In this document: piece after piece, positions 1-64,000 of the stretch
Layout of the letters: every line of letters starts with the position of its first letter
Position numbering within the stretch: the stretch's first letter is position 1
Source: an uncultured Alistipes sp.
GTDB taxonomy: Bacteria > Bacteroidota > Bacteroidia > Bacteroidales > Rikenellaceae
DNA length: 64,000 nucleotides
Assembly (NCBI GenBank): GCA_949286165.1
Contig: CASDZK010000058.1
Location: forward strand, 1 to 64,000
Direction: 5' to 3'
Made by a program: the position numbers and the translations under genes
Notes under the pieces: generated by a model
Databases searched by the model: none
What the model was told of the DNA's origin: nothing
Seen by the model: only the letters and a program-made list of their open reading frames with translations

Positions 1-1
1 T

Positions 2-1864
2 TACATCTGGGCGCCGACCGACGAGGCGAATCTGGCCGATTTCAAGATGGAATACCTCAATAACGGAACCTCCATTACCGAAAACGACCTGTTCAAGAAC
101 ATTCCGATCCGCCGTAACTACAAAACAAACGTGTCCGGAAATCTCCTGACTAAACAGGGCGAAATCAACGTGACGATCGATCCTGAATTCGAACAGCCCG
201 ACATCAACGACTATCCCGAACTGCGTGCCGCGCTGGCCAACGGCGGCAGCGTTACCCTGTCGGAAGACGTAACGATCAAGGCGCCGCTGGTGGTGGAAAA
301 TGACAAAACGGTCGAAATCGATCTGAACGGCCATGACATCATCAATACGACATCACTTCCCGATACCGATCCAAGATATGGAAACACCACCGTATTCGAA
401 GTGAAGGGGAATGCAACCCTGAATATCAAGGGCGACGGCGATGTTAAGGCTATCGGGACCAAGCCCGGCGAAGACGGCTACCGGATGGCTGTATATGCAT
501 ACGGCGACGCGATAGTAAACATCTACGGCGGTAATTTCTCCAACGACCAGGACTATAATAATCATAACGCACAACTCGACCTTATTTACGCGGATCAAAA
601 TGCCGTTATCAACATCTACGGCGGTACGTTCGAATCGAAAAGCGCCAACAACAGGGGTTACTGGGTGCTGAATCTGAAAGACAATTCGAATGCCGCCATC
701 AATGTATACGGCGGTACGTTCATCAATTTCGATCCTTCGAGTTCGATGACGGAAAATCCGGTTAAAAACTTCGTCGTTGCAACTTCCTCCACGGTAAAGG
801 TTAGTGGAGATCCTGCACCTAACGGGACTTACGAAGTCGTTCCCGAAGGAGGAGTGACAAGCGTTCCTGTTGAAGTAAATGATGCGGCGAGCCTGACCGA
901 AGCGTTGTCTAATCCGGTAGTGGCCAATATCGAGGTCATATCCGATATCGACCTCTCGGAAAAGAACGTTGAAGAACTTACTTTCGAAGAGCATAAAACC
1001 ATCGACATCAAAAAGGATGCAACCATTCAGCTCGGCAATACGAACTGGCTTACGGCAGAAAAGGGTCTGACCCTGACCGGCGAAGGGAGCATCGATAACA
1101 CGTCGGAAAATAACAGCAGCCTGGGTGCAGGTTACCAGAAATCACTGATTCACGTGAAGAGCGGAGATTGCGTGATCGACGGCATTACCCTGATCAATGA
1201 CCCGGAATACCATTGGCACGGCAGTGAATCAACGGGTCGTCCTTACAACAGCGCGGCCATCTCCTACTGGAACGATACGAACGTGACCATAAAAAACGCG
1301 AAGATCATTTCGGGCGAATTTACCGTTTGCGGTATGGGACGCGACGTTGCTAACGGAGAAATCTCCCTTATCGACAGTTATTTCGAGTCCACCTCCTCGA
1401 ATAAGGATAATGGTCAGCACTGGGCTTACGCGATGCGTCTGTTCGGTTCGAAAATACGGATCGACAACTGCGAGGTCAAGGGCATTCAGGGCGGCGTTTC
1501 TATCGAAGGGTGTCAGGACGCAGTCATCAATGGCGGTAAATACTACACGGTAAATACGCCGGGACAGAAAGATGCCTTTTATGCGTTATACATAACTAAC
1601 GGGGCAAAAGTCACGATCACGGACGGAAAGTTTTCCGCAGCCAATGACTGGTCGGGATTGCAGATCGAAGGCACGAGCGCTGTCGTGTCGGGCGACAATG
1701 ACACAGGTCTGCCGAGCGGAAGCGTTATCCTGAAGGGCGGCAAGTTCAGCGGCAAGGCTTACAATCATGAAACCCGCACTATTTACGCTCCGGCCAGCGG
1801 TTATAAGTGGCAGGCGCTCGAAAACGATCCCGACGGTTTGAAATGGGAAGTCGTAGCCGAATAG
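2..1864 (+). CDS. Fimbrillin-like surface protein with beta-helix domain, 5' end missing
   Basis: The frame is open from base 2, so the N-terminus lies outside the window and 620 residues are visible. The first ~65 residues (NIPIRRNYKTNVSGNLLT, then a TIDPEF segment) match the end of the fimbrillin-type domain seen in Bacteroidales surface proteins (DUF6562-like). The rest looks like a right-handed parallel beta-helix: short repeats around INIYGGTF / INVYGGTF at roughly residues 170-240, a second repeat block from about 290, and many Asn/Gly/Thr turns. No catalytic residues are obvious, so it is more likely structural or adhesive than an enzyme. It was probably exported as a lipoprotein, but the signal is not in view. 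It ends in TAG. The fimbrillin assignment is by motif; the beta-helix is inferred from repeat pattern. Confidence 0.72.
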   Translation, partial: YIWAPTDEANLADFKMEYLNNGTSITENDLFKNIPIRRNYKTNVSGNLLTKQGEINVTIDPEFEQPDINDYPELRAALANGGSVTLSEDVTIKAPLVVENDKTVEIDLNGHDIINTTSLPDTDPRYGNTTVFEVKGNATLNIKGDGDVKAIGTKPGEDGYRMAVYAYGDAIVNIYGGNFSNDQDYNNHNAQLDLIYADQNAVINIYGGTFESKSANNRGYWVLNLKDNSNAAINVYGGTFINFDPSSSMTENPVKNFVVATSSTVKVSGDPAPNGTYEVVPEGGVTSVPVEVNDAASLTEALSNPVVANIEVISDIDLSEKNVEELTFEEHKTIDIKKDATIQLGNTNWLTAEKGLTLTGEGSIDNTSENNSSLGAGYQKSLIHVKSGDCVIDGITLINDPEYHWHGSESTGRPYNSAAISYWNDTNVTIKNAKIISGEFTVCGMGRDVANGEISLIDSYFESTSSNKDNGQHWAYAMRLFGSKIRIDNCEVKGIQGGVSIEGCQDAVINGGKYYTVNTPGQKDAFYALYITNGAKVTITDGKFSAANDWSGLQIEGTSAVVSGDNDTGLPSGSVILKGGKFSGKAYNHETRTIYAPASGYKWQALENDPDGLKWEVVAE

Positions 1865-2288
1865 CGAAAGGCACGTACAGCACAAATCGGTCATTGACCG
1901 TTAAAAACGCACAATCCGCAGGAGCTTGGCCGCTCCTGCGGATACAAAGGGAAAGACGAAACAGGTTCTTTCAAAACAAATCGCAAACCGTAGGGATGCG
2001 GCGATCCTTTCGGAAACGGCCCGGCCATCGCCCCCGATCGGCAGGCCGGCCGCATATCCGCAATAAGGCGCCAGCGAAAGTCCGAACGGGGAATAGATCA
2101 AAGCTCCCGGAACGGACTGCGAAATATAATCCGTCAGGCTCATCCGCCCATAAAAACGCAGACCGGGCACCGGCCGTATAATTTTTTCCGATAAACTCAT
2201 TCGCATTTACAATTAGGAAATCCGTAAAATATCCCGTTACTTTGTATAACCAAAAAACCAAAAATAAACCTTTGTAAATATTACGACT
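1865..2288. other. Intergenic region with a terminator-like hairpin
   Basis: This 424-base interval holds an inverted repeat at 1914-1925 / 1932-1943 (ATCCGCAGGAGC arms, 6-base loop) that probably ends transcription of the surface-protein gene. The remainder becomes AT-rich just before the rubrerythrin start. An open minus-strand frame covers 1901-2206, but I cannot relate it to a protein family. TTACTTTG near 2238 is a weak match to the Bacteroidota -7 element. Confidence 0.5.
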
Positions 2289-2840
2289 ATGAGCAAGAAA
2301 TTCATCTGCACCGTATGCGGTTACGTACACACGGGCGATACGCCTCCCGAACAATGTCCCCAATGCAAACAACCGGCTTCCAAATTCAAGGAGCTGGTAG
2401 AAACCGATGAAATCAGCTGGGCCGACGAACACCGTCTGGGCGTAGCGAAAGACGTGGATGCGGAAGTGCTGGAAGGTCTGAAGGCCCATTTCATGGGCGA
2501 ATGCACCGAAGTGGGCATGTATCTGGCCATGAGCCGCCAGGCGGATCGCGAAGGTTATCCCGAAGTAGGGGAAGCCTACAAACGCATCGCCTGGGAAGAA
2601 GCGGAACACGCCGCCAAATTCGCGGAACTGTTAGGCGAAGTGGTATGGGACACCAAGACCAACCTGAAAGCCCGCATGGACGCGGAAGCCGGAGCCTGCG
2701 AAGACAAGAAGCGCATCGCCACCCGCGCCAAACAACTGGGACTGGACGCCATTCACGATACCGTACATGAAATGTGCAAGGACGAAGCGCGCCACGGTCA
2801 GGTATTCCAGGGACTTTACAAACGCCTGTTCGAGAAATAA
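2289..2840 (+). CDS. rbr: Rubrerythrin, reverse domain order
   Basis: A non-haem diiron peroxidase that reduces hydrogen peroxide in the cytoplasm of anaerobes. The rubredoxin-like iron site comes first (CTVCGY at residues 8-13 and CPQCK near 23-27). A ferritin-like four-helix domain follows with diiron ligands visible in [19 protein letters not shown] and [10 protein letters not shown]. This is the reverse of classical rubrerythrin, where the rubredoxin domain is C-terminal. Length 183 is normal for the reverse type. The gene stands alone, followed by a strong hairpin, so it is probably monocistronic. Confidence 0.93.
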
Positions 2841-2851
2841 GCCCGAAACGG

Positions 2852-2900
2852 GAAACAGCAACGAAGGGAGCCGAAAAACGGTTCCCTTCGTTGCTGTTTC
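2852..2900. terminator. Bidirectional terminator hairpin
   Basis: Perfect 18-base inverted repeat, arms 2852-2869 and 2883-2900 (GAAACAGCAACGAAGGGA), between the convergent rubrerythrin and DUF3089 genes. A/T-rich loop with AAAAAC; no long T-run on the plus side. Confidence 0.8.
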
Positions 2901-2911
2901 TCCCTCTCCGT

Positions 2912-3934
2912 TCACGGGTTCAGCCCGCTTTTCCCGAAAGCGGCGATCCGCCGGTCGATATTCCGCTGGATGTTCAGAAAATAAAGGTTCAACTCCTGCA
3001 CGTGGTAGTTCCCTTTCGGAAAAAGCGCGCCGATGGAAGGGATATAATACTCTTCGTCGTCCAGCCCGTCGATGACGAGCGTACGGGAAACCGTATCGAT
3101 CCGACCCCCGACTCTCCCGACCAGCGTATCCGAAACGCCGGAAGCCCGGAAAAAGACGGAACCCGCGTTGGCCGAAGGAGGTGCATACGCCGTATCGGTC
3201 CTCCAGTTCAGGGGATTGATGCATACGGCGTTGTTCCGGAACAGCGGAGAGACGGCCCCGGTATCGGACACGCTGTTGAAACAGACGACGACCCCGCAGT
3301 CCGTGGAATCGGCCGCCGGTTTCAGCAACGGATATTCGGACAATTCCGAACGGTCGATCGAAAAACCGAAGACGTAGGCCGCGACCATGCGGTCATATTG
3401 TTCCTCCGTCAAGGTATGTTTCAACAGTTCCACCACCGCTTTGGCCCCCTGACTGTGCCCGGCCAGCAGAAAAGGACGTCCCTCGTTGAAATGTTCCATA
3501 TAATATTCGAAGGCCCGCACGATATCGCCATGAGCGGCGGCATACCGCGCGTCGATCTCCGTAACCGGTCCGAACCAGACGTTCATGGTAATCTGACGGT
3601 AATAGGGCGAAAAAAAACGGCAGCTTTCGCCGAACAGCGCGGCGGCCAACCGGTTGGAACCGTCCACTGCCGCCCGTTGCGACGCATCGCGGACATTCAT
3701 ATAACAACAGGTATCTCCCCTTTCGTCCGGCCAGCTCCATACGCACGTAGGCGCGATATAAAATACGTCCGCCCGCCTGCCGACGGTATCGGCAGAACGA
3801 TACCACATGCAGCTGTCGGCATAATCGGGCGCTTCGGGCAGAAACGCGACGTTATCCGGACGCGGGGTACAGGCCAAACAACCCGCCGCCGCCATACATG
3901 CCGCCATGCGCGGCACGACCGTTCTTTTTTTCAT
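2912..3934 (-). CDS. DUF3089-type alpha/beta hydrolase, predicted lipoprotein
   Basis: 340 residues. An N-terminal signal region with a lipobox-like AAAGC near residue 19 suggests lipidation and export. The body matches DUF3089 alpha/beta hydrolases: DVFYIAPTC, then a nucleophile elbow GHSQGA, then conserved VCFNS and CINPLNW stretches. Substrate is unknown for the family. The start ATG overlaps the stop of the upstream membrane gene (ATGA at 3931-3934), so it is translationally coupled in an operon with the ECF sigma factor at 4333-4878. That places it in a regulated envelope set, not in constitutive metabolism. Confidence 0.82.
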   Translation of the reverse strand: MKKRTVVPRMAACMAAAGCLACTPRPDNVAFLPEAPDYADSCMWYRSADTVGRRADVFYIAPTCVWSWPDERGDTCCYMNVRDASQRAAVDGSNRLAAALFGESCRFFSPYYRQITMNVWFGPVTEIDARYAAAHGDIVRAFEYYMEHFNEGRPFLLAGHSQGAKAVVELLKHTLTEEQYDRMVAAYVFGFSIDRSELSEYPLLKPAADSTDCGVVVCFNSVSDTGAVSPLFRNNAVCINPLNWRTDTAYAPPSANAGSVFFRASGVSDTLVGRVGGRIDTVSRTLVIDGLDDEEYYIPSIGALFPKGNYHVQELNLYFLNIQRNIDRRIAAFGKSGLNP

Positions 3935-4314
3935 GCCTTCCTCTCTTTCATTTTACACCCGATCACGCGGTCCGCCAGCAGTTGCAGCAACAACAGCAAC
4001 AGCAGAACACTCCCCACGGCAACGGGCAACTGCAACGAATCGGATTCCCATGCGGGGAGACGCCATTCCGGAAACAGACCGCTCCGGAAAACGTCGAAAG
4101 AAACGCCCCAATATTTCAACCCCTGCCAAAGGCCGGTCCCGGCCGCTCCGACCGCCGCCGCAACAAGCACCGCCGCCCGCAGCCGGATTCTCCTTTGCCG
4201 TCGCTTTCCGGCCAGAACCGCCGCCTGCAAAATGCGCCCGTTCATCCCTTCCGGCGCCTTTTCCTGCGGCAAGGCGGCGAACCATTCCCGCCACCGGTCT
4301 TCTTCCGTATGCAT
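3931..4314 (-). CDS. Small membrane protein downstream of ECF sigma factor, possible anti-sigma factor
   Basis: 127 residues: a soluble N-terminal ~45 residues (EEDRWREWFAALPQEKAPEGM), a basic stretch, one membrane segment near residues 46-60 and a second very Leu-rich one near 98-113, and a charged C-tail. The layout (cytoplasmic N-terminus followed by membrane segments, directly after an ECF sigma gene) is typical of anti-sigma or sigma-linked regulators in Bacteroidota. I see no zinc-binding anti-sigma (ZAS) HxxxCxxC motif, so the role is inferred from position. The stop overlaps the start of the DUF3089 gene by 4 bases. Confidence 0.6.
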   Translation of the reverse strand: MHTEEDRWREWFAALPQEKAPEGMNGRILQAAVLAGKRRQRRIRLRAAVLVAAAVGAAGTGLWQGLKYWGVSFDVFRSGLFPEWRLPAWESDSLQLPVAVGSVLLLLLLLQLLADRVIGCKMKERKA

Positions 4315-4332
4315 ATTCCGTTCTCCTTTCGT

Positions 4333-4878
4333 TTATTTTTCTCCGGCCAGCATCAACCCTCTCAATTTCTTTCGGATCCGATGCAGCTTTACTTTGACAT
4401 TGGCCGCTGACAAGCCGGTAATCGCCGACAGCTCTTCCACGCTCTTCTTTTCCCGATAAAACAGCAGCACCAGCAACGCCTCTTCCGGCGGCAACCGGCG
4501 CAAGGCCGCTTCCAACGCCTGCAACCGTTCCTCCCGGTCGGGAAATTCCTCTTCGGGCGCCTCTCCGGAAAGCCGCTCCCAAACCGTTTCGTCGGAGGAA
4601 AACCGCACTCTCCTTTTCCGGATTTTCGACACGGCGCAGTTATAGGCGATCCGGTAAAGCCACGTAGAAAACGCGCTTTCGCCGCGGTAGCCGGGCAACG
4701 CATGCAACACCTTCATAAAAATATCCTGCGTCAGCTCTTCCGCGTCCTCCCGGTTGCCCACCACCCGGACGACTAATCCGAACACCCGTTCGGAATGCTT
4801 TTCCAGCAACCTCCCGAACGCCTCGGCATCGCCGTTCCGCACTCCTTCGATAATCCGTTTGTCGTCAGTACCCGTCAT
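4333..4878 (-). CDS. RNA polymerase sigma-70 factor, ECF type
   Basis: 181 residues. Region 2 is clear (GNREDAEELTQDIFMKVLHAL followed by FSTWLYRIAYN), and region 4.2 carries the helix-turn-helix (LPPEEALLVLLFY, then SAITGLSAANVKVKLHRIRKKL). Region 1 and the region-3 domain are absent, as expected of ECF factors. It heads a three-gene operon with the membrane protein and the DUF3089 lipoprotein and ends 18 bases before the next start. It most likely directs transcription of an envelope or stress set, perhaps its own operon. The target promoter is not identifiable here. Confidence 0.9.
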   Translation of the reverse strand: MTGTDDKRIIEGVRNGDAEAFGRLLEKHSERVFGLVVRVVGNREDAEELTQDIFMKVLHALPGYRGESAFSTWLYRIAYNCAVSKIRKRRVRFSSDETVWERLSGEAPEEEFPDREERLQALEAALRRLPPEEALLVLLFYREKKSVEELSAITGLSAANVKVKLHRIRKKLRGLMLAGEK

Positions 4879-4950
4879 GTCCTCAGGACCGTTTATTCTT
4901 ATAGACGCGGTCCGCCCGCGCCGGTTACAAAACCGGCCCTGATTTTTCCG

Positions 4951-7900
4951 CTACCGAAAAGCGATCTCGGTAATCCCGGCCTCCGCCACTTCGCAAACCT
5001 GCGTCTTCCCGGTCCGGGAATCGAATATCCGCAACCTGTCGGGACCGGTACTCTGCACACGGACGCGAATGCCGCGACCGGCAGGACGGACATCCAGCAC
5101 GCTCGTGGTATTGGCTTCGGGCATGACTCCCACGCCCCTTCGCACCGTAACCGTCTCTATCCGCCCCCGGCGCACCGCAACCGGAAACTCTTTCCCGTTC
5201 AGTTGCAAAACCGTTCCGTGTTCCGACGCGCCGCTCCACCAGTCGATGTTCAGCAGGTAAATGGTCCGGCAATCCGCTTCGTCCCAGGCCGCGAATTCGA
5301 TGCAGGGCATCTTCGCGATCCATCCCCTTTCGGTCTCCCCGGATAATGTCTCTTCCGCCGTCTCCCGCAACGTCCGTTCATACGCTTCGCGGATTTCCGG
5401 TTCCGCCGGATACCGGTTTTGCGGGAAATAGACGACCCGGCCCTTGCCCAACCGACGTTCCGTCCGGTCCGTCAAATTCCGGTAACCTTCGCCCAGCAAC
5501 TCCCGCAAAACGCCGTCCTCCTCCGGCAGCGACGCCGGAAGTTCCGGCCGCAGTTCCGTATTCAGATGCGCGCGCGAAAGCACCAGTGTTCCGCCCCGCT
5601 CCACAAACTCCTTCAACCGCCGGAAATCCGACTCGTCGTAGGTATTCCATCCCAGAAAAACCAGCACCTTATACCGGTTCAGCACATCCGAAGGCGCCTC
5701 CACCGGCAAAAGGTCCACACAGCCGTAAGGCGTTGCCGTATAACGGCCGTCGGACCTCTTGCTGTTCCCGTAAATCGCGTCGAGCCGGGCATCGGGATAA
5801 TATACTTTCAGCAAATCGAAACTCTCGCCCGCAGGCCCGAATTTCCACGCATCGCCGGACTGTCCCCAGACGGAGGAACGGCCGAAACATTTCCAGGCGT
5901 CGTCGCGCCCCTGCAACACCCCGATATTAACGTGCAGATCGCCCTGTCGGCTATGCGTCTGTATATAATCCAACAACTTATGCTGTTCCGCCAGATGGGC
6001 CCGGCCCGACCCGGTATATCGGTCGTTCAGATACTCGTCCGTCCACAACGCCTCCTCGGTATTGATATGGGAAGAACCGTGCAGGTAAGCCACGGCCAAC
6101 GACAGGAAAAAGCGGTCCGCATGCGCCTGTTCCGTAAAAGGCCGGGACCCCCACTGCATGGCATGCAGCGTACCGTATTCCCGTTTGCCGTAAGCGCGGG
6201 AGGCCCCGCGCAACGACGACATGACGACCTCTTCCGGTCCGTACATCTGTTCGGCTCCCAACCAGTCGTATCCTACCTGATAGAAATAACGGAACAGGGT
6301 GGAAGGTCCGGTATGGCGGGTACTTTCGCCCTTCGCGCTCCGCAGGTTGTTCCGGAACATCTCCGCGCCCCCGGCCATGTCGCCCGCACCGGTCGGATCG
6401 AAAAAGTTATAGACCTTACCCTCTTTATGAATCGGCCGCGTCTTGACGAAAATGCCGCCGTAAGGACGGTGGCGGGCCGTCATGTCCGACCAAAGCCCTT
6501 CCCAGGGCCAGTTTCCCCAATAGTAGAAGCCGCCGTCGTTTTCGTGCGCCTGCTTTCCCCTGAAAAAGGGACTTTCCAACTGCTCCAACGGCGGATTGAT
6601 ATTCCAACCCGCCAGCGTCCGCCCTTCCACCTGCCAGGCGAACGGCATCCGCAGCCCTTCCAGCAACGACACCTGCCGGCGCATCCACAACGAATCGATA
6701 TGTCGTACGCCACTCCACTGGTACGAAGGGCGGAACTGATACCAGTTGCCCACCCGTTCGCGGACATACCATTTGAAAAAATGATCATACTCCGGACGGT
6801 TGTTGTCCAGGTAAATTTCATCGCCGGAAGAGAGGAAAACGCCGTCGGCCTTCCGTTCCAATACCCGGATGTTCTCGAACCGTTCCGTCCGGTCCGCCGT
6901 TTTAAAGGACAAAACGCCCTTCGCTCCCGCTTTTCCCGTACGGAACGATACGGTATGCAACCCCGTTTCCGCAAACATCCGTTCCCGCTCCGCCGGCGTT
7001 ATGCTCCCGCCGGCTTCCATCTCCAACGACGCGCCGGGACGGTTCACTTCGACCAGAACGCCGAACTCCCCGTCGGCCGCCGCATAGGGCGGTACGGCGA
7101 TAATCTCGATCTCCCTCGCGCTCTCCTCCACGATTTCCAGTTTTCGCAAAGCGTAGGGAAACGAGGCCGGAACCTCGCTCTTTACCAATTCCACCTCCAG
7201 TTCTCCGCTGCCCGACAACCCTTCCGGCAGCGGGACCCAGAAATCCGCAACGTTCGACGCCCGGTCGAAACAACGCCCCCGGAAAAGGGCCTTCCCGTTC
7301 CACCGCACCTCCCATTCGGGCCAGTTGCGCGACACCAGATTCATCCCTACCCAATAGTTCGTCTTGCCGGGCCGGTATTTCTCATACGGCAGCTCCACCG
7401 CGGAGCGTCCCGGCTGCGACAACCGCGGCGTCCCCATCCGGCACTCCCCGGAAAAACCGCTTCCGCCCGTACGGACCAGCACGCAGGCCACGTTTTCCGG
7501 CAGTTCGATCTCCTGCCGGATCACGCTGTCCGTCCGGCTTCCCGCCGGAACATCCATCCGAAACGTCAGGTCCGCCGCGTCGAAAATGTCGTCGGGATGG
7601 CGGCCCGGTCGTTCCAGATAGACCTCCAGATCCATGCCCAACCGCCCGGTCTCGGAAAACCGCAACCGATCCGTCGTTACCGGCACCTCCAAAACCGTTT
7701 TTCCGGGTGCCAACGCTTTTCCGCTTACCCGGTTCCAGGCATACCGCCCGAACTCCTCCCCGGCTCCTTGAAAAAGCAATCGGTAACCGTCAGCGACGGG
7801 TTCCAGATAATCGTCGATCCAATATTCCCACCTCCGAAAAGCCGATTCCCCCCGACCGCCGGTAGGTTGTACCGTACCGCCGCACACCCGCAGCCATTTC

Positions 7901-8091
7901 CGCGTCGGCCGTCCGCGGTCCGCAAACTCGACGCGAGCCGTCACATGGTCCCCCGGCTCCAACCGGCCGACGCCGGCTTCGGTTTCCGGGCTCCAGATTT
8001 CCCGGTTCCACTCTTCGTATTTTCCGGACTGGGCGTTCAGCGACAAAGCCGACGCCAGACATCCGGCCGCCCACAGCATCCTGTTTATCAT
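4951..8091 (-). CDS. Very large secreted protein, possible glycoside-hydrolase-like enzyme
   Basis: 1046 residues with a signal peptide (MINRMLWAAGCLASALSLNAQ). I do not recognise a named family. Residues ~20-400 look beta-rich (repeated sandwich-type strands). The middle (~410-760) is rich in Trp/Tyr/Asp, for example GVFLSSGDEIYLDN, GNWYQFRPSYQWSGVRH, FAWQVEGRTLAGWNINP and GGFYYWGNWPWEGLWSD, which resembles the substrate-binding face of a TIM-barrel carbohydrate enzyme. Around 800-850, YKVLVFLGWNTYDESDFRRLKEFVERGGTLV looks like the glutamine-amidotransferase-like domain found in GH42-type beta-galactosidases. The C-terminus is a short beta domain. It is a single gene between the sigma operon and a divergent membrane gene. 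The enzyme assignment is inference; catalytic acids cannot be named. Confidence 0.6.
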   Translation of the reverse strand: MINRMLWAAGCLASALSLNAQSGKYEEWNREIWSPETEAGVGRLEPGDHVTARVEFADRGRPTRKWLRVCGGTVQPTGGRGESAFRRWEYWIDDYLEPVADGYRLLFQGAGEEFGRYAWNRVSGKALAPGKTVLEVPVTTDRLRFSETGRLGMDLEVYLERPGRHPDDIFDAADLTFRMDVPAGSRTDSVIRQEIELPENVACVLVRTGGSGFSGECRMGTPRLSQPGRSAVELPYEKYRPGKTNYWVGMNLVSRNWPEWEVRWNGKALFRGRCFDRASNVADFWVPLPEGLSGSGELEVELVKSEVPASFPYALRKLEIVEESAREIEIIAVPPYAAADGEFGVLVEVNRPGASLEMEAGGSITPAERERMFAETGLHTVSFRTGKAGAKGVLSFKTADRTERFENIRVLERKADGVFLSSGDEIYLDNNRPEYDHFFKWYVRERVGNWYQFRPSYQWSGVRHIDSLWMRRQVSLLEGLRMPFAWQVEGRTLAGWNINPPLEQLESPFFRGKQAHENDGGFYYWGNWPWEGLWSDMTARHRPYGGIFVKTRPIHKEGKVYNFFDPTGAGDMAGGAEMFRNNLRSAKGESTRHTGPSTLFRYFYQVGYDWLGAEQMYGPEEVVMSSLRGASRAYGKREYGTLHAMQWGSRPFTEQAHADRFFLSLAVAYLHGSSHINTEEALWTDEYLNDRYTGSGRAHLAEQHKLLDYIQTHSRQGDLHVNIGVLQGRDDAWKCFGRSSVWGQSGDAWKFGPAGESFDLLKVYYPDARLDAIYGNSKRSDGRYTATPYGCVDLLPVEAPSDVLNRYKVLVFLGWNTYDESDFRRLKEFVERGGTLVLSRAHLNTELRPELPASLPEEDGVLRELLGEGYRNLTDRTERRLGKGRVVYFPQNRYPAEPEIREAYERTLRETAEETLSGETERGWIAKMPCIEFAAWDEADCRTIYLLNIDWWSGASEHGTVLQLNGKEFPVAVRRGRIETVTVRRGVGVMPEANTTSVLDVRPAGRGIRVRVQSTGPDRLRIFDSRTGKTQVCEVAEAGITEIAFR

Positions 8092-8289
8092 TTCTTCATT
8101 TATATATTATAACGAATCACGCAATTCCCGTTTCAACCGCGGAAACATACAAATATAGGCAATTTCTCCCGTCCCGGCGGTTCTGCCATGATAATCCTTC
8201 CGAAAAAATTTCCCCGGCCGACGTAACCTTTTTCCCCCTGCCGCGTCCAACAGGCAAAACATTTTCAACCATCTTAAAAAACAAAAAAC

Positions 8290-8700
8290 ATGATTCATTC
8301 ATTTCTTGCCCCTACCTTCATCATCGGCATCCTTTGCTATTTCGTGTACAAAATTTTCGCGCTGTACGCCCGTCGGCGCGAACGCCTCCTGTTCATCGAA
8401 AAACTCTCCGAAATCTCCCTGCCGAACCGTTTTCCGGCCGCCGACCTGCCGGAATGGTCCCCCGCCGACAACAGCCGGTTCATCGCCCTGCGCATCGCCC
8501 TGACGCTATGCGGCATGGGACTGGGCCTGCTCATCGGATACCTGCTTCCCTCGCACGACGGAAACTATTCGGAACTCCTGTGTACCGCCTGCATGCTGTT
8601 TTTCGGCGGTTTGGGCACGCTGGCCGCCTTTATCCTCGAATACAAGGTGTTTTCCGGGTCCGGACGCCGTTATCCTACCGATCCGGAACGGAAAGCATGA
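8290..8700 (+). CDS. DUF6249-like membrane protein
   Basis: 136 residues: an N-terminal membrane helix (FIIGILCYFVYKIFALY), the sequence ARRRERLLFIEKL just inside, a linker with FPAADLPEW, and two C-terminal membrane helices (LRIALTLCGMGLGLLIGYLL and LLCTACMLFFGGLGTLAAFIL). The arrangement matches a small Bacteroidota family often found near ECF sigma genes. Biochemical role unknown. It is transcribed away from the large secreted protein and ends at a bidirectional terminator. The ATG at 8290 is chosen because the hydrophobic segment begins directly after it. Confidence 0.65.
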   Translation: MIHSFLAPTFIIGILCYFVYKIFALYARRRERLLFIEKLSEISLPNRFPAADLPEWSPADNSRFIALRIALTLCGMGLGLLIGYLLPSHDGNYSELLCTACMLFFGGLGTLAAFILEYKVFSGSGRRYPTDPERKA

Positions 8701-8708
8701 CCCGGTCC

Positions 8709-8754
8709 GTATGAAAAACAGCGAGGATACCGGTATCCCCGCTGTTTTTCATAC
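8709..8754. terminator. Bidirectional terminator
   Basis: Perfect 15-base inverted repeat (GTATGAAAAACAGCG at 8709-8723; complement at 8740-8754) between two convergent genes. The arms themselves provide A- and T-tracts for both directions. Confidence 0.85.
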
Positions 8755-8801
8755 CCCCGAAACGATGCAAATCTAATTCAAACTCCCCCCAAAAACTCGA
8801 T

Positions 8802-9824
8802 TTACTCCCGGCACAACGCCTCGATCCGGTCCGCAAAAGCGTCCACATCGACCCGCTCCGTATCGAACGAAGTCATCCAACGCACTTCGCCCGTTTCCTC
8901 ATTCCAGATGTAAAAGCAATACTCCCGCATCAGCCGTTCGCGCACGGCGGCAGGCAACACGGCGAACACGGCATTGGTCTGCACAGGCTGCGTGATCCGG
9001 ACCTGCGGGATTCTCTCCAGCCGTTCCGCCAAATACGCCGCCGCCCGGTTCGACCGTTCCGCCAGCCGGATGTACAAATCGCCTTCCAAATAAGCGTTCA
9101 GCTGCGCCGAAACGAACCGCATCTTGGAAGCCAGTTGCGTCATCTGTTTCCGCTCATACATGACCGCTCCGCACAATTCCTCGCGAAAAAACAGTACCGC
9201 TTCGCCGACCATCAGGCCGTTTTTGGTTCCGCCGAGCGATACCGCGTCCGCTCCGCAGCCGCGCGTCATCTCTTCCGGCGTACATCCCGTCGCGGCCAGC
9301 GCATTGGCCAGCCGGGCCCCGTCCACATGCAGGTACATCCCGTGGGCATGGGCCAGACCGGCCAACGCCCGCATCTCTTCCAACGTATATAAGGTACCTA
9401 ACTCCGTCGGTTGCGAAATGGAAATGACCCGGGGCTGGGCATGATGCTGAAACCCGAAACCATGCAGCAACGGACGCACCCGTTCGGGCGTCAGCTTGCC
9501 GTCCGGCGTCTCTACGGTCAGCAGCTTGCACCCGGTATGTTTTTCCGGCGCGCCGCACTCGTCCACCTGAATATGCGCCGTAGCGGCGCATATCACGGCA
9601 TTCCACGAATCGGTCAGAACTTTCAACGCCAACACGTTGGCGCCTGTCCCGTTGAACACGACGCAACTGTCGGCGCATCCGAACCGGCGTTTCAGCTCGG
9701 CTTTCAGCCGTTCGGTATGGGGATCGTCGCCGTAAGCAGGACAATGTCCTTCATTGGCCGCCGCCAAAGCGGCCAGGATCGACGGATGAACCCCGGAATG
9801 GTTGTCACTTCCAAAACTTTTCAT
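8802..9824 (-). CDS. ltaE: Low-specificity L-threonine aldolase
   Basis: PLP-dependent cytoplasmic enzyme that cleaves L-threonine or allo-threonine to glycine and acetaldehyde. 340 residues, normal for the beta-eliminating lyase family. Visible motifs: SDNHSGVHPSIL at the N-terminus, VFNGTGANVLAL, HVDGARLANAL (the Asp that contacts the PLP ring) and SLGGTKNG with the PLP-binding lysine. Its ATG overlaps the purN stop by 4 bases (ATGA, 9821-9824), so the two are co-transcribed. The link makes sense because glycine feeds purine synthesis. Confidence 0.9.
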   Translation of the reverse strand: MKSFGSDNHSGVHPSILAALAAANEGHCPAYGDDPHTERLKAELKRRFGCADSCVVFNGTGANVLALKVLTDSWNAVICAATAHIQVDECGAPEKHTGCKLLTVETPDGKLTPERVRPLLHGFGFQHHAQPRVISISQPTELGTLYTLEEMRALAGLAHAHGMYLHVDGARLANALAATGCTPEEMTRGCGADAVSLGGTKNGLMVGEAVLFFREELCGAVMYERKQMTQLASKMRFVSAQLNAYLEGDLYIRLAERSNRAAAYLAERLERIPQVRITQPVQTNAVFAVLPAAVRERLMREYCFYIWNEETGEVRWMTSFDTERVDVDAFADRIEALCRE

Positions 9825-10393
9825 TGCATTTTCAATATTTCCTGTTCGATAATACGAGGATAGTAGGCGTATTCCAGCTCATGCACCCGAGTCGCCAGCG
9901 TCTCCGGCGTATCGTCCGGCAATACGGGCGTTTCGGCCTGAAAAATCACGGCCCCTTCGTCCAGCCGCCCGTTCACGTGATGGATGGTAATGCCGCTGCG
10001 GGTCTCGCCCGCCTCGAGTACGGCGGCATGCACCCGGTCGCCGTACATCCCCTTCCCGCCGAATTTAGGCAACAGGGAAGGATGGATATTGACGATCCGT
10101 TCCCCGTACCGATCCGTCACGGCCGGAGGCAACAGCAACAGAAACCCCGCCAGGACCACGTAATCGATGGCGAACTCCTCCAACCAGTCCGTTACCAGCG
10201 TCGTTTCCCTCAGTTCCGCCGGCGTGAATATCCGGCATTCCACCCCGTGTTTTCTCGCACGTTCAACGACTCCCGCCGTACTTTTATTGCATAAAATCAA
10301 CCGCACGCGAGCCGTATTTCCCGCCTCGAAATAGGACATAATCCGCTCCGCATTCGTGCCCGTGCCGGAAGCAAATATAGCTATATTCCTCAT
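9821..10393 (-). CDS. purN: Phosphoribosylglycinamide formyltransferase
   Basis: Transfers formyl from 10-formyl-tetrahydrofolate to GAR in purine synthesis. 190 residues starting MRNIAIFASGTGTNAERI, which is the phosphate-binding N-terminal motif. The folate-binding/catalytic region is visible as VLAGFLLLLPPAV, IVNIHPSLLPKFGG (catalytic His), and GITIHHVNGRLDEGAVIFQ. The ATG at 10393 is preferred to a TTG two codons upstream. CAAAAGTA at 10453-10460 reads TACTTTTG on the minus strand, with CAAA 21 bases further out, a good Bacteroidota promoter. First gene of a pair with threonine aldolase. Confidence 0.94.
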   Translation of the reverse strand: MRNIAIFASGTGTNAERIMSYFEAGNTARVRLILCNKSTAGVVERARKHGVECRIFTPAELRETTLVTDWLEEFAIDYVVLAGFLLLLPPAVTDRYGERIVNIHPSLLPKFGGKGMYGDRVHAAVLEAGETRSGITIHHVNGRLDEGAVIFQAETPVLPDDTPETLATRVHELEYAYYPRIIEQEILKMQ

Positions 10394-10452
10394 AAACAAT
10401 GCCTTACAAAATCAAAAAAATCTCTATAAGTAAAAAAAATCGTTGTAACGGA

Positions 10453-10485
10453 CAAAAGTAAATTAAAAAATTATAACTTTGCCAA
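10453..10485 (-). promoter_or_regulatory. Promoter of purN-ltaE
   Basis: Minus-strand TTTG (10482-10485) and TACTTTTG (10453-10460) separated by 21 bases fit the TTTG / TAnnTTTG pattern. It overlaps the divergent acpP promoter region. Confidence 0.55.
10474..10481 (+). promoter_or_regulatory. -7 element of acpP promoter
   Basis: TAACTTTG at 10474-10481 matches TAnnTTTG. It would give a leader of about 60 bases before acpP. No clear TTTG lies 19-21 bases upstream. Confidence 0.5.
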
Positions 10486-10546
10486 AAATTTTGCTCTAAC
10501 GCAGAGCAGCAAGAATCAGAATTGTCAAACTCAAAAAATTAGAATC

Positions 10547-10783
10547 ATGTCAGAAATTTCATCAAAAGTAGTTGAAATCATCGTTGAAAAATTAAGCGTC
10601 GATGAAGCAGCCGTAGTTCCTTCCGCAAGTTTCACGAACGACCTGGGCGCAGACTCTCTCGACACGGTAGAACTGATCATGGAATTCGAAAAAGTCTTCG
10701 ACATCCAGATTCCCGATGAAGACGCTGAAAAGATCACGACCGTAGGCGACGCGATCAGCTACATCGAAAGCAAGAAAAACTAA
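10547..10783 (+). CDS. acpP: Acyl carrier protein
   Basis: 78-residue acidic carrier of fatty-acyl chains. The phosphopantetheine attachment motif [12 protein letters not shown] is present, with Ser37 as the modified residue. It is followed directly by the ketosynthase gene fabF, the usual acpP-fabF-rnc arrangement. AT-rich upstream region with a TAACTTTG promoter element. Confidence 0.97.
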
Positions 10784-10862
10784 TCGAACACGCACATTCA
10801 GAAACCCGAAAATACTTTGACAGGGAAAAACTTGTCCTTTTAATCAATATTTGAACGCAGAT

Positions 10863-12113
10863 ATGAAATTAAGAAGAGTCGTAGTTACAGGCATAGGCAC
10901 CATCAATCCGTTGGGAAACAACATTGAAGAGTATTTTTCGAACCTCGAAAAAGGAGTCAGCGGAGCCGCACCTATCACAAAATTCGATGCTACCAAATTC
11001 AAGACAAGATTCGCCTGCGAAGTAAAAGGGTACAACGCCAATGACCATTTCGACCGCAAAGAAGCGCGCAAATACGACCTCTATACCCAGTATGCGCTGG
11101 TGGCGGCGGAACAGGCCGTAAAGGATTCGATCCTCGATCTGGAAAAGATCGATCTCGACCGTGCGGGGGTCATCTGGGCTTCAGGCATAGGGGGACTGAT
11201 TACGTTCCACCAAGAGACGAAAGGGTTTGTAGAAGGCGACGGAACACCTCGCTACAGCCCTTTCTTCATTCCTAAAATGATCGCCGACATCTCGGCCGGT
11301 CATATCTCCATGAAATACGGCTTCCGCGGTCCCAACTACGCGACCGTTTCGGCCTGCGCTTCTTCCAATCACGCCATCGCGGACGCTTTCAACCAGATCC
11401 GCTGGGGCAAAGCCGACATCATCCTTACGGGCGGTTCGGAAGCCGCGGTCAGCGAACCCGGCGTAGGCGGATTCGGTTCCATGATGGCCATCTCCACCCG
11501 TAACGACGACCCGGCCCGGGCGTCCCGTCCCTTCGACGTGGCGCGCGACGGTTTCGTTATCGGAGAAGGTGCGGGAGCGTTGATACTCGAAGAGTATGAA
11601 CACGCCGTAGCGCGCGGCGCCAAAATTTACTGCGAGGTAGCGGGTTGCGGCATGTCCGCCGACGCTTACCATCTGACCGCTCCCCTGCCCGACGGCAGCG
11701 GTGCGAGCAAATCCATGTTGAATGCCATAGACGATGCGGGCATCACGCCGGACAAAATCGACTACGTCAATACGCACGGCACTTCCACGCCGGTAGGCGA
11801 CATTGCCGAAATAAAAGCCATCATGCTGGCTTTCGGCGAACATGCCTACAAAATGAACATCAGCGCGACGAAATCGATGACCGGACACTTGCTGGGAGCG
11901 GCAGGAGCCATCGAAGCGTTGGCTTCCATCCTGGCCCTTACGCAAGGAATCATCCCTCCCACGATCAACAACGAGGAACTCGATCCGGCGATTGACTCGC
12001 GGCTGAACCTGACGCTGAACGCCGCGCAAAAACGCAATGTCGATTACGCATTGAGCAACACGTTCGGTTTCGGCGGCCATAACGCAACCGTCATTCTAAA
12101 AAAATTCAAATAA
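10863..12113 (+). CDS. fabF: Beta-ketoacyl-ACP synthase II
   Basis: Condenses malonyl-ACP with acyl-ACP in fatty-acid elongation. 416 residues from the ATG at 10863; an in-frame TTG at 10851 is less likely. The active-site triad is visible: Cys165 in VSACASSNH, His in NTHGTSTPVGD, His in KSMTGHLLGAAG, plus the C-terminal GFGGHN loop. Sits between acpP and rnc and ends three bases before the rnc GTG start, indicating one transcript. Confidence 0.96.
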   Translation: MKLRRVVVTGIGTINPLGNNIEEYFSNLEKGVSGAAPITKFDATKFKTRFACEVKGYNANDHFDRKEARKYDLYTQYALVAAEQAVKDSILDLEKIDLDRAGVIWASGIGGLITFHQETKGFVEGDGTPRYSPFFIPKMIADISAGHISMKYGFRGPNYATVSACASSNHAIADAFNQIRWGKADIILTGGSEAAVSEPGVGGFGSMMAISTRNDDPARASRPFDVARDGFVIGEGAGALILEEYEHAVARGAKIYCEVAGCGMSADAYHLTAPLPDGSGASKSMLNAIDDAGITPDKIDYVNTHGTSTPVGDIAEIKAIMLAFGEHAYKMNISATKSMTGHLLGAAGAIEALASILALTQGIIPPTINNEELDPAIDSRLNLTLNAAQKRNVDYALSNTFGFGGHNATVILKKFK

Positions 12114-12116
12114 ATC

Positions 12117-12872
12117 GTGATTGACTGGCTATTGTTTCCCCTGAAGATTCGGTTCTCCCGGGATAAACAATTTTACAAACTCTCGAAAGATATTTTCGGT
12201 GTTTATCCGAACAATATAGAACTTTACAAGCTGGCTTTGATTCATAAGTCAGCTTCTATTGTTTTTGACAACAGAACCATAAACAACGAGCGGTTGGAAT
12301 TTCTGGGCGACGCCGTTATCGAAACCATCGTGTCGGACATGCTGTTCATCGAATTTCCCGACGAAGACGAAGGGTTCCTGACCCAGTTGCGCGCCAAAAT
12401 CGTGTCGCGCGCTTCGCTGAACCAGTTAGCCCGGCGGCTCGGTATCGACGAATACCTCATCTCCCAGAACAATTACCACCAGAACACCAAGAAAAACATC
12501 TACGGCGACGCACTGGAAGCGCTCATGGGCGCTCTTTATCTCGACCAGGGATACGATACGGCCAACCGGCAATTCATCAACCACATCATCCATCGGCACG
12601 TCGATCTGGAAAACCTGTTGGAGATGGAGACCGATTTCAAAAGCCGTTTGATCGAATGGTGCCAGCAACACCACCGGCAGGTCGTTTTCGAAAACGTACC
12701 CAATACGGACCCGTCCGCTACCGAACAACAATTTTCATCGGTCGTCCTCATCGACGACCACCCTCAGGGATACGGCATCGGCGATTCCAAGAAAGAAGCG
12801 GAACAGCGTTCCGCCAAAAACGCCCTCGAAAAAATGAAACTGCTGAACAAACTGCAAACACGGCGCCGGTAA
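12117..12872 (+). CDS. rnc: Ribonuclease III
   Basis: Double-strand-specific endonuclease for rRNA and mRNA processing. 251 residues starting at a GTG. The catalytic signature NERLEFLGDAV lies at about 57-67, with the second acidic cluster in YGDALEALMGALYLD near 130. A C-terminal dsRNA-binding domain (~165-245: DFKSRLIEWCQQHH, and GIGDSKKEAEQRSAKNAL) follows. GTG is the only sensible start close to fabF and keeps the genes tightly linked. Confidence 0.95.
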   Translation: MIDWLLFPLKIRFSRDKQFYKLSKDIFGVYPNNIELYKLALIHKSASIVFDNRTINNERLEFLGDAVIETIVSDMLFIEFPDEDEGFLTQLRAKIVSRASLNQLARRLGIDEYLISQNNYHQNTKKNIYGDALEALMGALYLDQGYDTANRQFINHIIHRHVDLENLLEMETDFKSRLIEWCQQHHRQVVFENVPNTDPSATEQQFSSVVLIDDHPQGYGIGDSKKEAEQRSAKNALEKMKLLNKLQTRRR

Positions 12873-12939
12873 CGCTGGAGAAAACCCGGCAGGGAAAATG
12901 CATACCCTTTTCCGGAATGCCGTCATGCGTCATCGAACT

Positions 12940-13596
12940 ATGGAACTGACCTTCTTATTCAAAGGCATACTGATCGGTTTGCTGGGGTCCATCCCGCTGG
13001 GTCCCATCGGCGTATTGTGCATCCAACGCACCCTCAACAAGCATTTCAAGGCCGGATTCTGTTCCGGTCTGGGTGCCGCCACCGCCGACACCCTCTTCGC
13101 TACCGTGGCCATGTTTTTCCTGACCCTCGTCATGTCGTTCATCGAGAGCCGTATGCAACTCCTGACGGTCGTCGGGGGCATCATCATCATCGGCATCGGC
13201 CTTTCCATCTACTACAAGAAAACGACCTTCAAACGGGGTGCCACGCGGGCACGGAACGAACGGGCCTTCAAAGACTACATTTCCGTCTTTCTGCTGACCC
13301 TGACCAATCCGGCCTATATCCTGGTCTTCGTCGCTCTCTTTACCTCCTTGGGGTTCGAAAGCAGTCCCTCACTGCGGCAGGGCATTCCCGCCGTACTGGG
13401 CGTCTTCGCGGGCGCATCGGGCTGGTGGTTCCTGCTGACGTTTTTCATCAACAAGGTCCGCCGGAAATTCCGTCCCCGCCATCTGGTCGCCCTGAACAAG
13501 GTCGCCGGAGGCATCATCATCCTGCTGGGAATCATAACCATCCTCAGCGTCGTATTCGAAATGCCCGGCGTCGGAATGGAACATATCGTAAAATAA
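12940..13596 (+). CDS. LysE family amino-acid/metabolite exporter
   Basis: 218 residues and about six hydrophobic segments. The N-terminal LLGSIPLGPIGVLCIQRTL contains the G-x-x-P-GP pattern of the LysE/RhtB superfamily. Cargo cannot be predicted. The ATG at 12940 begins right before the first membrane helix; two in-frame ATGs upstream (12898, 12925) would add an unlikely N-terminal extension. It is 67 bases downstream of rnc and 8 bases before cmk. Confidence 0.82.
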   Translation: MELTFLFKGILIGLLGSIPLGPIGVLCIQRTLNKHFKAGFCSGLGAATADTLFATVAMFFLTLVMSFIESRMQLLTVVGGIIIIGIGLSIYYKKTTFKRGATRARNERAFKDYISVFLLTLTNPAYILVFVALFTSLGFESSPSLRQGIPAVLGVFAGASGWWFLLTFFINKVRRKFRPRHLVALNKVAGGIIILLGIITILSVVFEMPGVGMEHIVK

Positions 13597-13604
13597 ATCC
13601 CGCC

Positions 13605-14306
13605 ATGAAAAAAATCATCATAGCCATAGACGGTTACTCCTCCTGCGGAAAAAGCAGTTTCGCCAAAGCCATCGCCGCCCGCCTGGGTTACCTGTTCATC
13701 GATTCGGGCGCCATGTATCGCGCCGTGACCCTTTTCGCCCGCCAGCAAGGACTTATCGAAAACGGGCGGGTAAAGGAACGGGAACTGGCGGCCCGGCTGA
13801 ATGAGATCGACCTGTCGTTCCGTTACAACCCGGAAACCCGGAAAAGCGACATTTGGCTGAACGGAGCCGACGTGGAAAAACAAATCCGCTCGATGGAAGT
13901 CAGCCGCGACGTCAGCGCCGTGAGCGCCGTCGGCGCGGTCCGCGACTTCCTGGTCGCCCGGCAACAGCAAATGGGACGCGACAAGGGGGTGGTCATGGAC
14001 GGACGCGACATCGGCACGGTTGTCTTTCCGGACGCCGAACTGAAACTGTTCATGACCGCCGCTCCGGAAGTCAGGGCCGAACGGCGTTACAAGGAGCTGC
14101 AAGCCCAGGGCGCAGCCGTCCGTTTCGAAGACATCCTGAACAATATCGAAGAACGCGACCGTCTCGACACCGAACGCGCCGTCGGCCCGTTGCGGCAGGC
14201 GGAAGACGCCGTATTGTTGGATAACAGCGACATGACCATCCCCGAACAGATGGAGTGGGTCATGAAACTGATCGAAGAGCGCACCCGCCCCGACAAACCT
14301 TTGTAA
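13605..14306 (+). CDS. cmk: Cytidylate kinase
   Basis: Phosphorylates CMP/dCMP with ATP. 233 residues, normal length. P-loop GYSSCGKSSFAK at residues 10-21 followed by LFIDSGAMYRAVT, the nucleotide-binding DGRDIGTVVFPDAELK, and a lid-region Arg cluster (RAERRYKELQ). Start chosen at ATG 13605 because the P-loop follows at the usual distance; the frame is open upstream but contains no homologous sequence. It lies in the LysE-cmk-ispH run. Confidence 0.95.
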   Translation: MKKIIIAIDGYSSCGKSSFAKAIAARLGYLFIDSGAMYRAVTLFARQQGLIENGRVKERELAARLNEIDLSFRYNPETRKSDIWLNGADVEKQIRSMEVSRDVSAVSAVGAVRDFLVARQQQMGRDKGVVMDGRDIGTVVFPDAELKLFMTAAPEVRAERRYKELQAQGAAVRFEDILNNIEERDRLDTERAVGPLRQAEDAVLLDNSDMTIPEQMEWVMKLIEERTRPDKPL

Positions 14307-14326
14307 AGAATCGAAATTTTCCGGAG

Positions 14327-15220
14327 ATGACCGTAGAGATCGACGACAAATCGGGATTCTGTTTCGGCGTGGTTACCGCCATAGAAAAAGCCGAAACCGC
14401 TTTGCGGAAAGGTGGCCCCGTCTTTTCGCTGGGAGATATCATGCACAATCATAAAGAGATGTCCCGCCTTTCCGGGTTAGGACTTCGCACCATCACGACG
14501 GACGAACTGCCCGCCTACGCCGGTCAGACGGTGCTTATCCGGGCTCACGGCGAACCGCCCGCCACTTACGCTTCGGCCCGTCGGTACGGGGTACGGCTGA
14601 TCGACGCCACCTGTCCTGTAGTGGCGGCCCTCCAGAAAAAAGTCATCGAAGCCGACCGGGAGATGCAGGCCCGGAACGGACAGGTCGTCATCTTAGGCAA
14701 ACAGGGACATCCCGAAGTCATCGGACTGAACGGACAGATCGACAACCGGGCTACGGTTATCGAACGGGAGGAGGATCTGGAACGGCTCGATTTTTCCCGT
14801 CCCGTCTATCTGCTCTCCCAAACCACCCAGTCCCTCGTTCTGTTCAAACGCATCGCCGGGCAGATCCGGGAACGGGCGCGGGCCGGCGTTACGGTGCGCG
14901 ACACCATCTGCCGGCAGGTCTCCAACCGTTTCGACCACCTGCGGGAATTCGCCTCGCGCTACGACCTGGTACTGTTCGTCAGCGGAGCGCACAGCTCCAA
15001 CGGGAAAGCGTTGTTCGAGAACTGCCGCAACGCCAATCCGAAATGCTACAAAATCGAAGACAGCGACGGATTGCAGCCGGAATGGTTCGAAAACATCCGT
15101 TCGATCGGCATCTGCGGCGCCACCTCCACGCCGAAATGGTTGATGGAAGAGGTAGCGGAACGCGTCCGGACCCTCCTGGACTCCCCCTCTCTTTCTCCGC
15201 GGACCGATTCTCCCGAATAA
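14327..15220 (+). CDS. ispH: 4-hydroxy-3-methylbut-2-enyl diphosphate reductase
   Basis: Last step of the MEP isoprenoid pathway, giving IPP and DMAPP, using a [4Fe-4S] cluster. 297 residues. The three cluster cysteines are Cys12 (GFCFGV), Cys96 (DATCPVV) and Cys195 (DTICRQVSNR). Substrate-binding motifs IRAHGEPP, GKQGHPEV and GATSTPKWLMEEV are present. The ATG at 14327 gives the canonical N-terminus. Twenty bases behind cmk, a pairing common in this phylum. Confidence 0.95.
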   Translation: MTVEIDDKSGFCFGVVTAIEKAETALRKGGPVFSLGDIMHNHKEMSRLSGLGLRTITTDELPAYAGQTVLIRAHGEPPATYASARRYGVRLIDATCPVVAALQKKVIEADREMQARNGQVVILGKQGHPEVIGLNGQIDNRATVIEREEDLERLDFSRPVYLLSQTTQSLVLFKRIAGQIRERARAGVTVRDTICRQVSNRFDHLREFASRYDLVLFVSGAHSSNGKALFENCRNANPKCYKIEDSDGLQPEWFENIRSIGICGATSTPKWLMEEVAERVRTLLDSPSLSPRTDSPE

Positions 15221-15233
15221 TACAGGTAACCCG

Positions 15234-18200
15234 TCACAACTCCTCGTCTTCCTCCCGCCTGCTCGGCGGCAACGCCTGCTCTATCACGATATAAAATACG
15301 CTGCCCACTCCTTCTTTGGACTCGAAATAAAGCCGGCCGTTCATGGCCCGCACCATCTGTTGGGAAATGACCAATCCCAAACCGCTGCCGTTTTTCTTGG
15401 TCGTGAAATTGGGCGTAAATATCATCGTCTGTTCGTTTTCGGGAATACCGCATCCGTTATCCGACACCGATATTTCAATATGTTGGGGACCATCGCTCCG
15501 CACCCGCAGCACGACATGACCTTCCCGCATGTCCTTCACGGAATGCACGGCCGATACGGCATTGGAAATCAGATTTAAAATCACGCTCCATAAATTGTCG
15601 TAATTCACATTGGCGTACAACGACGTATCCAAATTTTCATAATGGATCGTTACCCCGTGAAAGCAGGAATAAAACGAAATCAGCTCACGGCACATTTTGT
15701 CGATGTGGACACGCACGGGCGGTTTTTCGTTGATCTTGCCCAGCGACGAAAATTCGGTAATGATATTGGCCAGTATTTCGGTCTGAGACACGATCAACTG
15801 CAGGCTCTCGTCGATTTTATCGTCCCAGCGGGCATCTCCGGTCTTGCGGCGGTGCAGAATCATCTGGGCCTTCAGTTTGATCGGGGTCAGCGGATTCTTC
15901 AATTCATGCGCCATCTGCCGGGCAATCATGCGCCAGGCATCCTGTCTCTCGTGCCGGGCCAGTTCGGTATAGGTCGCCGTCAATTCGTCGATTGTCCGGT
16001 TATACTGCTCCAATAGTTGGCCGATCTCGCTCTTTTTGTCATATTGGGAGTTTTCGATCCGCTGCCGGTAACGGATATTGCGGATACTGGTCTGGATCAG
16101 CCGGATAGGTTTCATGATCTGCCGGTAAAACAATCCGGAGATGACAATGGAAAGAAAAACGACGATCAAAAGCACGTTCAAGATATTGATGACCGTAGGC
16201 TGTCCCTCCATTTCATAAAAATTTCCGAAAAATACGGCATGCAGAAAAATATCCTTATCCGTATTCGGCACACGCAGCTTATAATAAAAAGAAAAACATT
16301 CGGTTCCCTGTATGTTCTCCTCCCGATACATCAGGTTCCCCAACTCGTTCCTGCACCGAAACACCTCCGGATTCATCCGGATCGGCACAAGTTCGTTTTT
16401 CAGGGCATACGGATTGGAACAGGCCAGCAACGTTCCCGATTCGTCATATATATTCAAATCGAGCCAGTATTTCGTTTTCATATCGTTCGCCCACAATTCC
16501 AGATTATCCGGCGTATAAGGCATTACCTTGAAAAGCGTATTGAAATCGGAAATCGTAGTATTGAACAAGGTAAACAACTGCGATTTCGAAATCTTCTCCT
16601 GCTCCCGAACAATATACCGCACCATCATGAACAAGACGGCCAAGGCGGACAAGACTACGGTCAATAAAATCGTGGCGCGGACCTGTTTATACAGACTGAT
16701 CCGGAAATGCCTCATCTTAGGCAGAAAAACGGCAATCCCGAACAACAGCGCCACCCCCAGCCACAATACCATGAACAGATACAGGAACATGGAGAAGAGA
16801 TCGACGAAACGTACCTTCGGATAGGAGACGATCACGATCTTACCGTGACGGTCTTGAGACAACAGAGCGTAATGCATGAACCCGTTCGCTTCGAACACTC
16901 CTTCATTCTGCCGGACGCTTCTTATTACCCGGTCGTCCCAAACCTTCGGAAGTCTGTTTTCCCGGTTATACACGCCGTAAACGTAATGCCCTCCGAAATC
17001 GACGACCTGTCTGTTTTCCACCTTGATAAACGAATAATACGACAACTGACGCCATTCCCGTTCCGCATTCAGAATATAGTCGTACGGTCCCTCCAGCAAC
17101 CGTTTCTTGTTATTGTAGATGGCCACCGCGATTTTACGAGGAACCCGTATGTTTCCCGTAAGCGTATCGTGGAAAACCATAAACGTAAGGAACAAGGCCG
17201 TTATGCCCACGTAACAAGAAAAAAAGATTTGCAACCGGAACTTATGCTGAAACAGGACCAACAATAACGTAACCCACATGAAAGCGAGCACCACGCTTCC
17301 CATTCCGTCCATCGTGTTCCACAGCCCCAGCACGGTCGCCGTTCCCGTAAGGAACATGCCGATTACGATCCACACGACCTCCCGACGTTTGAATACCTCG
17401 TTCATATGCAACACAAGCAGCGGAACCGTGGCATTGACAGCCACCACTACCAGATACAATACCACGGTGGAAGCCTCCACCGTAAATGCTTCGTAAACGG
17501 TTTTGAACGCAAAATGATCGAACACCAATAAAAGAATCAGGGCAGCCCCTATCCCCAGAGAAACGCCGTAAGACAATGCGGTCAGGCCGAGATAAAACCG
17601 ACGGAACAACAGACAGGAATTCCGGAAATAAATTTTCAGTTTGTAACGCGCCCGCGCTTTTATCAGTATATATATCAGAAACAGGATGCTGGTCATCAAA
17701 ATATTACCCATCGTAAAATGAAGACCGAACAACTTGACCAGCGTTTTATTAAGCGGATGGTCCGCCTTGAAAATCGGATAATTCTGAGGCAGCAAATGGC
17801 TGTACTCCACGACAATCCATATCCCGAACAAACCGACAAACAACAGGAACAGCATGATCGGAGCGTTGTAGATCGTCATCCGTTTCAATATCGACAGGGC
17901 AAAAGAGACGACAACGATCAATGCTCCCGTCCAAGCGATAGCGCCTACCCAACCGAAAGGGGAACGGGGAGTGACAGGCTCGACCGATAAAAGATAACGG
18001 TCCGTCCGGTCCCTGACTTCGATGCCAGTCCGCGGATGATCGGAACGAACGCGAAACCGCGGCATATCCGTACTTTCGATGTACGCTTCCCGCCATTTCG
18101 GAATGAAATCGGCGACTTCGAGCATCAATACCAGCCGACGATCGCCACGGTCGTACACGAAAGGATAAACGACCCGGTCGTTCAAACAAGCGGTTATCGC

Positions 18201-18581
18201 CGGGAGCATATTGTAAATGACCGAATCGGGTTCGTTCATCTCCTTGTTCCAATAAACGAGCTTTCCGTCTTCAAACAGGCACAACAAGCAATCCCCGGTT
18301 CCCTCTTCGCTGAACCTGCGCAGCACGCGCTCCATGCCCTCGTCGGCATCGGGCGTATCCAGCCAGACCTCCGCAAGCCGGGCCGACAGCTTCTCCGCCT
18401 TCGTGATGCTGCGTTCGATCCGTCGTCCCGTCTGCCTATAATATACCGCATCCGAAGCATAATACAATATGCCGTATATCGCCAGCAACAACCCCCCGAG
18501 GAACAATCCCCACCGAGCCGTACGGTTCTCCATACGCACCCAGCACTTCTTAATGTCCACGTTATGCCAGCCTATCTTCAT
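15234..18581 (-). CDS. Giant membrane sensor histidine kinase
   Basis: 1115 residues. Residues ~20-35 form one membrane helix, followed by an extracytoplasmic domain. A block of about seven hydrophobic segments lies at ~210-470, a second extracellular stretch at ~480-600, two more helices near 610-660, another sensor segment, and a helix before a HAMP-like linker (FYRQIMKPIRLIQTSIRNIRYRQRI). Kinase core: RQMAHELKNPLTPIK (phospho-acceptor His), ATPase N-box NLISNAVSAVHSV, SVSDNGCGIPENEQ and GSGLGLVISQQMV. NtrY-like in the kinase half. No response regulator gene is adjacent. An alternative start is the ATG at 18533 (MENRTARWG). Confidence 0.85.
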   Translation of the reverse strand: MKIGWHNVDIKKCWVRMENRTARWGLFLGGLLLAIYGILYYASDAVYYRQTGRRIERSITKAEKLSARLAEVWLDTPDADEGMERVLRRFSEEGTGDCLLCLFEDGKLVYWNKEMNEPDSVIYNMLPAITACLNDRVVYPFVYDRGDRRLVLMLEVADFIPKWREAYIESTDMPRFRVRSDHPRTGIEVRDRTDRYLLSVEPVTPRSPFGWVGAIAWTGALIVVVSFALSILKRMTIYNAPIMLFLLFVGLFGIWIVVEYSHLLPQNYPIFKADHPLNKTLVKLFGLHFTMGNILMTSILFLIYILIKARARYKLKIYFRNSCLLFRRFYLGLTALSYGVSLGIGAALILLLVFDHFAFKTVYEAFTVEASTVVLYLVVVAVNATVPLLVLHMNEVFKRREVVWIVIGMFLTGTATVLGLWNTMDGMGSVVLAFMWVTLLLVLFQHKFRLQIFFSCYVGITALFLTFMVFHDTLTGNIRVPRKIAVAIYNNKKRLLEGPYDYILNAEREWRQLSYYSFIKVENRQVVDFGGHYVYGVYNRENRLPKVWDDRVIRSVRQNEGVFEANGFMHYALLSQDRHGKIVIVSYPKVRFVDLFSMFLYLFMVLWLGVALLFGIAVFLPKMRHFRISLYKQVRATILLTVVLSALAVLFMMVRYIVREQEKISKSQLFTLFNTTISDFNTLFKVMPYTPDNLELWANDMKTKYWLDLNIYDESGTLLACSNPYALKNELVPIRMNPEVFRCRNELGNLMYREENIQGTECFSFYYKLRVPNTDKDIFLHAVFFGNFYEMEGQPTVINILNVLLIVVFLSIVISGLFYRQIMKPIRLIQTSIRNIRYRQRIENSQYDKKSEIGQLLEQYNRTIDELTATYTELARHERQDAWRMIARQMAHELKNPLTPIKLKAQMILHRRKTGDARWDDKIDESLQLIVSQTEILANIITEFSSLGKINEKPPVRVHIDKMCRELISFYSCFHGVTIHYENLDTSLYANVNYDNLWSVILNLISNAVSAVHSVKDMREGHVVLRVRSDGPQHIEISVSDNGCGIPENEQTMIFTPNFTTKKNGSGLGLVISQQMVRAMNGRLYFESKEGVGSVFYIVIEQALPPSRREEDEEL

Positions 18582-18615
18582 TCCTCAACAATTTAAGCCG
18601 CTGCGGAAGCAACCG

Positions 18616-19089
18616 CTATCGATGATGATAAGGTTCTCCGCGAAGTATCGTCATCGCCCGATAAAACTGTTCGATAAAAAGCAGCCGTATCATCTGATGC
18701 GAAAAAGTCATTCGGGAAATCGACATTCTGCCGTGTGCCGCACGATAAACACTCTCAGAAAATCCGTAGGCTCCGCCTACCACGAAAGCCAGATTCCGCA
18801 TGCCGCTTCCGGCCAGCCGTCCAATTCGGTCGGCAAACTCTTCCGAGGTATATTCCCTTCCTTTTTCATCCAACAAAACCACCCGATCATAATCCCCGAA
18901 ACGGGCCAGCATAGCCTCCCCTTCCCGTTGTTTCAATACATCGCAGGAAAGCGAAGCTCCGTTTTTCACATCCGGCAGCGTCAATATCCGAAACCGGATA
19001 TACCGGGACAACCGCTTTTCATATTCGGCCACCCCCTCCGCCACATAATTCACATTCGTTTTGCCGGTAACGATCAAATCGACATTCAT
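18616..19089 (-). CDS. rlmH: 23S rRNA (pseudouridine-1915-N3)-methyltransferase
   Basis: Methylates pseudouridine 1915 in helix 69 of 23S rRNA. 157 residues, the normal size for this SPOUT enzyme. The knot region is visible as VVLLDEKGREYTSEEFA, LAFVVGGAYGFSESV (SAM-binding GGAYG) and the C-terminal ISRMTFSHQMIRLLFIEQFYRAMTI, ending with the typical YHHR. Lies 34 bases upstream of the giant kinase on the same strand. Confidence 0.95.
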   Translation of the reverse strand: MNVDLIVTGKTNVNYVAEGVAEYEKRLSRYIRFRILTLPDVKNGASLSCDVLKQREGEAMLARFGDYDRVVLLDEKGREYTSEEFADRIGRLAGSGMRNLAFVVGGAYGFSESVYRAAHGRMSISRMTFSHQMIRLLFIEQFYRAMTILRGEPYHHR

Positions 19090-19219
19090 CGGCCACCCCC
19101 ACCGGAAAAACCGGGCCCCCGTACCGTTACGGAGTGCCGTCCGACCCCATCCGTACCGGTTTTGTCACACACAAAAATAATGCCTGCCATATCCTTTTAT
19201 TTGGACAATTTACAAGAAA

Positions 19220-20221
19220 TTACAGCGCGTTCACGCCTTCCTCGAACCGGCGCAAAGTCTCCTCCATCGTGGCGAACGATTTGGCCCCCGCCGCATTCTT
19301 ATGCCCGCCTCCCGAAAACCAGGTCCGGGCGAACCGATTGACGTCCACGCCCTCCGTCCCCCGCGACCGCAGCGAAATTTTAATGCATTCGTTCGTTTCG
19401 GTAAACAACGCCGACATACCGACCCCTCCGATGGAAAGCAGCATATTGACCAGCCCTTCCGTATCCCCCGGCCGGTAATGGAACCGGTTGAGTTCGGCCA
19501 TGGAAAGGGCGACATAAGCCGTTTTCGGATTCAGCAAAGTCAGCTTCTCATGCAGGGCATACCCGATCAACCGCATCCGCCACTCCGAATAGACGTTGAA
19601 CACCTGTGCGTTCAGTTCCGCAGGCGACACGCCGCGGTCCACCAAATCGGCGATGATCCGGTACAGCTCGCCCGTCAGGTTGCCGTAGCTGAAATTGCCC
19701 GTATCGGTCATCATCCCCACATAGATATTTTTCGCCATCGACAAGGTCAGCGACGCCAGATCCCCCAGATCGCGGATCAGGCGATAGACGATCAGGGCCG
19801 TAGAGGAAGCCTCGGTATCGCTGAAACAAAGGTCGAACCGTTCTTTCGGCGGATTCAGGTGGTGGTCGATCAGCACCCGACATGCCGTGCGGTTCGCCTC
19901 CACCGGCGCGGACAACGCCCCGATCCGGGTTTCCGTTTCGTTGAAATCCATGGCGAAAATGACTTCGGCCTTTTCCACGGCCTCCGCCGCCGACCGGTCG
20001 TCGGCCCGGAAACTGCGGAGCCGGGCGAAACCGTCCATCGACCGCAGGAAAACGGGAGGGTCGTTGGGCACGAACAAAGCGACCTCGTGCCCCGTCCGTT
20101 CCAGATACTCCCCCCAGGCCAATAACGACCCGACGGCGTCGCCGTCGGGATTCGCATGCCCGATTAGCACCATTTTTGCAGGTTGCCGTAAAATTTCCCG
20201 AAGTTTACTAATATCTGACAT
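19220..20221 (-). CDS. nrnA: DHH family phosphoesterase, NrnA-like oligoribonuclease/pAp phosphatase
   Basis: 333 residues. DHH motifs in order: GHANPDGDAVGSL, IFAMDFNE, LIDHHLNP (the DHH triad), MTDTGNFSYG, then a DHHA1 RNA-binding domain ending GGGHKNAAG. NrnA enzymes degrade very short RNAs and dephosphorylate pAp; this is likely here because the phylum lacks Orn. Cytoplasmic, manganese-dependent by family. The 130-base gap to rlmH shows nothing notable. Confidence 0.88.
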   Translation of the reverse strand: MSDISKLREILRQPAKMVLIGHANPDGDAVGSLLAWGEYLERTGHEVALFVPNDPPVFLRSMDGFARLRSFRADDRSAAEAVEKAEVIFAMDFNETETRIGALSAPVEANRTACRVLIDHHLNPPKERFDLCFSDTEASSTALIVYRLIRDLGDLASLTLSMAKNIYVGMMTDTGNFSYGNLTGELYRIIADLVDRGVSPAELNAQVFNVYSEWRMRLIGYALHEKLTLLNPKTAYVALSMAELNRFHYRPGDTEGLVNMLLSIGGVGMSALFTETNECIKISLRSRGTEGVDVNRFARTWFSGGGHKNAAGAKSFATMEETLRRFEEGVNAL

Positions 20222-20262
20222 TTTTATACTATATTTATCGCATTATAAATTCATGATGAGCC

Positions 20263-20475
20263 ATGTCTATCTTCCGCCGGATATTCCGCTTCTACTACGA
20301 AGGGTTCCGCAGCATGACGCTGGGCAGAACCCTCTGGCTGATTATTCTGGTAAAGATATTCATAATGTTTGGAATATTAAAGTTTTTCTTCTTTCCGGAC
20401 GCCCTGGCCGGATTCGATACCGAACCGGAAAAAGCGGCCCACGTGCTCGACGAGCTGACGGCTCCCCGCCGCTGA
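20263..20475 (+). CDS. DUF4492 membrane protein linked to cytochrome bd oxidase
   Basis: 70 residues: a basic amphipathic start (RRIFRFYYEGFRSMTLGRTLW), one membrane helix (LIILVKIFIMFGILKFFFF) and a short soluble tail. This matches DUF4492, a small protein found directly upstream of cydAB in Bacteroidota. A role in oxidase assembly or as an accessory subunit, like CydX, is inferred from location only. It is 52 bases before cydA. Confidence 0.82.
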   Translation: MSIFRRIFRFYYEGFRSMTLGRTLWLIILVKIFIMFGILKFFFFPDALAGFDTEPEKAAHVLDELTAPRR

Positions 20476-20527
20476 CCGCCTTCCGCTCCGGCCTCGCTCC
20501 CCTCTTCGTTACTTAACCTGCACAAAC

Positions 20528-22093
20528 ATGATACCACTGAACATTACCGAAATCGTAGATTGGTCGCGGGCCCAGTTCGCCCTGACGGCCATGTACCACT
20601 GGCTTTTCGTTCCGCTGACCCTCGGTTTGGGAATCATCTGCGCCGTCATGGAAACCGTATATCTGCGCAAAGGGTTCCCTCCCGAATGGAAAAAGACCGT
20701 CCGGTTCTGGATGCGCCTCTTCGGCATCAATTTCGCCATCGGCGTAGCCACCGGGCTGATTCTCGAATTCGAGTTCGGGACCAACTGGTCCAACTACTCC
20801 TATTTCGTAGGCGACATCTTCGGGGCCCCGTTGGCCATCGAAGGCATCGTGGCCTTCTTCATGGAAGCCACGTTCATCGCCGTCATGTTCTTCGGCTGGG
20901 ACAAAGTCTCCCCCCGGTTCCACCTGACCTCCACATGGTTGGTGGCCATCGGCGCCAGCCTGTCGGCCTACTGGATCCTCGTGGCCAACAGCTGGATGCA
21001 ATACCCCGTCGGCATGAGCTTCAACCTCGAAACCGCCCGAAACGAAATGACCGATTTCGCCCAGGTAGCGTTCTCGCCCGTCGCCGTCACGAAATTCATC
21101 CACTCCGTCTCCTCGGGACTGGTTACGGCCGCCCTGTTCGTCTGCGGCATTTCCGCCTGGTACATGCTGCGTAAACGGGAAGCCTTTCTGGCCGCCCGCA
21201 GCCTTCGCATCGGCGCCGTAACCGGACTCATCGGTTCCCTGCTCGTCGCATGGAGCGGCGACAACTCCGGCGTGCAGGTCGCCCGCATACAACCCATGAA
21301 ACTGGCGGCCATGGAGGCCATTTACAAAGGGCAGACGGGCGCACCGCTGACTGTCATCAGCCTGCTGAATCCCGCCAAACGGATAGACAACGACGAGCCC
21401 ATACACTACGCCCCCGTCCGGATCGACGGCATGCTGTCCCTGCTGGCCGCCCACCGTTCCGATGCCTTCGTGCCGGGCATTGAAGACCTCGTTTACGGCA
21501 ACGCCGCTCACGGCATTCTCTCCACCCGCGACAAGATGGAGCGAGGCGAGGAAGCGCGGACCCAGATGGCGCGTTACGTGGAGGCCCGTAAAACCGGAGA
21601 CACGGCGACCATGCGACAGGTGCAGCGCCTGTTCGACACCCGGACGGAAGAGGGACGGCAATTCCACGACACCTATTTCCGCTATCTCGGCTACGGTTAC
21701 CTCGACCACCCGGAAGAGGTCATCCCCAATATTCCCCTGACCTATTACAGCTTCCGCGTCATGGTCGGGTTGGGCGTCTATTTCATCCTGCTGTTCGCCG
21801 TCGTATTGTGGCTGGGGCGCAAACCGCTGGAAGGGCGAAAATTCCTGTTGCGCCTGCTCGTATGGTCCATCCCGTTGGGGTATCTGGCGGGACAGGCGGG
21901 CTGGATCGTCTGCGAAGTGGGACGACAACCGTGGACCATACAGGACCTGTTGCCGACGGGCGTTTCCGTATCGAGCCTCGACGCCGCCTCGGTGCAAACC
22001 ACCTTTTTCCTGTTCGCCGTTCTGTTTACCCTGCTGCTGATCGCCGAAATACGCATCATGCTGAAACAAATCCGGATCGGCTCCGAACGTTAA
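20528..22093 (+). CDS. cydA: Cytochrome bd ubiquinol oxidase subunit I
   Basis: Oxygen-reducing quinol oxidase subunit in the inner membrane, binding haems b558, b595 and d. 521 residues. Visible: N-terminal haem-ligand His in FALTAMYHWLFVPLTLGLG, the conserved GDNSG then QPMKLAAMEA quinol-loop motif at ~240-260, YYSFRVMVGLG with the axial Met, and GRQPW near 453. Subunit II follows within 31 bases. In a gut anaerobe this high-affinity oxidase scavenges traces of oxygen. Confidence 0.97.
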   Translation: MIPLNITEIVDWSRAQFALTAMYHWLFVPLTLGLGIICAVMETVYLRKGFPPEWKKTVRFWMRLFGINFAIGVATGLILEFEFGTNWSNYSYFVGDIFGAPLAIEGIVAFFMEATFIAVMFFGWDKVSPRFHLTSTWLVAIGASLSAYWILVANSWMQYPVGMSFNLETARNEMTDFAQVAFSPVAVTKFIHSVSSGLVTAALFVCGISAWYMLRKREAFLAARSLRIGAVTGLIGSLLVAWSGDNSGVQVARIQPMKLAAMEAIYKGQTGAPLTVISLLNPAKRIDNDEPIHYAPVRIDGMLSLLAAHRSDAFVPGIEDLVYGNAAHGILSTRDKMERGEEARTQMARYVEARKTGDTATMRQVQRLFDTRTEEGRQFHDTYFRYLGYGYLDHPEEVIPNIPLTYYSFRVMVGLGVYFILLFAVVLWLGRKPLEGRKFLLRLLVWSIPLGYLAGQAGWIVCEVGRQPWTIQDLLPTGVSVSSLDAASVQTTFFLFAVLFTLLLIAEIRIMLKQIRIGSER

Positions 22094-22124
22094 CCGATTG
22101 TCTGACATTAAACCGCTTTACGCT

Positions 22125-23276
22125 ATGGACTCCTATATTTTCCTGCAACACTATTGGTGGCTGATCATTTCGCTGCTGGCCGGCCTGCTGGTCTTCCTGC
22201 TTTTCGTACAGGGCGGGCAGACCCTCATTTACACCTTGGGCAAAACGCCCCGGCAACGCGACGTTATCATCAACTCGTTGGGCCATAAATGGGAACTGAC
22301 CTTTACCACGTTAGTCACTTTCGGCGGAGCCTTCTTCGCCTCCTTCCCGCTCTTCTACTCCACCAGCTTCGGCGGAGCCTTCTATGTCTGGATGGCCATC
22401 CTGTTCTTTTTCGTCATACAGGCCGTGGCGTACGAATACCGGTCGAAACCGGAGAATTTTCTCGGCGCCCGCACCTACGAATGGTTCCTGATTCTCAACG
22501 GACTGTTCGGAACGCTTCTGTTGGGAGCCGCCGTAGGAACCCTCTTTACCGGCGGGGCGTTCACGGTGGAAAGGGGTAACCTGGCACTCGTGTCGGGCAG
22601 TCCGGTCATTTCCCAGTGGCAAACGCCGTGGCGGGGGTTGGAAGCCCTGCTCGACCTGCGCAACGTAGCGCTCGGGCTGGCCGTCTTTTTCCTCGCCCGC
22701 ACGCTCGGCATCCACTACCTCTACAACAACCTCGACGCGCCGGACATCCTCCGGAACGCCAAACGTCCCCTGTGGATCTCTTCCGTAGCGTTCGTCGTCT
22801 GTTTCGTCGGTTTCCTGGTCTCCCTGCTGCTCTCTTCCGGCCAACAGGCCGACCCGGTTACCGGAACCATTCGGCCGGTCGAATACCTCTATTTCCATAA
22901 CCTGCGGGAAATGCCGTTCATCGCCGTACTGCTGGCATTAGGCATCGCTGCCGTGTTGTGGGGCATTGCCTCGGCTCTGCTGCAAACCGACCGCAAGGCC
23001 ATCTGGTTCAGCGGCACGGGAACCGTCCTCACGGTATGCATGCTGATGCTGCTGGCCGGATACAACGGCACGGCCTATTACCCTTCCTTGTGCGACCCGC
23101 AGAGTTCGCTGACCATCGCCAACAGCTCCTCCAGTCCTTTCACGCTCCGCACGATGGCCATCGTCTCCGTTTTCATTCCGTTCGTAGTCGCCTACATCTG
23201 GTACGTCTGGCGAACGATGAATAAAAAGCCGCTGTCGGAAGCCGAACTGGAGAAGCCGGAAACCCCGAAATATTGA
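22125..23276 (+). CDS. cydB: Cytochrome bd ubiquinol oxidase subunit II
   Basis: 383 residues with about eight membrane segments. N-terminal QHYWWLIISLLAGLLVFLLFVQGGQTL is typical of CydB. Forms the heterodimer with CydA. The ATG at 22125 is preferred over an in-frame TTG at 22098. The stop codon at 23274-23276 is followed immediately by a palindromic repeat (23277-23402). Confidence 0.95.
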   Translation: MDSYIFLQHYWWLIISLLAGLLVFLLFVQGGQTLIYTLGKTPRQRDVIINSLGHKWELTFTTLVTFGGAFFASFPLFYSTSFGGAFYVWMAILFFFVIQAVAYEYRSKPENFLGARTYEWFLILNGLFGTLLLGAAVGTLFTGGAFTVERGNLALVSGSPVISQWQTPWRGLEALLDLRNVALGLAVFFLARTLGIHYLYNNLDAPDILRNAKRPLWISSVAFVVCFVGFLVSLLLSSGQQADPVTGTIRPVEYLYFHNLREMPFIAVLLALGIAAVLWGIASALLQTDRKAIWFSGTGTVLTVCMLMLLAGYNGTAYYPSLCDPQSSLTIANSSSSPFTLRTMAIVSVFIPFVVAYIWYVWRTMNKKPLSEAELEKPETPKY

Positions 23277-23402
23277 AAGTTGTCCCCCAAATCTTCATCT
23301 GCCGCGTTACTGCCTTTTAAAACTTCGGTCACGTACTGACTGACGTACGTGACCTCATCTTGGAAAAGCAAAGCCTGACAGATGAAGATTTTTGAACGAC
23401 TT
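23277..23402 (+). repeat. Palindromic intergenic repeat, copy 1
   Basis: Starts AAGTTGTCCC one base after the cydB stop and ends near GAACGACTT. The outer arms (TCTTCATCTG / CAGATGAAGA) pair, giving a long hairpin with a centre containing ACGTACGTGAC. Shares the block CGTTACTGC plus TTCGGTCACGTAC with copies at 42331, 48741 and (inverted) 59107. It probably also acts as the cydB transcript end. Confidence 0.85.
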
Positions 23403-23669
23403 GCAGAATGTTTTCGTTAAGCCGAATGCAGAGCCGAACTCGTTCGGGCTATGCCGAGGCGGGAAAACGTCGAAAGGAATTCAAGGTAAATCCCCTTGAG
23501 CTCTCTTGGCCACAACGGTAACCCGACCCAAAGGAAGACAACGAAATTTTGCGGTTCGATACACTCCCTTCCGAAAGCAAAAAAAGCCGTTTTGCTTGCT
23601 TTTTTGATTTTTTCCCGTATCTTTACCACGACGAATCGATTTTCCGTTCGTCCCTTCGCCGGTCGAAAC
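23403..23669. promoter_or_regulatory. Leader and promoter region of rlmN
   Basis: Apart from the repeat, the region contains TATCTTTA near 23615-23622, a near-match to the TAnnTTTG -7 element, in a T-rich tract. I see nothing else that can be named. Confidence 0.4.
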
Positions 23670-24707
23670 ATGGAAAAAGAAAAGAGCGAAAAAGAGTGGC
23701 TGTTCGGCAAAACGCTGGCCGAATTGGAAACCGTGGCCGCTGAAGCCGGCGGCAAACGCTATATGGCCCGTCAGTTGGCGGAGTGGCTGTACGGAAAACG
23801 GATAACGGAAATTGACGGGATGACCAACCTCTCGAAAGCCGTTCGCGAACGGTTGCGGGAGAAATACGACGTAGGACGCATCGGTTATACGACCGTGCAG
23901 GACTCTGCGGACGGAACAAGGAAATACCTGTTCCCCACCCTCGGCGGAGCGGCCGTGGAATCGGCCTATATCCCCGACGGCGATCGGGCCACCTTGTGCA
24001 TATCGTCGCAATCCGGCTGCCGCATGGGTTGCCGTTTCTGCATGACGGCCCGACAGGGATTCCTGCACAACCTCTCGGCGGGCGAGATCCTGAACCAGAT
24101 TTGCTCCATCGACGAAACGGAGCGGTTGACCAACGTGGTCTATATGGGAATGGGAGAACCGTTGGACAACCTCGACAACGTGTTGCGCAGTCTGGAAATC
24201 CTGACTGCGGAATGGGGATTCGGATGGAGCCCTACCCGCATTACGCTCTCTACCGTAGGCGTCATTCCCGCCCTGGTACGGTTTATGAGGGAAAGCAAGG
24301 CGCATCTGGCTGTCAGCCTCCACGACCCGTTCGGCGACGAGCGGCAGCGGCTGATGCCCGTGCAAAACAAATACGACATCGGCGAAGTGGTCGGAGAACT
24401 GAAGAAATACGACTGGAGCGGACAACGCCGCATCAGTTTCGAATACATTCTGTTCGACGGAATCAACGATACCGACCGGCATGTCCGCGAACTTTGCCGT
24501 TTGTTGAAAGGATTGCGGTGCAGGGTAAACCTCATCCGTTTCCACCGCATTCCCGACACTCCGTTGCGACCTTCCCCTCCCGAACGCATAGCGGCCTTCC
24601 GGGACGCCATGAACCGGGAAGGCATCATAACCACCCTGAGAGCTTCGCGCGGCGAAGACATTTCCGCCGCCTGCGGCATGCTCTCGACCAAAAACAAACG
24701 CATTTAA
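23670..24707 (+). CDS. rlmN: 23S rRNA (adenine-2503-C2)-methyltransferase
   Basis: Radical-SAM methyltransferase acting on A2503 of 23S rRNA and A37 of some tRNAs. 345 residues. The cluster motif CxxxCxxC is at Cys117, Cys121 and Cys124 (SGCRMGCRFCMTARQG). GMGEPLDNLDNV and LSTVGVIP follow, and the C-terminal catalytic Cys lies in ISAACGML. The ATG at 23670 gives the normal family N-terminus; the open frame upstream is intergenic. A thioredoxin gene follows 18 bases downstream. Confidence 0.95.
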   Translation: MEKEKSEKEWLFGKTLAELETVAAEAGGKRYMARQLAEWLYGKRITEIDGMTNLSKAVRERLREKYDVGRIGYTTVQDSADGTRKYLFPTLGGAAVESAYIPDGDRATLCISSQSGCRMGCRFCMTARQGFLHNLSAGEILNQICSIDETERLTNVVYMGMGEPLDNLDNVLRSLEILTAEWGFGWSPTRITLSTVGVIPALVRFMRESKAHLAVSLHDPFGDERQRLMPVQNKYDIGEVVGELKKYDWSGQRRISFEYILFDGINDTDRHVRELCRLLKGLRCRVNLIRFHRIPDTPLRPSPPERIAAFRDAMNREGIITTLRASRGEDISAACGMLSTKNKRI

Positions 24708-24725
24708 CGCATAAAACTGCTTATT

Positions 24726-25154
24726 ATGAAAAAGATTTTTCTGTTACTGTTCGCCGCACTCTTTGTAGCCGGTCAAGCTCCGGCGCAAAGTACAGGCGGA
24801 ATCGAATTCGAAAGCGGTTCCTTTACCGACGTGCTGAAGAAAGCCCAGGAATCGGGCAAGTTAGTATTCATGGATTGCTACGCCGTATGGTGCGGTCCGT
24901 GCAAACTCATGGCCAAAGAGGTATTCCCCCAGAAAATCGTGGGAGATTATTTCAACAAAAACTTCATCAACTATAAACTCGACATGGAAAAAGGCGAGGG
25001 TGTGGATATTGCCAAAAAATACGGTATCAAAGCCTATCCGACCTTCCTGATCCTGAACGGCGACGGCAAGGAGTTGGGCCGTATCGTAGGAGGAGCCCCG
25101 GCCGAAGAATTTATCAAGAAAGTGCAGAAAACCGTCGAAGGCATCTCCGAATAA
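24726..25154 (+). CDS. Exported thioredoxin-family protein
   Basis: 142 residues. The signal peptide MKKIFLLLFAALFVAGQAPAQ directs export to the periplasm. A thioredoxin fold follows with active site WCGPCK (Cys56, Cys59) and the cis-Pro loop IKAYPTFLIL. Likely reduces or forms disulfides in exported proteins; direction cannot be told. Ends at a clear terminator. Confidence 0.9.
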   Translation: MKKIFLLLFAALFVAGQAPAQSTGGIEFESGSFTDVLKKAQESGKLVFMDCYAVWCGPCKLMAKEVFPQKIVGDYFNKNFINYKLDMEKGEGVDIAKKYGIKAYPTFLILNGDGKELGRIVGGAPAEEFIKKVQKTVEGISE

Positions 25155-25178
25155 GTCTGGCGACGTCTTTCAGTTCCG

Positions 25179-25213
25179 ACATCGGTCCCATTCATTCGGG
25201 GCCGATGTTTTTT
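25179..25213 (+). terminator. Rho-independent terminator after thioredoxin gene
   Basis: Arms ACATCGGTCCC (25179-25189) and GGGGCCGATGT (25198-25208), followed by a T-run at 25208-25213. Confidence 0.85.
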
Positions 25214-25606
25214 GTCTCCCCGCATCGCGGCTGCATCGAAAAGAAACGGGCTTTTCCCGAGATGCTTCCCCGTTGCCTTCCGGATTTCCGGAAATCGAGC
25301 CGCGTCTCGGTACGTTTTTTTTACTGCCCCTCCTACAACGGATATCATAATTTTTATCGGATCCGAGGTACCAGCACAGCTTTTTTTTCGTAACTTTACA
25401 CCAATTTTGAAAATTGGTCGGACTTTATTCCGAATTTTTTCGGAAAGCCGTTTCCAGACAAATCTTTTTTCGGAAAACGCAACCGACAACGATTGTCTTA
25501 AATATTCGAAAAAGGAATACCGGAAAAAGTCTTGAAACGACCGCAACGAATCATAAAGTTCCGAACAGTTTCTCAATTCACGAAAACGATATAAACAGAT
25601 AAAAAG
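25214..25606 (+). promoter_or_regulatory. Long leader region of ilvE
   Basis: About 390 bases without a gene. TAACTTTA at 25391-25398 is a plausible -7 element and would leave a ~200-base untranslated leader. The leader contains small inverted repeats (CAATTTTGAAAATTG near 25402, and TTCCGAATTTTTTCGGAA near 25430). No known riboswitch is recognisable. Confidence 0.35.
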
Positions 25607-26626
25607 ATGGTAGATTTAGACTGGAGCAACCTGAGTTTCTCTTATCGGGAAACGGCGTATAATGTTCGTTGCACGTATAAAAACGGCGCATGGGGAGAAC
25701 TTGAAATACACAGCGAAAACACGGTAAACCTAAGCATTGCGGCCACCTGCCTGCATTACGGTCAGGAAGCGTTCGAAGGTCTGAAGGCTTTCCGTTGCGA
25801 AGACGGCAAAGTCCGTATTTTCCGCATGGAAGACAACGCCAGGCGCATGATCAGTTCCGCTTCCTATTTGAAAATGGCGGAACCTCCCGTGGAATTGTTT
25901 TGCAACGCCGTGAAAAAAGTGATCGAACTGAACGCGGAATACATCCCGCCTTTCGAAAGCGGCGCTTCACTCTATATCCGTCCCGTGCTGATCGGCAGCG
26001 GCGCGCAGGTAGGCGTCAAACCGGCGGACGAATACCAGTTGATTATCTTCGTTACCCCGGTAGGCCCCTATTTCAAGAACGGCAATACCGGCACCATGTC
26101 AGCCGTCATAGAGCGGGGCTACGACCGCGCCGCCCCCCACGGAACCGGACACATCAAAGCGGGCGGCAACTACGGCGCCAGCCTCACGCCCGGCATGCTG
26201 GCCCATGCGGACGGATACGACAACGCCCTTTACCTCGACCCGAAAGAAAAGAAATACGTCGATGAATGCGGCGCCGCCAATTTTTTCGGCATCAAAGGAA
26301 ACAGTTACGTCACGCCAGCCTCTTCGTCCGTACTGCCCTCGATTACCAACATGACCCTGTGTACGCTGGCCGAAGAGATGGGCCTGAAAGTGGAACGCCG
26401 CCCGATTCCGGTGGAAGAGTTGTCCGAATTTTCCGAAGCGGGCGCGTGCGGCACGGCTGCCGTGGTAACCGCCATCGGCTACATCGACGACCCCGAAACC
26501 AAGACCCGGTACAGCTACGGAGACAAACCGGGACCGTGGTGTACCCGGCTGTATCAAGCCGTTGTAGATATCCAGCACGGACGTGCCGAAGACCGCCACG
26601 GCTGGAACACCGTTCTGGACCTGTAA
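25607..26626 (+). CDS. ilvE: Branched-chain amino-acid aminotransferase
   Basis: PLP enzyme interconverting Leu/Ile/Val and their keto acids with glutamate. 339 residues. Motifs: GQEAFEGLKAFR, RPVLIGSG, the PLP lysine in GTGHIKAGGNYGASL, and the class-IV signature ending ECGAANFFGIKGNSYVTP. GACGTAAVV near the C-terminus is typical. Single gene with a long leader and its own terminator hairpin at 26654-26677. Confidence 0.95.
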   Translation: MVDLDWSNLSFSYRETAYNVRCTYKNGAWGELEIHSENTVNLSIAATCLHYGQEAFEGLKAFRCEDGKVRIFRMEDNARRMISSASYLKMAEPPVELFCNAVKKVIELNAEYIPPFESGASLYIRPVLIGSGAQVGVKPADEYQLIIFVTPVGPYFKNGNTGTMSAVIERGYDRAAPHGTGHIKAGGNYGASLTPGMLAHADGYDNALYLDPKEKKYVDECGAANFFGIKGNSYVTPASSSVLPSITNMTLCTLAEEMGLKVERRPIPVEELSEFSEAGACGTAAVVTAIGYIDDPETKTRYSYGDKPGPWCTRLYQAVVDIQHGRAEDRHGWNTVLDL

Positions 26627-26653
26627 CCGGCCGAATACATCCATATCGGAAGC

Positions 26654-26684
26654 GTCCGGTTCCCCGGGGAACCGGACATCCTTT
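26654..26684 (+). terminator. Terminator after ilvE
   Basis: Self-complementary GTCCGGTTCCCC / GGGGAACCGGAC at 26654-26677 followed by TTTT at 26681-26684. Confidence 0.7.
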
Positions 26685-26893
26685 TACAGACCGGAACAAC
26701 CCTTATATATATTATTTATTCCGCCGGTACTCCATATTCCGGAGAAAACCGTTATATTTACTTTCGATAACGAGCCGACGCCGAACAACAACCGGAACAC
26801 GCTCCGTTTCGGGAAAAACGAACGCCCCGAAATCCGGTCGATCGCCGAAGCGAGAAACGATTGAAAAAATTTCAACTTTAACCCATAAAAACA

Positions 26894-27847
26894 ATGAAAA
26901 ACTACCTGCACTCCGCTCTGACCGGAACCCGATTGTTTCCGTTTTATCTGATCTACCTGCTCGCCACCTGGGGCTATCTGTTCTCCCTCGGCGCCTTGTC
27001 CGCCGCATCCCAGCAAAATCCCGCCGCAAGCGTCGGCCTGCTGCTCTGCATATTCGTTTACCTGCTCATCCTGTTGCCCGTTCAGTTCTTTCTGGCCAAA
27101 CTGTATATCGAAAACATCGAATACCGGGACGAACGGTTAGTTTGCCGCTGCACGTTCGGCGGCTATCTGCGCATCGTCGTTCCGGGCATTCTGCTATGTA
27201 TCGTCACTCTCGGCATCTACGCCTTCTGGCTTCAGCCCCGCATCATCCGGTTCTTCGCCGACCATACCGACTACCGGAACCGGCCGTTCCGGTTCAACGG
27301 ACTGGGGACCACGCTGTTCGGCATTACCTTACTCTCTTACCTGCTGCCCCTCATAGCGGTCTCGGTCATCGCCGCGTTCCTGCCCTCCGAAACGGGCTCG
27401 CTGTTCACGCTGCTGCTGCTTCTGCCCATCGCTTCTTTCTACATCTACCTGATTTACCGGTGGTACATCGACATCACGGTCAACGGCATCACGGTCCGGC
27501 TGAGAGCGAACAATACCGTGGCGGGAGCCGGTTATATCCTCGGACAGCTGTTGCTGACGGGCGTCACGTTAGGCTTTTACCTTCCGGCAGCCGTCATACG
27601 CATCTATCATTATCTCGTCCGGAACACGGAAGCGACACGGGAAGACGGAACCCCCGCCCCCGTACGCATCGGATACGCGCCCCGCATGGGGGAAGATTAC
27701 CCCTATTTCCTGATTCAGGGCATTTTTACCCTCATCACGTTAGGCGTTTACGGCTCCTGGGCCATTGCCAACATTTACCGCCGGATGCTGGGACGGACCT
27801 TTATCGAAGAGCCAGAACCGGCGACGGACGTTCCGATTGCGGAATAG
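26894..27847 (+). CDS. YjgN family (DUF898) membrane protein
   Basis: 317 residues, roughly eight hydrophobic segments arranged as two similar halves. Family-like phrases: FAYR-like RPFRFNGLGTTLFGIT, VTLGIYAFWLQPR near 100, and YGSWAIANIYRRML near the C-terminus, echoing the first half. Function unknown; likely inner membrane. Isolated gene with hairpins on both flanks. Confidence 0.75.
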   Translation: MKNYLHSALTGTRLFPFYLIYLLATWGYLFSLGALSAASQQNPAASVGLLLCIFVYLLILLPVQFFLAKLYIENIEYRDERLVCRCTFGGYLRIVVPGILLCIVTLGIYAFWLQPRIIRFFADHTDYRNRPFRFNGLGTTLFGITLLSYLLPLIAVSVIAAFLPSETGSLFTLLLLLPIASFYIYLIYRWYIDITVNGITVRLRANNTVAGAGYILGQLLLTGVTLGFYLPAAVIRIYHYLVRNTEATREDGTPAPVRIGYAPRMGEDYPYFLIQGIFTLITLGVYGSWAIANIYRRMLGRTFIEEPEPATDVPIAE

Positions 27848-27858
27848 CCGCACGCTCC

Positions 27859-27934
27859 GGTTTGAACCCCAATCGATCATTCAGGCTTCGCTTTGATTTC
27901 AGGATCCGGCCTGAGGCCGATTGGGGTTCAAACC
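27859..27934. repeat. Perfect 17-base inverted repeat
   Basis: Arms 27859-27875 (GGTTTGAACCCCAATCG) and 27918-27934, separated by 42 bases that can fold further (CAGGC / GCCTG). It lies just after the YjgN gene stop and could be the transcript end. Confidence 0.7.
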
Positions 27935-27969
27935 ACCGCACTGCGACTTTCAGTCCGCGGCGGTCTCTT

Positions 27970-28069
27970 CCCAAAACGAAAAAAGTTGTGCCCAAAGGCT
28001 TCAGGTGCAAGCCTTTGGGCACAACTTGTCGGTAAAGTATGAAATGAAGTGTCCCTCTTTCGTTTTGGG
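27970..28069. repeat. Nested inverted repeats; shortened copy 5 of the palindromic repeat
   Basis: The inner hairpin has perfect 18-base arms at 27983-28000 and 28010-28027 (AAGTTGTGCCCAAAGGCT). An outer pair CCCAAAACGAAA (27970-27981) and TTTCGTTTTGGG (28058-28069) encloses it. The inner arm resembles the AAGTTGTCCCCAAA end of the longer repeats, and the tail GTCGGTAAAGTATGAA is shared with copy 4. It sits between convergent genes and may end both transcripts. Confidence 0.7.
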
Positions 28070-28079
28070 TCCACCGGCA

Positions 28080-29411
28080 CTATTCAGCCGCCGGCGCCTC
28101 GAACAGTTTCACGAACTCCTCGCGCGACACTTTCTTCTCTTTTACCTTGATTTTGGAGGCCACATAATCCACGATTTTGTTTTCGGCCAACCGGTCGTAA
28201 ATCTTGCGGGCTTCCTCCTTATTCGCCAGCATGGAGTCGGCGTAATTGTTCAGCATACCTTCTTCCACGTTGGGCATGCCGTAATAGGCGAACTGCATGG
28301 CGGCCGTCGCTTTGGCTTCGGCTACCGCGTCCTCCTTCGTCACTTCGATCTTCGCTTCCTGCGCATAATGGCGTTTGATGACGTCCCAGGCCATCATTTC
28401 CACGAACTGCGGGAAATCCTTGTCAATTTCCTCCATGGAGAACTTCCCGTCATTAATGGCGTACAGCCAGTTTTTCAGGAAAGGTTCGGGCAGCGTCAAT
28501 GCCGCAGCCTTCAACAACGCCTTCTTCGTGTCGTCGACGAATTTGTACTTCGTTTCCTGTTCCAGATCGCCGGCCACTTTCGCCGCGATCATGGCGTCGA
28601 ACTGCGCTTCGTCCGTAATATCCCCCGCCGGGAAAGCCTCTTTGAAAAAGGCTTCGTTCATTTCCGGGTTTTCGAATTTCCGGATGCGGGTAATCGTCAG
28701 GTTGAAAACGGGATCGATATTCGCCAGTTCGTCTTCCTTTACCTGCAATACGGCGGCACGCTGCGAAGCCTGTTTGTACAAATCATTGACATTGACTTCC
28801 ATCTTGTCGCCCACTTTCTTGCCGATGAACGGCTTGCGTTCCTCTTCGCTCATGCCGATCAGCCCCACATAAGCGTCTTCCACCGTCATACCTTCCTGAT
28901 CCAGCGTCACGGTCAGCGCCTCGTCGGAAGTTACCGTATCCGTATCCGCCAATTTGCCGAAGCGGCGCAGGTAATTGTCCTTGTAATCCTTCTTCATCTG
29001 GTCGCTCACGGTTATGGCGTAGCGGTTCACGCTCACTTTCCCCAGGTCGATATTCACTTCGGGAGCCAGCCCCACTTCGAAACAGAATTCGAATTCGGTA
29101 TCGTTTTCAAAATCCAGATCTTTCTGTTCTTTGCTCGGCAGCGGTTCGCCCAAAATGCCGATCTTGTTTTCGTCCAGATAAGCGATCATCGCTTCCGAAG
29201 CCTTCCGGTACGACTCTTCGGCCGTTACCCCTTTCCGGTACATCTTGTTGATGACCCCCATGGGAACCATCCCCGGACGGAATCCCGGCATATTGGCTTT
29301 TTTCCGGTAGTTTTTCAATGCCTTTTCCACCGCTTCCGCATAATCTGCGGGAGCTACCGTCACTTTCAGCAACGCCGCCTGATTTTCAAGCGTTTCTTTA
29401 ACTATATTCAT
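28080..29411 (-). CDS. tig: Trigger factor
   Basis: Ribosome-associated chaperone. 443 residues. N-terminal ribosome-binding domain with the signature MPGFRPGMVPMGVINKMYRKG at ~40-60 (equivalent of GFRxGKxP). The middle region (~145-230) should be the FKBP-like domain but is divergent, as usual in Bacteroidota. The helical C-terminal domain fills the rest. Reads away from clpP-clpX, so here it is not in the tig-clpP-clpX operon known from proteobacteria, though still adjacent. Confidence 0.92.
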   Translation of the reverse strand: MNIVKETLENQAALLKVTVAPADYAEAVEKALKNYRKKANMPGFRPGMVPMGVINKMYRKGVTAEESYRKASEAMIAYLDENKIGILGEPLPSKEQKDLDFENDTEFEFCFEVGLAPEVNIDLGKVSVNRYAITVSDQMKKDYKDNYLRRFGKLADTDTVTSDEALTVTLDQEGMTVEDAYVGLIGMSEEERKPFIGKKVGDKMEVNVNDLYKQASQRAAVLQVKEDELANIDPVFNLTITRIRKFENPEMNEAFFKEAFPAGDITDEAQFDAMIAAKVAGDLEQETKYKFVDDTKKALLKAAALTLPEPFLKNWLYAINDGKFSMEEIDKDFPQFVEMMAWDVIKRHYAQEAKIEVTKEDAVAEAKATAAMQFAYYGMPNVEEGMLNNYADSMLANKEEARKIYDRLAENKIVDYVASKIKVKEKKVSREEFVKLFEAPAAE

Positions 29412-29468
29412 TCAAAGAGTAAGTTAAGTTTGTATGTAATTTTTTAATTTCTTTCCGTCAAAGCAAAA

Positions 29469-29513
29469 GCAAAAAAACCGCAGGCCACGATCGTCGTGCA
29501 GCTTACGGTTTTT
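29469..29513 (-). terminator. Terminator of tRNA-Leu transcript
   Basis: On the minus strand an imperfect hairpin (ACCGTAAGCTGCACGA with TCGTGGCCTGCGGT) is followed by a T-run, 6-7 bases beyond the tRNA 3' end. Confidence 0.7.
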
Positions 29514-29518
29514 CAGAG

Positions 29519-29600
29519 TGCGGATGAAGGGACTCGAACCCCCACGCCTCACGGCACTAGATCCTAAGTCTAGCGCGGCTACCAATTACGCCACATCCGC
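29519..29600 (-). tRNA. tRNA-Leu, anticodon TAG
   Basis: 82 bases on the minus strand. Acceptor arms GCGGATG / CATCCGC with discriminator A, T-loop GGTTCGAGTCC, anticodon arm CTAGA-CTTAGGA-TCTAG giving TAG. The long variable region (TGCCGTGAGGCGTG) is typical of leucine tRNA. CCA is not encoded. Confidence 0.96.
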
Positions 29601-29792
29601 CTTAGGCTTTTTAATCTTTTTTCGCCCTGCAAAGGTATATAAAAAACCCGTAACTGCAAATCGCAAAGCGTTTTTCTTTCCGCCGCCCCGTTCCCGACGG
29701 AAAGCGGTCTTCCGCCCGTTCCGCCGGGCGGACATGTCCCCCCTTTCGGGAAACTTGCCGCCTTCCGCCCGCCGTGTTTCCACTTTAATTCC

Positions 29793-29800
29793 TATCTTTG
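29793..29800 (+). promoter_or_regulatory. -7 promoter element of clpP-clpX
   Basis: TATCTTTG at 29793-29800 is an exact TAnnTTTG match, about 25 bases before the clpP ATG. Confidence 0.65.
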
Positions 29801-29824
29801 CGAAAATATTGCGTAACACGAAAC

Positions 29825-30499
29825 ATGAAAAAAACCGATTTTGAAAAGTTCGCCCTGCACAACCGGGGCATCGGCAGCCTGAAACTGCACGACTACAACC
29901 GGTTGTCGAGCGCTTACATTTCTCCGACCATTACCGAAGAACGCCACCTGAACGTGGCGCAGATGGACGTTTTCTCGCGTCTGATGATGGACCGCATCAT
30001 CTTTCTGGGCTGTCCCGTGAACGACGACGCGGCCAACATCATCCAGGCCCAGCTGCTGTTCCTCGAATCGGTCGATCCCGACAAGGACATCCAGATATAC
30101 CTCAACACCCCTGGCGGATCGGTAACGGCCGGACTGGGCATTTACGACACCATGCAACTGATCAGCTGCGACGTGGCCACCACCTGCGCAGGCCTGGCGG
30201 CGTCCATGGGCGCGGTACTGCTGACGGCGGGCGCGGCCGGTAAACGGACCGCGCTACCCCACTCGCGGATCATGATCCACCAGCCGTTAGGCGGAACCGA
30301 AGGACAGGCTTCCGACATCGAAATCACGGCGCGGCAAATCGTAAAGACCAAACAGGAGCTGTACGACATCCTGTCGCTGCACAGCGGCGTACCGGTAAAG
30401 AAAATCGCCAAGGACGCCGACCGCGACTACTGGCTGACGGCACAGGAAGCCGTCGATTACGGTCTCATCGACCGGGTATATGAAAAACGGGAAAAGTAA
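29825..30499 (+). CDS. clpP: ATP-dependent Clp protease proteolytic subunit
   Basis: 224 residues. Catalytic triad visible: Ser127 in [13 protein letters not shown], His152 in [10 protein letters not shown], Asp201 in [10 protein letters not shown] ~30-residue N-terminal region precedes the core and may be trimmed during maturation. Start at ATG 29825 places it 25 bases after the promoter element. clpX follows 14 bases later; the two form the ClpXP protease that degrades tagged and regulatory proteins. Confidence 0.96.
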
Positions 30500-30512
30500 A
30501 GGAAACGAAAAT

Positions 30513-31784
30513 ATGGCAAAAAAAGGACAACCCTCCGGTCCCGAACACTGCTCGTTCTGCGGCCGGAGCGAAGAGGACGGCGCAATGATTATCGGCAAAC
30601 TGGCCGACGGCACCGCCATCTGCATCGACTGCGTGGAATACCTGCACGAAATCGTGGAAACCCAGTTGCCCGGTTACCGGTCCGTCCGCAAAGCGCGGAA
30701 AGAGGAGGCGGTTCCCGCCCTCGACAAGGAGAAGCTGCTGAAGCCCGCCCAGATCAAGGCCGTGCTCGACGAGTACGTCATCGGGCAGGAAAGCGCGAAA
30801 AAATACCTCTCCGTCGCCGTTTACAACCATTACAAACGGCTGATCCATTCCGGCGGCTCCGAACGGGAGACGATCGAGCTGGACAAATCGAACGTCGTTC
30901 TGGTCGGCGAAACGGGCACGGGAAAAACGTTGCTGGCGCGAACCATCGCCCGCATTCTCGACGTTCCCTTTACCATTGTGGATGCCACGGTGCTGACCGA
31001 AGCGGGCTACGTGGGCGAAGACGTCGAAAATATCCTGACCCGGCTTTACCAGGCCGCCGACTACAATGTGGAACGCACCCAACGGGGAATCATTTTCATC
31101 GACGAAATCGACAAGATCGCCCGCAAGGACGGCAACCCCTCCATTACCCGCGACGTATCGGGCGAAGGCGTGCAACAGGCCCTGCTGAAAATTCTGGAAG
31201 GGACCGTAGTGAACGTGCCGCCCGAAGGAGGCCGGAAACATCCGGACCAGAAATTCATAAAAATCGACACCCGCAACATCCTGTTCATCTGCGCCGGCGC
31301 ATTCGACGGCATCACGCGCAAGATCGCCCAACGCCTCAACACCCGTTCCATCGGCTACGGGGCGGGGGAGAAGCGGTCCGACATCGACCGCGAGAACCTG
31401 TTGCAATACGTCACTCCGCAAGACCTCAAATCGTTCGGTCTGATTCCCGAACTGATCGGCCGCCTGCCGGTGCTTACCTATCTGGAACCGTTGGGCCGCG
31501 AAGCCCTGCGCCGCATCCTGACCGAGCCCAAAAACTCCATCATCAAGCAGTATGTCCGGATTATGGAAATGGACGGCATAACGCTGACCTTCGAAGAGGC
31601 GGTACTCGACTTCATCGTCGACAAGGCCCTCGAATTCAAACTCGGGGCACGCGGTTTGCGTTCCATCTGCGAAGCCATCATGATGGATGTCATGTACGAA
31701 GCGGACGACAGCCGGAAAAAGCTGGTCATTACCCTGCCGTTCGCCCGGGAAAAACTCAGCCGGAAAAGCGCGGTATTCATGTAA
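30513..31784 (+). CDS. clpX: ATP-dependent Clp protease ATP-binding subunit ClpX
   Basis: AAA+ unfoldase partner of ClpP. 423 residues from ATG 30513; an in-frame ATG at 30480 inside clpP is rejected. Zinc-binding domain with Cys13, Cys16, Cys37 and Cys40 (CSFCGRS, CIDC). Walker A GETGTGKT, Walker [11 protein letters not shown], the pore loop GYVGEDVE, sensor/arginine region [10 protein letters not shown], and the ClpP-contacting GF-loop region near HPDQKFI. Confidence 0.96.
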
Positions 31785-31797
31785 CGCACCGACGGTC

Positions 31798-32277
31798 ATG
31801 GAAACATTCTGGATCATCATCGCCATTCTTTGCGCCCTGACGGGCATCGCGGGATCGGTGCTGCCGGTGTTGCCGGGTCCGCCCGTATCGTATGCCGCCC
31901 TGCTGATCCTGCATTTCAGCGGCGCGGCGCATTACAGCACGCATTTCCTGATTGTCGCGGCCGTACTGACCGTTGCCGTTACCGTCATCGACTACCTGCT
32001 GCCGCCGCTCATCGTCCGGCGGTTCGGCGGGTCCGAATACGCTTCCCGCGGCTCCCTGATCGGCATGATCGCCGGGCTTTTCCTCACGCCGGTCGGAATG
32101 ATTCTCGGCTCCCTGATCGGAGCCTTCATCGGCGAATACGCCTTCGCCCGGCGACGGGGTCCCGAAGCGCTCCGGGCCGCGGTCGGCTCCTTCATAGGCT
32201 TTCTCGCCGGTACGGGAATCAAATTGATTTTGACCGTTTACATACTATTTCGGGTCGTCCGGCCGTTATTTACGTAA
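31798..32277 (+). CDS. DUF456 membrane protein
   Basis: 159 residues. Hydrophobic segments at ~3-22, 38-58, 80-110 (Gly-rich: GMIAGLFLTPVGMILGSLIGAFIGEYAF) and 130-155. The LPVLPGPPVSYAALL motif near the N-terminus and the glycine-zipper repeats fit DUF456. Role unknown. Fourteen bases after clpX, likely co-transcribed. ATG at 31798. Confidence 0.85.
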   Translation: METFWIIIAILCALTGIAGSVLPVLPGPPVSYAALLILHFSGAAHYSTHFLIVAAVLTVAVTVIDYLLPPLIVRRFGGSEYASRGSLIGMIAGLFLTPVGMILGSLIGAFIGEYAFARRRGPEALRAAVGSFIGFLAGTGIKLILTVYILFRVVRPLFT

Positions 32278-32321
32278 ACCATACTTCTCATAAACATTTA
32301 TTCCAACATCGAAACACGACG

Positions 32322-32355
32322 GGGAGGTGCGGGCCGCGGCTCACACCTCCCTTTT
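32322..32355 (+). terminator. Terminator overlapping the end of the metallo-hydrolase gene
   Basis: GGGAGGTG (32322-32329) and CACCTCCC (32344-32351) then TTTT. It ends the clpP-clpX-DUF456 transcript and overlaps the 3' end of the convergent gene. Confidence 0.75.
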
Positions 32356-33171
32356 CATTCCGCAGCGCATCAGGGCCATCCGTTCGCCCATCCGCTCCTT
32401 CAGTACGGCCGCGGCCCGCTCCCCGGTACAATGCCCCGTGAACAGAAACGGACGCGTAGGCAGTTCCGACAGATAACGGGCCAGTTCCTCCGCCCGCCGT
32501 TCCGTCGATTCCGCGCCGTCCGGCAAATGACAGCCGCCCGCCACGGCATCCGGCCAACGTCCCGTAACCTTCCGGCAAGCCTCCACGATATTCCGAAGAC
32601 CGCGGTGGGCGCACCCGGCCAACAGCACGGTACGGTCTCCGTCCGCCAACACCAACGAAATCTCATGCTGAAAATCGTCCGGCATCCGTTCGCCCCCGCA
32701 TTCCGTCAGTAACCGGGCGTCCGGCAGGCAACAGTCGGCGGACACCTCCGCCGCGGTCAGTACCCGCATGCCCGGCTCCAACTCCCCGCTTCCTGCTACC
32801 GGTACGAACCGGCCGGGATAGCGGTCCGGCAAGGTCCCGTCCATGGAGATATCGCGCAACCGACCGGTCCGAAGCGAAAAACAACGCCGTCCGAAAGCCT
32901 CCCGCGACAACCAGACCCGTACCTGCGGATTGGCTTCCAGCAACGCTTCCACTCCCCCCGCATGGTCGTCGTGCGCATGCGAAAGCACGATGCCGTACAG
33001 CTCGGACGGATCGGTACCCGCCACCCTCAAATTGTCCAGTACGGCCGCCGATGCGCCCGTATCGAACAGCCACGGTCGGCCGTTCCATTCGAAAAGAAGC
33101 GCCAACCCGTGTTCCGACCGGAACCGGCCGTCCGGCGACGGCCGGTTTTCCGTAATTACCGTAATCCGCAT
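32341..33171 (-). CDS. MBL-fold metallo-hydrolase
   Basis: 276 residues. Metal-binding motif LSHAHDDHAGGVEAL (HxHxDH), FDTGAS upstream, and a downstream GCAHRGLRNIVEAC that resembles the GCSHxGIxNI motif of the dihydropteridine-synthase-like subgroup of metallo-beta-lactamase-fold proteins; FTGHCTGERA follows near the C-terminus. Substrate unknown. The ATG at 33171 gives the natural start MRITVITENR; the long upstream open frame would run through the thiamine riboswitch on the other strand. Diverges from the thiamine operon. Confidence 0.82.
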   Translation of the reverse strand: MRITVITENRPSPDGRFRSEHGLALLFEWNGRPWLFDTGASAAVLDNLRVAGTDPSELYGIVLSHAHDDHAGGVEALLEANPQVRVWLSREAFGRRCFSLRTGRLRDISMDGTLPDRYPGRFVPVAGSGELEPGMRVLTAAEVSADCCLPDARLLTECGGERMPDDFQHEISLVLADGDRTVLLAGCAHRGLRNIVEACRKVTGRWPDAVAGGCHLPDGAESTERRAEELARYLSELPTRPFLFTGHCTGERAAAVLKERMGERMALMRCGMKREV

Positions 33172-33223
33172 ATTCCGTTTTTCGGCAAAGAAAACGATTT
33201 TCCGCGGAAAATTCTCTTTTCCG

Positions 33224-33254
33224 TTTGATTTGTCTCCGAAATAAAATACCTTTG
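33224..33254 (+). promoter_or_regulatory. Promoter of the thiamine operon
   Basis: TTTG at 33224-33227 and TACCTTTG at 33247-33254, 19 bases apart, fit the Bacteroidota housekeeping promoter. The riboswitch begins within ten bases. Confidence 0.75.
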
Positions 33255-33258
33255 CGAA

Positions 33259-33374
33259 GCAAGGGGTGGGGTTCGACGCCTGCCGAAAGCCGCCGGAAAC
33301 GACGGCGATGCCGGGCGGAACCTCTGAGATCATACCCTTATAACCTGATACGGATAATGCCGTCGTAGGGAGTG
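33259..33374 (+). ncRNA. TPP riboswitch (THI element)
   Basis: Conserved core segments in the right order: AAGGGGTG near 33260, CTGAGAT then ATACCC at 33323-33337, ACCTGATACGGATAATGCC at 33343-33361 and GTAGGGA at 33365-33371. Arms flanking the CTGAGA segment (GCCGCCGGAAACGACGGC) form the variable helix. It ends about 65 bases before thiS, so thiamine diphosphate probably represses the operon by hiding the thiS ribosome site or by termination. Confidence 0.95.
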
Positions 33375-33439
33375 CATAACGTGCGTTCATATCCTCTTTT
33401 ACACTTCCCGTGACTGTCTCCGTCATAACCGAAAAACGC

Positions 33440-33637
33440 ATGAAAATCATCGTCAATGACCGGGAAATCCGAATGTGCGGAACCACCGTAACCGATCTGC
33501 TCAACTGCCTCGACCTTCCGTTGGAAGGATGCGCCGTGGCCGTAGGCGAAAAAATCGTTCCCTTTTCGCAATGGGACGATTACACCCTTTCCGAAAACGA
33601 CAAGGTAACCCTTATCCGGGCCACGCAGGGAGGGTAA
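33440..33637 (+). CDS. thiS: Sulfur carrier protein ThiS
   Basis: 65-residue ubiquitin-like sulfur carrier for thiazole synthesis. Starts MKIIVNDREI and ends with the obligatory Gly-Gly (TQGG) that is adenylated and thiocarboxylated. ATG 33440 chosen over an earlier frame-mate at 33410 because the beta-grasp fold begins here. First gene behind the TPP riboswitch; two bases separate its stop from the next ATG. Confidence 0.94.
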   Translation: MKIIVNDREIRMCGTTVTDLLNCLDLPLEGCAVAVGEKIVPFSQWDDYTLSENDKVTLIRATQGG

Positions 33638-33639
33638 GG

Positions 33640-34254
33640 ATGTTCCCCGCTCCCCTCGTCATTACCGCCCCGCACTTCCTGCCGGGCGAAACGGAAACGC
33701 TGGCCGCCCTGTGCGACCGGTTCGGTTGCCGCATCCACCTCCGGAAACCGCAGGCCGATCCGGCGGAGCTGCGCCGTTTTATCGAACGGCTCGCCGCCCT
33801 CGCCGATCCCCGGTTGCTGACATTGCACTACGACGCCGAAACGGCGGCGGAAACGGGGCTCGGAGGCTTTCACGCCGCCCTGCCCGCCCAACCCGCCTCC
33901 GCAGAACAACTGCTCAGCCGCCCCCTGCACCGTCTGGAAGAGCTGGACGACCCGGATTACGCCGACGCGGACTACGTTTTCCTGAGTCCCGTTTTCGACA
34001 GCATCTCAAAAAACGGTTACCGCGCCGCCTTCGACCCCGCCACCCTCGCCGCACGGCTGCAAGCCCGACGGCGGCCTTTCGACGTGGTGGCGTTAGGCGG
34101 CATCTCGCCCCGGAACATCGGTACGGCGCGCCGCTGGGGATTCGACGGGGCCGCCCTGTTGGGCGCGCTGTGGAGCCGTTACCGGACGGCGGCCGACCGC
34201 GACCTCATTCTCCGCCTTTACGAACAAAACCTGCAAGCATGGAACCGACAATAG
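33640..34254 (+). CDS. Thiamine phosphate synthase-like (TenI-type) protein
   Basis: 204 residues with a TIM-barrel pattern related to ThiE: CRIHLRKPQ (strand 1), LTLHYD, DYVFLSPVFDSISKNGY (the phosphate/substrate loop) and VALGGISPRNI (Gly-rich phosphate-binding). The ThiE catalytic NDR/xDGVHLG segment is replaced by LHYDAETA and GLGGFHAALP, so it more likely acts as a TenI-type thiazole tautomerase or auxiliary enzyme than a true ThiE; the real ThiE follows. ThiE start overlaps its stop by 16 bases. Confidence 0.75.
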   Translation: MFPAPLVITAPHFLPGETETLAALCDRFGCRIHLRKPQADPAELRRFIERLAALADPRLLTLHYDAETAAETGLGGFHAALPAQPASAEQLLSRPLHRLEELDDPDYADADYVFLSPVFDSISKNGYRAAFDPATLAARLQARRRPFDVVALGGISPRNIGTARRWGFDGAALLGALWSRYRTAADRDLILRLYEQNLQAWNRQ

Positions 34255-34901
34255 CCCGACTGCAATACATTACCGACGGCAACGATCCGCAACAGATAGC
34301 GGCACAATGCGCCGCCTTTCTGGAAAACGGCGGCCGATGGATACAACTGCGCATGAAAGAGGCCGGCGACGACCTGTTTATGGAAACGGCCCGGTTCCTT
34401 CGGGAACTGACCCGCCGTTACGGGGCGACGCTGCTCATCAACGACCGGGCCGACATCGCCGCCCGGTGCGATGCCGACGGCGTACACCTCGGAAAATCGG
34501 ACATGGACACCCCCGCGGCCCGGAAACTCCTGCCCGGCAAAATCGTCGGCCGCACGGCCAACACCCTCGACGACGTCATCGCACTCTGCGGTTCCGGAGC
34601 CGACTACATCGGTCTGGGACCGCTGCGGTTTACCGCGACCAAGAAAAACCTCAGCCCCGTCATCGGCTTCGACGGTTACGAAAATCTGTTCGCCGAGCTG
34701 CGGCGCCGGGGCATCGTTCCCCTGCCGACAGTCGGCATCGGAGGCGTGACGCTCGACGATCTGGAGCCGCTCTCCCGGACCGGCCTGTACGGAGTGGCCG
34801 TCAGTTCCTCCATCACCCGGGCCGCCGATCCCGGCGCGGCGACAGCGGCTTTCGTCGCCGGCGTCGCACGTTTTCAGGACCGGCTTTCCGGCACGAAATA
34901 A
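34239..34901 (+). CDS. thiE: Thiamine-phosphate synthase
   Basis: Joins HMP diphosphate and thiazole phosphate to give thiamine phosphate. 220 residues. Hallmarks: WIQLRMKE, LLINDRADIAARCDADGVHLGKSDMD, DYIGLGPLRFTATKKN and LPTVGIGGVT. ATG 34239 begins inside the preceding gene, indicating translational coupling. Member of the riboswitch-controlled thi operon. Confidence 0.95.
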   Translation: MEPTIARLQYITDGNDPQQIAAQCAAFLENGGRWIQLRMKEAGDDLFMETARFLRELTRRYGATLLINDRADIAARCDADGVHLGKSDMDTPAARKLLPGKIVGRTANTLDDVIALCGSGADYIGLGPLRFTATKKNLSPVIGFDGYENLFAELRRRGIVPLPTVGIGGVTLDDLEPLSRTGLYGVAVSSSITRAADPGAATAAFVAGVARFQDRLSGTK

Positions 34902-34960
34902 ACACATGGCTCCGCCGCCCGGCAACGGTGCGGCCGAAACGATAAAAACACAGAAGCAAC

Positions 34961-35734
34961 ATGGATACATTGAAAATCGGAGAGGCAACCTTCTCCTCGC
35001 GCCTGTTTACCGGAACAGGCAAATTTTCCTCTTCCTCCGTCATGCAGGAAGCCATCGAAGCCTCCGGCAGCGAACTGGTCACGGTGGCCCTCAAACGCGT
35101 GGACATCCGCGACGACCGGGACGACATTCTCTCCCACCTGACGCATCCGCGCCTCCGGCTGCTGCCCAACACGTCGGGCGTGCGCACGGCCCGCGAAGCG
35201 GTCTTCGCCGCGCAACTGGCCCGCGAAGCCCTGCATACGAACCTCGTCAAGCTGGAGATCCACCCCGATCCCCGCTACCTGATGCCCGACCCCATAGAAA
35301 CCCTCGCCGCCTGCGAAGCATTGGCGAAAGACGGCTTTACGGTATTCCCCTACCTGCACGCCGATCCCGTCCTCTGCAAACGGCTGGAAGAGGCCGGGGC
35401 CGCCTGCGTGATGCCGTTGGGCGCCCCCATCGGTTCCAATAAAGGACTCGCCGCACGGGAATTCCTGCGCATCATCATCGAGCAAAGCAACGTGCCGGTC
35501 GTCGTGGACGCGGGCATCGGCGCCCCTTCCGACGCGGCATTGGCCCTCGAAATGGGCGCCGACGCCGTACTCGTCAATACCGCCATCGCCGCCGCGGGCG
35601 ATCCCGTGAATATGGCGCGGGCCTTCAAAGCGGCCGTGGAAGCGGGACGCACGGCATTCCTCGCCCGACCGGCGGCCCCCTCGCTCACGGCCAGCGCCAC
35701 CAGTCCCCTGACTTCTTTTCTGAACAACCTGTAA
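34961..35734 (+). CDS. thiG: Thiazole synthase
   Basis: Builds the thiazole ring from DXP, dehydroglycine and ThiS-thiocarboxylate. 257 residues, normal. The imine-forming lysine should be Lys97 in [14 protein letters not shown] at the N-terminus and [29 protein letters not shown] bind phosphate. Between thiE and thiH in the operon. Confidence 0.96.
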
Positions 35735-35743
35735 TTTTCCGCC

Positions 35744-36880
35744 ATGACATACTACGACATCATCAGCACTTATTCCTGGGACGAAGTGACCCGGAAAATC
35801 TACGCTTCCACGCCGGCGGACGTGGAACGGGCGTTGTCGCGCACGGGCAACGTCACGCCCGAAGAGTTCATGGCCCTGATCTCCCCGGCCGCGGAGCCCT
35901 ATCTGGAAATCATGGCGCAGAAAAGCCACGACATTACCCGCCGCAGGTTCGGCAACGTGATGCAGCTTTACGTGCCGCTCTACATTTCCAACTACTGCAC
36001 CAACCGGTGCGTCTATTGCGGGTTCAACTGCGGCAACAAGATCAAGCGGTCGGCGCTCACGCAGGAGGAGATCGCGAAGGAGTGCGAAGCTATCCGGCGA
36101 CACCCGTTCCGGCATCTGCTGCTCGTAACGGGCGAATCGCCCAAATACTCCAACCGGGAATATCTGGGCGAATCCATCCGCACCACCCTCCGGTATTTCG
36201 AACAGACCTCCATCGAGGTACAGCCCATGGACGCCGACGACTACCGTTATCTCATGGACTGCGGACTTCACTCCGTTTACGTCTATCAGGAGACCTACAA
36301 CGAACGGAACTACCCCAAATACCATCCGGCCGGACGCAAGGCCGACTACCGCTACCGTCTCGAAACCCCCGACCGTTTGGGCGAGGCGGGCGTTTACAAA
36401 ATCGGGGTGGGGAACCTCATCGGGCTGGAAGAGTGGCGCACCGACGCCTTCTTTACCGCCCTGCACGTCCACTACCTCGAAAACAAATACTGGCGCACCA
36501 AGTGTTCCGTGTCCTTTCCCCGGCTGCGCCCCTTCGTGGGCGACGGGTTCCAGCCCAATTACCCGGCCGACGAACGGCAACTGCTGCAATCCATCTGCGC
36601 CTACCGGCTGTTGTCGGAAGACGTGGAAATCTCCATCTCCACGCGCGAGAACGCTTATTTCCGCGACAACACCATGCAGCTCGGCGTAACCACCATCAGC
36701 GCCGGTTCCAAAACCACGCCGGGCGGGTATTCCGACTACGAAGCCACCAAAGAGCTGGAACAGTGGAGCGTCAATGACGACCGTTCTCCGGAGGCGGTGG
36801 CCGAATCGGTCCGGGCGCACGGGCTCGAACCGGTCTGGAAAGACTGGTCGTTCTTCATGCAAGGCGCGGCCGCCCGGTAA
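35744..36880 (+). CDS. thiH: 2-iminoacetate synthase (tyrosine lyase)
   Basis: Radical-SAM enzyme cleaving tyrosine to dehydroglycine and p-cresol for thiazole formation, the anaerobic route. 378 residues. CxxxCxxC at Cys85, Cys89, Cys92 (NYCTNRCVYCGFNC); VTGESPKYSNREYL and QETYNERNYPKYHPAGRKADY are typical ThiH segments. Last gene of the operon, followed by a long hairpin. Use of ThiH instead of oxygen-dependent ThiO fits an anaerobe. Confidence 0.95.
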   Translation: MTYYDIISTYSWDEVTRKIYASTPADVERALSRTGNVTPEEFMALISPAAEPYLEIMAQKSHDITRRRFGNVMQLYVPLYISNYCTNRCVYCGFNCGNKIKRSALTQEEIAKECEAIRRHPFRHLLLVTGESPKYSNREYLGESIRTTLRYFEQTSIEVQPMDADDYRYLMDCGLHSVYVYQETYNERNYPKYHPAGRKADYRYRLETPDRLGEAGVYKIGVGNLIGLEEWRTDAFFTALHVHYLENKYWRTKCSVSFPRLRPFVGDGFQPNYPADERQLLQSICAYRLLSEDVEISISTRENAYFRDNTMQLGVTTISAGSKTTPGGYSDYEATKELEQWSVNDDRSPEAVAESVRAHGLEPVWKDWSFFMQGAAAR

Positions 36881-36927
36881 CGGGGAAAGGCCTCAATGCG
36901 GAAAACGAGACAAACTAACTCGTTTCT

Positions 36928-36986
36928 ACGAATACGGAACAGGGGTGCCCGGTATGACTTTCCGGGTCCCCCTGTTCCGTATTCGT
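36928..36986 (+). terminator. Long hairpin at the end of the thi operon
   Basis: Perfect 18-base arms, 36928-36945 (ACGAATACGGAACAGGGG) and 36969-36986, with further pairing inside (CCCGG / CCGGG). No T-run follows, so it may be a stability element or factor-dependent end instead of a classical terminator. Confidence 0.65.
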
Positions 36987-37278
36987 CAGGAAACGGTCCA
37001 GACCGTTTCCAACCGGTAAATTACGGTATTGCGCCAATACGCCGGTCCCGTCTTTTCCTGCCAATGGCCGGTCTCCGGGAACGTTTCTCATAGACGCCAT
37101 CGGTTTGCAGCATGCGACATTAGCCGACAGGTACGTTCCGACCCTCCCTCCACTCCATACCCCAAAAGTCAATCGCAAGAATTCCCACCATTTCGTTAAG
37201 TCAGGCCGCCATGAAATTCATTTCAAACGGCCGAGGCGAAAAACAGCCGCGCGACGTCTCTCCGGCCGGTCGGCATTT
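36987..37278. other. Intergenic region between thiH and the EamA gene
   Basis: Apart from the hairpin before it and the short repeat copy at 37208-37247, I see no gene, tRNA or promoter match here. Confidence 0.5.
37208..37247 (+). repeat. Short dispersed repeat, copy 1
   Basis: ATGAAATTCATTTC followed by GGCCGAGGCG and AAACAGC. Matches the reverse complement of 38337-38376 at about 30 of 37 positions, so two inverted copies lie on either side of the EamA gene. A third copy is at 54696-54752. Confidence 0.65.
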
Positions 37279-38217
37279 TCAGCTATGCAACAGCGTGGAG
37301 GGATGCCTGATCCGCTCTTTCCGGTTTACCAACGCGAAACCGGCCACAATCAGCGCGAAAGCGATCGGGTCGTGCCACGAAAAACGTTGCAGCCCCAACA
37401 TGATCGTTACCGCGATCCCCAGAATCGGCAAGACATAAATATAAGTGCTCTCGATAAACGGCGACACGTATTTCAACGCCTCCACGGTCAGGAAGTAAGA
37501 AACCATGCCGGCCATGATCGCCACGAAAGCCAGTTCGCCGTAAACAGACCAGCCCGCCGCCTCGTGAAGCAAACGGGCCTTCCGAAACTCGTCCCACCCG
37601 AAAGGAAGCGATATCAGCAGCATGGCCAGCGACATCCATTTCATGACCGTCAAAGTATCGAATTTGTTCGTGTAGGGTTTAACCAAAATCAGGAAAAGGG
37701 CCATGCTGACCGCCGAAAGGAAAACCAACGCGTCTCCGCCCAACGAATCGTGCACCGGGCCGTGATGCGGCATGACCGACACATACACGGTTCCCGCCAT
37801 CCCCAGCAGAATGCCCAACGCCTTGTCCCGCGTAAACGCCTCATGCAGGAACAAAGCGGACAGACCGATGACCACGATGGGTTGCGACGTCCGGATGACC
37901 AAAGCGTCGATAGGGCCGGTCAAAGACAGCCCTTTGACGTAAAGCAGCAAATTGGCGCCCATGCCCAATACCCCGCCCAGCATCATCATCAGGATATCCC
38001 GGCGACCCGGCCGGGGCACCTCCGGTTTGGGACGGACGAACAACGAAACGAGCCAAAAGCCCGCCACGGCCGTCAAAGCACGAAGCACGACCAGCCCGTT
38101 GGCCGTAATCCAGCCGTCGAGCAGCACTTTCATGAAATTGGTGTTGAAACTCGATATCAGAATCGTTGAAAAGGCGAACAGATGCCCCAGATAAGCTTTA
38201 TTCGAAGATGTCTCCAT
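37279..38217 (-). CDS. EamA/DMT-family transporter
   Basis: 312 residues with ten hydrophobic segments in two similar halves, typical of drug/metabolite transporters (for example RTSQPIVVIGLSALFLHEAFTRDKALGILLGMAGTVY in half one and ALKYVSPFIESTYIYVLPILGIAV in half two, the position of the conserved EamA Pro/Glu segment). Cargo unknown. Lies between the thi operon and thiF but on the opposite strand; a thiamine-related cargo is possible but not shown by sequence. Confidence 0.85.
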   Translation of the reverse strand: METSSNKAYLGHLFAFSTILISSFNTNFMKVLLDGWITANGLVVLRALTAVAGFWLVSLFVRPKPEVPRPGRRDILMMMLGGVLGMGANLLLYVKGLSLTGPIDALVIRTSQPIVVIGLSALFLHEAFTRDKALGILLGMAGTVYVSVMPHHGPVHDSLGGDALVFLSAVSMALFLILVKPYTNKFDTLTVMKWMSLAMLLISLPFGWDEFRKARLLHEAAGWSVYGELAFVAIMAGMVSYFLTVEALKYVSPFIESTYIYVLPILGIAVTIMLGLQRFSWHDPIAFALIVAGFALVNRKERIRHPSTLLHS

Positions 38218-38290
38218 GCCGTTACCGTTTTTTCGTACAGACCGAGAAGCGGCCTCCGTTCCCGCGTGCGTTCAATAGTTGTGCCACCTT

Positions 38291-38322
38291 TTTGCCCGCC
38301 TGCCGGGAAAAACGTATCTTTA
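38291..38322 (+). promoter_or_regulatory. Promoter of thiF
   Basis: TTTG at 38291-38294 and TATCTTTA at 38315-38322 with 20 bases between. Gives a ~100-base leader that contains copy 2 of the short repeat. Confidence 0.65.
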
Positions 38323-38336
38323 CCCGGAATTGCCTT

Positions 38337-38394
38337 CAGCTATTTCCCGCCTCGGCCATCGAAACGAATTTCATTGCGCCCGGCTTTCCGAAAC
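38337..38394 (-). repeat. Short dispersed repeat, copy 2
   Basis: About 48 of 58 positions agree with 54696-54752. On the minus strand it reads GCAATGAAATTCGTTTCGAT then GGCCGAGGCGG and AAATAGC. It lies in the thiF leader. Confidence 0.7.
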
Positions 38395-38430
38395 AGTCGA
38401 TTTTCGCATTTCCTTACAAAAACACCGTCC

Positions 38431-39153
38431 ATGAAAAAATTGTCTTCCGAAGAAGTCGCCCGTTACGAGCGCAGTTTACGAGTAGAAGGATTCGACACGG
38501 ACTCCCAGCTCCGGCTGAACGCCGCCGCGGTATTAGCGGTAGGCGCCGGCGGATTGGGCAGCGCCGCGCTTTCCTATTTGGCCGCCGCCGGCATCGGCCG
38601 CCTCGGCATCGCCGATTTCGACACCGTCTCGGCCAGCAACCTGCAACGCCAGATTCTCTACGCTACCCCGCAAATCGGAAAGGGAAAAGCCGTCTGCGCG
38701 GCCGAACGGCTGAAAGCCCTCAACCCCCATGTCGAAATCTCGGTTCACAACTGTAAAATTACGGTTGAAAACGTCGGGGAAATTATCGGAAACTACGATA
38801 TAATCATCGATTGTACAGACAATTACGAAACGAGATACCTTGTCGATAACTTCTGTTCGCAACAACAGAAACCGTTCATATACGGTACGGCCGAACAGTG
38901 GCAAGGACAACTTTCCACGTTCCATTACCGGGGCGCGAAAGGGTATGCCGACCTGTATCCCCGATCTGCCGGAACCGCTCCGGCGGCCGACTCCGGACGT
39001 CCCCTCGGCGTTCTCTCGCCCGTTCCGGGCATCATCGGGTCCCTGCAAGCCCTCGAAGCCATTAAAATCATTACCGGCATCGGCGACACCCTGCACGGAA
39101 AACTTTTGACCGTCGATTTCAGAACGTACCGCTTTTCATTGTTCCGCCTATGA
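38431..39153 (+). CDS. thiF: ThiF/MoeB/HesA family adenylyltransferase, lacking zinc cysteines
   Basis: 240 residues. E1-like fold: RYERSLRVEGFD, nucleotide-binding VLAVGAGGLGSAALSYLAAAGIG, IADFDTVSASNLQRQILY (Arg contacting ATP), IIDCTDNYETRYLVDNFC, and VPGIIGSLQALEAIKIITG. Both CxxC pairs that hold structural zinc in E. coli ThiF/MoeB are absent; the usual CYRCLFP segment reads DLYPRSAG. It probably adenylates ThiS, because the thi operon has no other thiF. MoeB-like or HesA-like roles remain possible. Confidence 0.82.
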   Translation: MKKLSSEEVARYERSLRVEGFDTDSQLRLNAAAVLAVGAGGLGSAALSYLAAAGIGRLGIADFDTVSASNLQRQILYATPQIGKGKAVCAAERLKALNPHVEISVHNCKITVENVGEIIGNYDIIIDCTDNYETRYLVDNFCSQQQKPFIYGTAEQWQGQLSTFHYRGAKGYADLYPRSAGTAPAADSGRPLGVLSPVPGIIGSLQALEAIKIITGIGDTLHGKLLTVDFRTYRFSLFRL

Positions 39154-39204
39154 GACTACCCGCATGTCGAAGAAAACCGGAACGGACCTTTCCGCCGTTT
39201 CGAT

Positions 39205-40350
39205 GTCGTCTTGTCGATAAAACGTTGAAAACATATTGAAAACATGTCGAAGAGCGGTCGAGAACTTCCGGACAATATCCATAACTATTTAAAAACAAAC
39301 GATTTAACACAATCAATACTTATAAAAAGCCGTTTTCTCGACTGTTCTTTTCCATTTTTTCATCCCTTTTTCGGACAGGTCTTTTTTTCCTGTCGAAAAC
39401 TCCATGAAATTCGAAGGACAATTTGTCGATATCATGTCGAAAACCTGAAAAACAGGTTCGTAAAACATTAGCAATAAACAGGTTACCGAATCGGCATTTG
39501 TTAAAAACATCGTTCTCCTTCTGTTTCTTTCTTCTGTTCCCCGTTTCCTTCACGTACGCGCCTTTTCCCTGTCGAAAAACGGCAAAATCCGGAGGAGAAC
39601 TTGTCGATATATTGTCGAAAACCCGAAAACAAGCATATAAACAATTCACAATAAACCACTTAACGACACAACGTTTGTTGAAAACCATCGTTTCCATTGC
39701 CTCCGCCCTGTTTATTCCCCTCCTCTTTCCGTCCGAACGGACCGTCGTTTCTTCCGAGCGACAAACAACGATGCGATCAGAAACGACACCGTTTGTCTTC
39801 CGTCTCCTTTCTCCCCGAAAAACCGGTTTTGTTTCTGTGTTGAAAAGAAAGTGAAAACAGTGTCGAAAAATTGTCAATCATTGTCAAAAAAATACCGGAC
39901 AAAACACACAAACAACTGAAAACAAATCCATTAGAAACACAAGCATCGGTTAATAATTCCCGATTCGTCCGCCACTCCCCGAGTCTTTTCCCCAACGGAA
40001 ACCGCAGCCCGAATCCGAAATAAGGCAACAGATGACCGAAATTGTTCAATTCCGGTTGAAAACAGGATGAAAACCTGTCGAAAACCGAACAGTCTCCCGT
40101 CAAAACATCCGGTAACTTCCTGAAATACAATAAACGCGCATAACCGTACCGTTGTCGATAACCGATCGCGGCCCCCATATCCGAGATAAAACGTTTTACC
40201 GTTCCCAAAAGCGGACGAACAAGTATGATAAATTGTGAATAACCGGTTCATATCCGAATAAGCCTCTATCACACAATTACATTACACATTCATTATCAAC
40301 ACATTATATTGTTCATAACATGCATGAGCCGCCAATTTCATTGTTCATAA
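39205..40350. repeat. AT-rich non-coding region with degenerate repeat units
   Basis: About 1.15 kb without a convincing gene. Paired motifs TTGTCGATA and TGTCGAAAA recur: TTGTCGATA at 39211, 39423, 39601 and 40152; TGTCGAAAA(C) at 39391, 39435, 39570, 39613, 39861 and 40076. A unit of about 180 bases is best seen from 39391 to 39569 against 39570 onward, including AATAAACNRNTTA, a TTTGTTNAAAAC, a CATCG and a pyrimidine-rich tail. A fourth, looser unit starts near 39861. The right end holds TTATTCACA on the minus strand (40234-40242), an exact DnaA-box match, and is very AT-rich. Function unproven. Confidence 0.6.
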
Positions 40351-40440
40351 CCGGCAACGGCAACCGTCCGGCCGGTCCCGTTCCGGGACAAACAGCGCAA
40401 AATCGGACCCGGCAACGCAGGACCTTTCGGGGAAAATCAC

Positions 40441-40448
40441 TATCTTAG
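40441..40448 (+). promoter_or_regulatory. Possible -7 element of lgt
   Basis: TATCTTAG, one mismatch from TAnnTTTG, about 40 bases before lgt. Confidence 0.35.
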
Positions 40449-40489
40449 CCCGGTCATTATCTCTGAATTATTTATACGAACCTCGACGC

Positions 40490-41302
40490 ATGAACACGTT
40501 ATTCATTACCTGGGACGTCGATCCCGCTTTCATTACCATAGGCAGTTTCGAACTCCGCTACTACGCCCTTTTCTGGATGGCCGCCTTCCTTGTCGGTTCC
40601 TGGATATTCGCCAAAATGCTGAAGCGCGAGAACCTCGACCTCAAACTGCTCGACTCCATTTTCATCTATGCCTTCATTTCCACCATTGTGGGAGCCCGGC
40701 TGGGACATTGCCTGTTCTACGACTTCGATTATTATTCGGCCCACCCGTGGCAAATCCTGAACCTGCGGCAGGGCGGGCTGGCCAGCCACGGCGCCGCCCT
40801 CGGCATGCTGGTAGGGCTATGGCTGTTCGCGCGGAAAAACAAAGTAAGCTATCTCTGGACGCTCGACCGCGTAACGACGGTCATCCCCATCGGCGGCGCC
40901 CTGATACGGATCGGCAACCTGATGAATTCGGAAATATACGGCACCCCTACCGATCTGCCGTGGGGATTCGTCTTCGTCCGGGCAAACGAAACGCTGCCCA
41001 AACACCCCACCCAGATTTACGAAGCCCTGTTTTACACGCTGATTTTCATCCTGCTCATGTACCTGTACTTCAAAAAAGACGAAGGACGCCGGCATCCCGG
41101 CCTCATTTTTGCGACCTTCCTCATCACGCTGTTCCTGGGACGATTCATTATAGAAACGATCAAAAATCCGCAATCGCCTTTCGAAGTAGGCATGACCCTC
41201 AACATGGGACAGATTCTCAGCCTTCCTTTCATTCTGGCCGGCATCGTACTGTTCATACTGGCCTACCGGCATAAATTGGGAGAAAAACCCGCAAACCGAT
41301 AA
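40490..41302 (+). CDS. lgt: Prolipoprotein diacylglyceryl transferase
   Basis: Inner-membrane enzyme that lipidates the lipobox cysteine of prolipoproteins using phosphatidylglycerol. 270 residues, seven hydrophobic segments. Lgt signature GGALIRIGNLMNSEIYGTPTDLPWGFVF with the essential Arg and Asn, plus RLGHCLFYD and the HPTQIYEALF motif. Five bases before the HU/SPOR gene. Confidence 0.96.
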   Translation: MNTLFITWDVDPAFITIGSFELRYYALFWMAAFLVGSWIFAKMLKRENLDLKLLDSIFIYAFISTIVGARLGHCLFYDFDYYSAHPWQILNLRQGGLASHGAALGMLVGLWLFARKNKVSYLWTLDRVTTVIPIGGALIRIGNLMNSEIYGTPTDLPWGFVFVRANETLPKHPTQIYEALFYTLIFILLMYLYFKKDEGRRHPGLIFATFLITLFLGRFIIETIKNPQSPFEVGMTLNMGQILSLPFILAGIVLFILAYRHKLGEKPANR

Positions 41303-41307
41303 CCGTC

Positions 41308-42312
41308 ATGAGACAAGACACCATCGATTCCCTGATATTCGACCGGCTGGCCGCACACGGCTCGGTCTTCCTCCCCGACGTGGGTTCCCTGCGGTGCGAA
41401 CGCATCGCCGCCGCTCCGGCTTTCGACGGCAACGGTTTTACCGCGCCGCGCTACATCGTGGAATACATTTCCGTCCCCTGCGGCATCTCCGTTATCGACC
41501 TGCTCGCCGCCAACCGGCAGATTCCGGAAGAAGAAGCCGCCTGCCTCTACCGGTCATGGTTGGAACAGGCCCTGCTTCCCGACGGCAATCCCTGCTACGC
41601 CATCGCGCAGGTCGGCACACTGGAGCTGTACGAGGGAGGCACGGCCCTGTTTACGACCGATGCGGCTCTGCTCCCTTATCTGAACCCTTACGGAACCATG
41701 ACGCAGGAAACGGTCAGCGAACCCGAACCGGAAACGGTTCCAGCCGAAGAGATTCCCGGAACCGGCAGCGAACTTCCGGCCCACCGGCCCGTTCCGCCCC
41801 CCCTGCCGCCGCAGTTCCGAAAACGAAAACCGGCCGGTCCGAACGCTTCGTTCTGGAAGACCATGACGCTGGCGTTGGTCTTTCTGTTGGCCTTTGCCGT
41901 CGGCATCATCGTCTTCGGCCCCTCTTTCCTCCTACGAACCGGCGAAAAGCCGGCTTCCGGCCCCGTTTCCGCCGACACCGTCGTCATTCGCGACCTGCGC
42001 GCCGTACAACCGGAACGCAACGATGATCCGTCCCGCCCGGCCGCAGACCTTCCCCGCACCGATCCGGCAAAGCCCTATCACATCATCGCCGGTTCTTTCC
42101 GATCCAAAGAGAAAGCCGAAGCTTTCATGAACCGGGAAAAAGAAGAGTTCGAATCGGTAAAACTCCTGTACGATTCCGACAAGGCGTTGTACATGGTTTC
42201 GGTATATCAATTCGCGACCCATCAGGAAGCCCGGCGGCAAATCAACCGGATGCCGATCCTGTATTATCCGTACAGTTATTGGATCTATCACGAGCCGGTC
42301 GCCGAACCGTAA
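41308..42312 (+). CDS. HU/CCDC81-like and SPOR domain membrane protein
   Basis: 334 residues. N-terminal ~120 residues resemble the Bacteroidota CCDC81/HU-like domain (IDSLIFDRLAAHGSVFLPDVGSL, then APRYIVEYIS). A Pro-rich linker follows, then one membrane helix (~190-212: LALVFLLAFAVGIIVFGPSFLL) and a C-terminal SPOR domain (AKPYHIIAGSFRSKEKAEAFMNREK, ending YPYSYWIYH) that binds denuded septal peptidoglycan. Probably a cell-division or septum-located protein linking nucleoid side and peptidoglycan. Co-transcribed with lgt. Confidence 0.85.
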   Translation: MRQDTIDSLIFDRLAAHGSVFLPDVGSLRCERIAAAPAFDGNGFTAPRYIVEYISVPCGISVIDLLAANRQIPEEEAACLYRSWLEQALLPDGNPCYAIAQVGTLELYEGGTALFTTDAALLPYLNPYGTMTQETVSEPEPETVPAEEIPGTGSELPAHRPVPPPLPPQFRKRKPAGPNASFWKTMTLALVFLLAFAVGIIVFGPSFLLRTGEKPASGPVSADTVVIRDLRAVQPERNDDPSRPAADLPRTDPAKPYHIIAGSFRSKEKAEAFMNREKEEFESVKLLYDSDKALYMVSVYQFATHQEARRQINRMPILYYPYSYWIYHEPVAEP

Positions 42313-42324
42313 CCTCCGAACTAC

Positions 42325-42490
42325 AAGAACAAAAAGTTGTCCCCAAAAACTTCATCCGCTGCGTTACTGCTTTCCAAAGATTCGGTCACGTACGTCATTT
42401 GAAAAGCAAAACCTTGCAGATGAAGCCTTTGGGGACAACCTGTCAATAAAGAAAGTATGCAGGGGGGCCATTCAGTCCCTCTTGTTCTCG
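42325..42490 (+). repeat. Palindromic intergenic repeat, copy 2
   Basis: Core 42331-42442: AAAAGTTGTCCCC at the left, GGGGACAAC at the right, with CTTCATCCGCTGCGTTACTG and TCGGTCACGTACGTCA inside. An outer pair AAGAACAA (42325-42332) / TTGTTCTC (42483-42490) encloses the core plus a tail resembling that of copy 5. Begins 12 bases after the HU/SPOR stop. Confidence 0.85.
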
Positions 42491-42491
42491 A

Positions 42492-43574
42492 TTACCTGTC
42501 GTACCGCACGATTTCCAGCAGGACCTCCTCGATCCGGCGATGTTCATAACGGTCCCCCGGCGGCAACAGCGGAGCGCGCACGCCCCCGTTTCCGCCGCCC
42601 GGCAATTCGGCCAGCATCCGGGGCGCGACAAAAATCCGGGCTTCGTCCACCCATCCTTTCGCCGCCAACGCCTCCAACAAAGTCGTACCTCCCTCCACCA
42701 AGACCGACAACACGCCGTTTTCATACAGCCAGCGCATCACGTCGTCCAGCGTTCCGGCTCCCGGCGTTACCCCCACGTAACGCACCCCCGGCCGATCGGC
42801 CGGCAACGGCCGCGTACCGTCGGTAAACACCACGGTATCCGCACTGCCGTCCAACAGTTTCGCTCCGGACGGGATTACCCCTTCCCGGTCGATAACCAAC
42901 CGCAACGGCGAACCGCCCGGCATCATCCGGTTCGTCAGGGCCGGATCGTCGCGCAACACGGTCCGCGACCCTACCCAGATCGCGCTTTCTTCCGACCGCC
43001 AGCGATGCACCAGCCGCTTGCAGGCGTCGCCGGTCATCCATACGGGCGGTTGCGAGACATCGCGGGCGCCGTCGATGAACCCGTCCGCCGTCTGCGCCCA
43101 TTTGAATACGACGTACGGACGATGCCTGCCATGATAGACGACAAACCGGCGATTCAGTTCCCGGCACGCTTCCTGCAACACGTTTTCCGTTACCTCGATC
43201 CCCGCTTCGCGCATCCGGGCCACACCGGAACCGTTCACTTTAGGGAAAGGGTCCCGCATGCCCGTTACCACCCGGCGGATACCGGCGGCGACAACCGCGT
43301 CGCAACAGGGCGGGGTCTTGCCGTAATGGGAACAGGGTTCCAGATTCACATACAAAGTCGCCCGGGAAAGCCCTTCCCGATCTTCCGCCCGGACGCTGCG
43401 CAAAGCGTTTACCTCGGCATGGGCCTCTCCGAATTTCCGATGCCATCCTTCCCCGATGATCCGGCCGTCGCACACGATCACGCATCCTACCATGGGATTG
43501 GTTCCCGTGTCGCGACCGCCGCGCCGCGCCAGTTCCAGGCAACGGGCCATATACTGTTCGTCGCTGTTCTTCAT
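42492..43574 (-). CDS. ribD: Bifunctional riboflavin biosynthesis deaminase/reductase
   Basis: 360 residues. The N-terminal deaminase has zinc motif HAEVNAL and PCSHYGKTPPCCDAVV. The C-terminal reductase (from ~145) carries VVFKWAQTADGFIDGARDVSQPPVWM, TGDACKRLVHRWRSEESAIWVGSRTVLRDDP and VEGGTTLLEAL. Carries out the second and third steps of riboflavin synthesis. TATCTTTG (43592-43599, minus strand) is its likely promoter, back to back with that of prmC. Confidence 0.95.
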   Translation of the reverse strand: MKNSDEQYMARCLELARRGGRDTGTNPMVGCVIVCDGRIIGEGWHRKFGEAHAEVNALRSVRAEDREGLSRATLYVNLEPCSHYGKTPPCCDAVVAAGIRRVVTGMRDPFPKVNGSGVARMREAGIEVTENVLQEACRELNRRFVVYHGRHRPYVVFKWAQTADGFIDGARDVSQPPVWMTGDACKRLVHRWRSEESAIWVGSRTVLRDDPALTNRMMPGGSPLRLVIDREGVIPSGAKLLDGSADTVVFTDGTRPLPADRPGVRYVGVTPGAGTLDDVMRWLYENGVLSVLVEGGTTLLEALAAKGWVDEARIFVAPRMLAELPGGGNGGVRAPLLPPGDRYEHRRIEEVLLEIVRYDR

Positions 43575-43591
43575 GATTCGATCGTTTTCCG

Positions 43592-43656
43592 CAAAGATAC
43601 GAATTTCGAGGAAACGGCCGACGAAACGGGAAACGGCTCCAAATTTCGTATCTTTG
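43592..43656. promoter_or_regulatory. Divergent promoters of ribD and prmC
   Basis: CAAAGATA at 43592-43599 (minus-strand TATCTTTG) for ribD and TATCTTTG at 43649-43656 for prmC; both are exact -7 matches about 50 bases apart. The prmC leader would be near 85 bases. Confidence 0.7.
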
Positions 43657-43748
43657 TATCGGAAACAGGGAGGATCCGGACAAAAACTTCAAGCGAGCTT
43701 GTCCTTTTGCCGTCCGGCCTTCGCCGACCTTACCAACGAACCGACGCC

Positions 43749-44606
43749 ATGCGACTCCAGCAACTCTTCAAACGACTCACGGAAACGATGCCCGGCGAAT
43801 ACGACGACCGGGAAAAACGCGCCGCAGCCTATCGCCTTGTCCGTTTCCTCACGGGATACGACCGGCACCGGCTGATCGCCGACCCCGATCTGGAGGTCTC
43901 TCCCGACGAGACGAAACTCCGGCGATGTCTGGAACAGCTGCGGCGGCACGCACCCGTGGAATACATTACCGGCGAAGCGTTTTTCTTCGGCCGTTCCTTT
44001 CTCGTTACCCCCGACGTGCTGATTCCCCGCCCCGAAACGGAAGAGCTGACCGAGCGGATTCTCTCGGACTGCCGCGGACGAAAAGGCATGCGCGTCGCGG
44101 ACTTTTGCACCGGCAGCGGCTGCATCGCCGTTACGCTGGCCCTAGAGCTGGAAGAAGCCGAGGTCACGGGGCTCGACATCAGCCTGCCCGCCCTGCGCAT
44201 AGCCCGGCAAAACGCCGAACGGCTGAACGCCCGGACGACTTTCCGGCAGGCCGACGCATTGCGACTGCCGGCTCCGGTTCCGGCATACGACCTCATCGTA
44301 AGCAACCCGCCTTACGTGCTGGAACGGGAAAAAGCGGAGATGCGCCCCAACGTGCTGGAACACGAGCCGCACACGGCCCTGTTCGTTCCCGACGACGATC
44401 CGCTGCGCTTTTACGACGCCATCGGACACTACGCTTTCCGGGCCCTGCGTCCCGGCGGACGGCTCTATTTCGAAATCAACGAAACCTGCGGAACGGCCTG
44501 CGCCCGCCTGTTGGAACAGACAGGATTCACGGACGTGGAACGGCTGATCGACCTGTTCGGGAAAGAACGGTTCATCCGTTGCCGCCGTCCTTTAGAGCCT
44601 GTCTAA
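43749..44606 (+). CDS. prmC: Peptide chain release factor N5-glutamine methyltransferase
   Basis: Methylates the GGQ glutamine of release factors. 285 residues. The N-terminal helical domain ends at PVEYITGEAFFFGRSFLVTP; the SAM fold has RPETEEL, VADFCTGSGCIAVTLAL, GLDIS and the substrate motif NPPY at 186-189. Start ATG 43749; the very long open frame upstream overlaps ribD on the other strand and is not coding. Confidence 0.95.
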   Translation: MRLQQLFKRLTETMPGEYDDREKRAAAYRLVRFLTGYDRHRLIADPDLEVSPDETKLRRCLEQLRRHAPVEYITGEAFFFGRSFLVTPDVLIPRPETEELTERILSDCRGRKGMRVADFCTGSGCIAVTLALELEEAEVTGLDISLPALRIARQNAERLNARTTFRQADALRLPAPVPAYDLIVSNPPYVLEREKAEMRPNVLEHEPHTALFVPDDDPLRFYDAIGHYAFRALRPGGRLYFEINETCGTACARLLEQTGFTDVERLIDLFGKERFIRCRRPLEPV

Positions 44607-44669
44607 AATTTTCCCCTCCTTTTTCTTCAGCCTCTTTTCGGCCCTTTTCTGCTTCTTTTTCGGACACAT
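44592..44669 (-). CDS. Possible very small basic peptide
   Basis: A 25-codon frame on the minus strand, ATG at 44667-44669 to TAA at 44592, overlapping the end of prmC. Begins MCPKKKQKRAEK and is about half Lys/Arg. No ribosome site is convincing. It may instead be a repeat relic or chance; the end sequence TTTTAGACAGGCTC is characteristic of mobile-element or repeat ends. Confidence 0.15.
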   Translation of the reverse strand: MCPKKKQKRAEKRLKKKEGKILDRL

Positions 44670-44741
44670 AGTCCCTCTGGAAAAGAACCCGACGACCCGA
44701 AAACCGGCATCAAGCTCTTAGAAAACCGATAATCCCTTGCC

Positions 44742-45233
44742 ATGTACGATACGAAAAAAGAGAAAAAACCTTTGCAGCCGCAACAAGCCCTCGCACGGCT
44801 CATGGCGCTCTGCTCCCGAAGCGAAAAATGTACGGAAGACGCCCGCATTTTGCTGGAACGATGGGGTATAGCCGCAGAACACCGGACGGAAATCGTCCGC
44901 GCCCTCGTCGAACAGCGGTACATCGACGACCGCCGCTACGCCGCCGCCTTCGTCCGGGATAAAATCGCCCATAACAAATGGGGACGCCGGAAAATAAGCG
45001 ATGCGTTACGGATGAAACGCATCCCGACCGACGACATCGAACAGGCGTTGGCCGCCCTTCCCGGCAATGCGGAACGGGAACAGCTGCTTCTCCTGCTGCG
45101 CCGGAAACGGGCCTCCTCAAAAGCGGAAAACGATTACCGGATGAAAGAGAAACTGGTGCGCTACGCCCTCTCCAAAGGATTCCTCCTCGACGATATTTTG
45201 GAAACGGTCGATGGAATTATGGCCGAAAAATAA
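44742..45233 (+). CDS. recX: Regulatory protein RecX
   Basis: 163 residues, alpha-helical repeats. RSEKCTEDARILLERWG, QRYIDDRRYAAAFVRDKIAHNKWGRRKISDALRMKRI and a C-terminal RMKEKLVRYALSKGFLLDDIL fit RecX, which binds and modulates RecA filaments. recA is not in the window. Leader of a three-gene run with the exonuclease and RlmI-type genes. Confidence 0.88.
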   Translation: MYDTKKEKKPLQPQQALARLMALCSRSEKCTEDARILLERWGIAAEHRTEIVRALVEQRYIDDRRYAAAFVRDKIAHNKWGRRKISDALRMKRIPTDDIEQALAALPGNAEREQLLLLLRRKRASSKAENDYRMKEKLVRYALSKGFLLDDILETVDGIMAEK

Positions 45234-45289
45234 TACATTTGCAGGAAGAACCTCCCGTTCGCCCGCAACACAATCGAGAAAACCGCCGC

Positions 45290-45865
45290 ATGACCTACCG
45301 CGAAAACATATCCAACGAAGAGGTAAACGACCTGCCGCTCATTTCGTTCGACGGAACGATCACGGTCATCGACACGGAAGAGCAGCAAGAGGCGGCGGAA
45401 TACCTGTCGCGACAAAAAGCGATCGGTTTCGACACCGAATCGCGGGCCGTTTTCAAAAAGGGGGTAAAGGATACCATTTCGCTGGTGCAACTGTCCGGTC
45501 CGGACCGCAGTTTCCTCATCCGGGTCAATAAAATCCCCCTTTCGCAGGAGATCATCTCCGTTCTCCAGTCCCGCCGCATCGTCAAAGTGGGCCTGGCCAT
45601 CCGGGACGATCTGCTTCGCATGAAACAGGTCAACCGTTTCCACCCCAACAGATTCATCGATCTGCAATCCATGGTCGGCGATTTCGGCATCCGGGAAATG
45701 AGCCTGAAAAAAATCACGGCCATCGTTACGGGACACCGCATTTCGAAAGCGCAGCGGCTCAGCAACTGGAACGCCGTTTCGCTGACCGAAGCGCAGCAAC
45801 GCTATGCCGCCACCGACGCCTGGATCTGCCTCGAAATATACAACAAACTGACGCAGCATGAATAA
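45290..45865 (+). CDS. 3'-5' exonuclease, RNase D/DEDD type
   Basis: 191 residues. DEDDy motifs: IGFDTESRA (first Asp/Glu), VKVGLAIRDDLLRM (second), and YAATDAWICLEIYNKL (third, with Tyr before the Asp). The HRDC domain of full RNase D is absent, so it is the short Bacteroidota form (resembles the WRN exonuclease core). DNA or RNA substrate unknown. The RlmI-type gene starts inside its last codons (8-base overlap). Confidence 0.85.
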   Translation: MTYRENISNEEVNDLPLISFDGTITVIDTEEQQEAAEYLSRQKAIGFDTESRAVFKKGVKDTISLVQLSGPDRSFLIRVNKIPLSQEIISVLQSRRIVKVGLAIRDDLLRMKQVNRFHPNRFIDLQSMVGDFGIREMSLKKITAIVTGHRISKAQRLSNWNAVSLTEAQQRYAATDAWICLEIYNKLTQHE

Positions 45866-47054
45866 CGACATTCCCCGAATATATCTGAAAAGGAACAAGG
45901 AAGAATCGTTGAAACGGTTCCATCCGTGGATTTTTACCGGCGCCATCGCCCGTTCCGACCGTCCGGTCGGCGACGGAGAGATCGCGGACGTTTACACCGC
46001 CGACGGGCAGTTCGTCGCCCGGGGGCATTGCGGCGCCGGTTCCATCGCCGTACGGGTGCTTACCTTCCGGCAGGAACCGCTGGACCTGCCGTGGTGGACG
46101 GACCGCATCGGCCGGGCCTACGCCCTCCGCGAAGCGTTGGGACTTACCGCCGACCCCGACACCGACTGTTACCGTCTGGTCCACGGCGAAGGGGACGGAC
46201 TGCCGGGACTGGTCGTCGATATTTACGGTCGGTACGCCGTGGTACAGGCCCACAGCACCGGCATTTACGACGCCTTGCCGCTCATCGCCGACGCCCTCGC
46301 CGCCTGCTACGGCGACCGTCTCGACGCCATTTACAACAAAAGCGAAGGGACCCTGCCCCATGCCGCAGAAATAGGCTGCACGGACGGATGCCTGCGAGGA
46401 ACGCCTGCCGGTTCGTCCGTCGTTCGCGAAAACGGCCTTCGGTTCGACGTCAATTGGCGGGAAGGGCAGAAAACCGGATTTTTCATCGACCAGCGCGACA
46501 ACCGCGCCCTGGTGCGCCGTTACGCCCGGGGACGCCGGGTACTCAACACCTTCTGTTACACCGGAGGATTTTCGGTCTATGCCCTGCGGGGCGGCGCCGA
46601 TTATGTGGAATCGGTGGACAGTTCCGGCAAAGCGGTGGAGCTGGCGGAAAACAACGTCCGGCTGAATTTTCCCGACAAGGCGCCCCATCGGGGCATCGCG
46701 GCGGACGCTTTCGACTACCTGAAAGAGATGGAACCCGACCGTTTCGACCTCATCATCCTCGACCCGCCCGCCTTCGCCAAACACCACCGCGCCACACCGA
46801 ACGCCCTGAACGGCTACAAACGGATCAATGCGCATGCCCTCCGGAAAATCCGGAAAGGAGGGATCCTCTTCACGTTCAGCTGCTCGCAGGCCGTCAGCCG
46901 GGAACAGTTCCGCAACGCCGTCTTTTCCGCCGCCGCCATCGCCGGACGGAATGTCCGTATCCTGCACCAGCTGACCCAGCCGGCCGACCATCCGGTAAAC
47001 ATCTACCACCCCGAAGGGGAATACCTCAAAGGGCTGGTCCTGTATGTCGAATAA
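45858..47054 (+). CDS. Class I rRNA methyltransferase, RlmI-like
   Basis: 398 residues. The N-terminal PUA domain (RFHPWIFTGAIAR, then DGQFVARGHCG) is followed by an EEHEA-like middle and a Rossmann fold: RVLNTFCYTGGFSVYALRGGADYVESVDSSGKAVELAENN, then LIILDPPAFAKH and FTFSCSQAVSREQF (catalytic Cys). Homologues methylate C5 of 23S rRNA cytosines (m5C1962). The DPPAF motif supports rRNA targets. Overlaps the exonuclease by 8 bases. Confidence 0.88.
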   Translation: MNNDIPRIYLKRNKEESLKRFHPWIFTGAIARSDRPVGDGEIADVYTADGQFVARGHCGAGSIAVRVLTFRQEPLDLPWWTDRIGRAYALREALGLTADPDTDCYRLVHGEGDGLPGLVVDIYGRYAVVQAHSTGIYDALPLIADALAACYGDRLDAIYNKSEGTLPHAAEIGCTDGCLRGTPAGSSVVRENGLRFDVNWREGQKTGFFIDQRDNRALVRRYARGRRVLNTFCYTGGFSVYALRGGADYVESVDSSGKAVELAENNVRLNFPDKAPHRGIAADAFDYLKEMEPDRFDLIILDPPAFAKHHRATPNALNGYKRINAHALRKIRKGGILFTFSCSQAVSREQFRNAVFSAAAIAGRNVRILHQLTQPADHPVNIYHPEGEYLKGLVLYVE

Positions 47055-47133
47055 AATCCGCAGACAACGGGCAGACGGCTCCTCGCAAAAGGACCGTCCG
47101 GACAAATAAACGAAACCCCGCAGACTTGCCGGA

Positions 47134-47154
47134 GACGGCTCAAAAAACGCCGTC
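47134..47154. terminator. Small hairpin between convergent genes
   Basis: GACGGC (47134-47139) and GCCGTC (47149-47154) with an A-rich loop, between the methyltransferase and antiporter ends. Short and without a strong T-run. Confidence 0.4.
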
Positions 47155-47247
47155 GAAAACCCTCGGAAAGCGAAAATACGGCAAAAAAATTTTCCAAAAT
47201 ATCTTCTCTCGCCATGCTCCGGTTCCGTCCGTCGATTTTTTCTCTTT

Positions 47248-48546
47248 TCAGGAATAACGCTTCGGATACCGGAACAAAATCGCCAGCAAGGCGAACAGCC
47301 CCATCAGCATGGGATAATAAAGATAGCGGATAATTTCGAACGGCGACACGCCGGCCAGTCCGGAGGCGATCAACAGCTGCGCCCCGTAGGGGATCAACCC
47401 CTGAACGAAACAGGAAAAGGTATCGAGTATGCTGGCGCTTTTCCGAAAATCCACCCCGAAACGGCCGGCGATATCTTTGGCAATGGGTCCGATGGTAATC
47501 ACGGCGATCGTGTTGTTGGCCGTACACAGATTGGCGATGCAGACCAACGCCGCAATGCCCAGTTCCGCTCCCCGCTTGTCCCGGATGCGCCGGGTCAGGC
47601 GGGCGATGATGTAGTCGATGCCGCCATTGAACCGGATCAGTTCCAGCACGCCGCCGGCCAACAGCGTCACGACGATCAGTTCGCCCATGCCGGTAATGCC
47701 TTCGCCCATGGCTCCGTACCAATCGAACAGGCCGAAACCGCCTGTCGCCAAACCCACAACGCCCGCCGTCAGCAGGCCGAGCACCAGCACGAACGATACG
47801 TCCATACCCGCGACAGCCAGCACCAGCACCGCCAGATAGGGCAATACCTTTACCCATTCCACCGGACGCGAAGCCGCCGAAGCCGACACCGGCCCGCCCA
47901 TAAATACATACGCCAGCAGCACCAGCAGGGCCGCAGGCAAAACGATCAGGCTGTTTACCTTGAACTTGTCACGCATACCGCATCCCTGCGTGCGGGTGGC
48001 CGCAATGGTGGTATCGGAAATGAACGACAGATTGTCCCCGAAAAAGGCTCCGCCGACGACAACGGCCGTCATCAGCGGCAACGACACGCCGGTCTCTTCC
48101 GCCAGTCCGGCCGCTACCGGAGCCAAAGCCACGATCGTGCCGACCGATGTGCCGACCGACAACGAAACGAAACAGGAAGCCAGAAATACCCCCGCCAGCA
48201 ACAGATTGTCCGGAACTACCCGCAACGTCAGATTTACCGCGGCATCGATGGCCCCCATAGCTTTCGCCGTTTGGGCGAAAGCTCCGGCCAGAATGAAAAT
48301 CCAGATCATCAGCAGGATATTCTTATCCGCCGCCCCTCGGGAAAAACGTTCTACCCGGCGGGAGAGGGGAAGCCCGGTCGTAGTCAGCACGGCATAGACC
48401 GAAACCGCTAAAAACGCCACGGTAATAGGCACTTTATAGAAATCGCCCGCCGCAAGGGCCGAAACCAGATAAAATCCCAAAAATACGAACAAAGGGCTGA
48501 GCGCCCGAAGCCCCGGCATGCGCCGCGGCGAAACATCCTTCCTCAT
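47248..48546 (-). CDS. NhaC-family Na+/H+ antiporter-like transporter
   Basis: 432 residues and 11-12 hydrophobic segments. LSVGTSVGTIVALAPVAAGLAEETG, VGGAFFGDNLSFISDTTIAATRTQGC, and CIANLCTANNTIAVITIGPIAKDIA are typical of the NhaC/IT superfamily that exchanges sodium or organic acids for protons. Exact substrate not certain. Start placed at ATG 48546; an in-frame ATG at 48576 is an alternative, and neither has a strong ribosome site. Confidence 0.82.
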   Translation of the reverse strand: MRKDVSPRRMPGLRALSPLFVFLGFYLVSALAAGDFYKVPITVAFLAVSVYAVLTTTGLPLSRRVERFSRGAADKNILLMIWIFILAGAFAQTAKAMGAIDAAVNLTLRVVPDNLLLAGVFLASCFVSLSVGTSVGTIVALAPVAAGLAEETGVSLPLMTAVVVGGAFFGDNLSFISDTTIAATRTQGCGMRDKFKVNSLIVLPAALLVLLAYVFMGGPVSASAASRPVEWVKVLPYLAVLVLAVAGMDVSFVLVLGLLTAGVVGLATGGFGLFDWYGAMGEGITGMGELIVVTLLAGGVLELIRFNGGIDYIIARLTRRIRDKRGAELGIAALVCIANLCTANNTIAVITIGPIAKDIAGRFGVDFRKSASILDTFSCFVQGLIPYGAQLLIASGLAGVSPFEIIRYLYYPMLMGLFALLAILFRYPKRYS

Positions 48547-48740
48547 CTTTTTGCGCTTAAACCGGCCGGTCGCCATCATCCGGCTTCTGCAAAAATAGAA
48601 ATAAACCGCAGGCCGAACCAAATTTCCCGAATCTTTTTCCGGACGTTCTCCCGGAAACCCGCTTCGTACCGCCGCGGCGAAACATTTTCGGTCCCGGACC
48701 GCCCCGCGCCGAACTTCCCGCATGATGCCGGAAAAACGGA

Positions 48741-48870
48741 AAAAAGTTGTCCCCAAAGTCTTCATCTGCTGCGTTACTGCTTTTCAAAAATTCGGCCACG
48801 TACGTCAGTACGCTCCCTCGTCTTTGAAAATCAAAGCCTTGCATATGAAGACTTGTTGAACAACTTTTTC
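48741..48870 (+). repeat. Palindromic intergenic repeat, copy 3
   Basis: Runs from AAAAAGTTGTCCCC through CTTCATCTGCTGCGTTACTG, CGGCCACGTACGTCAGTACG and ATATGAAGAC to GAACAACTT. A G-run (GGGGGGGG) lies just right of it. Between cysK (ends at 48922) and the antiporter start. Confidence 0.85.
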
Positions 48871-48921
48871 TGGGGGGGGCTGGTCGGTTCAGCAACCCTT
48901 CGCTTCGATACGATCTCCCCG

Positions 48922-49869
48922 TTACAACGGATATTCGTCGAACGCGTACAGCAGCGTGGAAAGGTAACGTTCTCCCGTGTCGGGCAACAGCACCACGATA
49001 CGTTTCCCCTCGTTTTCCGGACGCAACGCCAACTGCGCCGCCGCATAAGCGGCCGCACCGGAGGAAATGCCGACCAGCAGCCCTTCGCTCCGGGCCAGCT
49101 CCCGCCCGGTCCGGATGGCGTCGTCGTTCGTTACGGGAAAAATTTCATCGACGACAGCCGGATCGAAAGTTTTCGGCACGAACCCCGCACCGATCCCCTG
49201 TATCTGGTGCGGACCGGGTTTCCCGCCCGAAAGCACGGGCGAATCCGAAGGCTCCACGGCCACGATTTTTACCGCAGGATTCAACTCCTTCAACCGGGCC
49301 CCGGTCCCGCTTACCGTACCGCCGGTTCCGACCCCCGCCACGAAAATATCCACCCGACCGCCGGTATCGCGCCAGATCTCTTCCGCCGTCGTGCGTTTAT
49401 GTACGGCAGGATTCGCCGGATTCTCGAACTGCTGCAAGATAACGGCGTTTCCGCTCGCCTTCCTCAATTCTTCCGCCTTATCGATCGCCCCTTTCATGCC
49501 CGCCGCTCCGGGAGTCAACACGATATTGGCGCCCAACGCTTTCAACAGGTTGCGTCGTTCCAGACTCATGGTTTCGGGCATGGTCAGGGTCAGCCGGTAA
49601 CCTTTGGCCGCCGACACCAAAGCCAGCCCCACGCCGGTATTCCCGCTGGTCGGCTCGATCAGTTCCACGCCGGGTTTCAAAACGCCCCTCTTTTCGGCGT
49701 CTTCGATCATGGCCAGCGCAATGCGGTCCTTTACGCTCCCCCCCGGATTGAAATATTCCAGTTTAGCCACCACTTCCGCCTTCAAAGCATGCAGTCTGCC
49801 GTAATTCGACAGTTCAAGCAACGGAGTGTTACCGATCAAATCCGTCAGCTTTTTAGCAACATTTTCCAT
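48922..49869 (-). CDS. cysK: Cysteine synthase A
   Basis: O-acetylserine sulfhydrylase, PLP enzyme making cysteine from O-acetylserine and sulfide. 315 residues, the usual length. PLP Lys47 in [14 protein letters not shown]; phosphate loop [17 protein letters not shown]; substrate loop [16 protein letters not shown] 49869 ([10 protein letters not shown]) gives the canonical N-terminus; upstream in-frame starts add an unusual extension. Divergent from patB, which acts on cystathionine. Confidence 0.94.
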
Positions 49870-50142
49870 ACTATATTCAATTTTAACGTCCATATTCATT
49901 TTTCGTTCGTCGCCGTTTTCCTTTTCTGCAAATCCGATGCCTGTGCAATCAACGGCCCGCCCGATCCGACAGAAAATGTCTAAATATACGAAAAAACCGC
50001 GACACTCCAAACTGTTTTTACTTAATTTTTTATATCGATAGTCTCAAATTCGGTTTTTATTATTACATTTGCCGAAAATACAAGTTTCATAAAAATCAGG
50101 ATAAAACGAAACGTCATTACAAATCAACACACAACCCGATTC
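49870..50142. promoter_or_regulatory. cysK-patB divergent intergenic region
   Basis: TACATTTG at 50064-50071 is a good -7 element for patB, about 70 bases before its start. The AT-rich stretch 49870-50050 should hold the cysK promoter, though I could not place an exact match. Confidence 0.5.
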
Positions 50143-51321
50143 ATGAGCATACAATACGATTTCGATAAAATCATCGACTGTACGCACGTAAACGCCATCC
50201 GGACCGCCGTTTTGAAAGAACGTTACGGACGCACGGACCTGCTGCCCCTCTGGGTCGCCGATATGGCCTTCGAAACCCCCGATTTCATTACCGATGCCCT
50301 GCGCAAACGTCTCGAATGCTCCTGGTTCGGATACATCGCCGAACCGCAAAGCTACCGCCGGTCCGTTCTCGACTGGTTGGAAAAAAGCCACGGATGGCAT
50401 GTGGAAGATGCGTGGCTCTCCTATATCCCCGGCATCGTCAAAGGAATCGGCATGGCCCTCAACGTCTTTTCCGAACCGGGCGATAAAATCGTCATCCAAC
50501 CGCCCGTTTACCACCCCTTCCGGCTCACTACGCTCGGCAACGACCGGCAAGTCGTATACAATCCGCTGAAAAAAGACGCTGAAGGCCGTTTCGAAATGGA
50601 CTTCGACCATTTGGAAAGCGTGATCGACGGCTGTAAAATGCTGATTCTATCGAACCCGCACAACCCCGGCGGACGGGTATGGAGCCGCGATACGCTGGCC
50701 CGGTTGGCCGAAATATGCGCTGCTCATCAAGTCATCGTAATTTCGGACGAGATACATTCCGACCTGATGTTGTACGGCAACCGCCACACCCCCTTCGCCT
50801 CGGTGTCGGAAACGGCGGCCCGGAACAGCATCACGTTCGGAGCCCCTTCCAAGACATTCAATATCGCCGGCATCGTCAGCTCTTTCGCCGTCGTGCCGAA
50901 CGACAGCCTGCGCCGCAGATTTTTCCGGTGGCTCGAAGCCAACGAATTCGACGCCTCTACCTTTTTCGCCACCATCGCCACCGAAGCGGCCTATACCCAC
51001 GGCCGGCCGTGGTTGGAGCAAATGTTGACCTATTTACAGCAAAATATCGACTTTACCGCCGGATACCTGTCGGAACGCCTTCCGCAAATCAAAGCGTTGA
51101 AACCCGACGCCTCTTTTCTGGTCTGGCTCGACTGTTCGGCCCTGAACCTGTCGCACGACGCACTCAGCGACCTGTTCGTCAATCGGGCCCGGCTGGCGCT
51201 CAACGACGGGGAAATGTTCGGTCCCGGAGGCGAAGGACACATGCGGTTGAACGTGGGCTGCCCGCGCCGCTTGCTCCAGGAAGCGTTGGAACGACTGGAA
51301 AAGGCGGTACGAACATTATAA
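50143..51321 (+). CDS. patB: PatB/MalY-type cystathionine beta-lyase
   Basis: PLP fold-type I aminotransferase-like lyase, 392 residues. YDFDKIIDCTHVNAIRTAV and LPLWVADMAFETPDFI at the start are typical of the PatB/MalY C-S lyases. The PLP lysine is in FGAPSKTFNIAG; the ISDEIHSDL Asp binds the ring nitrogen. Converts cystathionine to homocysteine or cysteine to sulfide. Divergent from cysK, giving a small sulfur-amino-acid locus. Confidence 0.92.
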   Translation: MSIQYDFDKIIDCTHVNAIRTAVLKERYGRTDLLPLWVADMAFETPDFITDALRKRLECSWFGYIAEPQSYRRSVLDWLEKSHGWHVEDAWLSYIPGIVKGIGMALNVFSEPGDKIVIQPPVYHPFRLTTLGNDRQVVYNPLKKDAEGRFEMDFDHLESVIDGCKMLILSNPHNPGGRVWSRDTLARLAEICAAHQVIVISDEIHSDLMLYGNRHTPFASVSETAARNSITFGAPSKTFNIAGIVSSFAVVPNDSLRRRFFRWLEANEFDASTFFATIATEAAYTHGRPWLEQMLTYLQQNIDFTAGYLSERLPQIKALKPDASFLVWLDCSALNLSHDALSDLFVNRARLALNDGEMFGPGGEGHMRLNVGCPRRLLQEALERLEKAVRTL

Positions 51322-51346
51322 ACGAATTTTCAAATGCATTTTTACC

Positions 51347-51889
51347 ATGGAATCTCCCACTCCCGGGGGCGTACTGCTTCTGCTGGCGCACCCCGATTTC
51401 AAAAATTCCCGGGCCAACAAGGCCCTGATCGATGCCGTCAAAGAGCTGCCCGGCGTCGAAGTAGAAAACCTGTACGACCGGAAAGGAGCGCCGTTCGACA
51501 CGGATGACTACCGCCGCCGCATCGCGGCAACGGGAACGCTCGTTTTCCAGTTCCCGTTCTACTGGGCTTCCGCCCCGTCGGAAATGAAACGGTGGATCGA
51601 CGAGGTATTTACCGTCCTGGCCAGAGAAAGGGCTGTGGCCGGCAAACGGCTGTTGATCGCCACCACCGCGGCTTCGGAATACGACGCCTACCGTTCGGGT
51701 GGCAGAAACCGGTTTACTGCGGACGAGTTGTTGCGTCCGTTTCAAATGACGGCTCTCCACGCCGGGATGGAATGGCTGACCCCGTTCGTCGTTTACGGAC
51801 TTCGGGACGATGCCGAAGCGGCCCGGGAACAAGCTCCCGATTACCGCCGTCTGCTCCTCTCCCTGACCGAACCTTTGCAAGCGCGATAA
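51347..51889 (+). CDS. NAD(P)H-dependent flavodoxin-fold oxidoreductase (KefF/MdaB type)
   Basis: 180 residues. Starts with LLLLAHPDFKNSRANKALIDAV (FMN-phosphate loop of the NQO1-like family), followed by LYDRKG, FQFPFYWASAPSEMKRWIDEVFT, and LLIATTAASEYD with a Gly-rich segment. Likely a two-electron quinone reductase in the cytoplasm. The stop overlaps the next start by one base (TAATG). Confidence 0.88.
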   Translation: MESPTPGGVLLLLAHPDFKNSRANKALIDAVKELPGVEVENLYDRKGAPFDTDDYRRRIAATGTLVFQFPFYWASAPSEMKRWIDEVFTVLARERAVAGKRLLIATTAASEYDAYRSGGRNRFTADELLRPFQMTALHAGMEWLTPFVVYGLRDDAEAAREQAPDYRRLLLSLTEPLQAR

Positions 51890-52476
51890 TGGAACGTACG
51901 GTTGAAGAACATCCGCTGGAACCGTTCGTTCCGGCGAACGCCGTCCTGCTGATGTTAGGCAGTTTTCCGCCGAAGCGGGAACGGTGGTCCATGAATTTCT
52001 ATTACCCCAACCGGCAAAACGACATGTGGAGGATCTTCGGAACGGTCTTTTTCGGAGACAAGAATCATTTCGTTTCGGAAGACGGCAAAGCCTTCTGTGA
52101 ATCCCGCATCCGGGACTTCTGCCGGGACCGGGGCATCGCCCTGTGCGATACGGCAGCAGCCGTCATCCGCCATAAAGACAACGCTTCCGACAAATTTCTG
52201 GAAGTCGTGCGTCCCGTGGACCTGCACACCCTGCTGGGACGTCTGCCCCGTTGCCGCGCTATCGCCGTCACGGGGCAAAAAGCGTGCGATACCCTCTCGG
52301 AACTCCTCGGCGTTCCTCCTCCTGCCGTAGGCGCGTGGACCTCTTTCGCGTTCGACGGACGCGAAATGCGGTTGTACCGCATGCCCTCCTCTTCCCGGGC
52401 CTATCCCAAACCGATAGAAGAAAAGGCGGCCGTCTATCGCGCCATGTTCCGGGAAACCGGACTGCTTTCCGAATAA
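51889..52476 (+). CDS. Uracil-DNA glycosylase superfamily protein
   Basis: 195 residues. The motif LMLGSFPPKRERWSMNFYYPNRQNDMWRI resembles the N-terminal catalytic loop of uracil-DNA-glycosylase-like enzymes (GxxPG-type; the SFPP region and FYYPNRQNDMW). A C-terminal MPSSSRA replaces the HPSP loop. Likely removes a damaged or mismatched base, but substrate is uncertain. Coupled to the oxidoreductase gene. Confidence 0.78.
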   Translation: MERTVEEHPLEPFVPANAVLLMLGSFPPKRERWSMNFYYPNRQNDMWRIFGTVFFGDKNHFVSEDGKAFCESRIRDFCRDRGIALCDTAAAVIRHKDNASDKFLEVVRPVDLHTLLGRLPRCRAIAVTGQKACDTLSELLGVPPPAVGAWTSFAFDGREMRLYRMPSSSRAYPKPIEEKAAVYRAMFRETGLLSE

Positions 52477-52838
52477 TGCCGAGAGGGAAGGCACGAAACT
52501 TTTTCCGTCAAGGGAAAAGTGTTCCGTGCCTTTCCTCTCGTATTGGCCCATTCTTTGCAAGGATTTCCCGGTTACCAATCCTGTCCTTGCCATGTGTTTT
52601 TTTCGATTATCCCAGCGTTTTCCTCATTTGCATATTCATTCTTTTTTCAACCAAAGGGTCCTATATTTCAGTATATTATACTAAAAATGAATTCGGTGTT
52701 CCGAATTCCTCATCGAAGCATTTTTACACAAAAAAGCACATTTGTTTGCTTTTATCCATGCTTATATCTAATTTTATAAAAAATACATCTTAATAACAAG
52801 TGTTTTTATTCACATCAATATTTAACAGGGAACCGACT
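52477..52838. other. Low-GC intergenic region with a terminator hairpin
   Basis: A hairpin with 15-base arms (52481-52495 / 52525-52539, GAGAGGGAAGGCACG with one G-T pair) ends the preceding operon. The remaining bases to 52838 are clearly more AT-rich than the neighbouring genes. No gene can be supported, though frames without stops exist. Confidence 0.6.
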
Positions 52839-53450
52839 ATGTCCTCGACTGAAATTACCATTCTAACAATCGCATGTGTTCTGGTTACCATCCTTTTTTA
52901 TTTCATCTATCCCAGAAAGAACGGGAAACGACGGACAAAGTTCCGGGAAACGGTTCTGCAAACGGATAAAAAAGACGAATCGGCCCTGGAAAAACAACCG
53001 GACAGCTACGATGAATTTATCTTCCGGGTAACAGATACCTGCCACCTTACCCGTTCTTCACGGGAAAAACTTCGGGAACTGTACGAGGGAAAAGACGAAC
53101 ACGCCGGGTTCATTCTGATTCATGAACCGGGAGACCGGAAAGAGTCCGACACTGTTCGTATCATACACCGCGACGGTATTCTCATCGGCAACATGGAATC
53201 GCCCATACGGGGGCAAATCGCCGATCTGCTCGACCATAACGAAGTCTTTACCTGCCAGATATACCGTCACACGCCGAACGAACTATGGCTGAAAGGAACC
53301 CGCATCAGCCTGATCCCCAAGGCCACCAAACAGCAATTCATGGAGCAGGCCATAGGCATTTATGAACACTCCCTGAATATCGAACATATCGACAAAGAAA
53401 TACAACAGCAGCAGCGGAAAGACGATCCCTCTTTCTCCCGCACCTGCTGA
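52839..53450 (+). CDS. Membrane-anchored protein with HIRAN-like domain
   Basis: 203 residues. One membrane helix at ~5-25 (ITILTIACVLVTILFYFIYP), a basic segment, then a domain (~65-175) whose spacing resembles HIRAN: HEPGDRKESDTVRIIHRDGILIGNMESPIRGQIADLL mirrors the DP-N-N-A-I-x-V / GYVP pattern. HIRAN domains bind DNA ends or act in Mre11-type repair, but without known partners the role here is unknown. C-tail rich in Gln. ATG 52839 chosen over GTG 52800. Confidence 0.6.
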   Translation: MSSTEITILTIACVLVTILFYFIYPRKNGKRRTKFRETVLQTDKKDESALEKQPDSYDEFIFRVTDTCHLTRSSREKLRELYEGKDEHAGFILIHEPGDRKESDTVRIIHRDGILIGNMESPIRGQIADLLDHNEVFTCQIYRHTPNELWLKGTRISLIPKATKQQFMEQAIGIYEHSLNIEHIDKEIQQQQRKDDPSFSRTC

Positions 53451-53457
53451 TCCGGCA

Positions 53458-54651
53458 CTACTCATACACGGCCCGGCCCCAATCCAGTGTCAGATAAAAA
53501 GGAGTATGGGCGGCATTCTCCTGCAAGGGAATGTAGGCGGACAAACCGCAGCAATATTCCAGCGGCACATCGAAAAAATAGGGCGTATGCGCGGCATACG
53601 GAACCGTCAGTTGCAACTGTCGGGCGAACCGGTCGTAAGCGTCCGCATCAGCCAACGCATGCATGTAACGGTCCAGATCGTAGGCAAAATGTATTTCGGC
53701 ACGGTCCAGATACTGGATTTCCGACAAACCGGGTTCGCTCCACAAATCCGGGTTCTCCGTCCCGGCCTTTTTCACGATTTCCCGCACGACGGAAGCCAGT
53801 TTTTCCAGTTCCGCCGTCGCGATCAACCCGATCGATGCGGCCCGGCTCCGCCCCGGCATGGTATTGTAATAGTCGTAATAAGCGCGGCATACCGCCTCCA
53901 GATCGGGAATTTCGGCCGCCAAAAGCTGAGTTATTTGGTCGTAAGGAAAACCTCCGGCCAACACTTCGGTAGGCGAAGCGACGATATACGAAGCCTTATT
54001 CCGCAAGGCATACGCCACCTCCGCCGATCCCATGTAACAGGCGTCGAACAAAATATAATCGAACAACCCGTCCGGCAAAACATTCTTCAGATCCTCCAGT
54101 TCCATGTATGCTGTCGGCGACTCGCCCGTATCCTGCCCGAACGTCTTGGTTTCCGGCCAGACCTCGCCCGTCCGGGCGCTCTTCCGCATCAAGGCGGAAT
54201 TGGCGGGCAACCACGAAGTTCCGTGCGACCACAGAACCAATCCGTAACGGTCCGCCGGACACCGGCTGCGCACCTCTCCGATAACTTCCCCCATGACCTC
54301 TTGCGACACCGAATTATGTCCGCCGGAAAACTTTTTCAATACCTGCCGCGTCCCGTCCGGCATCACGCGGAACAATTGAGGATCTTCATAGGGCGTATCG
54401 AGATATACCACAACTGCCGTCGGCGTTTCCGACAAGCCTCCGACCGCCGATTCGATATCGGCCAGGTTGGACAAAGCGTAAGAATAAAGATTGTTATCGG
54501 CGGCCATATAAATCAATACCGTCCGCGTAAAAGGACCGTCCGTATCGTCCGGACCGGAAGCGTCCTTCACGCATCCCGCCAACAGAAACAGCAGGGCGTA
54601 AAACCACCATGCCGCCGTCCGGAACTTTCCTTTTCGACTGTTTTTTTCCAT
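53458..54651 (-). CDS. Clostripain-family (C11) cysteine peptidase, lipoprotein
   Basis: 397 residues. Lipobox LLAGC near residue 27 after a hydrophobic segment, so surface- or periplasm-anchored. Catalytic His in LVLWSHGTSWLP and catalytic Cys in ILFDACYMGSAEVA match clan CD peptidases of family C11 (clostripain, PmC11); VLIYMAADNNL at ~47 is typical. Likely Arg/Lys-specific as in clostripain, not proven. Ends close to the convergent HIRAN-like gene. Confidence 0.9.
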   Translation of the reverse strand: MEKNSRKGKFRTAAWWFYALLFLLAGCVKDASGPDDTDGPFTRTVLIYMAADNNLYSYALSNLADIESAVGGLSETPTAVVVYLDTPYEDPQLFRVMPDGTRQVLKKFSGGHNSVSQEVMGEVIGEVRSRCPADRYGLVLWSHGTSWLPANSALMRKSARTGEVWPETKTFGQDTGESPTAYMELEDLKNVLPDGLFDYILFDACYMGSAEVAYALRNKASYIVASPTEVLAGGFPYDQITQLLAAEIPDLEAVCRAYYDYYNTMPGRSRAASIGLIATAELEKLASVVREIVKKAGTENPDLWSEPGLSEIQYLDRAEIHFAYDLDRYMHALADADAYDRFARQLQLTVPYAAHTPYFFDVPLEYCCGLSAYIPLQENAAHTPFYLTLDWGRAVYE

Positions 54652-54695
54652 CCGTTTCTCTTCCTCTCCGTTTTCGGGAACCGTTGAATTTTTTT

Positions 54696-54752
54696 CGACT
54701 ATTTCTCGCCTCGACCATCGAAACGAGTTTCATTGCATCCAGCTTATCGAAA
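54696..54752 (-). repeat. Short dispersed repeat, copy 3
   Basis: Minus strand reads GCAATGAAACTCGTTTCGAT then GGTCGAGGCGAGAAATAG. About 48 of 58 positions match 38337-38394. It lies between the tRNA-Gln terminator and the clostripain start, probably in the leader of the peptidase gene. Confidence 0.7.
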
Positions 54753-54757
54753 TCGTA

Positions 54758-54806
54758 AAAAAACGAAAGAGGCTGCCTTTCCCACTCGTAGAAGCAACCT
54801 CTTTTT
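54758..54806 (-). terminator. Terminator of tRNA-Gln
   Basis: On the minus strand GAGGTTGC and GCAGCCTC form an imperfect stem followed by a T-run, just beyond the tRNA 3' end. Confidence 0.7.
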
Positions 54807-54808
54807 TG

Positions 54809-54879
54809 TTGACCCACCAAGACTCGAACTTGGAACGACAGAACCAAAATCTGCTGTGTTACCATTACACCATGGGTCA
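54809..54879 (-). tRNA. tRNA-Gln, anticodon TTG
   Basis: 71 bases on the minus strand. Acceptor TGACCCA / TGGGTCA, discriminator A, anticodon arm GCAGA-TTTTGGT-TCTGT giving TTG, and T-loop AGTTCGAGTCT. CCA not encoded. Confidence 0.96.
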
Positions 54880-54989
54880 ATCGACCGCCCGAAGGCTTTG
54901 ACTTTTCGTCGGTGCAAAGATACGCACTTTTTGCAATTTTGCAAATTTCGCTCCCATATTTTCACAAAAACGGCATTCCTCCCCGCTGT

Positions 54990-56201
54990 CTACAATTTTT
55001 TCAGCATGACACGCACCGTCGTTCCCTTCCCGATCTCCGATTCCGCAACGAAGATTCGCCCCTTGTGGTACTCGGTAATGATCCGCCGGCTAAGCGAAAG
55101 CCCCAAACCCCAACCCCGCGTTTTGGTCGTATAACCGGGATTGAAAATCCGCTTGAAATTCGATTTGGCGATTCCCTTCCCCGTATCTTTCACATCCAGA
55201 TAAATCCATTGGGCGTCGTCGTATATCGAGACGTCGATGACTCCCTTCCCCTGCAAGGCGTCCAGGGCATTTTTCAGCAAATTTTCCACCACCCATTCGA
55301 ACAACGCCTCATTGACCAATGCCTGTAAGGGGACCGACACGGAGGTATTGAACCGCAATTCCACGTTCTTGGGAACCCGGGTGCGGAAATAGGAAACGGC
55401 GTTATTCACGATTTCATACAGATTGCGAGGTACGAACAGATTGGTCGAACCGATTTTGGAAAAACGGTCCACTACCTTCAGCAAACGGGTAATGTCCTTG
55501 TTCATCTCCTCGATGACGAACGGTTCCACCTGTTGACTTTTCAGGTACTCGATCCACCCTAACAAAGAAGAAGTAGGCGTCCCTAACTGGTGGGCCGTCT
55601 CTTTCGCCATCCCGATCCACACACGGTTCTGCTCACTCTGCTTCGACGTCCGGAACGTGATGAAAGCGAACATGATGAAAATACAGATTACGCTGAGCTG
55701 GACGTAGGGGAAATAACGCAACATGGTCAGCAACGACGACTGACTGTAAAAGATATACAAATTTTTCTGCACACCGGATCGTCTGTCGCTGACCACCAGT
55801 TCGATAGGCTTGCGCTGAGGATCGCTCGCCATTTTTTCCACCTCTTTCCGCAGCTTCACTGGGTCCTCAATCACGTCCGGATCGACGTTCCGGAACTGCA
55901 AAACATTCAAATGTCCGTCGGTCACGATGGAAGGAATGGTATTGTTGTTCTCGACGATCTCTCCGATCAGAAAATTCAAATCCTTCTCGCCGACATGCTC
56001 TTCCGCCGAACGGCTGGCGATCAACATGGCCTGCGACCACAACTGAATCTCCTTTTTTTCCTTTATTTTCAATTCATTGGCGATATAATTGGTAAAGGCC
56101 AGTGAACAGAAACCGATAATAAGCCCCACACTGATAAAGATCAGTTTCCGGCGGTATCCGCCGACCGAATTGGAAACCCGTATAGCTTTGATCGCCCTCA
56201 T
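54990..56201 (-). CDS. Membrane sensor histidine kinase
   Basis: About 403 residues from ATG 56201 (an upstream open frame extends to 56336). Two membrane helices (LIFISVGLIIGFCSLAFTNYI near 18-40 and VQLSVICIFIMFAFITF near 178) flank a periplasmic sensor. Kinase core: MAKETAHQLGTPTSSLLGW (phospho-acceptor His), ATPase NLLKNALDALQGKG, VKDTGKGIAK, RGWGLGLSLSRRII. No response regulator is next to it. Start is uncertain. Confidence 0.85.
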   Translation of the reverse strand: MRAIKAIRVSNSVGGYRRKLIFISVGLIIGFCSLAFTNYIANELKIKEKKEIQLWSQAMLIASRSAEEHVGEKDLNFLIGEIVENNNTIPSIVTDGHLNVLQFRNVDPDVIEDPVKLRKEVEKMASDPQRKPIELVVSDRRSGVQKNLYIFYSQSSLLTMLRYFPYVQLSVICIFIMFAFITFRTSKQSEQNRVWIGMAKETAHQLGTPTSSLLGWIEYLKSQQVEPFVIEEMNKDITRLLKVVDRFSKIGSTNLFVPRNLYEIVNNAVSYFRTRVPKNVELRFNTSVSVPLQALVNEALFEWVVENLLKNALDALQGKGVIDVSIYDDAQWIYLDVKDTGKGIAKSNFKRIFNPGYTTKTRGWGLGLSLSRRIITEYHKGRIFVAESEIGKGTTVRVMLKKL

Positions 56202-56383
56202 CGTTCGTGTATCGTTTTTACCCGTTCCGGACGAATCGTTTCCACGCCGGAGACGGAACATTCCCGTTTCCGAAAACGACACGGCCGTTCCGATCCCGCG
56301 GCCCGCGCCGTTTCGGATGATATGTAATAATTTCATAAAGGTAATTAATATTCGACAAGTCTCAAAAATCCATCAAATAAACG

Positions 56384-56391
56384 TATCTTTG
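56384..56391 (+). promoter_or_regulatory. -7 promoter element of DUF4271-hemD-rnpA-yidD
   Basis: TATCTTTG exact match, with the GTG start of the DUF4271 gene only ~20 bases later, so the transcript has a very short leader. Confidence 0.65.
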
Positions 56392-56412
56392 TACGATCAA
56401 TCGTATGGCGCA

Positions 56413-57264
56413 GTGAAAGAAAATCAAATAAATACGGCCATATCTTCCTTCGACAGTACGGGCATTCGCCCGGCTGACAGCCTGTCCCTGTACGCAGCGG
56501 AAGAGGACGTTCCTTCCGTCCGGGCAGACATTCGGGAACTGTTCGGTCCCGAAGCCCGGTTATTGCATACATCGGCAACGGCAACCGACGAACGCAAAGT
56601 AAACGAACTTCCTCAGGAAATCGTTCTGTTCGGCTCGACAATCGTCCTGTTCCTGCTCTATTGCCTGTTGCTCCGGCGTTACGGCTATATCGTACCGTTG
56701 CTGTTCAAATCCGTACTTTACAAACGTTCCGCCATGAAACTGAACGATTCACTCGACGTCAATATCTCAGACATGCTGACCTTAGGCACGACATTGTTCT
56801 TGCTGTGCCTCTCCATGATCGCCTATGCCACAGTCCAATATTTCGGGGGATTCGAAAACGCTCCTGCCGCCGCCCTGTGGTTCATACCCGGCACGATGGC
56901 AGCATTGGGAGGAATCTGCCTGTTCCGGTTCCTTTTCCATGCGGCGGCAGGATGGCTCGGCGGCGGACGAGCGTTCCTGCACGAACTCCGTTTTTACAAC
57001 AAGATCCGGTTCACATTCTGGTCGGTCTGGCTGACTCCGTTAGTCCTTTTATGCTGTTTCACGCCTCCGGATTTATTTCGATATACAATTTATATCGTGG
57101 CAGTCGGTTTAGGAATTCTGCTGATTCAGCGTATCGCAGAACTCTATCAATTATTTATGAAAGAGAAAGTTTCATTTTTGCAATACATTTTGTATTTTTG
57201 CACCGTTGAATTGCTTCCGGTCAGTTTCCTGATAGTTTATGCTTGGAGGAGATGGACCTTTTAA
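56413..57264 (+). CDS. DUF4271 membrane protein
   Basis: 283 residues from a GTG chosen because of the promoter at 56384; the open frame extends further upstream over the kinase gene and is not coding. Five to six membrane segments follow a soluble N-terminus (~80). FYNKIRFTFWSVWLTPLVLL and the preceding segments fit the Bacteroidota DUF4271 family. It lies immediately upstream of hemD, as in many relatives; role unknown. Confidence 0.75.
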   Translation: MKENQINTAISSFDSTGIRPADSLSLYAAEEDVPSVRADIRELFGPEARLLHTSATATDERKVNELPQEIVLFGSTIVLFLLYCLLLRRYGYIVPLLFKSVLYKRSAMKLNDSLDVNISDMLTLGTTLFLLCLSMIAYATVQYFGGFENAPAAALWFIPGTMAALGGICLFRFLFHAAAGWLGGGRAFLHELRFYNKIRFTFWSVWLTPLVLLCCFTPPDLFRYTIYIVAVGLGILLIQRIAELYQLFMKEKVSFLQYILYFCTVELLPVSFLIVYAWRRWTF

Positions 57265-58262
57265 AAAGAAGAAATAAAACGATAACAACAGATATTACCA
57301 CTTTGAAAAACAATCGTATTTTAATTTCGCAACCGGCTCCCGTTTCGCTCGAAAAGTCGCCGTTCCGGGACCTGATCGAAAAGGATAAGATAGAAGTCGT
57401 ATTCGCCCCGTTCATTCAAATCGAAGGTATTTCCTCCAAAGATTTTCGGGCGCAACGGGTAAATATTCTGGCGCACACCGCCGTCATCTTTACCAGCCGC
57501 ACTACCATCGACAACTTTTTCCGTATTTGCGAAGAGTGCCGGGTAACCGTTCCCGAGGACATGAAATATTTTTGCGTGACCGAATCGATTGCCCTGTATC
57601 TCCAGAAATACATCATCTATCGCAAACGCAAGATATTTTTCGGCAAAGGGACTTTCGCCGATTTGGTAGATATCGTAGTCAAACACAAAGAAGAAAAATT
57701 TCTGGTAGCCTTGTCGGACCCTCACAAGCCCGAAATTCCCCAAACGCTGGACAAAGCCAAAATCAAATACGACAAAGTGATTCTGGCACGCACCGTCAGT
57801 ACCGACGTGCGAAGCCGGATCGACAACATCGGACAGTTCGACCTGCTGGTTTTCTACTCTCCGTTCGAAATCACTTCGCTCGTCAATAATTTCCAGGACC
57901 AGTTGGGACCGGACGTTCGCATCGCGACCTTCGGAGCGGGAACAGCCAAAGCGGCCTGCAATGCAGGACTGAATGTCTGCGTACTGGCCCCTACCCGGGA
58001 ATTTCCTTCCATGGGCATGGCCATCAGCAACTACATCGCTCAGGTACGCAAGGGCGCCGAAATAGATACCTCCTACATTCAGGAATACATCCAGGAAGAC
58101 CATCAGAAAAGCGAGGAATTGATTGCCAAAGTCAAAATCATTTCCAAAACCAAGAAAACGGTCAAGAAAAAAACGACCGCCACGAAAAAAGACGGGGGGA
58201 GCAAATCCCTCTCTTCCAAAACGGTCCTCACTTCTTCCGCCAAAATGGCGAAAAACCTTTAA
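57252..58262 (+). CDS. hemD: Uroporphyrinogen-III synthase with basic C-terminal tail
   Basis: 336 residues. Low sequence conservation is usual for this enzyme; ILISQPAPVSLEKSPFRDLIEKD, VIFTSRTTIDNFF, DLLVFYSPFEITSLVNNF and ATFGAGTAKAACNAG are typical of Bacteroidota HemD. It cyclises hydroxymethylbilane for haem/sirohaem. Residues ~280-336 form an unusual Lys/Thr/Ser-rich tail beyond the ~250-residue core. The ATG overlaps the DUF4271 gene by 13 bases with an upstream GGAGGAG ribosome site. The end is 17 bases before rnpA. Confidence 0.88.
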   Translation: MDLLKRRNKTITTDITTLKNNRILISQPAPVSLEKSPFRDLIEKDKIEVVFAPFIQIEGISSKDFRAQRVNILAHTAVIFTSRTTIDNFFRICEECRVTVPEDMKYFCVTESIALYLQKYIIYRKRKIFFGKGTFADLVDIVVKHKEEKFLVALSDPHKPEIPQTLDKAKIKYDKVILARTVSTDVRSRIDNIGQFDLLVFYSPFEITSLVNNFQDQLGPDVRIATFGAGTAKAACNAGLNVCVLAPTREFPSMGMAISNYIAQVRKGAEIDTSYIQEYIQEDHQKSEELIAKVKIISKTKKTVKKKTTATKKDGGSKSLSSKTVLTSSAKMAKNL

Positions 58263-58279
58263 CCGGACCCATCTTGAGT

Positions 58280-58702
58280 ATGGTCCCTAAACATACCCGA
58301 ACGTTCGGTTTTCCCAAAGCCGAACGTTTGATTTCCGCTCGGGAAATAGAAACCTTGTTCCGGGAGAACGAAAGTTTCTTCTCCTACCCGTTCAAATGCA
58401 TCTATACGGTAACGCCCGCTCCCGTCCCTTCGTTGCAGGTATTGGTTTCCGTGGGCAAGAAATACCACAAACGCGCCGTCCGGCGCAACAAAGTCCGGCG
58501 GCGGGGCAAAGAGGCTTTCCGACTCAACAAGCGTATCTTTTACGACGCCTGCACGACCGGACGCGTTCAGGCGATATTCATTTACATCGGCAAACAGGAA
58601 GAAGATTTCCGCACCATCGAAAATGGCATCCAAAAAGCATTGCACACCTTGGCGGCAACGGTTTCGGCAGGCGACGATTTTCCTGCCTCTGCTGCTGATT
58701 AA
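58280..58702 (+). CDS. rnpA: Ribonuclease P protein component
   Basis: 140 residues, the protein subunit of RNase P that matures tRNA 5' ends. The conserved RNR-type motif is visible ([21 protein letters not shown]) with the preceding FPKAERL. ATG 58280 preferred over TTG 58274. Its 3' end overlaps yidD by 80 bases. rpmH is not adjacent, so the ancestral rpmH-rnpA link is broken here. Confidence 0.93.
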
Positions 58703-58883
58703 CTTTTACCGGAGCGCCGTCTCGCCCCTGTTGCCCCCCTCCTGCCGCTTTACCCCCACCTGTTCGGCCTACGCGCTCGAAGCCTACCGCCGGTACGGGT
58801 TCCTCAAGGGAACGTGGCTCACGCTGAAACGGCTGTCCCGCTGCCATCCGTGGGGCGGCAGCGGTTACGATCCCGTTCCCTGA
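58623..58883 (+). CDS. yidD: Membrane protein insertion efficiency factor YidD
   Basis: 86 residues. [32 protein letters not shown] and [15 protein letters not shown] are the family signature. Works alongside the YidC insertase at the inner membrane. It lies mostly in a different frame from the end of rnpA (80-base overlap). ATG 58623; a later start would cut the conserved membrane-association helix. Confidence 0.94.
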
Positions 58884-59106
58884 ACCATACCGATTTTCAT
58901 TCTGTCTGTTTTCAAGGGATTCTCAAAAAACGTTTTCCTAACTTCCCCTGATTTCAGGACTATGCCACAGCCGATTTTTGTCTGTCTGAAGGAATAATGG
59001 GACGAAAAGATGCCAGAAAATAGTGAAACGCGAAGAAGCCGAAGACTCCCTTATGTGGATGTCTAATAAGTAAAAAACAGTTCCTTTCCCTCTTCATACC
59101 TTACCG
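58884..59106. other. Intergenic region before palindromic repeat copy 4
   Basis: No gene, tRNA or strong promoter is visible. Sequences near 59070-59106 continue the tail shared with copy 5 (ATACCTTACCGAC). Confidence 0.4.
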
Positions 59107-59230
59107 ACAAGTTGTTCAAAAATCTTCATATGCAAGGCTTTGGTTTTCAAAGACGAGGAAGCGTACTGACGTACGTGACCGAATCTTCGGGAAGCAGTAA
59201 CGCAGCAGATGAAGATGTTTTGGACAACTT
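59107..59230 (-). repeat. Palindromic intergenic repeat, copy 4 (inverted)
   Basis: Reading on the minus strand it begins GAAGTTGTCC, three bases after the tamA-like stop, and continues CTTCATCTGCTGCGTTACTG, TCGGTCACGTACGTCAGTAC and ATATGAAGAT to GAACAACTT. Closest to copy 3, including the GCATATGAAGA right arm. Confidence 0.85.
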
Positions 59231-59233
59231 CCG

Positions 59234-61543
59234 TCAGAACGGATAGCCGATGGCCAGATGGAATCCCAGCCCGTCCCCGAATTTCTGAATATTGTAATAC
59301 CGGGGTTTGTCCGGATTGGGATAAGGCGTATGCAACCCGATTCCCAAATCGGCCCGCAGCACTAAATAACTGATGTCGTAACGCAATCCGAAACCGGTTC
59401 CCAACGCGATCTCCCGCCAGAACCCTTTCGCCCGCAGCTCTCCGCCCGGACGCTGCGGGTCGGCCCGCAACAACCACACGTTTCCCGCATCCAGAAATAC
59501 GGCTCCGTGCAACCGTCCCATCAGTTTGAAACGGAGCTCCACGTTGGCTTCCAGCTTGAAATCCCCGGTCTGGTCCAGATACCCGTTCGGTTCGTCCTGC
59601 GGCGGGCGGTAACTGCCGGGACCGAGCGACCGGATAGTAAAGGCCCGGATACTGTTGGCTCCGCCGATATAGAACTGTTCGCTGTACGGCAGTACGGACG
59701 AGTTGCCATAGGCATAGCCGGCCCCGACCATGAGACGCGACACCAACCAGTTTTCCCCGGTCCCCAGACGGTAATAGAACCGGGCTTCCGCCGTTCCCTT
59801 CATGAACTGCGAGAACGGAACCCCGAAAAGTTGCTTGTTATCCTTCCTGCGGGTCAGCTCCATCACGCCGGAAAGGATGTTCCCCGCCGAAATAACCGTG
59901 TTCTGCCAGATCAAACGCCGGCTGCGGTTGCTGCCGAACGTCTTGTCGAACGTATAGGAATACCCCATGGACGGAATGAACTGATCCTCGAAACTGAGCG
60001 CGATGGCCGGATTTTTCTGCATCGTCTCGTCGAAAGAGGAAGAGGTGCTCAACAAATTGTTGAACACCAGCTTGAACGGCGTAAACGAATGGAAACTGTA
60101 AGGCGAGGTCTGAAAATCGTACGCCGCCGAACCGTTGAACGAGATCATGTGAAAAAACCGGGCCCGGTTCATCAAATCCGCTCCCAGCTTAAAGTTCGTC
60201 CGGGCCGGATAGGGCAGATTACGGTTCCAGAACCCCGGAGCCAGTACCCGCGGAATGCCCAACGACGCGTTTATCCCGAATTCGTACGAGTTCAGCCGGG
60301 ACGCCTTCTCCGTCGATTTCCGCTTCCCCGTCTGCCACTCGTAACCGCCCGTCAGCCGCACCGAGAACACCTCGCCCCCGCGGAACGCGTTCTTGTTCCG
60401 GATCATGAAATTCAGTCCCGGTCCCACGTAACTGTTCGACTTGGACGACACGTCCGCCTCGAACTCCGCTTCCAGCGGCACATCCAGGGTCGCCGCGATA
60501 CGAATGTCCAGCGTGTCCGACCGGTTCAGCGTATCGGCAGGCGTCACGCTCAGATTGACCGAACTGAATATGCCCAGCCGGTTCAGATTGTCCTGCGTGC
60601 TGTTCTGCTCGCTTACGGTCAGCAACTCTCCGGGCCGGATATCCAGACAACCGGCCAAAATCCTCGGACGCACCTTCAAAGGCCGCTGAAACCGGATATT
60701 TACCCCGTTGTACTGCATGCTGTCCGATTCCCCTTTCGACGGATTCCGCAAGGTCACGAACATCCGGCCGGCCCGATAGGCCCGCAACGCTTCGGGCGGA
60801 ACCCCCTCCCGGAGCCCCATCCGCAAATCCACCGTTTTCCCGGGACCGGTCGTGTCGGCCTGATATTCGATATATTCCGACCGGAAATAATAATACCCCT
60901 TGTTCCGCAACACCCGGGCGATCAGCGTACGCTCCGCCGTCAAAGAATCCAGATTGTACTGCGCTCCCTTCACGATGCCCGTTACCCGCCGCAGGCTGTC
61001 CGCCCAACGGTTCATATCGCCCGGAAGCGAAAGATATTCCACGCTGTCATAGACATAGGGGTCCGGCACCGATATCCGGTAAGCGATCCGGGCCTTCTGC
61101 GGATTCCGTTTCCGGGGCAACAGCTCGTACTCCGACACGGCCCCGAAATAGCCCCGGTTATCCAGTATCTCGCCCACCACCTTCAGCCGCAGGTCGGGAC
61201 GCACGGTCGAAACCAGCACCGGTTCCTTCGCCAGTTTGCCGTACAGCCAATGGCGGAACCCTTTCTCCTTCGGCGTATATAAATAGTTGTAGGCCCACAG
61301 CCCGATCGGCAGCGGCGTGCGCCAGTACGGAGCGTACAACGGATTGTTCGGCGCCACGTTCAGCGGCGCTTTGGCGGCCGACACGGCTTCGGAAGGATAC
61401 TCTCCGCTCCCGGCATTCGTAAACGTCATTTTCTTCACGCCGGTATAAAGCGTCTCTCCCTCCGGCAAACGCCGCGTCGTAGAACATGCGGCCGCCCAAA
61501 GGGTCAATAAAAGACAAACGATTCCGTATCGGTTACTTCCCAT
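59234..61543 (-). CDS. TamA/BamA-family outer membrane protein, lipoprotein type
   Basis: 769 residues. Signal with lipobox AAACSTTRRLPEGE. Several POTRA-like repeats (~30-400, for example VVGEILDNRGYFGAVSEYELL and LNRLGIFSSVNLSVTP), then a C-terminal beta-barrel ending with the aromatic KFGDGLGFHLAIGYPF, typical of Omp85 proteins. Barrel motif GGANSIRAFTIRSLGPG matches the conserved Omp85 (V/I)RG(Y/F) loop. With the adjacent TamB-like protein it probably inserts or transports outer-membrane components. Its start overlaps the TamB-like stop by 11 bases. Confidence 0.88.
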   Translation of the reverse strand: MGSNRYGIVCLLLTLWAAACSTTRRLPEGETLYTGVKKMTFTNAGSGEYPSEAVSAAKAPLNVAPNNPLYAPYWRTPLPIGLWAYNYLYTPKEKGFRHWLYGKLAKEPVLVSTVRPDLRLKVVGEILDNRGYFGAVSEYELLPRKRNPQKARIAYRISVPDPYVYDSVEYLSLPGDMNRWADSLRRVTGIVKGAQYNLDSLTAERTLIARVLRNKGYYYFRSEYIEYQADTTGPGKTVDLRMGLREGVPPEALRAYRAGRMFVTLRNPSKGESDSMQYNGVNIRFQRPLKVRPRILAGCLDIRPGELLTVSEQNSTQDNLNRLGIFSSVNLSVTPADTLNRSDTLDIRIAATLDVPLEAEFEADVSSKSNSYVGPGLNFMIRNKNAFRGGEVFSVRLTGGYEWQTGKRKSTEKASRLNSYEFGINASLGIPRVLAPGFWNRNLPYPARTNFKLGADLMNRARFFHMISFNGSAAYDFQTSPYSFHSFTPFKLVFNNLLSTSSSFDETMQKNPAIALSFEDQFIPSMGYSYTFDKTFGSNRSRRLIWQNTVISAGNILSGVMELTRRKDNKQLFGVPFSQFMKGTAEARFYYRLGTGENWLVSRLMVGAGYAYGNSSVLPYSEQFYIGGANSIRAFTIRSLGPGSYRPPQDEPNGYLDQTGDFKLEANVELRFKLMGRLHGAVFLDAGNVWLLRADPQRPGGELRAKGFWREIALGTGFGLRYDISYLVLRADLGIGLHTPYPNPDKPRYYNIQKFGDGLGFHLAIGYPF

Positions 61544-64000
61544 CTTCCGTTTCTCGATCAGGTTCCACAATCGCGGGAACAGCCGTCGTGTCCGCAACCG
61601 GGACGGCCGGCCGTTCCTCCGTTTTTCTCTCTTCCCGCCTTTTCGTCCGGTTTTCCTGCCGCTCCTGCCGATCGCGGGTCAGACGGAACAGGTCGCGCAG
61701 CCGTTGCAGTTTTTTCCGGGTAACGAACCCGAAGCCGGTCTCGGTAATCTCCCCCTCTAAAATACTCTCGTACCCCGTATGGCGGAACACTTTCAGGAAC
61801 ATGTTGTCCCGCCTCGAAAACATGTATTCCAGCGAAATGTCGTCCACTAAATTCTCCTTCAGATTCTCGTTCGGATCGCTGTCGCTGCTGTATTTTCCGC
61901 CGATGACCGCCCGCACCTGATTGTTGAACAGGCTTTTCGACACCTTGTACGAATAGTCGGTCCGGGAAGTTTCGGCCCCCGCCGCCACCGTATTGTAGGT
62001 GTCGATCCCGAAGCTGAGGTCCACTCCTTTCAGATTGTTCTGCGCCCACTGGTTCAATTCCTTCTGGATAAAGGAGTTGAGCGGATTGCCCGAGCTGCTC
62101 GACGACGACGTTCCCGGCGCGGAGTAGGTATTGTATATCAACATGTTCATCGCCTGTACCGAACGCTGTTCCGCCGTCATGGAGGTCAGCTGGTTCTGTA
62201 TGGTCAAATCCTGCGGAGCGGAAAGGTCGAACGTAACGGAAAGGTCGTTCAGCGAGTTCCGGATTTGGATGCTGACGTTGAAACTGACCGGGCGGCTGTT
62301 GTTCCCGTCGTCCGTCGAAACGTTGGTCCGGACAGTCTCCACCGCCGTAACGTTCAGGGTAGGGTCGAGCATGTCGCCGGTCCAGTCCACATATCCGCCC
62401 CGCACGATATCGAACACTTTGGTCGAAATGACCGGCGGATTGTAACGCACCGTTCCGCCCGTCAGCGTATATCTGCCGGCAAACCGCGAATCCCCCAGCG
62501 AATTCACGGTATAGGTCAGGTTGCCGCCGCCCTGCAGGGCAATGCGGTTATTCCCGTCGTCGGAAAGAAAAATCGACATGCGGGCGTCCTCGTTGATCTC
62601 CAGATTGGCCAGCAGATCCATTCCCCCGATCTTCAGCGGCGCAGAAATCTCACACTCCTCCCCGTACAGGTCCGTCGTATCGCGGAACGAAACGAACGTG
62701 ACCACGTTCTGCGGCTTGTTCTGCAAATCCATCGGCGAATCGCGCATGACGTAAGTAACCTCCGTTCCCCCCAACAGATTCGCCCGGGCGCGGACCTTCA
62801 AAGCCTCCGACACCCCTTCGACCGTCGCGTGCAAATCGATGTTCGCCTTGCCGAACACCGTCGATTTCCGGTTGCGAGGCACGTTGATCAACTGGAAATC
62901 GGAAGCGTCCGCCCGCAAATCGAGCGCAATATCCGAAAAATCGTGCAGGTCCGCCGTTCCCGACACCTGCAACTTCTTCCCGTTGGGCGCCGTCAAAGCC
63001 ACCCCGTCCAGCCGTACCCGGTTCCGGCGAATCCATACCGTATCGGTAGCCAACCCGAAAGCGGTCCCGATCATCGGGACCTCCAGCCGGGCGGCGTCCG
63101 TGCGCAACCAGCCGTCCAACAAAGGCGTTCCGGCAAGGTCCAGACGCATGTTCCCCGCCAGCGTTCCCGATAGATTCGCCATGTCGGGCGGCAAAAAGGC
63201 ATTGGCCGCCGTCAGCGGGAAAGCCGGTATCGCCACGTCCAGCCGCAACCCGTCTCCCGCCGCGGCCGTCGTGTCGGACCGAACCGTCAAGACCTCGTCT
63301 CCGTCCAACCGCATGCCGGCATACAGCCGCTGCGGCATATCCTCTCCCGTCCGGTAAGACAGGTCCAACGACACGTCGCCCACCCCGCGGCCTTCGTAGC
63401 TCAACCCGTCCAATCTTACCTGTCCGGCCGCTCCCGCGCCGACCTCCGACATGCCTAACAACAGCGTCGCCTGCAACACCCCGCCCACGGGCGGCAAGCC
63501 GGGAACCATCCGCAACAGCGTATCGATCCGAATCTCCGACATCGTCAGTTCCACGCTTCCGGCAGGCGCTCCCGCGCGCTGCGCCGACGACAGCAACACC
63601 TGTCTCTGGCCGGCGGTCAGCCCGAAATCGGCATAGAACCGGTAAGGAGGCTCGTAAATCAAATAATTGTCCGGATTCAGCGTCCAACGGCTGAACCCCA
63701 AAACCGGCCGTTCGGGAAACATGGACACTCTCCACAGACTGTCCCGCTTTTCGCCCGCCAGCCCGAAATCGAAACCGATCCTCCCTTGCTTGTCGTACTG
63801 TTTTACCGTTACCTCGCCCCGGTTTCCTGCCAGCTCCCCCACCAAAGAAAACGAAGAAAAAATATCCGCCCGTTCCGGAGCGTTCGCCAACCGCAGGGCA
63901 TACGCCAGTTTCCGATCTTCCTGTCCTAACGACAGCGCCACCGTGTCCGTGCGTACTCCGCCCGCCGTCAGCCAATTGACCATCAGGTCCAGCCGGAAAG
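61533..64000 (-). CDS. TamB-like translocation/assembly module protein, 5' end missing
   Basis: The frame is open to the right edge, so the N-terminus is absent; 821 residues are visible. Long beta-taco-like repeats and the C-terminal DUF490 region (LGDSRFAGRYTLTGGTVRYNPPVISTKVFDIVRGGYVDWTGDMLDPTLNVTAVETVRT and QLTSMTAEQRSVQAMNMLIYNTY) match the TamB domain. TamB bridges inner and outer membranes and works with TamA; the overlap with the downstream TamA-like gene supports this. The tail after ~760 is highly charged (Arg/Glu) and probably disordered. Confidence 0.85.
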   Translation of the reverse strand, partial: FRLDLMVNWLTAGGVRTDTVALSLGQEDRKLAYALRLANAPERADIFSSFSLVGELAGNRGEVTVKQYDKQGRIGFDFGLAGEKRDSLWRVSMFPERPVLGFSRWTLNPDNYLIYEPPYRFYADFGLTAGQRQVLLSSAQRAGAPAGSVELTMSEIRIDTLLRMVPGLPPVGGVLQATLLLGMSEVGAGAAGQVRLDGLSYEGRGVGDVSLDLSYRTGEDMPQRLYAGMRLDGDEVLTVRSDTTAAAGDGLRLDVAIPAFPLTAANAFLPPDMANLSGTLAGNMRLDLAGTPLLDGWLRTDAARLEVPMIGTAFGLATDTVWIRRNRVRLDGVALTAPNGKKLQVSGTADLHDFSDIALDLRADASDFQLINVPRNRKSTVFGKANIDLHATVEGVSEALKVRARANLLGGTEVTYVMRDSPMDLQNKPQNVVTFVSFRDTTDLYGEECEISAPLKIGGMDLLANLEINEDARMSIFLSDDGNNRIALQGGGNLTYTVNSLGDSRFAGRYTLTGGTVRYNPPVISTKVFDIVRGGYVDWTGDMLDPTLNVTAVETVRTNVSTDDGNNSRPVSFNVSIQIRNSLNDLSVTFDLSAPQDLTIQNQLTSMTAEQRSVQAMNMLIYNTYSAPGTSSSSSSGNPLNSFIQKELNQWAQNNLKGVDLSFGIDTYNTVAAGAETSRTDYSYKVSKSLFNNQVRAVIGGKYSSDSDPNENLKENLVDDISLEYMFSRRDNMFLKVFRHTGYESILEGEITETGFGFVTRKKLQRLRDLFRLTRDRQERQENRTKRREERKTEERPAVPVADTTAVPAIVEPDRETEDGK

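Follow-up and report, generated by a model that had tools for sequence, protein, structure and literature searches.

Several long palindromes that resemble one another lie behind genes in the window, i.e., the whole stretch of 64,000 nucleotides of an uncultured Alistipes sp. analyzed here, and the question is which kind of repeat they represent and why they are located there. Our reading, to which we assign a probability of roughly 0.7, is that they belong to a non-autonomous, palindromic element of ERIC-like type, which was amplified in this lineage and retained behind stop codons as a possible 3' end signal. The first-pass annotation had proposed a mobile hairpin of the REP/REPIN or MITE type; its description of a multi-copy, MITE-like palindrome at gene 3' ends, with an anatomy suited to 3' end formation, is supported, and the REP/REPIN identity is not. 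The relationship to ERIC, which it had overlooked, is the main result of the present analysis.

Copies in the Window and in the Genome

All four long copies announced by the first-pass annotation are present, with ends slightly adjusted by model R1, which was trained on 29 copies and provides the coordinates of the full copies (Table 1). Each of them is an imperfect palindrome of ~123 bp that forms a single long hairpin, with z-scores of -5.7 to -8.2 for RNA folding (0/200 shuffles equal) and of -4.1 to -5.7 for folding as single-stranded DNA. A fifth copy is devoid of the middle portion, which leaves a perfect 19-bp hairpin, and it retains the common tail. Three copies had been placed 0-12 bases after a stop codon: they are indeed close behind stops, at true distances of 0 (cydB), 21 (SPOR), and 3 nt (TamL). 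The core of copy 3 points the opposite way to cysK. The TamL lipoprotein, together with other genes present, agrees with a host in Bacteroidota. An Rfam scan of the window returned tRNAs and one TPP riboswitch, and nothing else.

Table 1. Location of the palindromic element copies and of their tails in the window.
Feature	Position	Strand	Remark
Palindrome copy 1	23277..23402	+	0 nt past the cydB stop codon
Palindrome copy 2	42334..42441	+	21 nt past the stop codon of the SPOR-domain gene; core shortened
Tail of copy 2, degenerate: TCAATAAAGAAAGTATG and small hairpin	42442..42485	+	Boundary drawn by eye
Palindrome copy 3 (query copy)	48744..48866	+	55 nt behind minus-strand cysK; T-runs at both ends
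Palindrome copy 4	59109..59230	-	3 nt past the stop codon of minus-strand tamL
Copy 4 tail: GTCGGTAAGGTATGAAGAGGG..., small hairpin included	59050..59108	-	Outer boundary approximate
Fifth copy, internally deleted: perfect hairpin	27983..28028	-	Minus-strand order: tail, hairpin, TTTTTT
Tail of the deleted copy: GTCGGTAAAGTATGAAATGAAGTGT	28028..28052	+	

The element gave 45 blastn rows in its own genome (2.56 Mb in 71 contigs), and model R1 gave 99 two-strand rows, which reduce to 56 distinct sites with E<=0.01; for 45 sites, E was below 1e-9. This is far above the ten or so copies under which the first-pass annotation would have abandoned the idea of a family. By blastn, the element is absent from a genome of the same genus and from 23 further genomes of the family (24 close genomes), the single outside match over 40 relatives, in genome G034, being judged a chance one; plasmid and phage collections searched with the element of this genome yielded no match. 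The exact core pattern occurred five times in ~85,000 other genomes, compared to about four matches expected by chance according to our estimate, and one of the five (L065) turned out to be a relative of the element.

The same-genus genome (G001) is only ~75% identical and offers the sole comparison of gaps, in which no clean empty site with a target duplication (e.g., of TA) was found. The gap that holds copy 4 measures 8 bp there and about 350 bp here, and an ordinary terminator-like hairpin stands behind the SPOR gene in place of copy 2. The gap comparison fits an insertion in the present genome, a deletion in G001 being the alternative.

Anatomy of the Element

The consensus of the element is AAGTTGTCCnAAAAGGCTTCATCTGCTGCGTTACTGCTTTCCAAAGATTCGGTCACGTACGTCAGTACGCTCCCTCATCTTTGAAAAnCAAAGCCTTGCAnCTGAAGnCTTTTTGAACAACTT. 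Its outer inverted arms are, in this genome, AAGTTGTCC...GGACAACTT, and they enclose an asymmetric core made of CTGCGTT on one arm, GTCAC.TAC-loop-GTA.GCTCC at the tip, and GCCTTG on the other arm. The stem pairs were derived from individual folds and then tested on their own, since the raw alignment yielded a structure of just three pairs with RNAalifold. Changes on both sides were seen in 14 pairs of the outer 20-bp stem, and the whole structure exhibits 41 double-change cells vs. 19.6 in shuffles (0/500); pairing falls from 86% to 35-48% when the stem partners are slid. The stem is thus maintained by compensatory changes.

In many copies, one end carries the tail GCCGGTAAAGTATG with a small hairpin and the opposite end a T-run, so that tail, palindrome, and T-run form a larger unit. 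Such a unit had been suspected from shared flanks in the window, and the tail with its small hairpin is in fact found beside nearly half of the copies, 15 of the 56 having neither tail nor T-run. Nineteen copies have the tail on the right-hand side of the + core and six have it on the left-hand side; the core can therefore face either way inside the tail/T-run frame.

Two further repeats accompany some copies. A 75-bp sequence, TTAGTGCACTGCAACTCTTCTTTTCAAAGATACG...GCAAATGTAAATG, is joined to one end of four copies (L004, L014, L030, L036), which hints at a longer variant of the element; among the loci fetched, none carried this sequence without the element. A repeated hairpin, CCCCGAAAGTTTTTTGTCCAACTTTCGGGG, is located inside or beside element copies and also stands alone as a terminator (L035, L037, and G000:C29 near 10140).

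Relationship to ERIC

The ERIC repeats (enterobacterial repetitive intergenic consensus; also IRU or RU-1) came to light in 1990-91 and serve widely in strain typing. Each is an intergenic, non-autonomous, imperfect palindrome of ~125 bp, as is the window element. A search of 393 genomes of the order with R1 identified full-length relatives in five other genomes belonging to four genera, none of them in the family of the window. These relatives, nine copies of the present genome, and L065 were combined in covariance model R2, in which no ERIC sequence was included. R2 matches the ERIC of the ybhI-ybhJ gap of E. coli end to end, with E=6.5e-5 in 17 kb, covariance-model E-values being only rough. 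R1, for which only copies of this genome were used, gives no match to ERIC, and the link hence depends on R2 with its intermediates.

The link was also seen in direct comparisons against shuffles that keep the palindrome. ERIC scored z=9.1 and 7.7 with the elements of genomes G228 and G138 (0/5000 each) and z=5.0 with the consensus of the present genome (5/5000). The G228 and G138 elements had been found by their likeness to the copies of this genome, not to ERIC; pairwise scores among relatives found by a model carry a selection bias, of which the ERIC comparison is free.

The core blocks follow one another in the same order and at nearly the same spacing in ERIC and in the window element, whereas the terminal arms differ, the tail and T-run frame is an addition of the window element, and the host belongs to another phylum. 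The terminal inverted repeat of ERIC proper, which carries TA on either side, was not seen: the ends are AAGTTGTCC / GGACAACTT and follow no TA rule. ERIC proper was consequently set aside and the element is filed as ERIC-like, not as ERIC itself. A 2024 review gives the range of ERIC as Enterobacteriaceae and Vibrionaceae (PMC10969869). A literature search that covered few subscription papers found neither ERIC relatives in Bacteroidota nor a trans-phylum family, and an earlier report may exist.

Distribution across Phyla

At E<=1e-4, 25 of the 398 Pseudomonadota genomes searched contained an R2 match; plain ERICs made up only a part of these matches. Decoy R3, which consists of the same sequences reversed with mirrored structure, matched none of the same 398 genomes. 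R2 also matched eight other genomes of the phylum of the window, seven of which come from one family outside its class, as well as six of the eight genomes searched in a third phylum, where the count reached 37 copies in a single genome. On one short contig of the third phylum (G1206:C221 26-420), three copies of the element are arranged head to tail in tandem.

When aligned across lineages, these elements exhibit the pattern CTGCGTT...GTCAC.TAC....GTA.GCTCC...GCCTTG, in fixed order and at near-constant spacing, while the terminal arms vary by lineage. The window element shares both this ordered core at fixed spacing and the single imperfect hairpin of ~125 bp. Since this core, at unchanged spacing, is common to ERIC, further Pseudomonadota, a second class of Bacteroidota, and a third phylum, the elements that bear it probably constitute one superfamily; the sharing of sequence is observed, and common descent is inferred from it. 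Core bases have thus been kept over very long distances, and arm bases have not.

The element of the family outside the class presents 92% identity over 51 bp with a repeat found in records of E. coli (L226) and Aeromonas caviae (L227). In both, the core sits inside a different palindromic wrapper of ~140 bp, CCTAYYCCAGTAGGCG...TAGCCTAATGGGATAGG, which gives the impression that cores and wrappers can be exchanged.

This distribution bears on the possibility that the copies are ordinary MITEs, i.e., an internally deleted IS with terminal repeats (AAGTTGTCC...) at which the transposase of a parent IS in this lineage cuts. The element is short, non-coding, and multi-copy with terminal inverted repeats, as MITEs in general are, and its intergenic location and nesting with other repeats point the same way. 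Recognition of the ends, however, predicts conserved ends, and the reverse is observed across lineages, where the arms vary and the core is conserved; moreover, no parent IS was seen in a transposase screen that covered the Y1 family. We regard a conventional MITE as unlikely.

Comparison with Other Repeat Systems

REP sequences are units of 20-40 bp, occurring singly or paired, with a GTAG or CGTC tag (PMC3733652). A REP/REPIN-type element moved by a RAYT, a Y1 tyrosine transposase, was proposed by the first-pass annotation, and the copies do share with REPs their palindromic nature, their extragenic location, their high number, and their preference for sites downstream of genes (PMC3733652). 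A search for Y1_Tnp (PF01797), however, gave no match in the genome, which is 87% complete, whereas E. coli and four other controls were positive (5/14 genomes), and the reading therefore fails on its defining feature. In addition, the repeat unit is one long asymmetric hairpin of ~123 bp, not a unit or pair of 20-40 bp, and its core matches ERIC and no REP; no sequence common to both systems was seen. A REP/REPIN origin thus appears to us highly improbable.

The Correia/NEMIS elements of Neisseria are MITE-like palindromes of similar size with a faint likeness in GTAC...GTAC and GCCTTG. They were rejected as members of the family, R2 giving no match and the excess over shuffles reaching z <=2.7. 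Two other systems were compared by description. The BrickBuilt MITEs of Porphyromonas gingivalis are likewise intergenic MITE-type repeats from Bacteroidetes (PMC4596501; PMC5771137), but are described as containing a minisatellite. SPRITE of Streptococcus pneumoniae, a member of another phylum, owes its name to a resemblance to rho-independent terminators (PMC10969869).

Placement behind Genes and the Terminator Question

Genes were called on the fetched stretches with a home-made codon-usage scorer, and the following counts are therefore approximate. The 56 sites are distributed among 26 convergent, 23 codirectional, and three divergent gaps, three contig edges, and one overlap with a called ORF. 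On the same stretches, a site is present in 26 of 51 convergent, 23 of 203 codirectional, and 3 of 52 divergent gaps, leaving 25, 180, and 49 gaps without one, respectively (Fisher p=2e-7 for convergent vs. divergent and 4e-9 for convergent vs. codirectional). The nearest stop codon lies at a median of 32 nt from the site.

The window copies had given the impression of a common orientation relative to the gene. Genome-wide, the core of codirectional sites is oriented as the gene in 13 cases and opposite to it in 10; the core is thus unbiased and the impression was one of small sample. At discordant sites, on the contrary, the T-run is at the end distal to the gene in 10 cases and proximal in two (p=0.04), and the tail is near the gene in 11 and far from it in three (p=0.06), both on small counts. 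What likely follows the direction of transcription is thus the outer tail/T-run frame, and not the core. Read in the direction of the gene, tail, hairpin, and T-run likely correspond to the order of an intrinsic terminator. That copies could act as intrinsic terminators agrees with their placement, their structure, and the orientation of the frame.

One might then suppose that nothing mobile is involved and that the copies are host terminators or structured 3' UTR elements that have multiplied through duplication and conversion of genes, which would account for the strong 3' end placement, the covariation of the stem, and the frame that follows the gene. Yet ordinary terminators in this genome have different and diverse stems: outside the sites, 149 terminator-like hairpins were counted, with AAGTTR near the outer arm in four, two of which are derivatives bearing the tail of the element. 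Furthermore, termination does not need a conserved core, here one that faces either way, and such an origin sits poorly with 24 close genomes lacking the element by blastn and distant phyla sharing its core. We hold this explanation for very unlikely. The converse idea, that arms are borrowed from host terminators as a general rule, was also rejected, the other terminators here having other arms.

In two genomes of another family (G043 and G331; L068, L070, L074-L083), a clear intrinsic terminator follows every copy read. The arms of these terminators, GGTGTCC/GGACACC or GAGGCTGTC/GACAGCCTC, are partly similar to those of the element itself.

A Proposed Explanation

The non-autonomous ERIC-like element that we favor would have multiplied inside this lineage, and an enzyme presumably mobilized it in trans. 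Copies that landed in genes or promoters would have been lost, whereas those behind stop codons would persist, because neither genes nor promoters are disrupted there and because the transcribed copy folds into a long hairpin with a U-run behind it, by which retained copies may act as intrinsic terminators or 3' end stabilizers. By comparison, the ERIC of Yersinia is reported to change the stability of the upstream transcript through an RNase E site (PMC2229807; PMC10969869). The present family suggests a possible route for selfish repeats to turn into gene terminators.

The conservation of the tip and of the asymmetric core, and not of the ends, suggests that the core may be what the mobilizing enzyme reads. 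Going further, ERIC itself could be a local branch of a superfamily of at least three phyla, in which a shared enzyme would recognize the core hairpin rather than the ends and the arms would vary, tuned by each host to serve as terminators or 3' end signals; we propose this wider scheme tentatively and consider it rather doubtful as a whole. The mobilizer of ERIC is unknown (PMC2229807), and the question of what moves it becomes a comparative one, that of a protein that co-occurs with the core from genome to genome.

Neighboring Repeats in the Window

Other repeats are found next to the element copies. Beside copy 4, at 58884-59050, the window harbors a second repeat family, GATTTC.GGACTATGCC.CAG..GATTTTT.GTCTGT, a relative of which is located inside an element copy elsewhere in the genome (G000:C5:49142-49301, L036), showing that the two kinds of repeats nest. 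Similarly, a palindrome, GGTTTGAACCCCAATCG...CCGATTGGGGTTCAAACC, occupies 27860-27935, immediately to the left of the deleted copy, and its inner portion is similar to the ends of the insert of L036.
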